A program made the position numbers and the translations under genes. Under the pieces are notes generated by a model. That model saw only the letters and a list, made by a program, of their open reading frames with translations, was not told where the DNA came from and did no database searches. A stretch of DNA of 40,411 bases from Bacillota bacterium (GTDB lineage: Bacteria > Bacillota > Sulfobacillia > JAJYWN01 > JAJZPE01): positions 1 through 40,411 of the forward strand of contig DASXUT010000020.1 of assembly GCA_036504675.1 (NCBI GenBank). Direction: 5' to 3'. Below, in pieces: positions 1-40,411 of the stretch. Within the stretch, counting starts at the first letter, position 1; every line of letters starts with the position of its first letter.

Positions 1-1
1 G

Positions 2-1747
<1,746 letters not shown>

Positions 1748-1792
1748 GCGACAGCCCAACGCCCCCAACGACAGAACGAGGTGATGATTCCG

Positions 1793-2909
1793 GTGCCTTA
1801 CGAAGACATTGACCGCATGCTGGCCGAGAGCGGCCGGAAGATCGAAGAATTGAGGGATTCACTTTGATCTCCCGGACAAAGAGAAACAGATAGGCGAGCT
1901 CGAGACCCAGGCCGGGCAGCCCAACTTCTGGAGCGATCAGGAATCGGCCCAGAAAGTGGTGGCCAGGCTCAGCCGCCTCCGGGAGCACGTGGACAGAGTC
2001 CACGGTCTGGCCAAGCGGCATGAGGACCTGGCGATCCTGGCCGAGCTGGGCCGGGAGGAGCAGGACGCGGCCATCGAGGCCGACCTGCAGAAGGACGCCG
2101 AGGCCCTCCGCGAGGCGGTCAATCGGGCCGAGGTGGCCACCCTGCTGAGTGGCAAGTACGCCGCCAACGACGCCATCGTCTCCCTCCACGCCGGGGCCGG
2201 CGGAACCGAGTCGCAGGACTGGGTGGAGATGCTCCTCCGGATGTACACCCGCTGGGCCGAGCGCCACGGGTACGACGTGAAGATCGTCGACATCCTCCCC
2301 GGCGAAGAGGCCGGGATCAAGAGCGTCACCTTCGTCGTCTCGGGCGACAACGCCTATGGCTACCTGCGGGCCGAGAAAGGCGTCCACCGCCTGGTGCGGA
2401 TCTCGCCCTTCGACTCGTCCGGCCGGCGCCACACCTCCTTCGCCTCCCTCGACGCCATCCCGGAGATCGAGGACGACGGGGACATCGAGATCCGGCCCGA
2501 AGACCTGAAGGTCGACACCTTCCGCTCGGGCGGCAAGGGCGGGCAGAACGTCAACAAGGTCGAGACAGCCGTCCGCATCACCCATCTCCCGAGCGGGTTC
2601 ATCGTCGCCTGCCAGACCGAGCGTTCACAGCTCTCCAACAAGGAGACCGCCCTCCGGATGCTCCGCTCCAAGCTCGTCGAGGCGAAGGAGGAGCAGCAGG
2701 CCAAGGAACTGGCCTCGATCCGCGGGGTGCAGACCGAGATCGCCTGGGGGAACCAGATCCGTTCCTACGTGTTCCAGCCCTACACGCTGGTCAAGGACCA
2801 CCGGACGGCGGTCGAGATCGGCAACGTGCAGGCGGTCATGGATGGGGGGATCGACCCCTTCATCTACGCCTACCTTCAGAAGACGACCAAGGCTGGTTCA
2901 CCGGCCTAG
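1793..2909 (+). CDS. prfB: Peptide chain release factor 2, with programmed +1 frameshift
   Basis: RF2 recognises UAA and UGA stop codons and triggers peptide release. The first 24 codons (1793–1864) end in CTT TGA. Reading continues in the +1 frame from GAT at 1866 to the stop at 2907–2909, giving about 371 residues. The joined N-terminus reads EELRDSL-DLPDKEKQIGELE, normal for RF2. The body has the RF2 tripeptide SPF (in RISPFDSSGRRHTSFAS), which reads the stop codon, and GGQ (SGGKGGQNVNK), which catalyses hydrolysis. The GTG at 1793 is chosen because GAGGTGA at 1778–1784 lies 8 bases before it; an in-frame ATG at 1784 overlaps that site. Low RF2 should favour frameshifting and so raise RF2 synthesis, the known autoregulation. 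A caller that ignores the shift would start the gene at about 1956 and lose the N-terminus. Confidence 0.95.
1862..1868 (+). promoter_or_regulatory. RF2 programmed frameshift site (CTT TGA T)
   Basis: The slippery CTT followed by in-frame TGA is the standard prfB recoding site. Peptidyl-tRNA-Leu slips from CUU to UUU and GAT becomes the next codon. A purine-rich GAGGG lies at 1852–1856, five bases before CTT. The classical stimulatory Shine–Dalgarno-like element is three bases before CTT, so the spacing here looks slightly long. The base after TGA is T, where E. coli has C. Confidence 0.9.
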
Positions 2910-2984
2910 CCTATCGGTCCTGGACCATTCGAGACGGCCCTGATGAGATCGCCCCGACGAGGATGGAGCGGGAGGTGCCTTCCC

Positions 2985-3689
2985 ATGAGAAGGATCATTG
3001 TCCTCACGGTGGTCTTCTTTCTCGCCCTGGCCCTCGTGACCGAATTGGTCCTGCCCTCGGTCATCGCCCGGGGGGTGGCCGGCGGGCTGCGCTCGGCCCT
3101 CGGTCCGGGTGACTTCAAGGTACAGCTCAAGGCCTACCCGTCCCTGAAGATGCTGACCGGAAGGTTCGACCAGATCACCATCGAGAGCACCAACGTCCAA
3201 TCGGCCGGACTGGTCATCGACCAGCTGACGGCGACCATTTCCCAGGTCCAGGTGAACCTGCGCGACTTCCTGGCCAAGAAGATCACCGTCAATCGCGGTT
3301 CCAGCGTGGATGTGAAGCTGACGATCAGCGAGAAGAACCTCAAGCAGTACGTGATGGCCGACGTCAAGGGGGTCAAGGACCCGCGTCTGGTGATCGAACC
3401 CGGCAAGGTGGTCGCCGGCGGCTATCTGACCTTTGGCGGCAAGGACTACTTCGTCGTCAGCGAGGGCCGCTTCGTCGTCAAGGACGGGGGCAAGATCGGG
3501 CTCGAGTTGTTCAAGCTCGCCATCGACGACCAGGAACTCCCGGCCGGCCTGATCAGCAAGGTGATGCAGCTCATCGGCGGCCCGGACCTGTTCATCGACA
3601 TGTACAAGTTCCCCATCCCGCTCGAGGCCAAAGAGGTCCAGATGAACCAGGGCAACCTGGTCATCGTCGCCCGCGGCATCGGTCGCTAG
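2985..3689 (+). CDS. DUF2993 / LmeA-like secreted or membrane-anchored lipid-binding protein
   Basis: The 234-residue protein begins with MRR and a hydrophobic stretch (residues about 4–20), a signal peptide or anchor. It is followed by a beta-rich region with the pattern of the DUF2993/LmeA family: the LKAYPSLKMLTGRFDQITIES segment, later LVIEPGKVVAGG, and a C-terminal PLEAKEVQMNQGNLVIVARG. In mycobacteria LmeA is a periplasmic phospholipid-binding protein needed for lipoglycan maturation. In Bacillota the family has no settled role, so only envelope lipid binding is inferred. ATG at 2985 is chosen because GGAGGTG at 2971–2977 is seven bases upstream; an ATG at 2943 in the same frame has no such site. 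It stands alone between prfB and a small secreted protein. Confidence 0.75.
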   Translation: MRRIIVLTVVFFLALALVTELVLPSVIARGVAGGLRSALGPGDFKVQLKAYPSLKMLTGRFDQITIESTNVQSAGLVIDQLTATISQVQVNLRDFLAKKITVNRGSSVDVKLTISEKNLKQYVMADVKGVKDPRLVIEPGKVVAGGYLTFGGKDYFVVSEGRFVVKDGGKIGLELFKLAIDDQELPAGLISKVMQLIGGPDLFIDMYKFPIPLEAKEVQMNQGNLVIVARGIGR

Positions 3690-3748
3690 CTCGGGGGCCT
3701 GGGCGGGCCCGCGGTGCGCCCATCATCCGATAGTGAGGAGAGAGCGCC

Positions 3749-4183
3749 TTGATCCAAAGTCGCGTCAGACCTGTCGCCCTGACCCTCCTGGCCGTGGCCC
3801 TCGCCGTGACCCTGCTCTTCGGGGGCTTCGCCCTTGGCCGCCGAGCCCAGGCTCAGGGCGTCGGAGCCCAGCCCGGGACGGCCGATGACCCGGTGGTCAC
3901 CAAGAGCTACGTCGATCAGTTCGTCGGGCTGCAGGTGGTGAGCGTGCCGGCGGGGCAGCAACTCATCGCCGACGCCGGAGCGGAGATCATCCTCCGGGCC
4001 GGGAAGGCCACGGCCATCGCCACTTCCGGCGGGGTGGCCGACCTCACCGCCGGCAAGGACCTGAAGCTCGGCGAGGCCATCGTGGCCAACCACCTCCTCC
4101 TCATCCCGCGGTCGGACGGCCGCGGCCTCAAGGCCGTGAACGACCTGGTCCTGATGGTCCGGGGGACGTTCGTGATCAAGTAA
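3749..4183 (+). CDS. Conserved small secreted protein of unknown function
   Basis: The 144-residue protein starts at TTG (GGAGAG at 3737–3742). It has a classic signal peptide: basic N-terminus, hydrophobic core at residues about 9–28, and an AQA-like cleavage region near residue 35. The mature part contains DDPVVTKSYVDQFVGLQVV and ends LLIPRSDGRGLKAVNDLVLMVRGTFVIK. I recall similar short proteins as conserved hypotheticals in clostridial genomes, but I know of no assigned function. The compact beta-strand-rich mature domain and signal peptide suggest an exported structural or wall-associated protein. A strong terminator follows, so it probably ends its transcription unit. Confidence 0.7.
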   Translation: MIQSRVRPVALTLLAVALAVTLLFGGFALGRRAQAQGVGAQPGTADDPVVTKSYVDQFVGLQVVSVPAGQQLIADAGAEIILRAGKATAIATSGGVADLTAGKDLKLGEAIVANHLLLIPRSDGRGLKAVNDLVLMVRGTFVIK

Positions 4184-4220
4184 GGCGCAAGAAGTAAAGC
4201 GGCGGGTCAAGCCGTGAGTC

Positions 4221-4256
4221 AAGCGGCGGGCACAACGAGGCCCGCCGCTTTATTTG
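4221..4256 (+). terminator. Rho-independent terminator
   Basis: A perfect 11-bp stem (AAGCGGCGGGC at 4221–4231 with GCCCGCCGCTT at 4240–4250) has an 8-base loop and is followed by TATTTGT. It closes the unit ending with the small secreted protein and insulates the envelope operon that starts at 4397. Confidence 0.85.
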
Positions 4257-4396
4257 TCTACCGCGCACCCGCCCCGCGGGCCCGGCCCGAGGCCCGCGCG
4301 TCCCGCCCGGCGACCAAGCTCCACAGCCATGCCCGAAAGGGTTTTCCCAGCGGGTGGTAGAATAGGAGGAAGGACCTGACGCCGGAGGCTCACCAA

Positions 4397-6427
4397 ATGC
4401 CCTCTAACTGGCTTTCCAAACGCTTCTCCGCCATCCTGCTGGCCGTCGCCGTGGCTGCGTCGATAATCGCCTCAGGGGTTGCCGTCTACCGGCGCCAGGC
4501 GGCTGTTTCTTGGTCCCCCTCGGTCGACCTGGCCGTCGACTACGACGAGGTCCTGCGCTCGGCCAACGCCCTCAACTTCGACCCGGTCGGCCTGCTCAAG
4601 GAACTGCGGGCGGCCGGGTTGACGTCGCTCATCATCCACGAGCGGACCCTTCAGGAGGTCAAGGACTATGGCGAAGCCGGGGTCCTGGACGGCTCGGAGC
4701 TGGCCAACCAGGCCTTGGTCGGCCGAGGCGACGGCCTCTACGAAGCCCTCAAGGCGAGCGGCCTCCATGACCCGTGGTCGACCTACGTCATCACCCCCCA
4801 GCCGGGCCTGGCCGAGAGCGTGCAGGCCGCCGTGGCCCGGCGTCTCGGGCAGGCGCGAACCGGCTGGTTCCAGTTCGGCGAGGCCCGCGTGGTCATCATC
4901 AAGGGGGTCACCCGTGAGGAGGGTCCCTCCGACCCGAGGACCGGGCGGGCCACGGTGAGCCTGACCACCCTCGCCGGCTACTGGCCGACCGACTTCGCTG
5001 CGGCCCGGGTCGCCGGCTTGAGGGTCATCCCCGTCCTGGCCAACGACGGGCGTCCCGGGCCGGTCGGCATCGAGCGGATCATCACCCAGATCGAGACAGC
5101 GGTCAGCGGGCGGCCGGCGACCGTCGTCCTGTTCAATGAAGATGAAGCCCTGGGCTATCCCGGTGGGCTGGCGGCCACCACCGCCCGCCTGAAGAACCTG
5201 GGCTGGGCCGTCGGCGTGGTCCGCGGTCAGCGGCCGGCGGGCCTGGGCGAAATCGTCCACGCGATGGATTACCGCGCCGTCAAGGCGGCCGCCGTCACCC
5301 CCGACGCCCGTCCCGAGGACAACCTCCTGGCCGCCAAGGACCGTGCCTACCGCCTCCTGATCATTTCGCCCTTCATGTACCCGAGCGCCGACGCGCCGAC
5401 CATGCGCCGTCTGGCCGCCGACTTCACCGCCTCCCTCCGCGACGGGCTCGCCCGCTCGGGCCTCAGCCCCGGGGCGGCCGCCCCCATCCATCCCTTTGCC
5501 CTGCCCCGCGGTCCGGCCTTCCTGATCGGCTGGGGCGTCCTCGCGGCGGCCTGGGCCGTCTTCGAGGAGCTGATCCATGGGGCTGCTCGCCTCCGGTGGC
5601 CGTGGCTGATCGCGAGCGGGCTGGCGGCCGGGGCGGCGACCTACGCCGGACTGCCGGCCCTGTGGCTCGAACTCCTGGCCCTGGTGGCGGCCGTAGTCTA
5701 CTCGGCCTGGGGCGTCCTGATCTTGCTCCGGGCCATCCTTGAACGGCGGTTCCGACCCGGCTTCGGCAGCGCCCTGGGCCAAGCGACGACGATCACCGCC
5801 CTGTCGATCGCCGGCGGGACGGTCGTCACCGCCCTCCTGGCTTCCCCGGCCTACATTCTCGAACTGTCCCTCTTCCGCGGGGTGAAGTTCGCCTTCGTCC
5901 TTCCTCTCCTCTTGGTGGCCCTGGCCTTCTTGGCCGAGACGGCCGGCGAAGGGCGAGCCATCCAACGGGCCGTCGAGGCCGTCGAGCACCCGCTGTCCTT
6001 CGGCGATGCCCTCTGGCTGGGTCTGGCCGGCCTGTTCGGCCTGGTCTACTTGGGGCGGAGCGGCAACTTCCCAGCCCTGCCGGTGACCCGGGCCGAGAGC
6101 CGCCTGCGGGTCCTGCTCGACCGGCTCCTCGAGGCCCGGCCGCGGACCAAGGAGTTCCTAATCGGCCAGCCGGCCACCGTCCTCCTGGGCTTCCGACCGT
6201 GGGCCAACCAGGCCGTCATCCTCGCCCTTTCCCTCCTGGCCGTGGTCGGCCAGGTCTCGGTGGTCAACTCCTTCGCCCATCTGCACACCCCGTATCCCTT
6301 GTCCCTCATCCGCAGTTTGAATGGATTGATCCTGGGCCTCATCACCGGGCTGGTCCTGGCCGCGGCGGTCGGCCTGTTCGTCGGACCCCGGGGGACCGGG
6401 GTCCGCGGAGGGAGTGAGCCCTCTTGA
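4397..6427 (+). CDS. DUF5693-family polytopic membrane protein (copy 1)
   Basis: The 676-residue protein has an N-terminal membrane anchor (residues about 10–28) and an extracytoplasmic region of about 330 residues that starts VDLAVDYDEVLRSANALNFDPVGLLKELRAAGL. A C-terminal half with about eight hydrophobic segments follows (roughly residues 375–670). A signature RPRTKEFLIGQP lies between the late membrane helices. The DUF5693 name is from recognition of the pattern; the biochemical role is unknown. Genes of this type commonly sit beside csaB, as here, which suggests work on S-layer or secondary wall polymer assembly or export. ATG at 4397 has GCCGGAGG eight bases upstream. It overlaps the next gene by four bases (TTGA) and is paralogous to it. 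Confidence 0.75.
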   Translation: MPSNWLSKRFSAILLAVAVAASIIASGVAVYRRQAAVSWSPSVDLAVDYDEVLRSANALNFDPVGLLKELRAAGLTSLIIHERTLQEVKDYGEAGVLDGSELANQALVGRGDGLYEALKASGLHDPWSTYVITPQPGLAESVQAAVARRLGQARTGWFQFGEARVVIIKGVTREEGPSDPRTGRATVSLTTLAGYWPTDFAAARVAGLRVIPVLANDGRPGPVGIERIITQIETAVSGRPATVVLFNEDEALGYPGGLAATTARLKNLGWAVGVVRGQRPAGLGEIVHAMDYRAVKAAAVTPDARPEDNLLAAKDRAYRLLIISPFMYPSADAPTMRRLAADFTASLRDGLARSGLSPGAAAPIHPFALPRGPAFLIGWGVLAAAWAVFEELIHGAARLRWPWLIASGLAAGAATYAGLPALWLELLALVAAVVYSAWGVLILLRAILERRFRPGFGSALGQATTITALSIAGGTVVTALLASPAYILELSLFRGVKFAFVLPLLLVALAFLAETAGEGRAIQRAVEAVEHPLSFGDALWLGLAGLFGLVYLGRSGNFPALPVTRAESRLRVLLDRLLEARPRTKEFLIGQPATVLLGFRPWANQAVILALSLLAVVGQVSVVNSFAHLHTPYPLSLIRSLNGLILGLITGLVLAAAVGLFVGPRGTGVRGGSEPS

Positions 6428-8517
6428 CGTCTACCTCGAAAACCTGGCGGAACCTACGTCTGGCGGCCTCGGCCCTGATCGTCCTCGGCCTTCTGGCCGC
6501 CGGCTACCAGTTGGCCGAAAGGATGGCCGTCGAACGTCAGAACCGCACGGTCGAGTTGATCATGGACTACGACGAGATCCAGAACCTCGCCCGCACCGAG
6601 GGTTACGCGATCGAGCCGCTCCTCGTCGACCTTAGGGCGAGCGGCCTCGGGACCATCGCCATCCCCGAGGACACCATCGAGCGACTGCGCAACGATGGAC
6701 GGTTGGGCTACTGGCCCGGCGGCCAGTTGGCGGCGATGGCTCTGACCGAAGGGCAGGCTGACCCGGTCCTCTCGGAGATGGCCGCGCAAGGGCGATTGCG
6801 CGGGGAATACACCTACGTCCTTTCCTCGGACCCGGCGACCATCGACCGCGTGGCGACCGAGTTGCGCCGTCGCGTCGCTCCCGACGTAACTACCTCAATC
6901 GACCTGGGAGCTGGTCGGACCATGCTCGAAGTGCGCCGGCAAGTGGCGGCGGCGGAAGTGATCGGCCTCGGCCCCCGGTCGGAGGAGTACAAGTACCTTG
7001 CTTCCCTCGGCTTCCGGACCGCCCCCCGCCTGGCCAACTACCCCGGGGCCACTTCTCAGGACATCGAGCGTGAGCTGGCCGCCCTGGCCAAGGACGGCCG
7101 AGCCGGCACGGTCATTTTCGCCGGGAAAGAGGTCCTGGGTTACCCGAACAATCTCGAGGCCACCGCCCGCGGGCTGACCGCGAACCGCCTGACCCTCGGC
7201 CTCATCGAGACCCCGGTCCAGCTGTCCCTGGTCCCGCAGGCCGGCCTGTCCGACCTGACCAAACTGGTGAGCTACCGCGCTGCCCGCGTCTACGCCATCT
7301 CCCGCAAGGAACTGGACAAGATCACCCCCGCCGAGATGCAGGACCGGTGGGTCCGTTCGGCCAAAGAGCGGAACATCCGGGTGATGTACCTGCGGCCGTT
7401 CCTCAAGACCCCCGGGGACCTTCGGAAGATCAACCTCGATCACGTCCGGCTGACCAAAGAGGGTCTGGTCCAGAGCGACTATCGCGTCGGGCCGGCCGCC
7501 GGATTGGCCGAAATCCACGTCCCGCGGTGGGTTGCGGCCCTCATCGTCACCGGCGTCGCCGCCGGCGGTTGGCTGCTCCTCCTCGACATCGTCGCCCTGC
7601 GGGCCCGGACCGGCCTGGCTCTCTTGCTCCTGGCCGTGCTCGGCGCCCTCTTTGCCGACCTCGTCTTCCCCGGGGCCCGCGGCGGCGGGCTCGGGATCCA
7701 GGCCATGGCCCTGGCCAGTGCGCTCATCTTCCCGACCGTCGGGACGGCCTACCCGTTGAAGCGCTGGTCGCGCTATCGTGGTAACCTCCCCCTGACCACG
7801 ACGCTCGGCGTGGCCACCCTGTCGCTGCTCACGGCCACGGCCATTTCTCTGGCCGGCGCCGTCTTCATCGGGGCCCTCCTCGGCGATATCCGCTACCTCC
7901 TCGAATTCGAGTACTTTCGCGGGGTGAAGTTGGTCCATATCGTCCCGATGTTCCTCCTGTCCCTGATCTATCTGGCTTACCACGGCGCCGGGGCGACCCA
8001 GCCACCGAGGCGGCGCCGCCCCGACGTTTCCGGCCCGCCGCGCGACGTCATCGTCGAGGCGGCTCATTTCCTTCGGACCCAGGTCCGGGCCAAGCACGTC
8101 GTCATCCTTCTCCTGGCGGCGGTGGCCGGCTACATCTACATCGGTCGGACCGGCAACACCTCCGGCCTCGCCGTCAGCTCGTTCGAGCTGAACCTCCGCT
8201 CCGGGCTGGAACGCCTTCTGGTGGCCAGGCCGCGGACGAAGGAGTTCCTCATCGGCCACCCGGCCATGATCCTGGCCGCCTGGGCCGCCCTTCGCGGCTA
8301 CCGTCCCTTGGTTTACCTTCTCATCCTGGCCGGGAGCATCGGCCAGGTGTCGGCGGTGAACTCCTTCGAGCACCTGCGGACGCCCTTCGCCCTGTCCCTC
8401 TTCCGTGGAATGAACGGTCTCGTCCTTGGGTACGCCATTGGTGTGGTCGCCCTCTTTGTCATCGACCCCCTGGCCGGCTGGCTCCGAGACCGACTCGGAG
8501 GTGGCCGTGGTGCCTAA
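6424..8517 (+). CDS. DUF5693-family polytopic membrane protein (copy 2)
   Basis: The 697-residue protein is a diverged tandem paralogue of the preceding gene. It has the same architecture: one N-terminal helix (residues about 12–30), an extracytoplasmic domain beginning VELIMDYDEIQNLARTEGY, and a multi-helix C-terminal half. The equivalent signature is RPRTKEFLIGHP, and the tail SAVNSFEHLRTPFALSLFRGMNGLVLGY mirrors SVVNSFAHLHTPYPLSLIRSLNGLILGL of copy 1. The TTG start at 6424 overlaps the upstream stop and has a GGAGGGAG purine tract at about 6408–6414. It overlaps csaB by eight bases, so the two are translationally coupled. The two copies may form a heteromer; that is inference from tandem arrangement and similar topology. 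Confidence 0.75.
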   Translation: MTSTSKTWRNLRLAASALIVLGLLAAGYQLAERMAVERQNRTVELIMDYDEIQNLARTEGYAIEPLLVDLRASGLGTIAIPEDTIERLRNDGRLGYWPGGQLAAMALTEGQADPVLSEMAAQGRLRGEYTYVLSSDPATIDRVATELRRRVAPDVTTSIDLGAGRTMLEVRRQVAAAEVIGLGPRSEEYKYLASLGFRTAPRLANYPGATSQDIERELAALAKDGRAGTVIFAGKEVLGYPNNLEATARGLTANRLTLGLIETPVQLSLVPQAGLSDLTKLVSYRAARVYAISRKELDKITPAEMQDRWVRSAKERNIRVMYLRPFLKTPGDLRKINLDHVRLTKEGLVQSDYRVGPAAGLAEIHVPRWVAALIVTGVAAGGWLLLLDIVALRARTGLALLLLAVLGALFADLVFPGARGGGLGIQAMALASALIFPTVGTAYPLKRWSRYRGNLPLTTTLGVATLSLLTATAISLAGAVFIGALLGDIRYLLEFEYFRGVKLVHIVPMFLLSLIYLAYHGAGATQPPRRRRPDVSGPPRDVIVEAAHFLRTQVRAKHVVILLLAAVAGYIYIGRTGNTSGLAVSSFELNLRSGLERLLVARPRTKEFLIGHPAMILAAWAALRGYRPLVYLLILAGSIGQVSAVNSFEHLRTPFALSLFRGMNGLVLGYAIGVVALFVIDPLAGWLRDRLGGGRGA

Positions 8518-9628
8518 AGTGGTGATCTCGGGGTACTACGGCTTCGGCAACGCCGGCGACGAGGCCATGCTGACGGCCATCATCGGGGCCCTTCGGCGGC
8601 ACGGGGACTACGAGTTCGTGGTCCTTTCCGGCGACCCCGAAAGGTCCGCTTCCGAGCACGGCGTCCGCGGTGTCGGCCGGACCGACCTGCCAGCCATTTA
8701 CCGCGAATTGAGGGGGGCCGAGGCCCTGATCAGCGGCGGCGGCAGCCTCTTGCAGGACGTCACCAGCCAGTTCACCGTGCCTTACTATCTGGGCCTGATC
8801 TACTTGGCCAAAGCCCTCGGCCGGAAGGTCGTCGTCTACGGGCAGGGGATCGGCCCTCTCTACTCGACCGGCGCCCGCTGGCTGACCCGGACCATCCTCA
8901 ACCGGTGCGACCTGATTACCGTCCGTGACGACGCCTCCGCCAATGAGCTGGACCGCCTCGGGGTGAAAAGGCCGCCCATCCACGTCACCGCCGACCCCGT
9001 CCTGAGCTTGGCCCGGTCCGGCGCCAGGGACGGACAGATGATCCTGCGGGAGGCCCAGGCCCCGGCCGATGGGCCGCTGATCGGCCTGTCCCCCAGGGAG
9101 TGGCTGGGTCGCGCCGACTACAAGGCCGTCTTGGCCAAGGCCGCCGATCACCTGGCCGAGCAGACCGGGGCCAAGATCGTTCTCATCCCCATGCAGCACC
9201 CCGAGGATTGGCGGGTCTGCCGGCAGATCCGGGAGCAGATGCGTCGCCCGGCGGCGGTCCTCGAGCGGCATTACGGCGTGGAAGAGCTCCTGGCCGTCTA
9301 CTCCCGCCTCGACCTCGTCATCGGGATGCGGCTTCACGCCTTGATCTTCGCCGCCCTGGCCGGGACGCCGATGGTCGGTCTGAGTTATGATCCCAAGGTT
9401 GATGCCTTCCTCCGGACGCTCGGGCAGGAGCCGGTGGGGACCACTGAGGACCTGCGACTGAGTGAGGTCATCAGCCGTCTGGATCGCGCCTGGGCCGACC
9501 GGGTGGCGTCCGGCGAGGAGATCCGTGAACGCTTGCGGGGACTCCGCGAACGGGCCGAGGACAGCGCGGTGTTGACCTCCCGGGTGATCATCGGACGCGC
9601 GTCGTCCGGAGGTGTCCGAGATGACTGA
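8510..9628 (+). CDS. csaB: Polysaccharide pyruvyl transferase CsaB
   Basis: CsaB transfers a ketal-linked pyruvyl group from phosphoenolpyruvate to the secondary cell wall polymer, creating the ligand recognised by SLH domains of S-layer proteins. The 372-residue protein starts MPKVVISGYYGFGNAGDEAML, the conserved family N-terminus. It continues with SGGGSLLQD and VVYGQGIGPL, and near the C-terminus IGMRLHALIFAALAGTPMVGLSYDPKV, typical of the pyruvyltransferase superfamily. The GTG at 8510 fits GGAGGTG at 8497–8503; a GTG at 8507 is too close to that site. It overlaps the DUF5693 gene by eight bases and the next transferase by eight bases, indicating one operon for wall-polymer assembly and S-layer anchoring. 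Confidence 0.93.
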   Translation: MPKVVISGYYGFGNAGDEAMLTAIIGALRRHGDYEFVVLSGDPERSASEHGVRGVGRTDLPAIYRELRGAEALISGGGSLLQDVTSQFTVPYYLGLIYLAKALGRKVVVYGQGIGPLYSTGARWLTRTILNRCDLITVRDDASANELDRLGVKRPPIHVTADPVLSLARSGARDGQMILREAQAPADGPLIGLSPREWLGRADYKAVLAKAADHLAEQTGAKIVLIPMQHPEDWRVCRQIREQMRRPAAVLERHYGVEELLAVYSRLDLVIGMRLHALIFAALAGTPMVGLSYDPKVDAFLRTLGQEPVGTTEDLRLSEVISRLDRAWADRVASGEEIRERLRGLRERAEDSAVLTSRVIIGRASSGGVRDD

Positions 9629-10442
9629 GGGGCGGGACAAGGCCCGCGACCGGGTGGATATCCTCGGCGTCTTCATCGACCGGGTCGACCTCGATGGGGC
9701 GGCCGCCCTGGTCCGCGGGATGGTCGAGGAACACCGGGCGGCCCGTGACGTGGCCGGGTGCGACGCCGCCGGGCGCGAACCCGGGGGCCGGATGATCGTC
9801 ACCCCGAACGCCGAGGTCATCTATTCCGCTCGGCAAGATCCAGCCCTGGCCCATATCCTGAACCGGGCCGACCTGGCCGTGGCCGACGGTTCAGGGGTCG
9901 TCCTGGCCTCGCGGATCCTGGGTCGGCCGCTGCCCGAGCGGGTGGCCGGTTATGACTTGTTGCTAAAGCTGTTCACGACCGGCGCCGAGGCCGGCTGGCG
10001 GGTCTTCCTCTTCGGTACCTATCCGGAGACCGTCGCCGAAGCGGCCCGCCGCCTACCCGGCGACTATCCCGGCCTGATCGTGGCCGGCTTTCACGACGGA
10101 TACTTCGGGCCGGCCGACGAAGCCGGGATCATCGAGCAGATCAGGGGCAGCCGGGCCGACCTGCTGGTGACCGCCCTGGGCGCGCCGAAGCAAGAACGAT
10201 GGTTGGCCGCCCACCTGGGCGAGACCGGGGTGGGGGTGGGGATCGGCGTCGGCGGGTCCCTTGACGTCCTGGCCGGGAGGGCTCGCCGGGCGCCCCCGAC
10301 CTTCCGACGGCTTCACGTCGAGTGGCTCTATCGCTTGGTCCGCGAACCCAAGCGGGCCCGTCGAATTCTCGGCTCCCTGCCGCGCTTCGCCTGGGCCGTG
10401 CTGGCCGAACGCGGCCGGCCGCGATCGCCCGCGCGCCCCTGA
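9621..10442 (+). CDS. WecG/TagA/CpsF-family glycosyltransferase
   Basis: Family members such as TagA/TarA add N-acetylmannosamine to lipid-linked GlcNAc, an early step of wall teichoic acid or secondary polymer synthesis at the cytoplasmic membrane face. The 273-residue protein has the family features: VDILGVFIDRVDLDGAA near the start, VTPNAEVIYSARQDP (the conserved acceptor-binding segment), LADGSG-like AVADGSGVV, then LFGTYPETVAEAARRL, LVTALGAPKQERW, GVGGSLDVLAGRARRAP, and the C-terminal HVEWLYRLVREPKRARR. ATG at 9621 is six bases after GGAGGTG (9608–9614) and overlaps the csaB stop. The exact sugar is inferred only from the family. With csaB upstream it probably builds the pyruvylated polymer. 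Confidence 0.88.
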   Translation: MTEGRDKARDRVDILGVFIDRVDLDGAAALVRGMVEEHRAARDVAGCDAAGREPGGRMIVTPNAEVIYSARQDPALAHILNRADLAVADGSGVVLASRILGRPLPERVAGYDLLLKLFTTGAEAGWRVFLFGTYPETVAEAARRLPGDYPGLIVAGFHDGYFGPADEAGIIEQIRGSRADLLVTALGAPKQERWLAAHLGETGVGVGIGVGGSLDVLAGRARRAPPTFRRLHVEWLYRLVREPKRARRILGSLPRFAWAVLAERGRPRSPARP

Positions 10443-10498
10443 TGACCAGCAAAGGCCAATCGCAAGGGGCCCATCGTCTCCAGTAAGGGAGGTCGCCT

Positions 10499-11365
10499 AA
10501 GACGACAGACTATCGTCAGCTAGAGGAACAAGCCAGGGCCACCCGACGGCACATCATCGAGATGACCGCGGCGGCCAAGTCCGGCCACCCGGGAGGATCC
10601 CTCTCCGCCGCGGACATCCTCACCGCGCTCTACTTCGGGGTCCTCCGAATCGATCCCCAACGGCCCAAATGGCCCGATCGGGACCGGTTCGTCCTCTCCA
10701 AGGGGCACGCCGCCCCGGCCCTCTACGCCACCCTGGCCGAGCGGGGCTACTTCCCGGTCGAAGAGTTGAAAACGCTCCGCCGCATCCACTCTCACCTTCA
10801 GGGCCATCCGGACATGCGCAAGACGGCCGGGGTCGACGCCTCCACCGGATCCCTCGGGCAGGGGCTGTCCATCGCCAACGGCATGGCCCTCGGTGGCAAG
10901 CTGGACAACCGCGACTTCCGCGTCTACGCGGTCCTCGGCGACGGGGAATGCGAGGAAGGTCAGATCTGGGAAGCAGCCATGGCTGCCGCCCATTACAAGC
11001 TCGACAACCTGACCGCTTTCCTCGACCACAACGGGCTGCAGATCGACGGCCCGATCGAAGCGGTCCTTTCGCCGGAACCGCTGGCCGAGAAGTGGCGGGC
11101 CTTCGGCTGGCACGTCATCGAGATCGACGGCCACGATTTCGGGCAGATCCTCAAGGCCGTCGAAGAGGCCAAGCAGACGTCCGGCCGACCGACGATGATC
11201 GTCGCCCGGACGGTCAAGGGCAAGGGTTGCTCGTTCATGGAGAACGAGGCCGACTGGCACGGCAAGGCGCCCTCTCCGGAACAGGCCGAGAAGGCGCTCG
11301 TTGAACTGCGCGAGACGGCCAAGGGGCCGGCGAGCGGGCCGGCGAAGGGAGGGGCCGGTCAGTGA
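10499..11365 (+). CDS. Transketolase, N-terminal (thiamine-binding) subunit; abnormal start codon
   Basis: This is the ThDP-binding half of a split transketolase, which moves two-carbon ketol units in the non-oxidative pentose phosphate pathway. The first visible family segment is RRHIIEMTAAAKSGHPGGSLSAADILTALYF. The ThDP/Mg motif is GDGECEEGQIWEA with the terminal Asn in FLDHNGLQ. It ends just before a four-base overlap with the C-terminal half. The start is a problem. A good ribosome site GGGAGGT (10487–10493) is followed at normal spacing only by AAG (10499) and ACG (10502), and an in-frame stop lies at 10484. The first ATG, at 10562, has no ribosome site and would delete about 20 conserved residues. 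The annotated left end therefore assumes AAG stands where ATG once was, or ACG at 10502 is used. Confidence 0.85.
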   Translation, partial: KTTDYRQLEEQARATRRHIIEMTAAAKSGHPGGSLSAADILTALYFGVLRIDPQRPKWPDRDRFVLSKGHAAPALYATLAERGYFPVEELKTLRRIHSHLQGHPDMRKTAGVDASTGSLGQGLSIANGMALGGKLDNRDFRVYAVLGDGECEEGQIWEAAMAAAHYKLDNLTAFLDHNGLQIDGPIEAVLSPEPLAEKWRAFGWHVIEIDGHDFGQILKAVEEAKQTSGRPTMIVARTVKGKGCSFMENEADWHGKAPSPEQAEKALVELRETAKGPASGPAKGGAGQ

Positions 11366-12333
11366 AGGCCCTCGTCACTCTCGATTCCCAGGCCAAGAAG
11401 ACGGCAACCCGCGATGCCTACGGGGAGGTCCTGTCCGAGCTCGGGCGGGAGAACCCCGACGTGGTCGTCCTGGACGCCGACCTCTCCAAGTCCACTAAGA
11501 CGGCCGTCTTCGGCAAGGCCTTCCCGGGTCGCTTTTTCAACATGGGCATCGCCGAGGCCGACCTGATGGCCACGGCGGCCGGCCTGGCGACGGTGGGCAA
11601 GATCCCCTTCGCCAGCACCTTCGCCGTCTTCGCCACGGGGCGGGCCTTCGACCAAGTCCGCAACTCCATCTGCTACCCGCGGCTGAACGTCAAGATCGGG
11701 GCCAGCCACGCCGGCCTCACCGTCGGCGAGGACGGGGGTTCCCACCAGTCGGTCGAGGACATCGCCCTGATGCGCGTCCTGCCGAACATGACCGTCATCG
11801 TCCCGGCCGACGCCGCCGAGACGAAGGCCGCCGTCCGCGCGGCCGCGGCCCTCGATGGCCCGGTCTATCTGCGCTTCGGCCGGGTCGGGGTGCCCGCCCT
11901 CTTCGGCCCGGACTACCAGTTCCGGGTCGGCGAGGCGGCCGTCATCCGGGAGGGCCGCGACGTAACCATCTTCGCCTGCGGGGTGATGGTCGCCGAGGCC
12001 CTCAAAGCCGCCGCCGGCCTGGCCGGCGAAGGCCTCGAAGCCGAAGTGGTAAACGTCAGCACGATCAAGCCCTTCGATGTCCGGACGGCCGTCGAATCGG
12101 TCAGGAAGACGGGGGCGGCCGTTTCCGCCGAAGAGCACTCGATCATCGGCGGGCTCGGCGGGGCGGTGGCCGAATGCCTGGCCGAGAACCTGCCCGCCCC
12201 GCTGGTGCGGGTCGGCCTGAAAGACACCTTCGGCGAGTCCGGCACGCCCGATGAACTGCTGGCGGCCTATGGCCTGACCGCTCCCGACATCGTCAAGGCG
12301 GCCAGGGAGGCCGTCGCCCGCAAGGCGCGGTAG
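11362..12333 (+). CDS. Transketolase, C-terminal (pyrimidine-binding) subunit
   Basis: This is the second half of a two-subunit transketolase (323 residues). The pyrimidine-binding domain includes RFFNMGIAEADLMATAAGLA, where the conserved Glu activates thiamine diphosphate, then VGEDGGSHQSVEDIALMRVLPNMTV and VYLRFGR. The C-terminal domain contains VSAEEHSIIGGLGGAVAE. The GTG start overlaps the upstream stop (GTGA), so the halves are coupled and should be made in equal amounts. Split transketolases are normal in many Bacillota and archaea. After its stop a GC-rich hairpin (12343–12359) lacks a T-run and is not called as a terminator. Confidence 0.92.
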   Translation: MKALVTLDSQAKKTATRDAYGEVLSELGRENPDVVVLDADLSKSTKTAVFGKAFPGRFFNMGIAEADLMATAAGLATVGKIPFASTFAVFATGRAFDQVRNSICYPRLNVKIGASHAGLTVGEDGGSHQSVEDIALMRVLPNMTVIVPADAAETKAAVRAAAALDGPVYLRFGRVGVPALFGPDYQFRVGEAAVIREGRDVTIFACGVMVAEALKAAAGLAGEGLEAEVVNVSTIKPFDVRTAVESVRKTGAAVSAEEHSIIGGLGGAVAECLAENLPAPLVRVGLKDTFGESGTPDELLAAYGLTAPDIVKAAREAVARKAR

Positions 12334-12450
12334 GGCGCGGGGCCGCGGCGAGGCCGCGGGCTCCCGGCCGCCGTGGCCCAGGCGCCGGCATAGCCCCGTT
12401 CCCAGGCGGCATGCTATGGTCGAATCTCTACAAGGGAGGATCGACCTGTC

Positions 12451-12900
12451 ATGCCCAACGTCACCCGCTGGGAACCCTTCCGCGACCTGGCCAGCTTCCG
12501 CGACGATATCAACCGGCTCTGGACCGAGACCCTCAGCCGGTGGCCGGAAGGTGGCTGGCGAGGGGGCTGGAACCCGGCCATCGACATGCACGAGACCGAT
12601 GCGGACGTGGTGATCACGGCCGAAGTTCCGGGGGTCACCCGCGACCAGATCGAACTGTCGGTGACCACCGACAGCGTGACCATCGCCGGCCAGACCGAAG
12701 GCGCCCGGCAGGAAGCCGACAAGGAACGCCACTATCACCGGCAGGAGCGCTACTTCGGCCAGTTCTCACGGACGGTCCAGCTGCCGACATTGATCGACCC
12801 GGCCCGGGCGATGGCCACCTTCCACGACGGCCTGCTGACCATCACCCTGCCCAAGTCCGAGGAACACCGGCCGAAGAAGATCCCCATTCAGCCCCGGTGA
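12451..12900 (+). CDS. Small heat-shock protein of the Hsp20/alpha-crystallin family
   Basis: The 149-residue holdase chaperone starts MPNVTRWEPFRDLASFRDDINRLW, a typical Hsp20 N-terminal arm. The alpha-crystallin domain runs from about residue 38 (NPAIDMHETDADVVITAEVPGV) through FSRTVQLP to the family signature FHDGLLTITLPK. It ends KKIPIQ, which contains the I-x-I-like tail motif used for oligomer contacts. Such proteins bind unfolding proteins without ATP and release them to DnaK or ClpB. GGGAGG lies about 12 bases upstream of ATG. It is a single-gene unit followed by a strong terminator. No CIRCE element is visible upstream. Confidence 0.92.
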   Translation: MPNVTRWEPFRDLASFRDDINRLWTETLSRWPEGGWRGGWNPAIDMHETDADVVITAEVPGVTRDQIELSVTTDSVTIAGQTEGARQEADKERHYHRQERYFGQFSRTVQLPTLIDPARAMATFHDGLLTITLPKSEEHRPKKIPIQPR

Positions 12901-12972
12901 CCTAAGCACGAGAGACCCAGGAACCCAACGATTTGCGAGCGAAAGTCAACTAGACAATAATCCCTCCAAGCG

Positions 12973-13005
12973 AGCCGCTGGTCATCCGACCAGCGGCTAT
13001 TTGTT
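12973..13005 (+). terminator. Rho-independent terminator after hsp20
   Basis: A perfect 11-bp stem (AGCCGCTGGTC at 12973–12983, GACCAGCGGCT at 12988–12998) has a four-base loop and is followed by ATTTGTT. Confidence 0.88.
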
Positions 13006-13021
13006 ACCGCTTGGCGAAGCT

Positions 13022-13064
13022 TTGACATAATTGACAAAACCCAGGAGGAAACCTGACAAAACCC
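13022..13064 (+). promoter_or_regulatory. Direct repeats and TTGACA boxes upstream of ftsEX
   Basis: TGACAAAACCC occurs at 13032–13042 and again at 13054–13064, exactly 22 bases apart, so both copies face the same side of the helix. TTGACA hexamers occur at 13022 and 13031. No good TATAAT-like partner lies 16–18 bases from either. The arrangement may be a binding site for a dimeric regulator in the 278-base gap before ftsE. Nothing else is recognised in that gap. Confidence 0.4.
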
Positions 13065-13177
13065 GTCGAAGAGAGCCGTACAACCGCTAACCGCGCCGCT
13101 TCACATAAGCACATCAAGACATAATCCGCGACCGCTGGGCGGTTGCCCGACGCCACTGCTTCGGAGGGGTTACCAGG

Positions 13178-13867
13178 TTGATCCAGTTCATTGACGTAAC
13201 GAAGGTCTACCCCAACGACATCGTCGCCCTCAAGGACATCAACCTCGGCGTCGAACGAGGCGATTTCGTGTTCATCGTCGGTCCCAGCGGGGCCGGCAAA
13301 TCCACCCTCATCCGCCTGCTCTACCGGGAAGAGACGGCCAGCCGCGGCCAGGTCATCGTCCACGGCAAGAACGTCGCTCGGCTTCGCCGTTCCTCCGTCC
13401 CCCTGCTCCGCCGGACCATCGGGGTCATCTTTCAGGACTTCAAGCTCTTGGCCGACCGCAACGCCTTCGACAACGTGGCCTTCGCCCTGGAGGCCACCGA
13501 GGCGCCGCGACGCGAGATCCGCAAGCGCGTCCCGTCCGTCCTCGAGCTGGTCGGATTGAGGGACCGGATGAAGGCCTTTCCGCACGAGTTGTCCGGCGGC
13601 GAACAGCAACGCGTGGCCATCGCCAGAGCCCTGGTGAACGGCCCGTCGATCATCGTCGCCGACGAGCCCACCGGCAACCTCGACCCCGATACCTCCTGGG
13701 GGATCATGAACCTCCTCCAGGCGATCAATCGCAACGGCGCGACCGTCATCATGGCTACTCACGCCAAGGGCATCGTCAACGCGATGAAGCGGCGAGTCGT
13801 GGCCATGGAGCATGGGCGGATCATCCGAGACCAAGCCCAAGGGGTCTACGCCCATGAAGCTAACTAG
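13178..13867 (+). CDS. ftsE: Cell division ATP-binding protein FtsE
   Basis: FtsE is the ATPase of the FtsEX complex, which in Bacillota transmits a division or elongation signal across the membrane to a peptidoglycan hydrolase rather than transporting a substrate. The 229-residue protein contains Walker [10 protein letters not shown], the Q-loop in [10 protein letters not shown] (the characteristic FtsE sequence), signature LSGGEQQR, Walker [13 protein letters not shown] and the switch His in MATHAKG. The TTG start at 13178 follows GGAGGGG at 13163–13169 by eight bases. It overlaps ftsX by 14 bases, so the pair is co-translated. Confidence 0.96.
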
Positions 13868-14741
13868 CCTCCGTTTCGGGGTCAAGCAGACGTTCCGGAG
13901 CATTCGCCAGAACGCCTTGATGAGCTTGGCCTCGATCCTGACCGTCGCCCTCTCTCTGCTCGTCGTGGGGATCTTCGGCCTGATCGCCGTCAACCTCGAC
14001 CACATCGCCAGCTCCGCGGAGAAGCAGGTCGAAGTGACCGCTTTCATCAAGGATGACCTGGCCCAGCCGGCGGTCGACGCCCTCAAAGCCCGGCTCAAGG
14101 CGGTCCCCGGGGTCACCGAGGTGACCTTCGTCTCCAAGGAAGAGGCCCTTACCCGGCTCAAGGCGGTCTTTGCCAACGACCCCGGCCTCCTCGCCGAGGT
14201 CGAGGAGCAGAACCCGCTCTATCGCTCCTTCGAAATCAAGACGGACAAACCCGACGCCATCAAGCCGGCCGCCGAGGCCGTCGCCGAACTGCCCGGTGTG
14301 CTCCGGGCGACCTACAAACAAGAGCTGGTGGAGAAGCTCTTCCGGATCACCAGGGGCATTCGAGTGGCCGGGATGGTCATCATGGTCGCCCTTTTCCTGG
14401 CGATGGTCATGATCATCTCGAACACCATCCGGATTACCGTCTTCGCCCGCCGCCGCGAGATCGGCATCATGAAGCTGGTGGGGGCGACCGACACCTTCAT
14501 CCGTTGGCCCTTCGTCTGCGAGGGGATGTTCCTCGGGGCTCTCGGCGCAGTCGTCACCGCGGTGACCATTTGGATCTGCTACACATGGGCTTGGAACGGT
14601 CTTCAGAAGAGCCTGCCGTTCATCCCCATCTTACCCAAGCAGCCACTGCTCCTGAATCTGACCATCCTCATCGTCGCGGCCGGTGTGGCCATCGGGGCCA
14701 TCGGAAGCGCGATGTCACTGCGCCGCTTCCTGAGAGTCTGA
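13854..14741 (+). CDS. ftsX: Cell division membrane protein FtsX
   Basis: FtsX is the membrane partner of FtsE; its extracellular loop binds and activates a coiled-coil peptidoglycan hydrolase. The 295-residue protein has a cytoplasmic N-terminus, a first helix (residues about 22–45, SLASILTVALSLLVVGIFGL) and an extracellular domain with the family pattern EVTAFIKDDL…VPGVTEVTFVSKEEALTRLK…NPLYRSFEI. Three further helices lie at about 170–195, 222–245 and 265–288. The segment ARRREIGIMKLVGAT is the usual cytoplasmic loop of the FtsX/MacB fold. The ATG at 13854 is in frame with the FtsX N-terminus and lies inside the ftsE 3' end. The likely partner hydrolase is the coiled-coil M23 protein immediately downstream. 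Confidence 0.96.
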   Translation: MKLTSLRFGVKQTFRSIRQNALMSLASILTVALSLLVVGIFGLIAVNLDHIASSAEKQVEVTAFIKDDLAQPAVDALKARLKAVPGVTEVTFVSKEEALTRLKAVFANDPGLLAEVEEQNPLYRSFEIKTDKPDAIKPAAEAVAELPGVLRATYKQELVEKLFRITRGIRVAGMVIMVALFLAMVMIISNTIRITVFARRREIGIMKLVGATDTFIRWPFVCEGMFLGALGAVVTAVTIWICYTWAWNGLQKSLPFIPILPKQPLLLNLTILIVAAGVAIGAIGSAMSLRRFLRV

Positions 14742-14787
14742 GGCCCCGACACGGAGGTACATCAACCCTGCACGGAGGTTTTGCCCG

Positions 14788-16008
14788 ATGACCACGTCGC
14801 CGGCCGGTCCGAAGCGCCAGAGCGACCTGAAGCTCCCGGCCACGGGCGCGCGGGTGGTAGGCCTGAAGCGTCTCGTCGCCGGCTTCGTCCTGGCCGCCAT
14901 GGTCCTCGCCCCGGCGACCGTCTTCGGCGCCGGCACCGGCAACGTCAAGGACGCCCAGGACCAGCTGGATAAGATCAACCAGCAGATTCAGGACAAGCAA
15001 AGACAGCTCGGCACGGTCCAATCCCGAAAGAACCAGGTCCGGAATGAGATCAACCGGATTACCAGCCAACTGCAAAGGACTTCTCGGGACCTGGTCAGCC
15101 TGCAAAAGCAGATGACTCAGACCGAGAAGGACATCGCCCAGGCCCAGGCCGAACTGAGCGTAGCCGAAGCCGACCTCGGCAAGCGGCGCGGCTTCATCGA
15201 TACCCGGGTCCGGGCCCTCTATGAGAACGGCAGCGTCAACTACCTCGAGGTCCTCCTCGGTTCCCGGGACTTCTCCGACTTCCTGAACCGCTTCGACCTG
15301 TTGAGTCAGGTCATCGCCAAGGACGTCGAAATCTACGGCCAGATCAGGACCACTCGCCAGCTGGTCTCCGACAAGAAAGCCGCCCTCGAGGACAAGCAGG
15401 CCCAGCTGACCGGCCTGAAGAAGCAGACCGAGGTCAAGAAGGCCAGCCTGGACGACAGCGAGTCGGAACGGCAGAAGGCCCTCAAGGAGTTGGCCACCCT
15501 CGAGAACGGTCTCGAGGACGACCTCGAAGCCCTCGAGAAGGCCTCTAACGAGCTGGCCGACTTCATCCGGGCCAACAGCAATGAAACCGGGCTGGCCACC
15601 GACCGCTCCCAGATCAGCCTAGCTTGGCCGGTTCCCCCGGCGCGGATCACCTCCCCATACGGCTACCGCTACCACCCGATCCTCAGGACCCGCAGACTGC
15701 ATACCGGCATCGATATCGCTTCGCCGAGCGGCACGCCGATCAAGGCGGCCGAGTCCGGCCGGGTGATGATGGCCCGCTACAACTCGGTTTATGGCTACAT
15801 GGTGATGATCGAACACGGCGCCGGGGTGGTCACCCTCTACGCCCATCAGCAGAACCGCCTCCAGGTCAAGGAAGGCGATCTGGTCAAGAAAGGCCAACTC
15901 CTTGGCTACGTAGGCAGCACCGGCTGGTCGACTGGGCCGCACCTCCACTTTGAGGTGCGCGTGAACGGCAACCCGGTCAGCCCGACCAGCTGGCTTCCGG
16001 CCAGGTAG
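14788..16008 (+). CDS. Coiled-coil M23-family peptidoglycan endopeptidase (EnvC/PcsB-like)
   Basis: The 406-residue secreted protein has a hydrophobic export segment at residues about 28–48 ending near VFGA. A long charged coiled coil follows (about residues 52–265, rich in Q, K, E and L heptads). A C-terminal M23/LytM domain completes it. Zinc ligands are visible: H305 and D309 in HTGID, then H385 and H387 in HLHFEV. YGYRYHPILRTRRLHTGIDIASPSGTPI-type sequence is standard for the family; the full metal set suggests an active DD-endopeptidase rather than a degenerate EnvC. The gene directly follows ftsEX, matching the known pairing in which FtsX controls such coiled-coil hydrolases. ATG at 14788 has GGAGG about nine bases upstream. 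Confidence 0.92.
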   Translation: MTTSPAGPKRQSDLKLPATGARVVGLKRLVAGFVLAAMVLAPATVFGAGTGNVKDAQDQLDKINQQIQDKQRQLGTVQSRKNQVRNEINRITSQLQRTSRDLVSLQKQMTQTEKDIAQAQAELSVAEADLGKRRGFIDTRVRALYENGSVNYLEVLLGSRDFSDFLNRFDLLSQVIAKDVEIYGQIRTTRQLVSDKKAALEDKQAQLTGLKKQTEVKKASLDDSESERQKALKELATLENGLEDDLEALEKASNELADFIRANSNETGLATDRSQISLAWPVPPARITSPYGYRYHPILRTRRLHTGIDIASPSGTPIKAAESGRVMMARYNSVYGYMVMIEHGAGVVTLYAHQQNRLQVKEGDLVKKGQLLGYVGSTGWSTGPHLHFEVRVNGNPVSPTSWLPAR

Positions 16009-16073
16009 GGCGGACAGGCTTGTCACCTAGGTTCAACACCGGTGTCTTCGCAGCGCGACGCGACTGGACGGCA

Positions 16074-16115
16074 AAAGCCGGGGCATGCCTTTTCCAAGGC
16101 CCCGGCTTTACTGAT
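16074..16115 (+). terminator. Probable terminator after the M23 peptidase gene
   Basis: An 11-bp perfect stem (AAAGCCGGGGC at 16074–16084, GCCCCGGCTTT at 16099–16109) encloses a 14-base loop. The stem itself ends in TTT, but no long T-run follows, so efficiency is uncertain. Confidence 0.65.
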
Positions 16116-16147
16116 TCTTGCACGCCAGATGGCACATAATTATCCTA

Positions 16148-16177
16148 TTGGCCGCCCGTCAGGCGATATGGTACACT
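16148..16177 (+). promoter_or_regulatory. Candidate sigma-A promoter for the S41 protease gene
   Basis: TTGGCC (16148–16153) and TACACT (16172–16177) are separated by 18 bases. Each matches four of six consensus positions. The position downstream of the M23 terminator and about 60 bases before the protease start is sensible. If correct, transcription starts near 16184, which excludes the far-upstream in-frame TTG at 16118 as a start codon. Confidence 0.4.
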
Positions 16178-16240
16178 TATAGGGTACCCAGTCAGAAAAT
16201 TCATCGCCGCCCAGTCAAGGGCGGCCCTGTTAAATGGACG

Positions 16241-17461
16241 GTGAGCTGCTTGGTTTCCCGGAGAAAAGCCGTCATCTGGATGGTCGTCCTCATCCTGGGC
16301 ACCAACGTCGGGACGTTCGCTCTGGCTACCGGCCAGATCCCCCTTGTCCGTGACTACGTCCGGCCTCAACTGCCCGGGGACATGGCCCAGTTCGACCAAC
16401 TCTACCGGGTCATGCAGTTGATCAAGGACCGCTACGTCGACCAGGTCAGCGACGCCACCCTCGTCGAGGGGGCGAAGACCGGCATGGTCGCCGCCCTCAA
16501 GGACCCGCCGTCCTACTACCTTAGTCCGACGGCCATGAACGAGTTGCTCATCGACACGAGCGGCACCTACGCCGGAGTCGGGGTCGAGGTCTACTCGAGC
16601 AACGACTACATCGAAGTGATCGCGCCAATCGAAGGCACCCCGGCCGAGAAGGCCGGCATCCTGCCGAAGGACAAGATCATCAAGGTCGACGGGAAGGATA
16701 TCGTCGGCGTGTCCACCGACGAGGTGGTCAATCTCATCCGCGGCACTCCGGGAACCAAGGTCACCCTGACCATCTTCCGCACCGGGGTCAGCGAGCCGTT
16801 CGACAAGGTGATCACCCGGGCCCAGATCGAGCTGAAATCGATCTACTCCAAGCTACTCTCCGACAAGATCGGGTACATCAGGATCACCCAGTTCTCGGAG
16901 AATAGTACCAAGCCCTTCACCGACGCCCTGACCACCCTCAAGGGGCAGGGGATGGCCGGGCTGATCATCGACCTCCGCAACGACCCGGGTGGGTCCCTCC
17001 AGACCTGCGAGGAGATCGCCGCCCAGATCCTGCCCTCCGGACCCATCATCCACCAGGTCGATCGATCCGGCAACAAGCAGACGGCCACGGCCCCCGGGCC
17101 AGGGCTGAAGATCCCCGTGGTGGTCCTCATCAATGAGGGTTCGGCCAGCGCATCGGAGATCCTGGCCGGGGCCATCCAGGACGCCGGGATGGGGGCCCTG
17201 GTCGGGACGAAGAGCTACGGCAAGGGGTCGGTGCAGACCATCTTCCCACAGCCAGGCAATACCGGCGTGAAGATAACCACCGCCCGTTACCTGACCAGGA
17301 ACGAGAAGCCGGTCGACAAGATCGGCCTGACCCCGGACTACGAAGTGAAGATGGCGACGCCCAAAGAAGGCGAACCCATCATCAAGTTGGACGACCCGAC
17401 CAACCCACAGCTGGCAAAGGCCATCGAGGTCATGAAGAATCTGCTGAAGCTGAAGAAGTAG
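16241..17461 (+). CDS. S41-family C-terminal processing serine protease with PDZ domain
   Basis: About 406 residues: N-terminal signal anchor (VIWMVVLILGTNVGTFAL), an N-terminal region with FDQLYRVMQLIKDRYVDQV, a PDZ domain (about residues 100–185, including GVGVEVYS and GTPAEKAGILPKDKIIKVDGKDI), then the tail-specific protease core. The catalytic elements are GSASASEILAGAIQD, with the nucleophilic Ser, and GTKSYGKGSVQ, with the general-base Lys. Family members such as B. subtilis CtpB and CtpA cleave extracytoplasmic proteins, including signalling proteins of sporulation and regulators of wall hydrolases. The start is uncertain: GTG at 16241 is preferred because translation further upstream would run through the candidate promoter; TTG at 16250 is an alternative. 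Position after ftsEX and the M23 hydrolase matches the Bacillota division locus. Confidence 0.92.
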   Translation: MSCLVSRRKAVIWMVVLILGTNVGTFALATGQIPLVRDYVRPQLPGDMAQFDQLYRVMQLIKDRYVDQVSDATLVEGAKTGMVAALKDPPSYYLSPTAMNELLIDTSGTYAGVGVEVYSSNDYIEVIAPIEGTPAEKAGILPKDKIIKVDGKDIVGVSTDEVVNLIRGTPGTKVTLTIFRTGVSEPFDKVITRAQIELKSIYSKLLSDKIGYIRITQFSENSTKPFTDALTTLKGQGMAGLIIDLRNDPGGSLQTCEEIAAQILPSGPIIHQVDRSGNKQTATAPGPGLKIPVVVLINEGSASASEILAGAIQDAGMGALVGTKSYGKGSVQTIFPQPGNTGVKITTARYLTRNEKPVDKIGLTPDYEVKMATPKEGEPIIKLDDPTNPQLAKAIEVMKNLLKLKK

Positions 17462-17491
17462 CCGGTGGCATCCGATCCGGAGGTACATTGG

Positions 17492-17533
17492 GACGGCCCC
17501 CCCTGTCTCTCGACAGGAGGGGCCGTCTTTTCA
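17492..17533. terminator. Terminator between convergent S41 protease and iron-sulfur operon
   Basis: Stem GACGGCCCC (17492–17500) with GGGGCCGTC (17519–17527), continued inside by CCTGTC/GACAGG, is followed on the plus strand by TTTTC. The minus-strand operon stops at 17547, so this hairpin ends the rightward transcript just at the convergence point. Confidence 0.85.
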
Positions 17534-17546
17534 TCTTCCATCCGTT

Positions 17547-17837
17547 CTAGCCGGCGTCGGCACTCCCGCCGCCGCGCATCGCGGCGAGGTCACCCACCTT
17601 TATCGGCCTCACCGGCGGCCTTGAGTTGGGCCAAGCAATCTCGGCCGGCGGTGTGCCGGTCGCCTGAGAAATCATCTGCGCGACCATCCGGGCGCACGTC
17701 TTCCCCTGACAAAGCCCCATGCCGGCTCGGGTGCGTCGCTTCACGCTGTCGACGCTCCGGGCCCCATCGCGGATGGCTTCTTCGATCTCTTCTCTGGTGA
17801 CTTCCTCGCACCGGCAGATGACGAGATCGTCACTCAT
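17547..17837 (-). CDS. BFD-like [2Fe-2S]-binding subunit of the amine dehydrogenase module
   Basis: This 96-residue protein has the bacterioferritin-associated-ferredoxin-like [2Fe-2S] fold. C8 and C10 lie in VICRCEEVT and two further cysteines in MGLCQGKTCARMV, the four-Cys ligand pattern of BFD domains. In HcnB/OoxA/LhpF-type dehydrogenases this domain is usually fused to the C-terminus of the NAD/FAD subunit; here it is a separate gene, last in the operon. Its ATG overlaps the upstream stop (ATGA), so it is translationally coupled. It probably shuttles electrons between the flavin subunits. The last 25 residues are Pro/Gly-rich and look disordered. Confidence 0.88.
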   Translation of the reverse strand: MSDDLVICRCEEVTREEIEEAIRDGARSVDSVKRRTRAGMGLCQGKTCARMVAQMISQATGTPPAEIAWPNSRPPVRPIKVGDLAAMRGGGSADAG

Positions 17838-18427
17838 GTCGGCCGCACCTCCCTTGGGGAACCGGGTCGGATGACTGCCTCCGAGGGCCTGATCGAGGAA
17901 GGGTCAAGGCCGCGGATTTCGCCGGCCAGCCTTGCCGGCACGGCCAGGGTGACAATGGCGGTCTGGTCGAAGGCCTTGGCCCGCCTGACCTTGACGACCC
18001 TGCCGGCCGCGATGCCTTGGCCGGCCCGGTCGGTCGCCATGACCATCTGGTCGACACTCGGCGACGGGAGACGCTCGTAGGGGAAGGAAACCAGGGCTTC
18101 ACCCGTCGGCTCCCGCCCGGCCGCGCCCCCGTCCCCGGCCCTCGACAGGTCGATGACGAAGATCGCCAAACCAGGGCAGGCGGCCAGGCATTGGCCGCAC
18201 CCGGTGCATCTGTCATCGTCCAACCGGGGCAGGTTGGTGATCGGCCTGCCGACCGTGATCGCTCCCCGCGGGCAGGCGCTCTCGCAAGGATTGCAGGGGA
18301 TCTCCTGGACACACTCGATCACCGCCAGCGGACCACGGGCCATCCGCTCCCGGGGCGGGACCCGCCGGCTGCGGCTGAGCTCTTCTGAGGACGGGAAGCC
18401 GTCGTAGGCCACGCCTTTTTCGGTCAA
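17834..18427 (-). CDS. Ferredoxin-like protein with [4Fe-4S] cysteine motifs
   Basis: The 197-residue protein carries cysteine clusters ECVQEIPCNPCESACPRGAI and CTGCGQCLAACPGLAIFVIDL. The second is a textbook CxxCxxCxxxCP and the first contains CxxCxxxCP, so two [4Fe-4S] clusters are likely in a bacterial-ferredoxin-like domain (residues about 35–95). The remaining roughly 100 residues form a soluble domain that I do not recognise. The gene uses a TTG start overlapping the previous stop (TTGA) and is followed by the BFD gene through an ATGA overlap. In the split dehydrogenase it would provide a further electron-transfer step, perhaps to a low-potential acceptor suited to anaerobic metabolism. 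That role is inferred from position. Confidence 0.85.
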   Translation of the reverse strand: MTEKGVAYDGFPSSEELSRSRRVPPRERMARGPLAVIECVQEIPCNPCESACPRGAITVGRPITNLPRLDDDRCTGCGQCLAACPGLAIFVIDLSRAGDGGAAGREPTGEALVSFPYERLPSPSVDQMVMATDRAGQGIAAGRVVKVRRAKAFDQTAIVTLAVPARLAGEIRGLDPSSIRPSEAVIRPGSPREVRPT

Positions 18428-19566
18428 CGGCCGACACCCGCCTTTCCAACCTCGGGTTCTCTGTCCGGCGTCGGTCGCCCGGCCGCGAACGTCCTTACCA
18501 ACTCGGCCTTAGCCAGGCGTCGGTGTTCACCGAAGGGGCCGGTCCTGAGGGCGGCGATCCTCTCTCTGACCAGACCCTTCTTTACCTCGGCCTCCTCCGA
18601 GCCGAGTCTCCCGACCGACTGAGCCACGGCCAGGCCGGCCAGCCGTCCCTCCTCCATGGCCGTGCTGGCTTCCTCGACCCCGGTGATATCCCCGGCCACG
18701 TGAATCCCATCGACGGTGGTCATCATGTCGTCATCGTGGAGTGGGACGAACCCCCCGAGCTTGGGGAAGTAACCCAACTCGCAGCCGGCCATCCGGGCCA
18801 GCTCGGTCAGGGGCGTAAGACCAACGGCCAGGCAGATCGAGTCGACATCGAGGATCTGTTCGGTCCCGGGCACCTGGTTGAACGGCTCGTCAAGGCGGCA
18901 GATGACCGCCCGCTCGACGCTGCTCTCACCCCCGGCCTCCTTAATCGTGTGAGAGAGCAGGATCGGGACGCCCGCCCGCCGGACCTTTGAGGAATGCACC
19001 CCGTATCCGCCGATCTTTGGCGCGGCCTCGACCAGCGCCACCACCTCCGCCCCGGCCTGCAGGAGTTGATAGGTGACGATCAGGCCGACATTCCCGGAGC
19101 CGATCATCAGGAAACGATGCCCCGGCAGGACCCGATGGATGTTGACCATTGTCTGAGCGGCGCCGGCCATCATCACCCCGGGTAGGGTGCTCCCGGGAAA
19201 GGCCAACCCGTTCTCGCTGGCCCCGGTGGCCAGGATGAGCCGGTCGGCCCGCAGCTCCTCAATTCCGTCGGGGGCCGACAGGCCGAGAAGGTTCCCTTCA
19301 AAGACGCCGTAGACCGCCCGATTCAGCAAGACCTTGACGCCGAGTTCCTGAGTCTCGGCGAGCAGGTCCAGGCCGATTCGATAGCCGCGGGTGCCGGCCC
19401 GATGTTCGCGGGAACCGAAGAACTTGTGAATCTGCTTGAAGAGCTGACCACCGGGCTTCCCGTTCTCGTCGACCAGGGTGACCTTCACCCCGCACCGGGC
19501 GGCCTCCACCGCGGCGGCCAGGCCCGCCGGACCCGCGCCGACGATGGCCAGTTCAGTCCGCTTCAT
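18424..19566 (-). CDS. NAD(P)/FAD-dependent oxidoreductase subunit (HcnB/OoxA/LhpF-like, without fused BFD domain)
   Basis: The 380-residue protein has an N-terminal FAD-binding Rossmann motif ELAIVGAGPAGLAAAVEAARCG and a second dinucleotide-binding motif FLMIGSGNVGLIVTYQL near residue 165. The C-terminal FAD contact is GIHVAGDITGVEEASTAMEEGRLAG. This arrangement is that of the alpha or B subunits of hydrogen-cyanide synthase, opine oxidase and D-hydroxyproline dehydrogenase. ATG at 19566 is chosen because the family N-terminus begins there and AGGTGG lies about eight bases upstream on the minus strand. It overlaps the ferredoxin gene by 14 bases. The enzyme probably passes electrons from an amine oxidised by the FAD subunit towards NAD or ferredoxin; the substrate is unknown. 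Confidence 0.88.
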   Translation of the reverse strand: MKRTELAIVGAGPAGLAAAVEAARCGVKVTLVDENGKPGGQLFKQIHKFFGSREHRAGTRGYRIGLDLLAETQELGVKVLLNRAVYGVFEGNLLGLSAPDGIEELRADRLILATGASENGLAFPGSTLPGVMMAGAAQTMVNIHRVLPGHRFLMIGSGNVGLIVTYQLLQAGAEVVALVEAAPKIGGYGVHSSKVRRAGVPILLSHTIKEAGGESSVERAVICRLDEPFNQVPGTEQILDVDSICLAVGLTPLTELARMAGCELGYFPKLGGFVPLHDDDMMTTVDGIHVAGDITGVEEASTAMEEGRLAGLAVAQSVGRLGSEEAEVKKGLVRERIAALRTGPFGEHRRLAKAELVRTFAAGRPTPDREPEVGKAGVGR

Positions 19567-19876
19567 TACCCTGCCACCTGCCTTCACCGCGCTGGGTCTC
19601 GATGACCATCCCGTCGCGAACCGGGGTGACGCATGTCCGCACGTTGGGTTCCCCATCGACGGTCATGACGCAATCGGTGCACCGCCCGATCCCGCAGAAC
19701 AGCCCGCGCGGTTCGCCCCTCCGGGTGGTCAGGCGAAAGACCCTTATTCCGGCGGCCAGGAGGGCCGCGGCGATCGGCTCGCCGGCCGCGGCCCGGACGG
19801 GACGCCCGTCGACGATGATGGCCACGCTTTCCTCTTGTTCGCCTGGTCCCAGGATGGGGTGGTTGGAAACCCGCAT
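19553..19876 (-). CDS. Small [2Fe-2S] ferredoxin-like subunit (HcnA/SoxA-N-terminal type)
   Basis: The 107-residue protein has the plant-type ferredoxin-like fold seen in HcnA and in the N-terminal part of heterotetrameric sarcosine oxidase alpha subunits. The pattern includes VAIIVDGRPVRAAAGEPIAAALLAAG, then C-G-I-G-R-C-T-D-C (CxxxxCxxC) and a later Cys in VRTCVTPVRDG. The cysteines bind one [2Fe-2S] cluster. ATG at 19876 is preceded by GGAGG at good spacing. Together with the FAD subunit upstream and the NAD/FAD subunit downstream it makes the typical three-part amine dehydrogenase core. Confidence 0.88.
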   Translation of the reverse strand: MRVSNHPILGPGEQEESVAIIVDGRPVRAAAGEPIAAALLAAGIRVFRLTTRRGEPRGLFCGIGRCTDCVMTVDGEPNVRTCVTPVRDGMVIETQRGEGRWQGNEAD

Positions 19877-19920
19877 GTAAAACGCCTCCTGATCTCAAGG
19901 GCCTTTCCTGCCCACGCGGC

Positions 19921-21075
19921 CTAAGACCTCTCCGGGGAGAACCCCCCGACCAGATGGCCGGTTCGTCCCCTGACCAGCAGGTCGGCGACCATTCGGCCGA
20001 CCGCCGGAGCGGTGGTGAACGCCCCTTTGAAGGAGCCGCAGAAGAGCAGGTTGTCGACCTCGTGCCGAAAGCCGAAGAACGGCAGACCATCGTCGGAGTA
20101 AGGGGTTACGGCCGCCCAGGCGCGGACGATGTTCAGCTTGGCCAGGCCGGGGAAGTGCCGCAGGACCCTCTCGGCGACCTGTTTGAGACCGGCGTTGTCC
20201 AGGGCGGCCCGGTGGTCCTGGCACTCCTCCGTGTATTGCCCCAGGATGACGCTGCCCCTGGCCGCCTGGTTCAGGGCCAGCCCGACTCGGCGGGTCTCTC
20301 TGGCCGTGGCGGGGGTGAGGAAGCCGGCCCCGACCACCGGCCCGCGGATGGTCGGCGGCACCGGCTCGGTGACCATGGCCGTCCCCCGGTGAAACCGCAC
20401 GGGGACATCCAGGCCGGCCAGCCGGCCGATGCTCCCCGTCCAGGCGCCGCCGGCGTTGACGAAGGTGCGTGCCCGGACCGCGCCAAGGTCGGTGAGGACG
20501 GCGATGGCCCGTTGGCCGTCCAGCTTGAAACCCCGGACCGGCGTATGCTCGGCGATGGTTGCTCCGTTCTTCCTGGCGCCGGCGGCGAACCCAAGGGTGA
20601 CCCGAAGCGGGTTCAGCCTCCCCTCGAGCGGGCAGTAAGCCAGGCCGACCAGGCCATCAGGAGAGATAAACGGTTCGACCGCGGGGGCTTCTCGGGGGCC
20701 CAGGATCGACCCGGCCACGCCCCGCCGGGCCTGCCTCGCCAGAAGGCCTTTGGCCGTCTCCAATTGAGCCTCCGTGGTCAGGACATAGCTGCCGCCGGTG
20801 ACCTCGTACTCCAGGTCCACCCCCAGCTCGTCCGAGAGACCGGGATAGAGTTCAAGGCTCTTGAGGGTTAGCGCCAGGTGGGCATCGGCTTCGCGGTCCA
20901 AGACGGAGGTCTGACCGAGGTTGGCGCCTGAGGCTCCGGAGGCGATTTCCCGCTGCTCCAGTAAGAGCACCTCGAGGCCCTCTTTGGCCAGGTAGTAGGC
21001 GGCGGCGCAACCCAGGACGCCCCCGCCGATGACCACCGTATCAACCTTCTTCGGCAAGTCTCTTCCAGTGTTCAT
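19921..21075 (-). CDS. FAD-dependent amine/D-amino-acid dehydrogenase catalytic subunit (DAO family)
   Basis: This 384-residue flavoenzyme is the likely substrate-oxidising subunit. The FAD-binding motif VVIGGGVLGCAAAYYLAKEG is near residue 13, followed by ASGASGANLGQ, the flavin contact typical of glycine/sarcosine/D-amino-acid oxidases. NAGGAWTG lies mid-protein, and the C-terminal FAD motif is TPYSDDGLPFFGF with FCGSFKGAFTTAPAVGRMVADL. Relatives are HcnC, OoxB, sarcosine oxidase beta and D-hydroxyproline dehydrogenase subunits, all of which oxidise a C–N bond next to a carboxylate. It is first in a leftward five-gene operon and diverges from the ECF transporter operon. Oxidation of an N-methyl or N-alkyl amino acid would fit the neighbouring one-carbon genes, but the substrate is not proven by the sequence. 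Confidence 0.88.
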   Translation of the reverse strand: MNTGRDLPKKVDTVVIGGGVLGCAAAYYLAKEGLEVLLLEQREIASGASGANLGQTSVLDREADAHLALTLKSLELYPGLSDELGVDLEYEVTGGSYVLTTEAQLETAKGLLARQARRGVAGSILGPREAPAVEPFISPDGLVGLAYCPLEGRLNPLRVTLGFAAGARKNGATIAEHTPVRGFKLDGQRAIAVLTDLGAVRARTFVNAGGAWTGSIGRLAGLDVPVRFHRGTAMVTEPVPPTIRGPVVGAGFLTPATARETRRVGLALNQAARGSVILGQYTEECQDHRAALDNAGLKQVAERVLRHFPGLAKLNIVRAWAAVTPYSDDGLPFFGFRHEVDNLLFCGSFKGAFTTAPAVGRMVADLLVRGRTGHLVGGFSPERS

Positions 21076-21267
21076 GGTGGGAAAGACCTTCCACGCCTTG
21101 GATGGATTTCCTGCCAGCTAGGCGGCTTATTGTTAACGTGACTGAAAAGATTTTAATCCTACTTAAAAGCATGAAGGACTTCACCGAAGTCCCGTGGAAA
21201 AGAGGAATAAGCTCCACCATTTGGCACGTAGCAGTGTTTTTCCCATCCAGGAGAGGAGGCCGGATAG
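21076..21267. promoter_or_regulatory. Divergent control region and possibly structured leader of the ECF operon
   Basis: This 192-base gap separates the leftward dehydrogenase operon from the rightward ECF operon. 21127–21169 is strikingly AT-rich for this genome and probably holds both promoters, though no clean -35/-10 pair stands out. Downstream, GGACTTC (21176–21182) pairs with GAAGTCC (21186–21192) around a three-base loop. GTGGA (21194–21198) can pair with TCCAC (21213–21217). A weak hairpin before a five-T run (21237–21241) precedes the GAGGAGG ribosome site. This could be an operator, an attenuator or a riboswitch; it does not match a riboswitch class that I recognise. Confidence 0.45.
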
Positions 21268-22068
21268 GTGACCCTCATTCAGTACTATCCCGGGGAGTCT
21301 CTGTTCCATAGGCTCGACCCCCGGGTCAAGATCCTCATCCTTCTCTTGCTGACCGTCGTCATCTTCATCGTTGAGAACTTCTTCGTCATCGCCATCATCT
21401 TTGCGACCATCTTGGCCCTCTGGACCAGCGCCCGGTTACCCCTCAAAGCGGTGGCCTCGTACTTCAAGTTCCTCCTCAGCCTCTTTGTCTTCTTGACCAT
21501 CCTCCAGGCCCTCTTCTATCCAGGCACCAGGGTTCTGGTCCATCCGATCATCCCCGACGTCGTCCCGCTCCTCGGAGGCTCGGGGACCATCACCGTCGAG
21601 GGGCTCCTCTTCGGCCTGTTGATCTGCTTCCGTCTTCTCGTCCTGGTCTGTCTGCTCCCCCTGATCACCATGACCACGCCCATTCACATGTTCGCCCTGG
21701 GCCTGGTGAGGATGGGGATGACCTACAGGATCGCCTATACCGCGACGACGGCCATCAACATGATCCCGACCCTCCAAACGGAGACCGGTGTGATCATCGA
21801 CGCCCAGCGCCTCAGGGGCTTCACCGTCTTCGAGAAGGGGACGATTGTGCAGAAGATGAGGGCCTATCCGGCCTTGGTTGTCCCCCTGGTCATCGGGGCC
21901 ATGCGCCGGGCCCAGTTGATGGGCGTGGCCATGGACGCCAGGGCCTTCGGGGCCCTCGACAAGCGTTCCTACGTCGAGGATATCGCCATGCGTCCGATGG
22001 ACTGGGTGGCGGCCGGCGTCCTCGTGGTCTACTCGGCCGCCACGCTCTTGGCCAACTTCACCCTGTAG
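21268..22068 (+). CDS. ECF transporter transmembrane coupling component EcfT
   Basis: EcfT is the membrane scaffold that couples the two ATPases to a substrate-binding S component. The 266-residue protein starts MTLIQYYPGESLFHRLDPRVKILILLLLTVV, the standard EcfT opening with a conserved DPR motif. It has about five hydrophobic segments in the first 180 residues. Two cytoplasmic coupling motifs follow, AQRLRGF and DARAFGA, which contact the ATPase grooves. GTG at 21268 is preceded by GAGGAGG at seven bases. It heads a long rightward array. Group II ECF modules share one T/A/A' set among several S components; here an S gene is nearby, suggesting a dedicated system. Confidence 0.92.
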   Translation: MTLIQYYPGESLFHRLDPRVKILILLLLTVVIFIVENFFVIAIIFATILALWTSARLPLKAVASYFKFLLSLFVFLTILQALFYPGTRVLVHPIIPDVVPLLGGSGTITVEGLLFGLLICFRLLVLVCLLPLITMTTPIHMFALGLVRMGMTYRIAYTATTAINMIPTLQTETGVIIDAQRLRGFTVFEKGTIVQKMRAYPALVVPLVIGAMRRAQLMGVAMDARAFGALDKRSYVEDIAMRPMDWVAAGVLVVYSAATLLANFTL

Positions 22069-22083
22069 AGAGGGGACGTACCA

Positions 22084-22944
22084 GTGTCTGACGTCCTGGT
22101 AAAAATAGAGAACCTGGCTTACCGGTATCCCCGGACCAAGCGTTATGTCCTGACCGACATCAACCTGGAAGTCGAGCGGGGCGAGTTCGTCGCCATCATG
22201 GGCGCCAACGGCTCCGGCAAGACCACTCTGTGCCAGTGCCTCAACGGGGTCATCCCCCACTCGCAGGGCGGCCGCCTGAAGGGCCGGGTCACCGTTGCCG
22301 GTCTCGACACTCAAACGAGCTTCACCTCCCAGCTCGCCCAGAAGGTCGGGATGGTCCTGGACGATCCGGAGACGCAGCTCTTCACAACGAAGATCAGCAA
22401 CGAGATCGCCTTCGGCCCGGAGAACCTCTGCCATCCGGTCAAAGAGATCATCGAGCGGATCGGCTGGACGCTCAAGGTCGTCCGGCTCGAGGGGTTCGAG
22501 GATCGGCCCCCGACGGCCCTCTCCGGCGGGCAAAAGCAGCGTTTGGCCATCGCCGCGGCGCTGTCCATGTTGCCCGAGGTGATGGTCCTCGACGAACCCA
22601 CCTCGCAACTGGACCCCGTCGGGACGGTCGAGGTCTTCGAGGTCATCCAGGAGCTCAAGGAGCGGCATGGGATGACCATCTTGATGGCCACCCACAAGAG
22701 CGAGGAGATCGCCCGCTTCGCCGACAAGGTGGTCGTCCTTCAGGAAGGCAGGATGGTCGCCTGTGACCGTCCTCAGGTCATCTTCTCCGACGCCAAGCTG
22801 ATGCGCGAGACCTGGATCAGGCCCCCGCAGGTCTCGGAGTTGGCTTCGTACTTGGGCGAGCGTGGGGTGAACCTCCCGGCCTGCCCGGTGCTCAAGTCCG
22901 ACGCCGTGGAAGCCGTTACCCAGCTTCTGTCAGCCAAGGAGTGA
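22084..22944 (+). CDS. ECF transporter ATPase, first subunit (canonical signature)
   Basis: The 286-residue ABC ATPase has Walker A GANGSGKTT, Q-loop DDPETQLFTT (the ECF-type Q-loop), intact signature LSGGQKQR, Walker B VMVLDEPTSQLDP and switch His in MATHKSEE. The C-terminal extension beyond residue 225 is typical of EcfA proteins, which dimerise as EcfA–EcfA'. GTG at 22084 follows a GAGAGGGG site. It ends immediately before the second ATPase, with which it should form the heterodimer that drives uptake through EcfT and the S component. Confidence 0.92.
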   Translation: MSDVLVKIENLAYRYPRTKRYVLTDINLEVERGEFVAIMGANGSGKTTLCQCLNGVIPHSQGGRLKGRVTVAGLDTQTSFTSQLAQKVGMVLDDPETQLFTTKISNEIAFGPENLCHPVKEIIERIGWTLKVVRLEGFEDRPPTALSGGQKQRLAIAAALSMLPEVMVLDEPTSQLDPVGTVEVFEVIQELKERHGMTILMATHKSEEIARFADKVVVLQEGRMVACDRPQVIFSDAKLMRETWIRPPQVSELASYLGERGVNLPACPVLKSDAVEAVTQLLSAKE

Positions 22945-22949
22945 AGACA

Positions 22950-23795
22950 GTGGAAGAACCGGTGATTCAGGTCCAGAACCTCACCTACACCTACCCCGGC
23001 GGCTTCACGGCTCTCCGTGAGATCAACTTCAGTGTCCGGAGGAACGAGTTTGTTGGGATCATCGGACAGAACGGCGCGGGCAAATCGACCCTCCTCAAGA
23101 ACATCACCGGGCTGCTGACGCCCGCCGTCGGGCGGGTGGTCGTCCACGGCTTTGACACCCGGCGGGCCAAGGTGGCGGACATCGCCACCCATGTCGGTTT
23201 TGTCCTCCAGAACCCCGACCGGCAACTGTTCGCCCAGACCGTCCGGGAAGAGGTCGCCTTCGGACCCAAGAACCTCGGCCTCCCGGATTCCGATATCGAG
23301 GAACGGGTCCAGACCGCCCTCGCCTATGTGGGACTTGAAGGCAACCGGGAGGGCTTCCCTCCGGCCCTGAGCAAGGGCGACCGGGCCAAGGTGGTCATCG
23401 CTTCAGTCCTGGCCATGCGGCCGGAGCTGATCATCCTCGACGAGCCGACCAGCGGACAGGACTATCGGGGCTGCTATCAGATCATGGATATCGCCCGTGC
23501 GTTCCATCAATCGGGCCACACCGTGGTCGTCGTCACCCACCACATGGCCCTCGTCGCCGAGTACGCCGACCGGGTCATCGTCATGGGCAACGGCAGCATC
23601 CTCATGGACGACACGACTCGCAACGTCTTCGCCCGGCCCGACCTTCTCCGTCAGACCTACATCACGCCGCCCCAGATCACCCAGGTCGCCTCCGAGCTGA
23701 ATGGGGCCGTCGGTCTGACGGAAACCGTCCTCCGCGTCCCCGAGCTCGGCGAGGCCGTCCTCCGCCGGCTGGGCGGGAAGGTCCCCCAGAACTAA
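22950..23795 (+). CDS. ECF transporter ATPase, second subunit (degenerate signature)
   Basis: The partner ATPase (281 residues from GTG at 22950) has Walker A GQNGAGKST, ECF Q-loop QNPDRQLFAQ, Walker B LIILDEPTSGQD and switch His in VVTHHMA. The signature that should read LSGGQ is LSKGD here (ALSKGDRAKVVIA), so one of the two composite ATP sites is probably non-canonical. GTG at 22950 is preferred because AAGGAGTGA ends about eight bases upstream; GTG at 22941 overlaps the previous stop but lacks a ribosome site. The downstream hydrolase begins 25 bases after the stop, so transporter and enzymes share an operon. Confidence 0.9.
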   Translation: MEEPVIQVQNLTYTYPGGFTALREINFSVRRNEFVGIIGQNGAGKSTLLKNITGLLTPAVGRVVVHGFDTRRAKVADIATHVGFVLQNPDRQLFAQTVREEVAFGPKNLGLPDSDIEERVQTALAYVGLEGNREGFPPALSKGDRAKVVIASVLAMRPELIILDEPTSGQDYRGCYQIMDIARAFHQSGHTVVVVTHHMALVAEYADRVIVMGNGSILMDDTTRNVFARPDLLRQTYITPPQITQVASELNGAVGLTETVLRVPELGEAVLRRLGGKVPQN

Positions 23796-23820
23796 CCCCC
23801 ATCGTCGCCGGAGGACCCCG

Positions 23821-24615
23821 ATGATCATTGACGGCCATGTCCATTTGACCCGGCCCCTGTCCATGCTCCTTGAAGGGATGAACGCGGCCGGTGTCGACCG
23901 GGCGGTAGTCTGTTCGGCCGGCCTGGCCGAGGGCGAGACGATCACCGACCTGGCCACCGCCCGCCTGGGGATGGACCGCATCGCCCGGGCAGGGGCGCAG
24001 GCGGGTTACGGTGCCGACCGCCTATGGGCAATCAACGAAGGGCTGGCGGCGGCCGTAAAAGCTTCCAGCGGCCGAATCGGAGCCCTCGGGAAACTCGATC
24101 TCCATCTGCCCGACGAGGTCGTGGCCCATGAACTCGAGCACCTCCGCGACCTCGGCCTGTGGGGCGTCGGTGAGACCGTCGGTCTCCACGGTCGGGTCGA
24201 GCGGCTTGAGCCCGTCCTCCGGGCGTTATCAAACGCCCCTCGGCCGGTGCTTCCGGTATGGATCCATGGGGACTACCCGATGGATGCGGACGACCTGGAG
24301 CAGGTCCTGGCCCTCGCCCGAGGGTACCCGGCGGTCCCCATCGTCATCGGCCACCTTGGCGGGGACCATTGGATCCCGGTCATCGACGGGGCCCGCCGGC
24401 TGGACCATGTCTACCTCGATACCTCCGAGGCCGTGAACCTTGTCGCCGTGCGGGTGGCCGCCGCGGAAATGCCTGACCGTCTCCTCTTCGGTTCCGATTT
24501 CCCCTGGGAAGACCCGCGGGTGGCCTTGATGCGGGTCGGGCAAGTGGGTCTGGAATCGCCGGCGCTCCAGAGGATTCTTGGACAGAATGCGCTGGCTCTC
24601 TGGCCAAACCTTTGA
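23821..24615 (+). CDS. Metal-dependent hydrolase, amidohydrolase-related family (first copy)
   Basis: The 264-residue TIM-barrel hydrolase belongs to the amidohydrolase-2/PF04909-like group. Metal-site residues are visible: D4-G-H6-V-H8 at the N-terminus, a mid-protein His in PVWIHGDYPM, another in VIGHLGGDHW, and the catalytic Asp in LLFGSDFPWEDP. Family members hydrolyse C–N or C–O bonds, or decarboxylate, on small ring compounds. The protein is shorter than most but has all barrel motifs. ATG at 23821 has GGAGG upstream. It lies between the ECF ATPase and the ECF S gene, so its substrate is probably what the transporter imports or a product of it. A related gene lies at 26507; the two are diverged, so they are likely to act on different intermediates. 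Confidence 0.85.
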   Translation: MIIDGHVHLTRPLSMLLEGMNAAGVDRAVVCSAGLAEGETITDLATARLGMDRIARAGAQAGYGADRLWAINEGLAAAVKASSGRIGALGKLDLHLPDEVVAHELEHLRDLGLWGVGETVGLHGRVERLEPVLRALSNAPRPVLPVWIHGDYPMDADDLEQVLALARGYPAVPIVIGHLGGDHWIPVIDGARRLDHVYLDTSEAVNLVAVRVAAAEMPDRLLFGSDFPWEDPRVALMRVGQVGLESPALQRILGQNALALWPNL

Positions 24616-24714
24616 AAGTCGAACTCCCGGATGACCGCGGCGGGGAGGAGGCGTGGTGAAAGAGCTGCCGGCCTCTCGGGAGTCGACGGCCCAATGATAA
24701 AAGGAGGAGCAGCC

Positions 24715-25467
24715 ATGACCAATCCTGTTGTTACCGGCCGGGAAGCGGGACTCAAAAAGTACCTTGGGACGACCCACCCCGCGGTAATCGCCGTCTGGGC
24801 GGCCCTGATCGCGGTAGCGAACCTACTCCCCTCGATTCCCTTGATCGGCACGGGTGGTACCTTCAGTGTCAGCGCGGCTCTACTTCCCCTGGCCGGAATC
24901 TTCTTTGGTCCTATCCCGGGCGCCGTCTGCGCCGCCATCGGTCAGTTCATCGGTCAGATCCTCGCCCCGCACATCGCCTGGCTCGGCATGGGGACCTTCA
25001 TCATCGGGACGACCAACGCCCTCGTTGCCGGCTTCATATCTCGTAAGAACTGGGTCGCTCCGGTGGCCATCATCGCCCTCTTCACCCTCCTCTGGTTCAC
25101 CACCGCCATCGGCCAGCAGGCCGTCCTCTTCCCGATCGTGGTCTACGGTTCGGGTATCGTCATCGGTCTGGTCGGAGCTCTCTGGGGAGCGAGGCTGCTG
25201 GAGAAGGACAACCCCGTGGGTCGAGGCGTCGCCATCTGGCTGGCCTCCTACGCCGGCTTCATGGCCGCGGCCGCGGTCGGCAACTACCTCGGCATCCTGG
25301 TCGTCAAGATCCCGGCCAAGGTCTGGAATGTCCTGGCCTTCGTGACCCCGGTGGAACGGACGATCTTCTCTCTGGGCGCCATGATCATCGGTATTCCGCT
25401 CCTCGTCGGCCTCCCGAAGATCGGCATTTTCGTGGGCCCGCAGCCCAAGGAAGAAGACGACGACTGA
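24715..25467 (+). CDS. ECF transporter S component (substrate-specific membrane subunit), substrate unknown
   Basis: The 250-residue protein has about six hydrophobic segments (starting near residues 23, 52, 75, 108, 135 and 180). It contains the S-component-like opening FSVSAALLPLAGIFFGPIPGAVCAAIGQFIGQ and a charged C-terminal tail (PKEEDDD). ATG at 24715 is seven bases after AAAGGAGGAG; a longer reading frame upstream has no good site. S components bind vitamins, pterins, pyrimidines or metals, and this sequence does not let me pick one. Its position between hydrolase genes and directly before the Mch-like gene suggests a substrate metabolised by this cluster rather than a general vitamin. 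Confidence 0.82.
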   Translation: MTNPVVTGREAGLKKYLGTTHPAVIAVWAALIAVANLLPSIPLIGTGGTFSVSAALLPLAGIFFGPIPGAVCAAIGQFIGQILAPHIAWLGMGTFIIGTTNALVAGFISRKNWVAPVAIIALFTLLWFTTAIGQQAVLFPIVVYGSGIVIGLVGALWGARLLEKDNPVGRGVAIWLASYAGFMAAAAVGNYLGILVVKIPAKVWNVLAFVTPVERTIFSLGAMIIGIPLLVGLPKIGIFVGPQPKEEDDD

Positions 25468-25480
25468 GCTTCAGCGTTTC

Positions 25481-25513
25481 GGGCGGAGGAGGTCCAAAGC
25501 TCCTCCTCCGCCC
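25481..25513 (+). terminator. Perfect 12-bp hairpin between ECF S gene and mch-like gene
   Basis: GGGCGGAGGAGG (25481–25492) pairs perfectly with CCTCCTCCGCCC (25502–25513) around a nine-base loop. Only TAATTTG follows some seven bases later, so it is a weak terminator, an mRNA-stabilising or processing hairpin, or a partial attenuator that lowers expression of the genes downstream relative to the transporter. Confidence 0.5.
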
Positions 25514-25545
25514 GGGCCCCTAATTTGCCGGAGGTGACCGACAGA

Positions 25546-26502
25546 GTGTTCAGTGTCAACGAAGAAGCCGCGAAGATTGCCCGCCGGATGATCTCCGAGG
25601 CTGACCTACTCAACATTGAAGTTAGCAGGCTGGACAACGGTGCGACCGTTCTCGACTGCGGGGTTTCCGCGGCCGGGGGATGGCTGGCCGGAAAACACTT
25701 CGTCGCCGTAACCATAGCCGGACTCGGCGAAGTCGCCTTCGGCACCTTCCAACTCAGCGGACTTGTCCTTCCCTCGATCGACGTCTACGTCGACCGGCCG
25801 GGGATCGCCTGCCTGTCGTCGCAGTTCTCGGGGTGGCGCATCCCCGGGGTCAGGTACAACACCCTGGCGCCGCTCGGGTCCGGGCCGGCCCGGGCCATCG
25901 CCCAGAACGACAAGTTCTGCAAGCCGGTCCCTTACGTGGACAAGAACCACGAGGTCGTCTGGGCCATCCAGACCACCGTCCTTCCGGATGTCGCCATGAC
26001 CGATTCGGTCGCCGCCGCCTGCGGCGCCGAGCCGGAGAACCTCTATGTCCTGGCCGCCGCCACCGGGAGCTTCGCCGGGGCGATGCAGGTCGTCGCCCGC
26101 AACGTCGAGCCGGCCATGTGGCGCGTCGCCTCCCAGGGGTTCGACCCCAACAAGGTCATCTGCGGTTACGGTTCCTCTCCGCTCCCGCCGATCGTTCGCG
26201 ACGAACTGAAGGCGATGGACCGGGTCAACACCTCCCTCCTCTACGGGACCAGTGTCCTCCTCTACGTGGACTGCACCGACGCCGAGGTCGAGGCGGTCAT
26301 CGAGCGGCTGCCGCTCTCGGGTTCCCGGCTGTACGGTGAAGAGTTCATTGACATCTTCGAGCGGGGGAAGCGCGATTTCTATGAGATCGACAAGGACGTC
26401 CATACGGTGGCCCGCTTCACCATCAACAACGTCGCCACCGGACGGACTTACAGCGCCGGAACCATCCGTCCCGACCTGCTGGAAAAGTGCTTCTCCAGAT
26501 AG
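25546..26502 (+). CDS. Methenyltetrahydromethanopterin cyclohydrolase (Mch)-family protein
   Basis: In methanogens and some methylotrophs Mch hydrolyses methenyl-tetrahydromethanopterin to the formyl form. This 318-residue protein is a full-length homologue. It has N-terminal FSVNEEAAKIARRM, LNIEVSRLDNGATVLDCGV, the GSGPARA loop near residue 111, and C-terminal DFYEIDKDVHTVARFTINNVATGRTY. R185 and E188 (in QVVARNVEPA) match the spacing of the catalytic Arg/Glu pair known from Archaeoglobus Mch, so catalysis seems possible. GTG at 25546 is chosen: GGAGGTG at 25530–25536 is nine bases upstream and the family starts at this SVN segment. No other methanopterin gene is in the window. Sitting among ECF and hydrolase genes, it may open a different cyclic amidine or use folate instead. 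Family assignment is firm; substrate is open. Confidence 0.88.
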   Translation: MFSVNEEAAKIARRMISEADLLNIEVSRLDNGATVLDCGVSAAGGWLAGKHFVAVTIAGLGEVAFGTFQLSGLVLPSIDVYVDRPGIACLSSQFSGWRIPGVRYNTLAPLGSGPARAIAQNDKFCKPVPYVDKNHEVVWAIQTTVLPDVAMTDSVAAACGAEPENLYVLAAATGSFAGAMQVVARNVEPAMWRVASQGFDPNKVICGYGSSPLPPIVRDELKAMDRVNTSLLYGTSVLLYVDCTDAEVEAVIERLPLSGSRLYGEEFIDIFERGKRDFYEIDKDVHTVARFTINNVATGRTYSAGTIRPDLLEKCFSR

Positions 26503-26506
26503 ACCA

Positions 26507-27355
26507 ATGATCATCGATGTGCACAACCACGTTCTCTCGCCGGAGGTCATCGCCGGGGCCCGCCACTACATGACCCGGGATGCCCACTTCAAGACCCTCG
26601 GGGAGAGCCCGAAGAACAAGTACGCCACCGCCGATGACCTCGTGGCCGAGATCGGGGCGACCGGCGTCGACCAGGCGGTGGCCTTCGGTTTCGCCTTCAA
26701 GGACCAGGGCTTATGCCGGGAGACCAATGACTACGTGATTGACGCCGTTCGGCGCTACCCGGGTCGGTTGATCGGCTTTGCCTGCGTCTCTCCTCTGGCC
26801 CCGGGTCTGGAGGCGGAGCTGACCCGGTGTCATGAGGCCGGTCTGGTCGGTGTGGGCGAGCTGTTCCCCGATGGCCAGGGCTACGACATCTCCGACCAGG
26901 CCCAGGTGGGGTTGCTGGCGGGCGTCTGCCGCGAGCGGGGGATGCCTATCCTTCTCCACACCAATGAGCAGGTCGGGCACGCCTACCCGGGGAAGGGGGT
27001 CACCGGACCGGTCAGGGCGGCGGCCTTCGCCGAGCACAACCCCGGGGTGACGGTCATCCTGGCCCACCTTGGTGGGGGGCTGCTGTTCTATGAGCTGATG
27101 CCGGAGATGCGGCGCATCCTCCGCGACGTCTACTACGATACCGCCGCCATGCCCTTCCTCTACGACAAGGCCCTCCTCCAGGCCGCCGCCACGGCGGGGG
27201 TGCTGGAGAAGGTCCTCTTTGGAAGTGACTACCCCCTGCTATCCCCGGGCCGCTACGTCGAAGAAATCGACCGAGTGGGCCTGGACTCCTCACAAAAGGC
27301 CCTCATCCTAGGAGCTAACGCCGCACGGGTGATCCCAACCGCCACGGGGAGATGA
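26507..27355 (+). CDS. Metal-dependent hydrolase, amidohydrolase-related family (second copy)
   Basis: The 282-residue TIM-barrel enzyme has D4-V-H6-N-H8 at its N-terminus, ILLHTNEQVGHAYPG mid-protein, ILAHLGGGL, and VLFGSDYPLL, the metal and catalytic positions of PF04909. It is related to but clearly diverged from the hydrolase at 23821. ATG at 26507 lies four bases after the mch-like stop with no separate ribosome site, so its translation probably depends on the upstream gene. That tight coupling makes joint action with the Mch-like protein likely, for example hydrolysing the ring-opened product. The reaction cannot be read from sequence alone. Confidence 0.85.
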   Translation: MIIDVHNHVLSPEVIAGARHYMTRDAHFKTLGESPKNKYATADDLVAEIGATGVDQAVAFGFAFKDQGLCRETNDYVIDAVRRYPGRLIGFACVSPLAPGLEAELTRCHEAGLVGVGELFPDGQGYDISDQAQVGLLAGVCRERGMPILLHTNEQVGHAYPGKGVTGPVRAAAFAEHNPGVTVILAHLGGGLLFYELMPEMRRILRDVYYDTAAMPFLYDKALLQAAATAGVLEKVLFGSDYPLLSPGRYVEEIDRVGLDSSQKALILGANAARVIPTATGR

Positions 27356-27359
27356 TAAC

Positions 27360-28742
27360 TTGGCGATTCTGATCAAGAACGCCAGATACCTGATTCAGGA
27401 CGCGGATACCGTCCTGGAGGGGGCCGACCTCGTGATCCGGGGCAACCGGATCGCTTCGGTCTCACCGACCGGGGGAGAGCCCGGCGTCGGTGACGGCGCG
27501 GGCGCCGGACCGGTGGAGGAAGTCATCGACGCCACGGAGAAAGTAGTTATCCCGGGCTTCGTCAACGCCCATACCCATCTGTACCAGAACCTCCTGAAGA
27601 ACGTGCGCGAAGATCTCCCTCTCAAGCAGTGGTGTGAAGAGGTCACCTTCCCCTTTGCCGACGTTGTCCATCAAGACCACTGGCAACGCAACGACATCTC
27701 GGTCGGGTACGCCTGGTCGGTCCTCGGGGCGATGGAGATGGTCCGCTCGGGGATAACGTCCTTCATCGACATGGATCTTACCCTGGACACCATCTTCGAG
27801 GCCTGGCTGGACGTGGGTGTCCGGGGCATCGCGGCAATCACCATGGTCAACCGTTGGGTGCCGAAGGACCTGATGCGAGACGACTCAGTCCGCAAGGCCG
27901 AGGTCCTGTCCTACGTTGATCGGTGGACCGGCTCGGCTGGGCGGGGACTGGTTCAAGTCGTCCTGGCCCCGTCCACCCCGTTTGCCTGTACCCCTGATAT
28001 GCTGGCCTGGATCCGCTCGATTGCCGACCAACGGGACCTCGGAGTCCAGACCCATGTCTCCGAGACCCGGTGGGAGGTCGAGCAATCCACCAGGGAGACC
28101 GGGACCACCCCCCTGGCCTATCTCGACTCGCTCGGTTTTCTGAAGGGCCACCTCACCGCGGCCCATTGTGTCCACCTGACGGCGGCCGAGATTGACCTGG
28201 TCCAGGAGCGGGGGGTCATCCCCATCTACAACCCCAAGAGCAACATGAAGCTGGGCAGCGGGGTCGCTCCGGTGGCCCGGATGCTCAGGCAGGGCATCCC
28301 CGTCGCCCTGGCCACCGACGGGGCGGCTTCCAATGATATCATGGACATGTTCGAAGAGATGCGGGTCGGGGCACTGCTCCAGAAGGTGGCCGCCGAGGAT
28401 CCCTCGGTCATCTCCGCCCGGGACATGTTCCGAATGGCCACATCGAACGGCGCCCGAGCCGCCCGGCTCGACGCCGGTGAGCTGAAGCCGGGGAAGCTCG
28501 CCGACCTTGTCATCCTGGACCTCAACCAAGTGCACACCTCGCCGATTCACGACATTGTCCAAGCCCTTGTGCTCTGTGGAAAGGCAGCCGACGTGGAGAC
28601 CGTCCTCATCGACGGCAAGGCAGTGATGCGCGACCGGAGGTTCACGACCATCTCTGAGGAGGAGACCTTCCAACGTGCAGTGGCGATCGGAGCGGACCGC
28701 TATGAACGGTCCCGGCAGAAGACCCTCAAGGCCGAGTTTTAG
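27360..28742 (+). CDS. COG0402-type amidohydrolase/deaminase (MTA/SAH-deaminase-like)
   Basis: The 460-residue protein shows the composite beta-sandwich plus barrel of cytosine-deaminase/TrzN/MtaD-type enzymes: N-terminal ILIKNARYLIQDADTVLEGADLVIRGNRI, H71-T-H73 in FVNAHTHLYQN, H232 and E235 in THVSETRWEVE, H269 in AAHCVHL, and D320 in ALATDGAASND. These are the one-metal (Zn/Fe) ligands and catalytic residues of the group. Substrates in the family are N-heterocycles: adenosine derivatives, guanine/8-oxoguanine, triazines, pterins and creatinine. An Ala/Gly-rich loop at residues 40–52 looks lineage-specific. TTG at 27360 follows GGGGAGATGA. It belongs to the same run of genes as the Mch-like protein, supporting a ring-containing nitrogenous substrate. 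Confidence 0.87.
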   Translation: MAILIKNARYLIQDADTVLEGADLVIRGNRIASVSPTGGEPGVGDGAGAGPVEEVIDATEKVVIPGFVNAHTHLYQNLLKNVREDLPLKQWCEEVTFPFADVVHQDHWQRNDISVGYAWSVLGAMEMVRSGITSFIDMDLTLDTIFEAWLDVGVRGIAAITMVNRWVPKDLMRDDSVRKAEVLSYVDRWTGSAGRGLVQVVLAPSTPFACTPDMLAWIRSIADQRDLGVQTHVSETRWEVEQSTRETGTTPLAYLDSLGFLKGHLTAAHCVHLTAAEIDLVQERGVIPIYNPKSNMKLGSGVAPVARMLRQGIPVALATDGAASNDIMDMFEEMRVGALLQKVAAEDPSVISARDMFRMATSNGARAARLDAGELKPGKLADLVILDLNQVHTSPIHDIVQALVLCGKAADVETVLIDGKAVMRDRRFTTISEEETFQRAVAIGADRYERSRQKTLKAEF

Positions 28743-28781
28743 ACCAAAACCGGTGGCGACACGCCCGGTGGCGGCCTACCT

Positions 28782-29318
28782 ATGATCGGGCCGCTGATCA
28801 AGAAGATCAGGCAGGAGAACGGGATGAGCCAGACCGAACTGGCCGTCAAGACCGGATTGACGCCGAGCTTCGTCTCGCAGTTCGAGCGCGGCCTGACCGA
28901 GCCGTCGCTGGCCACCCTCCGGAGGATCTGCGAAGTCCTAGGGGTCTCCATGTTCCAGTTCCTGGTCGGGGACGAAGAGGTCAACCCGCTGGTGAAAAAG
29001 GATCAGCGGAAGCGGATCGTCTTTCCCAAGTCGAACCTCGTCCATGAACAGTTGACCAGGAGCGGCGGCCGCAAGCTGGACATGTCCTACAGCGTCCTGC
29101 CGGCGGGGGTGGTCTCCAGCGATGAACCGCTGAACCATGCCTGCGACGAGTGCATCTTCGTCCTCAGCGGCCGGCTGGAGATCCGCCTGGGCGAACAGCT
29201 GTACCTGGTTGACGAAGGTGACAGCATCTACATCGACGCGCGCACGCCTCACCAAATGCGGAACATCGGGGAAGATGAGGCCCGCATCGTCATGTGCAGC
29301 GCGCCGGCGATTTTCTGA
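28782..29318 (+). CDS. XRE-family transcriptional regulator with C-terminal cupin domain
   Basis: The 178-residue protein has a helix-turn-helix (residues about 5–60; KIRQENGMSQTELAVKTGLTPSFVSQFERGLTEPSLATLRRIC) joined to a small-molecule-binding cupin barrel (about 90–172; HACDECIFVLSGRLEIRLGE and GDSIYIDARTPHQMRNIGED). Such fusions (PuuR/SutR-like) are local regulators of amine, sulfur or amino-acid catabolism and sense a pathway compound. Its ATG has only a weak ribosome site. Placed inside the island, after the deaminase gene and before the methyltransferase genes, it is the best candidate for controlling the cluster. The inverted repeats at 21176–21192 and 29343–29386 are possible targets, by inference only. 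Confidence 0.9.
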   Translation: MIGPLIKKIRQENGMSQTELAVKTGLTPSFVSQFERGLTEPSLATLRRICEVLGVSMFQFLVGDEEVNPLVKKDQRKRIVFPKSNLVHEQLTRSGGRKLDMSYSVLPAGVVSSDEPLNHACDECIFVLSGRLEIRLGEQLYLVDEGDSIYIDARTPHQMRNIGEDEARIVMCSAPAIF

Positions 29319-29342
29319 GCGGCCTTGGTGGCCGCCAGGCAC

Positions 29343-29392
29343 CATGGACGAGAGGTCAACCCGCTGGGGGAGCCCTCTCGTCCATGCTTTGT
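29343..29392 (+). terminator. Perfect 13-bp hairpin after the regulator gene
   Basis: CATGGACGAGAGG (29343–29355) pairs perfectly with CCTCTCGTCCATG (29374–29386) across an 18-base loop, followed by CTTTGT. It probably terminates or attenuates transcription between the regulator and the methyltransferase pair. The long loop and exact symmetry also allow an operator role. Confidence 0.6.
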
Positions 29393-29458
29393 CAGCCCTT
29401 TCCCGACCAGCCCATGGGCCGTTGCCGCGCTGACCGCGGCCGAGAGGAGGACCGGTAG

Positions 29459-30256
29459 ATGCAGATTGTCGGTGAACTGATCAACAGCAGCCGCAAGGGG
29501 GTTCAATCGGCGGTGGCCGCCAGGGATGTCGCCTTCATCCAAGACCTGGCCCGAAGACAGGTCGCGGCCGGGGCCACGATGCTGGACATCAATGCTGGGA
29601 CTTTCCTCGAGGCCGAGCCAGAAGCCCTGGAGTGGCTGGTCAGGGTGGTCCAGGAGGCCGTCGACCTGCCCCTGTGCCTGGACAGCCCCAACCCCGTCGC
29701 CCTGGAACGCGCCCTCCGGACCCACCGGGGGAAGGCCCTGCTGAACTCGATCACCGCCGAGGAGGAACGACTCTCCTCGCTGATCCCGTTGGTTATAGAG
29801 TCTCAATGCTCCGTGGTCGGCCTGCTCATGGACGACGGCGGCATCCCGCAGACCCTGGAGGACCGCCTCCGCATCGCTCACCGGCTGGTCTCAAGGCTGA
29901 CGGCGGCCGGTGTGCCGGCCGGGGACATCTTCCTTGACCCGCTGGTCCAGCCGGTCGGCGTCTCCGGGGCCTACGGCCCGGTTGTCCTCGAGACCATCCG
30001 CCGGGTCGTCAGTGAGCTGGCCCCGGTTCACACCATCTGCGGGCTGTCCAACGTATCTTTCGGGCTACCGGCCAGGAAGCTCCTGAATCGGGCCTTCGTG
30101 GTGATGGGGGTGATGAGTGGTCTGGACACGGTCATCCTCGATCCCGAGGACCAACAGCTGATGGGACTCCTCGCCGCGGCCCGGGTCGTCTCCGACCGGG
30201 ATGACTTCGCCCTCGAATACATCAGCGCTTTTCGCGCCGGGAGGCTGGCCGAATGA
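29459..30256 (+). CDS. Methyltetrahydrofolate:corrinoid protein methyltransferase (AcsE/MtgA/DHP-synthase-like)
   Basis: The 265-residue pterin-binding TIM barrel transfers a methyl group between a corrinoid protein and N5 of tetrahydrofolate. Conserved pterin contacts are visible: D75 in CLDSPNP, N96 in LLNSITAE, D160 in FLDPLVQPV, and N198 in GLSNVSFGLP, numbering almost identical to acetogen AcsE. DINAGT near residue 43 is also a family mark. ATG at 29459 is preceded by AGAGGAGG. It overlaps the corrinoid-protein gene by four bases (ATGA), so the two are partners. It is the MT2-type component; a substrate-specific MT1 methyltransferase is not present nearby. In the carbonyl branch of acetogens AcsE sits with CODH/ACS genes, which are absent here. 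Confidence 0.9.
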   Translation: MQIVGELINSSRKGVQSAVAARDVAFIQDLARRQVAAGATMLDINAGTFLEAEPEALEWLVRVVQEAVDLPLCLDSPNPVALERALRTHRGKALLNSITAEEERLSSLIPLVIESQCSVVGLLMDDGGIPQTLEDRLRIAHRLVSRLTAAGVPAGDIFLDPLVQPVGVSGAYGPVVLETIRRVVSELAPVHTICGLSNVSFGLPARKLLNRAFVVMGVMSGLDTVILDPEDQQLMGLLAAARVVSDRDDFALEYISAFRAGRLAE

Positions 30257-30891
30257 CCACCGAGACCCTCCAGCGGATTTCGGATGCCGTGCAGCGTGGC
30301 GACGCCAAGGTAGGCGACCGGCTGACCAGGGAGGCTCTGGCGGGGGGGACCGCCCCTGGGATCATTCTCACCCAAGGCCTTCTCACGGCGATGGCCACCA
30401 TCGGGGCCAGGTTCAAGGCCGAGGAGGTCTTCATCTCCGAGGTCCTGATGGCCTCAATGGCCATGAAGGCCGCGATGGGAGTGCTGAGGCCCCTTCTCTC
30501 GGCCGGCGAGGTGCAAACGAAGGGGACCTTTCTCCTCGGCACGGTCAAAGGGGACCTCCACGACATGGGTAAGAACCTAGTCGCGGCAATGGTCGAGGGG
30601 GCCGGGTTCACGGTCGTCGACCTGGGCGTCAACGTCCCGCCCGAGCGTTTCGTCCAGGCCATCGTCGAGCTTAGACCCCGCCTCGTCGGGCTGTCGGCCC
30701 TCCTGACGACGACCATGCCCTGGATGAAGAAGACCATTGAAGCGATCGACCGGGCCGGCCTCCGGGAGTCGGTCAGGGTCTTTGTCGGGGGAGCCCCGGT
30801 GACCCAGGACTTCGCCGACCGGATCGGAGCCGACTTCTATGCCCCGGATGCCGCCAGCGCCGCGGAGCTGGCCGTCCGGGCAGCCCGGTGA
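30253..30891 (+). CDS. Corrinoid (B12-binding) methyl-carrier protein, MtbC/MtaC-like
   Basis: The 212-residue protein has an N-terminal four-helix cap (residues about 1–85, with GARFKAEEVFISEVLMASMAMKAAM) and a Rossmann-like B12-binding domain. The lower-ligand motif is D101-L-H103-D-M-G106 in KGDLHDMGKN; H103 coordinates cobalt. VGLSALLTTTMPWMKKTIE and GGAPVTQDFADRIGAD complete the cobalamin-binding pattern. It carries methyl groups between a substrate methyltransferase and the folate methyltransferase encoded immediately upstream, with which it overlaps by four bases. No reductive activator (RamA-like) gene is seen in the window, so reactivation must come from elsewhere. Confidence 0.93.
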   Translation: MTTETLQRISDAVQRGDAKVGDRLTREALAGGTAPGIILTQGLLTAMATIGARFKAEEVFISEVLMASMAMKAAMGVLRPLLSAGEVQTKGTFLLGTVKGDLHDMGKNLVAAMVEGAGFTVVDLGVNVPPERFVQAIVELRPRLVGLSALLTTTMPWMKKTIEAIDRAGLRESVRVFVGGAPVTQDFADRIGADFYAPDAASAAELAVRAAR

Positions 30892-30946
30892 CGACTCGGC
30901 GGGCGCTGTGTGGTCGATGATCCAACCAATTAGAGGGGTGAGTAAT

Positions 30947-32119
30947 GTGGCCATAAGCTCGAGGAAGTTCTTCCTTCCCACGGACGTCCGGTTCGGCCGG
31001 GGAGCCCTGGCCGGGTTCGATGACTTCGTCCGGCCGGGGGAGCGTGTCTTCATTGTCGCCGACCCCGGAGTCGAGAAGGCCGGCCTGGTCAAGCCGGTCC
31101 AGGAACGCATCGCCGGCAATAAGGGCGAGACGGTCGTCTTCAACCGGGTCGAGCCCAACCCGACCTCCCAGATAGTCCTCGAAGCGGTGGCGGAACTGAA
31201 GAAGTCCTCGGCCACCGCCGTGGTGGCCGTGGGGGGCGGGAGTTCTCTCGACGTCGGTAAGGTCGTGGCCGCTCTGGCCACCAACGATGGCCCCCTCGAG
31301 GAATACCAGTGGCACGACAGGCCCTTCACCATCGAACCATTGCCCTTCATCGCCATCCCCACCACGGCCGGGACCGGCAGCGAAGTCACCCGGGTGGCGG
31401 TGATCGTTGATCGGAAAGTAAAGAAGGGAATCAACTCCGATCGCCTCTTCCCCCGGGCCGCGTTGGTCGACCCCGAACTGATGACCGGGTTGCCGCCCAG
31501 ACTCACCGCGGCCACTGGGTTGGACGCCCTCAGCCACGCGGTCGAGGCCTACGTCGGGATAAACGCCAACTCCGCGACCGACGCCTGGGCCCTGGAGGCG
31601 ATCAAGCTGATCGGCCGTTCCCTGTGGCGGGCCTGCGGCTGCGGGACCGACCTCGGGGCCCGCGAGGACATGGCCGTGGCCAGTACCCTGGCCGGAGCGG
31701 CCATGGACCAGGCCGGCCTGGGCATCGTCCACTCGATGGCCGGGCCGCTGTGCACCCATTTCCACCTCCCCCACGGGGAAGCCAACACGGTCCTGCTCCC
31801 ATACGGCATGCGCTTCAACCTGATGGCCAGGCCGGAGCGGTTCGCCACGATTGCCTCGGCACTGGGTTGCCAGACCACCGGACTCAGCCCTTGGGAAGCC
31901 GGGCTGAAGGCGGTCGAGGCGGTCGACCAGCTGATCCGGGAGAGCGGTCTGGACGTCAACCTGGCTGCGTACGGTCTCAGCGCGGCCGATGCCGACCTCA
32001 TCGCCGAGGGGACCGAAGAAATGATGTTCCTGTTGCGTAACAACCCACGCTTGCCCTCCCGGCAGGAATGCCGGGAAGTCTTCCTGGCTACGCTGGAGAG
32101 GAGGAACCCCGTTCTCTGA
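30947..32119 (+). CDS. Iron-containing (group III) alcohol dehydrogenase
   Basis: The 390-residue NAD(P)-dependent dehydrogenase has the dinucleotide motif GGGSSLDVGK (near residue 97), IPTTAGTGSEVTRV, and metal ligands D193 and H197 in LDALSHAVEAY, H262 in GIVHSMAG and H276 in LPHGEAN, matching the Fe site of FucO and related enzymes. Substrates in the family are alcohols and aldehydes, including lactaldehyde, 1,3-propanediol, methanol and formaldehyde. GTG at 30947 is chosen because GAGGGG at 30933–30938 is eight bases upstream; an ATG at 30917 lacks such a site. It is last in the island and may reduce or oxidise an aldehyde released by the pathway. A true methanol dehydrogenase role cannot be claimed from sequence. 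Confidence 0.9.
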   Translation: MAISSRKFFLPTDVRFGRGALAGFDDFVRPGERVFIVADPGVEKAGLVKPVQERIAGNKGETVVFNRVEPNPTSQIVLEAVAELKKSSATAVVAVGGGSSLDVGKVVAALATNDGPLEEYQWHDRPFTIEPLPFIAIPTTAGTGSEVTRVAVIVDRKVKKGINSDRLFPRAALVDPELMTGLPPRLTAATGLDALSHAVEAYVGINANSATDAWALEAIKLIGRSLWRACGCGTDLGAREDMAVASTLAGAAMDQAGLGIVHSMAGPLCTHFHLPHGEANTVLLPYGMRFNLMARPERFATIASALGCQTTGLSPWEAGLKAVEAVDQLIRESGLDVNLAAYGLSAADADLIAEGTEEMMFLLRNNPRLPSRQECREVFLATLERRNPVL

Positions 32120-32129
32120 ATTCAGCCCC

Positions 32130-32160
32130 TTGCGTGGGATGACCCTGACAATGCTATAAT
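32130..32160 (+). promoter_or_regulatory. Extended -10 promoter upstream of the MinJ-like gene
   Basis: A perfect TATAAT (32155–32160) preceded by TG one base upstream (TGCTATAAT) forms a strong extended -10. The best -35 is TTGCGT (32130–32135) at a long 19-base spacing. Start of transcription would be near 32167. A terminator hairpin follows only about 30 bases later. Confidence 0.65.
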
Positions 32161-32197
32161 GGACATTGGAGCAGACCTTCGGGCTGCAAAAACAGAG

Positions 32198-32232
32198 AGC
32201 CGCGATCGCCCGCTCGGGATCGTGGCTTTTTG
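32198..32232 (+). terminator. Terminator or attenuator in the leader before the MinJ-like gene
   Basis: AGCCGCGATC (32198–32207) pairs with GATCGTGGCT (32218–32227), with one G–T pair and a ten-base loop, and runs into TTTTTG. It may end readthrough from the alcohol dehydrogenase unit. With the promoter at 32155 it would also give a short transcript of about 65 bases, containing a small hairpin GCAG…CTGC at 32171–32187. Confidence 0.8.
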
Positions 32233-32303
32233 TACCCAATCCGGCTGCGATTGGGCTGGTCGACGTGGACGCCCAAGATTAGGCCGGTGAGGAGCTGACG
32301 CGC

Positions 32304-33641
32304 TTGTTCCCCTTCCTCGACGTCATCAAAGGCATCCTACAGCTGGCCCCGAGCGTCCTCTTCGGGGGCCCGACCTTCCTGTTCTTCTGGATCATGGTCG
32401 GCGTCGTCGCCCTCATGTACCAGAGGATCACCGACCTGGAGAAGAAGCTCCACGGGGTGGCCAGGAACGAGGCCCTCGACCAGACCCTCTCGGCCATCTT
32501 CTTCGGCTTCTTGGCCGGCCTCGCCGGGAGCTTCGTCCTCATCTTCGTCGGCGTATCCCTGTCGCAGGGCGATACCGTCTGGGTGATGGGCCTGGCCATC
32601 CTGCTGATGCTCGTCGATCGCCGTCTGATCTGCTTCTCCTACGCCGGCGGGATCGTCTCCCTGTCCTCACTCCTCTTCGGCTGGCCGCACGTCAATGTCC
32701 CCGGCCTGATGGGGCTGGTGGCCGTCCTCCACATCACGGAGAGCCTCCTCATCCGGTTTACCGGGGCCAGCTGCGCCACCCCCGTCTACATCAAGAACCG
32801 GGGTGGACGGGTGGTCGGCGGCTTCACCCTTCAGAAATTCTGGCCGGTCCCCATTGTCGTCCTGGTCCTCGCCTTGATCACCGACCGCAGCCTGCTCACC
32901 GGGGTCACGGCGATGCCGGAGTGGTGGCCGCTGATCCGCAGCAAGGGCATGCCCCTGGACGACCCCAACTGGATCTTCACGATGATCCCGGTGGTCGCGG
33001 TCATCGGTTACGGCGACATCGCCATCACCAGCCCGCCTGAGATCCGGGCCAGGCGCAGCGCGAGCTACCTGGCCTTGTATAGCTTCGCCCTGCTCGGGCT
33101 GGCCATCCTCGCCTCTCACAGCACCCTGGCCGCTTGGCTGGCGGCCCTCTTCAGCCCGCTCGGTCACGAGGTGGTCGCCGTCTCGATGAGCCGCCGCGAG
33201 TTGAGGGGCCGGCCATACTACGTGCCCCCGCCGCGTGGCGTGCGCATCCTCGACGTCCTGCCGGGAGGGCCGGCCCGGACGGCCGGGCTGCGGCCGGGGG
33301 ACATCATCCTCGAGGTCAACGACGAGCCTGTGAACAAGAAGGTCGAGCTGTTCGACTGGTTGCGTCCCCCCGGCGCGGGCTACACGCCGGACGGGCTCAG
33401 GGGAGCGGCCTGGCTGCCGCACATCAACCTCAAGGTCCTCCGGGGCGAGAAGCTTCTCCACCTGCGGGCAACCGAGCTGCGCCGGGAGGAAGGGGTCATC
33501 GGGCTGATCATGGTCCCCGAGGAGGGCGACGACTTCCAGGTCGAAACGAAGAGCGGCGGGCATCTGCGGCCCCTGTTGGATTGGGTGGCCGGCCGGCTGC
33601 GCGGCGCTGCCGGGCGAAGCGGAGGGTGGAGGAACCAATGA
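32304..33641 (+). CDS. Polytopic membrane protein with C-terminal PDZ domain (MinJ-like)
   Basis: The 445-residue protein has about eight membrane segments in the first 300 residues, followed by a cytoplasmic PDZ domain (about residues 305–385; [33 protein letters not shown]). This is the architecture of B. subtilis MinJ, the adaptor joining MinD to DivIVA at division sites, and gene order supports it: MinJ genes lie near ftsEX and ctpB in Bacillota. Sequence similarity to MinJ proper cannot be judged by eye, so the symbol is withheld. TTG at 32304 follows GAGGAG (32289–32294) by nine bases. It overlaps uvrB by four bases (ATGA). Confidence 0.78.
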
Positions 33642-35677
33642 TCGAGACAGAACCGACCCAGAAGTTCAAGGTCGTCAGCGAGTATGAGCCCAGGGGCGAC
33701 CAGCCGAAGGCCATCGACCGGCTGGCCGAGGGGATTCTCGGCGGGGCGCGGGTCCAGACCCTGCTCGGCGTGACCGGCTCGGGCAAGACGGCCACCATGG
33801 CCTGGACCATCGAGCGGGTCCAGCGGCCGACCCTCGTCATCGCCCACAACAAGACCCTCGCCGCCCAGCTCTGTGCGGAGTTCAAGGACTTCTTCCCGGA
33901 GAACAAGGTCGAGTATTTCGTCAGCTACTACGACTACTACCAGCCTGAGGCGTACATCCCGCAGACCGACACCTACATCGAGAAGGACTCGATGATCAAC
34001 GACGAGATCGACAAGATGCGCCATGCGGCCACGGCGGCCGTCATGGAGCGGCGCGATACGATCATCGTCGCCAGCGTCTCCTGCATCTTCGGCATCGGTT
34101 CGCCCGAGGACTACCAGGAGATGAGGCTGTCGCTGGAACAGGGGCAAGCCGTCGACCGCGACGCCATCCTCAGGCAGCTGGTAGAGATCCAGTACGAGCG
34201 GAACGACGTCAACTTCACCCGCGGCACCTTCCGAGTCCGTGGCGACATCGTCGAGGTTTTCCCGGCCTCCTTCGACGAGCGGGCCATCCGGGTAGAGCTC
34301 TTCGGGGACGAGATCGAGCGGATCACCGAGGTCGACGTGCTGACCGGGGAGATCGCCGGCGAGCTCACGCACTTCACGGTCTACCCGGCCAGTCACTACG
34401 TGACCCTCCAGGCCAAGCGCGAGCGGGCCATCCACGGCATCGAGGAAGAGCTGGAGATGCGGCTGAAGTGGCTGCGCGAGCACGAGCGGTTGGTCGAGGC
34501 CCAGCGGCTCGAGCAACGCACCCGCTACGATCTGGAGATGCTCCAGGAGGTCGGCTTCTGCTCGGGCATCGAGAACTACTCGCGACACCTCAGCGGCCGG
34601 CTTCCCGGGCAGCCGCCATATACGCTGCTCGACTTCTTCCCGAAGGACTTCCTCATCGTCATCGACGAGAGCCACCAGACCATCCCGCAGGTCCGGGCGA
34701 TGTGGGCCGGGGATCGGTCGCGCAAAGAGGCTCTGGTCGAGTACGGGTTCCGCCTACCGTCGGCCCTCGACAACCGGCCCCTGAACTTCGCCGAGTTCGA
34801 GCAACGGATCAACCAGATCGTCTTCGTCTCGGCCACCCCGGCTGCCTACGAACGCGAGCATTCGACCCGGGTGGTCGAGCAGATCGTCCGCCCGACCGGC
34901 CTGGTCGACCCGGCCGTCGAGGTCCGGCCGGTCAAGGGGCAGATCGACGACCTCCTCGAGGAGATCCACGACCGCGTCGGGCGCGGCCAGCGCGTCCTGG
35001 TGACGACCCTGACCAAGCGGATGGCCGAGAACCTTACCGACTACCTCCGGGAGGCCGGGGTCAAAGTCCGCTATCTGCACTCGGAGATCCACACCCTGGA
35101 GCGGATGGAGATCATCCGCGACCTGCGGCTGGGCGTCTTCGATGTGCTCGTCGGGATCAACCTCTTGCGCGAGGGGCTGGATTTGCCCGAGGTCTCGCTG
35201 GTGGCGATTCTGGACGCCGACAAGGAAGGGTACTTGCGGTCCGAGACCTCACTGGTCCAGACCATCGGCCGGGCCGCCCGCAACATCGACGGCAAGGTGA
35301 TCATGTACGCCGACGTCATCACCGACTCGATGAAACGGGCCATCGGCGAGACCGACCGCCGCCGGGCCCTGCAGGAAGCCTACAACAAGAAGCACGGGAT
35401 CACCCCGGAGACGGTCAAGAAGGCCGTCCGCGACGTGATGGAGACCTCGGGCGGGGCGACCAAGGTGGCCGAGGCCAAGGACATCTACAAGCCCGGGTTC
35501 GACGCCGGCAAGCTCAACCGGCGGGAGCGCGACAAATTGCTCGAAGCCTTGCGCAAGGAAATGAAAGAGGCCGCCAAACGGCTCGAATTCGAGCGGGCGG
35601 CCGATCTGCGGGACGCGATCATCGAGATCGAGCAGGGGAGCGGGGGGAAGGCGCCGGAGCCGCGACGGGCGAACTGA
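33638..35677 (+). CDS. uvrB: Excinuclease ABC subunit B
   Basis: UvrB is the damage-verifying helicase-like subunit of nucleotide excision repair; it accepts DNA from UvrA and recruits UvrC. The 679-residue protein has Walker A GVTGSGKT, the DNA-inserting beta-hairpin [22 protein letters not shown], Walker B with [11 protein letters not shown], helicase motifs including [36 protein letters not shown] and QTIGRAARN, and a C-terminal UVR motif ([29 protein letters not shown]) that contacts UvrC. ATG at 33638 overlaps the upstream stop and has a GGAGG ribosome site. uvrA, normally next, is not in the downstream window; decayed sequence with a copy of the uvrB 3' end follows instead. Confidence 0.98.
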
Positions 35678-35894
35678 CCGACGTGGCTACGCTCACAGGC
35701 TCAGGTGGGTCAGGATGAGATCCAGGAGGGTCTCCAGCCGCCAGGATTATGCCGGCGTAGCACAGGAAGCTCGCGCAGGTCGTGATCAGCAGCTCTTGAG
35801 ACAGGCCACCTGGATTGAACGACTGATCCTGGGCGAAGATGCGGGACCTGAACGGCGGCGGGAAGCTGCTGCAGATCGTTGAGGGGGTCTCCAG
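35678..35894. other. Short non-coding stretch after uvrB
   Basis: No gene or terminator is recognised here. The ten-base string GGGTCTCCAG occurs at 35728–35737 and again at 35885–35894, immediately before the frameshifted membrane-protein gene. The stretch looks like decayed sequence. Confidence 0.4.
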
Positions 35895-36297
35895 ATGACC
35901 GTGCCGGAAGCCGCCAGACCCACTGCCTCCGGCCGAATCTCGTCGGCCTGGCGGAACCGCCTCGGGTGGATCGCCGTGGCCCTGTCGTCCTTGGTCACCT
36001 CGTTCTTCGCCATGTTCGCTTTCGGGGAGAGCATGGCTTGGGGTCACCTTCCTGGCCATCGCCGTGCCCTGGACGGGGACCATCTTCGTCCTTCTGGGCG
36101 CCCTCGCCGTCTTGCTCTTTGGGGGTGCGCTGGGGCTGGTCCTTGGGCTCCTGCTGATTGTGGCTGGGATTCTGTTCTACCTCGGCCGACCCCGGCCCCG
36201 CAGGTTGGCGTATTGGGTCGCCGCGGGGGTTCCGATCCTGGTTGGAGGATTGACCATCGTGATGGTCGCCTTCCACGCGCCGCGAGTCTCTGGCTGA
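35895..36297 (+). pseudogene. Small membrane protein disrupted by a frameshift
   Basis: An ATG at 35895 with GAGGGGG seven bases upstream opens a frame reading MTVPEAARPTASGRISSAW followed by a hydrophobic helix (IAVALSSLVTSFFAMFAFGESMAW). At the GGGG run 36040–36043 the hydrophobic reading moves to the +1 frame: VTFLAIAVPWTGTIFVLLG, two more helices, and a stop at 36295. Joined, this is a protein of about 133 residues with about four membrane segments. One extra G in the run explains it, either a real mutation or a base error. In the first frame reading would continue into non-hydrophobic sequence, so that frame is not the real protein. Function is not recognised. Confidence 0.6.
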
Positions 36298-36325
36298 GTC
36301 CCGGTACGCGGCGGTCAATGTCAAG

Positions 36326-36364
36326 AGCGGCTGAGCGAGCATGGCTCGTCAGCCGCTTCTTTGT
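36326..36364 (+). terminator. Rho-independent terminator
   Basis: AGCGGCTGA (36326–36334) pairs with TCAGCCGCT (36349–36357), extended inside by CGAGC/GCTCG with one bulged G, followed by TCTTTGT. It closes the disrupted membrane-protein unit. Confidence 0.8.
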
Positions 36365-36442
36365 CGGGCGCTCGCTTGTGGAGATGGGTCAGGTCTTCGG
36401 GGCCTCAGTGCGATCAGCCCCTTGCACTTCGAGTCCAGTTGC

Positions 36443-36580
36443 TCATAGGGTCGGGAGAATCAGGTCCACCAGCGTGCCGCCATCCAAAGGCGGAGATTGC
36501 TCTTGCTCCGCGCGAAGTGGCAAGCCGGATTCGTGGAAGACCTTCCCACAGAATACTCGCCTGAGGACCGATGGCCTTGA
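36443..36580 (-). pseudogene. Possible gene remnant on the minus strand
   Basis: Read leftward, this stretch gives an open 45-codon frame without a start codon, ending at TGA (36443–36445). Its tail, PLRAEQEQSPPLDGGTLVDL and then ILPTL, has the look of real protein. I do not recognise the family. It sits in a decayed zone next to the uvrB-tail copy, so an old gene fragment is plausible, but chance cannot be excluded. Confidence 0.25.
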
Positions 36581-36702
36581 TCAGTAGACCGCTTGGCGAG
36601 ACACTCTTAACCTCGGGCGGGGCGGCCAAGGTGGCCGAAGCCAAGGACCTCTACAAGCCCAGGTTCGATGTCTCGGAGCTGGGCCGGAGGGCCCTTTCCT
36701 AG
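36571..36702 (+). pseudogene. Partial copy of the uvrB 3' end
   Basis: A 43-codon frame (ATG at 36571, stop at 36700) contains TSGGAAKVAEAKDLYKPRFD, nearly identical to uvr[21 protein letters not shown] encoded at about 35445–35505. The match is also clear at DNA level over about 65 bases from 36608, then fades. It lacks the helicase body and the UVR motif, so it is a fragment, not a working gene. It may be a leftover of a tandem duplication, a recombination, or an insertion at the uvrB 3' end. Its small ORF may not be translated. Confidence 0.75.
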
Positions 36703-36723
36703 AACAACGAAGGGACTACCTTC

Positions 36724-36787
36724 CACGAAGGAAGAACAAATGGTCGAAAAGTGACGAACGGTTGCAGGCCCAGACACGAAGGAAGAA
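36724..36787 (+). repeat. 13-base direct repeat upstream of the histidine kinase gene
   Basis: CACGAAGGAAGAA occurs at 36724–36736 and at 36775–36787, 51 bases apart. It may be a paired regulator site for the kinase gene or incidental purine-rich sequence. The surrounding 36703–36864 stretch is less GC-rich than the rest of the window; no clear promoter is seen. Confidence 0.45.
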
Positions 36788-36864
36788 TCCGTAATCTCGG
36801 CAAAAATGAGTCTTCTTGTAACCCTGTGAATGCGAAACAGTGCCTTCGGAAGGAGTCCTCGCGG

Positions 36865-38508
36865 ATGAACAGTCGGCAATGCGATTCCGGAATCAACGGC
36901 GTGGGAAGGATTCCCTGGGGCAGCCACATAGGGCTACTGTACGAGACCAAGGATGAGCTTATCGATCTCCTGGTTCCATACTTCTCGGCCGGGCTCGAAG
37001 AAAACGAGATGTGCGTCTGGGTAGTCTCCGAACCCCTTACCCCAGAGATCGCTTTGGACGCTCTCATCGCCATGCGCCCCGCGGTGAAGAGAGGGCTGCT
37101 CGAAGGCCGGATACGGATCATTGACTATGCCGAATGGTATCTACCGGACGGTGTTTTCCGAGCCTCGCGGGTCGCCGACGGTTGGGTCGAACTCGAGAAA
37201 CAGGCGCTCGCCTCGGGGTTTCGTGGCCTGCGGGTGGCCGGGAACACATCGTGGTTGAACGGTCAGGTGTGGGACGACTTCATGAGCTACGAAGAGACGC
37301 TATACGGAAAGCTGGACAAGTACCGTATCGTCGCCCTGTGTTCCTATCAAGCAACCGGTCTCACCACCTGGCAGAAGTTCGAAGTCTTCAAGAACCATCA
37401 GGTGATCCTCATCCGGGACAGTGGGGAATGGCGTTGCATCTGGAATCCCCACGTCAAGGCATCGGAATGGGAAGCGATGTTCCAAGACCTGTCGGAAGCG
37501 GTCTTGTTGGCTGACGACACCGGGGAGTTGATCGCCGCTAATCATGAAGGATTGTCAATCCTCGGACTTACCTCAGTTGACCAGTTTCCGCGCCACTATG
37601 CCGCCGCCACTCTGCCGGGCTTGTTCTTCGGCTCAAGTCAGCCTTTGGAGCCGGGCCCATGTCGTGATCGGCCGGCTTGCTTCCGCAACCATTTGGGGCG
37701 AGAGCTTGACCTCGTCGTCTCTGTTTCGGACACCCGACGTCTCTCGGGCAGTCCAGGTCGACACCTCATTGTTGCCACAGACGTATCAGAAATCAGAAGG
37801 CTTGAGAGGGCCAAAGACAGCTTCATGCAAGTCGTCAGTCATGAACTCAGAAACCCTCTGCAGGTAGTCAGGGGCTTGGTGCAACTCACCCAGTATAGGT
37901 ATGCCGGCATTTTGCCGGAAAAGGGCGTCGATACCCTGAGAAGACTCGACACCCAAGTCACCGACCTTGCTCGCCTCGTTGAAGATATCCTGACCGCCTA
38001 TCGGCTTGACAAAGGGGAGTTTCCAATCAGCCTTGGCCTCTTCGGTCTGGCCGATTTGGTCACCGATGTCGTCTCCACTTATACCGCTAATGGGTCACAC
38101 GAATTGATTACCGAGACCTACGGTTCGAATTCGGTGAGCATCCTGGTCGATGGATTTCGGGTCAAGCAGATCATCTCGAACTTGCTGAGCAATGCCTGCA
38201 AATACAGCGAAGACGGCCAGAGAATTTGGGTCAGAACACGGATCGGGGCCGACCATGTGCAGGTCATGGTCGAAGATGAGGGAATCGGCATCCCCAGAGA
38301 CCAGCTGGAGAAGATCTTCGAAGGGTTCTATAGGGCTGACAACGTCAGCCAGTGGAAGACCGGGGGAATAGGCCTTGGGCTGTACATCAGTCGCAACCTT
38401 GCCCGGAGGATGGGAGGCGACCTGTGGGCGGAGCAAAACCCAGGCGGTGGAACCACAATGGTGATGGAATTGCCACTGCAGCAAGGGTCGGAAAAGCAAC
38501 TGGCGTAG
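36865..38508 (+). CDS. Sensor histidine kinase with N-terminal MEDS domain and PAS-like region
   Basis: The 547-residue soluble protein has a MEDS (DcmR-type sensory) domain at residues about 15–175 (GSHIGLLYETKDELIDLLVPYF, EENEMCVWVVSE, IDYAEWYL, SWLNGQVWDDFMSYEETL), then a PAS-like segment (about 200–312). A complete kinase core follows: H-box with phosphoacceptor H326 in SHELRNP, N-box N443 in NLLSNACKYS, G1 DEGIGIP and G2 GIGLGLYIS. MEDS domains occur in methanogen and methylotroph regulators such as DcmR and are thought to sense small hydrocarbon derivatives. ATG at 36865 follows GGAAGGAG (36848–36854). There is no membrane segment and no adjacent response regulator. Codon use is less GC-biased than in the neighbours, suggesting later acquisition. 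Confidence 0.88.
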   Translation: MNSRQCDSGINGVGRIPWGSHIGLLYETKDELIDLLVPYFSAGLEENEMCVWVVSEPLTPEIALDALIAMRPAVKRGLLEGRIRIIDYAEWYLPDGVFRASRVADGWVELEKQALASGFRGLRVAGNTSWLNGQVWDDFMSYEETLYGKLDKYRIVALCSYQATGLTTWQKFEVFKNHQVILIRDSGEWRCIWNPHVKASEWEAMFQDLSEAVLLADDTGELIAANHEGLSILGLTSVDQFPRHYAAATLPGLFFGSSQPLEPGPCRDRPACFRNHLGRELDLVVSVSDTRRLSGSPGRHLIVATDVSEIRRLERAKDSFMQVVSHELRNPLQVVRGLVQLTQYRYAGILPEKGVDTLRRLDTQVTDLARLVEDILTAYRLDKGEFPISLGLFGLADLVTDVVSTYTANGSHELITETYGSNSVSILVDGFRVKQIISNLLSNACKYSEDGQRIWVRTRIGADHVQVMVEDEGIGIPRDQLEKIFEGFYRADNVSQWKTGGIGLGLYISRNLARRMGGDLWAEQNPGGGTTMVMELPLQQGSEKQLA

Positions 38509-38567
38509 CGCTCGCTGCCGATGACGCCGGAGCAGGTTTGCCTCGGCCCCGGTCGAATAGGTGAAGT

Positions 38568-39320
38568 ATGGACACACCGCAATCCTCTTCCGGCACGGAT
38601 CGGATGGGCCTCGTCGAACGCCTGCATGAGCTGGCCTTGAGTGAGGGCATCACCCATTTCGGCGTGGCCGACCTGGGCCCGGCCGGTGACTTCATCGCCG
38701 CCCAGGGAGGCCGGCGTCTGCTGGGCTTTCCCCGGGCCATCTCCCTGGGCGCCGACCTCAGCGATGCGATGGTCGAACCCATCGAGGACCAGGATGACCG
38801 CGGCCCGCTGCTGACTTATCGCTACTACATCTACGAGATGGTCAACCGGCTCCTGAACCAAGCGGCCACCCGGGTGACGGCGGCCCTTCAGGCGGAGGGG
38901 GCCAAGGCCTACGCCATCCCGGCCTCCCATAGCCTCGACACCGACCGGCTCTGCGGCCTCTTCTCCCACAAGCTGGCGGCCCGTCTGGCCGGCCTCGGCT
39001 GGATCGGCAAGAACTGCCTGCTGATTACTCCGGAGCACGGTCCGCGGGTCCGCTTCGCCACCGTCCTGACCGACGCCGACCTGCCGACCGGCCAACCCTT
39101 GCCCGACGGTTGCGGGACCTGCGAGATCTGCGTCAAGACCTGCCTGAGCGGGGCCATCGTAGGCCGGGCGTTCGACCAGGCCGAGCCCAGAGAGGCCCGC
39201 TTCCTGGCCAAGACCTGTGAAGCCCGGTCGAAGAAGCGAAAAGAGGCCCTCGGGATCACTGACCCCGGATCCCTCTGCGGCCTGTGTGTCTTGGTCTGTC
39301 CGTACGGCTCCCGGCCCTGA
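38568..39320 (+). CDS. Double-[4Fe-4S]-cluster protein related to epoxyqueuosine reductase (QueG), short form
   Basis: The 250-residue protein has a QueG-like N-terminal region (GITHFGVADLGPA, FPRAISLGADLSDAM, ARLAGLGWIGKNCLLITPEHGPRVRFATVLTDADLP). Two [4Fe-4S] motifs follow: C182/C185/C188/C192 (CGTCEICVKTC) and C217/C237/C240/C244 (CGLCVLVCP). QueG reduces epoxyqueuosine in tRNA using cobalamin and is about 310–380 residues with a C-terminal extension, which is missing here. Short relatives of this type are common in anaerobes, often linked to corrinoid metabolism, and their function is not settled, so queG is not assigned. ATG at 38568 has AGGTGA about six bases upstream. It is co-directional with the histidine kinase, 59 bases apart, and ends at a bidirectional terminator. 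Confidence 0.82.
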   Translation: MDTPQSSSGTDRMGLVERLHELALSEGITHFGVADLGPAGDFIAAQGGRRLLGFPRAISLGADLSDAMVEPIEDQDDRGPLLTYRYYIYEMVNRLLNQAATRVTAALQAEGAKAYAIPASHSLDTDRLCGLFSHKLAARLAGLGWIGKNCLLITPEHGPRVRFATVLTDADLPTGQPLPDGCGTCEICVKTCLSGAIVGRAFDQAEPREARFLAKTCEARSKKRKEALGITDPGSLCGLCVLVCPYGSRP

Positions 39321-39366
39321 TCCCCTGCTTGCCGGGAGATCGGACGGAGCCGCCGCGGGCAAGACA

Positions 39367-39393
39367 AAAGCCCGGCCTGGGCCGGGCTTTTTC
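39367..39393. terminator. Bidirectional rho-independent terminator
   Basis: AAAGCCCGGCC (39367–39377) pairs with GGCCGGGCTTT (39380–39390). T-runs are present in both directions (CTTTTTC on plus, CTTTTGTC on minus). It lies exactly between the convergent QueG-like gene and the thioredoxin-fold selenoprotein gene. Confidence 0.9.
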
Positions 39394-39412
39394 ATTGACC
39401 TCACGGATGACT

Positions 39413-40129
39413 CTACTTCGCTTCATCCACCGCTTTCTGGACCCATTCGGCGAAGGTCTTCTCCGGCACCGAGCCTTCGAATTCGACCTTCGTGTCTCCC
39501 TGGCGGATGACCACCTTGGGCACCGCATAGACGCTATTCTCCTGCGACCATTCGGGGAATTCGGCGGCCTCGATCACCGAGGCGTGAACCTTGTCGCTCT
39601 CCATGGCCATCTCATGAGCCAGCCGCGCCGCGGCCGGACAGTGCGGTCACGTAGGGGTGACGAAGACGTCGATCCGGACGTCCTTCGTCAGCCCTTGCAG
39701 CATGTCCTTGGTCGGCTGGGCCAGCCTGGTCTGCTCCTTGGACACATCCATCAGGTCGGCGACCAGCACCGAAAACTCCATCCCGCCCGGGAGCCCGTAG
39801 AAGCGCACCCCGCGATCCTTCCCCTGCGAGTCGAGAAGGACCATCGCCGGGACCTTCTCGATTCCGTACTTCGCGGCCGCCGCCCCATCCTGGCTGAGGT
39901 CATGGATCTCCACCTTCAGCTTGGACGACAGACCCTCGAGCTCTCTGGTCAGGTCGGCGGCGGTCTGGCAATACGGGCAGCCCTCATCCGGCTCGGTCTG
40001 GGCTTCGCCGGTCGCACCGTCCTTGGCTTCCTGTAACCGCGTGAATAGGAGCAGGCTGACCTCGCCCTTGAACTCGTCGCCGAAAAGCTTTTCGAGGTAA
40101 GCCCGGTCCTTCTCCTGAATCAAAGGCAC
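39413..40129 (-). CDS. Two-domain thioredoxin-fold protein (protein disulfide oxidoreductase-like), probable selenoprotein with UxxC
   Basis: Read through an in-frame TGA (39649–39647), this frame gives 238 residues. The N-terminal thioredoxin-like domain has C51-P-Y-C54, a loop rich in Glu/Gly just before it, and the cis-Pro segment KVPAMVLLD. The second domain begins VRIDVFVTPT, then U161-P-H-C164, PAAARLAHEMAMESDKV, and ends with a second cis-Pro segment YAVPKVVI. TGA thus falls exactly on the first cysteine of a CxxC site in a family normally reading TPTCPxC. Homology continues on both sides and a SECIS-like hairpin follows. GTG at 40129 is chosen: GAGGTGA lies seven to eight bases upstream and the family starts near there. 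Without Sec decoding the gene would be split in two. Expected role is thiol-disulfide or persulfide redox chemistry in the cytoplasm. Confidence 0.88.
39619..39649 (-). promoter_or_regulatory. Selenocysteine UGA codon and bacterial SECIS-like hairpin
   Basis: On the minus strand the UGA (39649–39647) is followed by CCGGCCGC (39637–39630), a three-base loop GGC (39629–39627) and GCGGCTGG (39626–39619): eight pairs with one G–T. The loop starts with G and begins 17 bases after UGA. A short apical loop starting with G at about 16–37 bases is the known bacterial SECIS layout bound by SelB. High local GC content makes chance hairpins easier, so the UxxC context carries most weight. Confidence 0.75.
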
Positions 40130-40194
40130 TTCTCCATCACCTCGCTTGCCAATCATTATGCCCGGAATCGGAACGCCACTGCACTTCCCGGGGA

Positions 40195-40210
40195 ATACCC
40201 CAAGGGGTAT
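40195..40210. promoter_or_regulatory. G-tract palindrome resembling a CsoR/CstR-family operator
   Basis: ATACCCC (40195–40201) and GGGGTAT (40204–40210) form a perfect inverted repeat with a two-base centre. Palindromes of the form TACCCC–GGGGTA are typical targets of CsoR-family repressors, including copper-sensing CsoR and persulfide-sensing CstR. It lies about 10–25 bases downstream of the expected transcription start of the selenoprotein gene, suited to steric repression. Confidence 0.65.
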
Positions 40211-40226
40211 ATCCCAGCCCGTATTC

Positions 40227-40255
40227 AGTGTATCAGCCCGCGCCCGCTCAGTCAA
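40227..40255 (-). promoter_or_regulatory. Sigma-A-type promoter of the selenoprotein gene
   Basis: On the minus strand TTGACT (40255–40250) and TACACT (40232–40227) are separated by exactly 17 bases, matching five and four of six consensus positions. Transcription would start near 40220, about 90 bases before the GTG start codon. Confidence 0.75.
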
Positions 40256-40260
40256 TGAGC

Positions 40261-40411
40261 GGCACGGTCTCGAGGCTGTCAAGTTAATGTTGGTGGCCTA
40301 TTAGGCGATCCGCAGCCGGCCGTTACGATAGGCCCGCTGGAAGGGTTTGGTTTACTTGTTTGAAGAAGTGAGATAGCCCGTGGGAAGCGTTGCGGCCCAT
40401 GGTCAACGCAG
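40261..40411. other. Window end, no gene recognised
   Basis: The last 150 bases contain no supported gene on either strand. The minus strand has a short tail KPFQRAYRNGRLRIA that could be the end of a gene, but an in-frame stop precedes it by two codons (the Thr codon lies between). Confidence 0.4.

What the first reader, a model, noticed from the sequence alone, without database searches (positions are those of the whole stretch)
39413..40129. Probable unannotated selenoprotein: thioredoxin-fold protein with U-P-H-C active site
Seen directly: two same-frame open segments on the minus strand are separated by one TGA. The residues around it, VTPT-(TGA)-PHCPAAARLAHEMA, place TGA at the redox cysteine of the second thioredoxin-fold domain. 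A hairpin with a 3-base G-starting loop begins 9 bases after TGA, with its loop 17 bases downstream. Established knowledge: Sec replaces Cys in UxxC redox proteins, and bacterial SECIS hairpins lie just downstream of UGA. Automated pipelines would report two truncated genes. A two-domain protein with CPYC in the first domain and UPHC in the second may be a new or rarely described Sec family member.
Basis: partly seen in the sequence, partly recalled or inferred. Interest (0 to 1): 0.88.

Follow-up and report, generated by a model that had tools for sequence, protein, structure and literature searches.

The report
Selenocysteine-containing protein disulfide oxidoreductase gene
The gene really does appear to read one stop codon as the rare amino acid selenocysteine in a sulfur-handling redox protein, but this selenoprotein family has been on record since the 2000s; the fresher clue is a repressor site in front of it that ties it to thioredoxin reductase and a sulfur- or copper-sensing regulator.

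Summary
Observation confirmed. Window 40129-39413 (-) is one 238-codon gene with an in-frame TGA at codon 161, in the UPHC active site of the second thioredoxin fold. It is a strong member of NCBIfam TIGR02187, protein disulfide oxidoreductase (PDO). Thirteen other genomes of the phylum also carry TGA at that codon; 15 genes carry Cys. A bSECIS-type hairpin follows, stronger than in Cys relatives and than in 98.7% of synonymous recodings. The genome has selA, selB, tRNA-Sec(UCA) and selD, and selD itself carries TGA.

It is not a new family. Reviews list TIGR02187 with UxxC as "homolog of AhpF N-terminal domain", and a 2006 survey places it in Carboxydothermus and Symbiobacterium.

Added here: a perfect CsoR/CstR-type operator (ATACCCCTTGGGGTAT) between promoter and start. 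The genome has five perfect sites (about 0.1 expected); the others precede cstR-trxB, a ferredoxin-thioredoxin operon, ccdA-tlpA-csoR and an FmdB/DUF302 operon. Such sites recur upstream of PDO in other bacteria. I infer that PDO and TrxB form an NADPH-driven relay against persulfide or disulfide stress, paralleling archaeal SurR-Pdo-TrxR. The effector (persulfide or copper) is unproven.

The parts
39413..40129 (-). Seleno-PDO gene (GTG start, TAG stop), 238 residues with Sec at 161
   Evidence: (TIGR02187 E 1.5e-67, 227 bits against cut-off 185)
39647..39649 (-). In-frame TGA (Sec161) of the UPHC motif
   Evidence: TGA in 14 genes, TGC/TGT in 15 relatives
39619..39637 (-). bSECIS-type hairpin ccggccgc-GGC-gcggctgg, 8 bp, loop 17 nt after UGA
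   Evidence: -13.9 kcal/mol; 1.3% of synonymous recodings do as well
39968..39979 (-). CPYC motif (residues 51-54) of the first thioredoxin fold
   Evidence: missing in some relatives
40227..40255 (-). Promoter-like TTGACT-17-TACACT with TG before the second hexamer
   Evidence: 1 found, 0.3 expected
40195..40210 (.). Perfect palindrome ATACCCCTTGGGGTAT, CsoR/CstR-type operator, just downstream of the promoter
39366..39391 (.). Terminator-like inverted repeat AAAAGCCCGGCCCAGGCCGGGCTTTT after the gene

Best explanation
A selenocysteine-containing protein disulfide oxidoreductase of family TIGR02187. UGA at codon 161 is decoded as Sec by SelB and tRNA-Sec(UCA), guided by the hairpin just downstream. 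Sec161 is the attacking residue of the C-terminal UPHC redox site. The gene is its own short transcription unit, probably repressed by a CsoR/CstR-family protein at the palindrome over the transcription start. Shown: gene structure, Sec/Cys pairing, Sec machinery, hairpin, operator and its recurrence. Inferred: Sec insertion itself, reduction by the TrxB that shares the operator, and a role in reducing persulfides, polysulfides or protein disulfides when reactive sulfur (or copper) relieves repression. The confidence given is for the selenoprotein call; I put the shared CsoR/CstR-family control at about 0.8 and the reactive-sulfur role at about 0.4.
For: TIGR02187 above cut-off; nearest solved structure Pyrococcus PDO 1a8l, whose TPTCPYCP aligns with TPTUPHCP. 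TGA in 14 genes and Cys in 15 at one column that is invariant otherwise; further TGA forms in named genomes such as Tepidibacillus, Desulfosporosinus and a Ktedonobacter MAG. bSECIS hairpins: Sec genes mean -9.9, Cys genes -4.4 kcal/mol, rank test p 2e-5; window gene beats 98.7% of synonymous recodings. selA and selB adjacent, tRNA-Sec(UCA) on the same contig, selD with its own TGA in GUGCK. Operator: 5 perfect sites in the genome, about 0.1 expected; 9 of 9 perfect sites in about 716 kb of PDO loci lie within 650 bp upstream of PDO.
Against: No protein or expression data. Fold energy of the region is ordinary, and the alignment gives little covariation because hairpin registers differ. The Sec relatives are partly close kin, so p-values are rough. 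One Sec relative (L022) has only a weak hairpin under the same rule.
Confidence: 0.94

Rival explanations
1. Pseudogene or sequencing error: TGA is a nonsense change or a miscalled TGC/TGT in an ordinary Cys PDO.
For: One base separates TGA from a Cys codon; the genome is a draft in 199 contigs.
Against: 13 other genomes carry TGA at the same codon; a codon-shaped hairpin follows; the reading frame after TGA is conserved; the Sec machinery is complete.
Confidence: 0.03
2. UGA is read as another amino acid (genome-wide code change) rather than Sec.
For: None beyond the open frame.
Against: tRNA-Sec(UCA), selA, selB and selD are present; the selA and selB matches contain no in-frame TGA; the second TGA gene found is SelD at its known Sec site.
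Confidence: 0.01
3. The operator serves a Cu(I)-sensing CsoR, so the seleno-PDO belongs to a copper response rather than a reactive-sulfur response. (A rival about regulation only; it is compatible with the selenoprotein call.)
For: The sequence matches type 2 CsoR operators (ATATACCCCTNAGGGGTATAT in Streptomyces, PMC3902906); a CsoR-like protein with a Cys-His-Cys pattern follows ccdA-tlpA.
Against: A second regulator, with Tyr in place of that His, sits directly behind a perfect site and in front of trxB; no copper pump or chaperone was seen at the five sites; neighbours are redox and sulfur genes, including a rhodanese in L086.
Confidence: 0.3

Closest known systems
TIGR02187 selenoprotein, 'homolog of AhpF N-terminal domain' (C. 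hydrogenoformans ABB15282.1, Symbiobacterium; PMC9312934, PMC1794560)
   Same: Family and UxxC motif
   Different: Only the lineage; here the motif is UPHC, also found in relatives L023 and L027
Pyrococcus furiosus PDO (1a8l) and other archaeal PDOs reduced by thioredoxin reductase
   Same: Two thioredoxin folds, two CxxC sites, TPTCPYCP aligned with TPTUPHCP; TrxB often adjacent in relatives
   Different: Cys instead of Sec; archaeal control is by SurR
SurR-Pdo-TrxR system of Thermococcales (PMC12162507)
   Same: Pdo under a sulfur-responsive regulator and paired with TrxR
   Different: Here the predicted regulator is of the CsoR/CstR family, unrelated to SurR (my knowledge)
CstR persulfide regulons of Firmicutes (PMC10318464, PMC5480029)
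   Same: Operator type, regulator family, redox and sulfur genes
   Different: Members described there include rhodaneses, sulfite exporters and sulfide:quinone oxidoreductases; no paper held contains both CstR and selenoprotein

Membership tests
TIGR02187 protein disulfide oxidoreductase | Score above the curated cut-off over the whole length | tested here: met
   227 bits against 185, residues 5-232
TIGR02187 protein disulfide oxidoreductase | C-terminal [C/U]PxC site | tested here: met
   invariant in the 20-sequence alignment and in all 29 genes compared
Bacterial selenoprotein | In-frame TGA aligned with Cys in homologues | tested here: met
Bacterial selenoprotein | bSECIS: stem 4-16 bp, loop 3-9 nt, G in the first two loop bases, 16-37 nt from UGA | tested here: met
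   8 bp, loop GGC, 17 nt
Bacterial selenoprotein | selA, selB, selC and selD in the genome | tested here: met
Bacterial selenoprotein | Sec present in the protein | not testable with these tools
   needs mass spectrometry or 75Se labelling
CsoR/CstR-family regulon | TAC/GTA inverted repeat with G/C tracts in the promoter | tested here: met
CsoR/CstR-family regulon | A family regulator in the genome whose own promoter bears the site | tested here: met
   C65:20942-21175 with a perfect site 30 bp before its start
CstR (persulfide sensor) proper | Responds to persulfide, not to Cu(I) | not testable with these tools
   Tyr in place of the CsoR His is only suggestive; no NCBIfam CstR model matched

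The most novel reading that the evidence does not exclude
A CstR-type persulfide sensor controls a selenium-dependent depersulfidation relay, NADPH to TrxB to seleno-PDO, in this lineage. The PDO family (Sec and Cys forms) would be a widespread bacterial reactive-sulfur defence, independently wired to a sulfur-responsive repressor as in Thermococcales.
Probability: 0.35. Interest if true: 0.5.

Novelty: new member of a known kind. Interest (0 to 1): 0.3.

Why it matters
As a selenoprotein it is one more instance of a listed family. The operator gives that family, which the selenoproteome lists I read carry only as a bioinformatic prediction, a directly testable job: partner of thioredoxin reductase in a CsoR/CstR-controlled sulfur or copper redox response.

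Tried and rejected
Rfam scan of the window: no family, so no SECIS support from Rfam. RNAalifold and pair counting on the Sec alignment showed little covariation because helix registers differ; replaced by a constrained hairpin test against synonymous recodings. The first genome-contig search with the single protein found nothing; the alignment search worked. Tree of 99 PDOs: Sec and Cys forms are interspersed, 9 label changes, at least 3 forced by well-supported branches, many forks weak, so no single origin is claimed. Two one-mismatch operator matches (C85, C173) were not counted: about 4 are expected by chance. The second sites in relatives G190, G264 and G373 showed no regulon gene nearby, so the background is not zero. 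NCBIfam could not type the two regulators. Structure prediction was not run because solved PDO structures already cover the fold.

Full report
WHAT IS THERE. The minus strand of window 40129-39413 holds one gene of 238 codons: GTG start, TAG stop, one in-frame TGA at codon 161 (39649-39647). A ribosome-binding-like GAGGTGATGGAG precedes the start, and the start agrees with relatives beginning MPLL/MAYL. The protein matches NCBIfam TIGR02187 (PDO_seleno_TRX, protein disulfide oxidoreductase) at E 1.5e-67, 227 bits against a cut-off of 185, and the solved PDO 1a8l at 6.6e-48. In the profile alignment the TPTCPYCP of 1a8l falls on TPTUPHCP. Each half has a thioredoxin fold: CPYC at residues 51-54 and UPHC at 161-164.

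IS THE TGA REAL. In a draw of 398 genomes of the phylum, 58 have a match. Read through TGA, 14 of the 29 genes examined (this one included) have TGA at exactly this codon and 15 have TGC or TGT. The column is otherwise invariant and the sequence after it is conserved. A second TGA reported in one relative (L026) looks like its ordinary stop codon. Named genomes add further TGA forms, among them Tepidibacillus decaturensis, a Desulfosporosinus MAG and MAGs labelled Bryobacteraceae and Ktedonobacter. The window genome has selA and selB side by side, tRNA-Sec with anticodon UCA on the same contig, and selD. selD has its own TGA in LTKLTSKAGUGCKIGP, the UxxK site listed for Sec-containing SelD.

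THE HAIRPIN. Nine nt after TGA an 8-bp stem begins with loop GGC, 17 nt from UGA (39637-39619). The published bSECIS rule is loop 3-9 nt, stem 4-16 bp, G in the first two loop bases, 16-37 nt spacing (PMC13188914). Scored by that rule, the window gene reaches -13.9 kcal/mol and only 1.3% of 300 synonymous recodings do as well. The 14 Sec genes average -9.9 and the 15 Cys genes -4.4 kcal/mol (rank test p 2e-5; related sequences, so rough). Several Sec genes show the same 7-bp stem with loops GUC, GUA or GUU, and two others the stem CCGUGC/GCACGG. Unconstrained folding is not exceptional (z +0.41), and alignment-wide covariation is weak. I therefore rest on the constrained test and the Sec/Cys contrast.

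IS IT NEW. No. PMC9312934 lists 'Homolog of AhpF N-terminal domain (Grx-like domain protein), TIGR02187, UxxC, ABB15282.1', citing Kryukov & Gladyshev 2004. PMC13188914 repeats it among confident predictions. PMC1794560 counted it in 2006 in Carboxydothermus hydrogenoformans and Symbiobacterium thermophilum. A tree of 99 PDOs intersperses Sec and Cys forms (9 label changes; at least 3 forced by well-supported branches; many weak forks), so Sec and Cys have probably swapped repeatedly.

THE PROMOTER. A sigma-70-like promoter (TTGACT-17-TACACT) lies at 40255-40227. Just downstream is the perfect palindrome ATACCCCTTGGGGTAT (40195-40210). It matches the type 2 operators of the CsoR family: the Streptomyces consensus is ATATACCCCTNAGGGGTATAT (PMC3902906). 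ATACCC-N4-GGGTAT occurs perfectly five times in the 3.28-Mb genome; about 0.1 is expected from base composition (P about 1e-7) and the reversed control gives 0. The five sites precede: this PDO; a CsoR-family regulator (C65:20942) followed by thioredoxin reductase; a ferredoxin-thioredoxin gene with a ferredoxin-like and a CoA-binding protein; ccdA-tlpA followed by a second CsoR-family gene; and an FmdB-type zinc ribbon protein with a DUF302 protein.

CONSERVATION OF THE LINK. Over 108 PDO loci (about 716 kb) the motif with N4 or N5 occurs perfectly nine times, every time within 650 bp upstream of PDO (p 7e-10); with one mismatch, 15 of 22 (p 5e-11); reversed control 0. The 650-bp limit was chosen after seeing where sites fell; with 350 bp the p-value is 4e-5. 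In L024 the regulator lies between the site and PDO or overlaps it. In L086 a rhodanese lies between site and PDO (named from its sequence, not by a family search). In L077 and L091 the order is site-PDO-trxB. L116 (Ktedonobacter MAG, Sec form) holds a regulator, the site, a CoA-binding protein, seleno-PDO, TrxB and DUF302 in one cluster, which reproduces in one place most of what is scattered in the window genome. TrxB is adjacent or near in several other PDO loci.

MECHANISM. Shown by sequence: a Sec-PDO and a shared operator with TrxB and a CsoR-family regulator. Established elsewhere: archaeal PDOs take electrons from thioredoxin reductase (PMC7278568); in Thermococcales pdo is repressed by the sulfur-responsive SurR, and TrxR-Pdo reduces SurR in vitro (PMC12162507); CstR proteins sense reactive sulfur and repress rhodaneses and related genes (PMC10318464); thioredoxin-like proteins reduce persulfides (PMC6196236). 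Inferred: reactive sulfur releases a CstR-type repressor, and NADPH-TrxB-seleno-PDO then reduces persulfides, polysulfides or disulfides. The regulator beside trxB has Tyr where CsoR has its copper-binding His (the fingerprint is from memory), which favours a sulfur signal. The genome also has a Cys-His-Cys CsoR, so copper is not excluded.

VERDICT.

Noticed in passing
window 40195-40210; genome sites C65:21325, C125:17141, C196:11413, C196:30178: Five perfect CsoR/CstR-type operators mark a small redox regulon that includes thioredoxin reductase and two CsoR-family regulators.
   Followed up: yes
L116 2712-6232: A Ktedonobacter-labelled MAG contig clusters a CsoR-family regulator, operator, CoA-binding protein, seleno-PDO, TrxB and DUF302.
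   Followed up: partly
L020, L041-L045: Relatives that lack the N-terminal CxxC but keep the C-terminal [U/C]PxC, so the Sec-bearing site seems the indispensable one.
   Followed up: no
L084 and L118: Two genomes labelled Tepidibacillus decaturensis differ: Sec in one PDO, Cys in the other, a recent Sec/Cys switch or a mislabelled genome.
   Followed up: no
L084 and L118 upstream of PDO: A His-rich protein lies between the operator and PDO (L084), or in a similar operator-led unit (L118); its role is unknown.
   Followed up: no
window 36751-38508 (+): Histidine kinase with a MEDS sensory domain near the seleno-PDO end of the window.
   Followed up: no
G008, G055, G094, G183: Several genomes of one genus in the same class carry further PDO-like loci that also contain TGA.
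   Followed up: no
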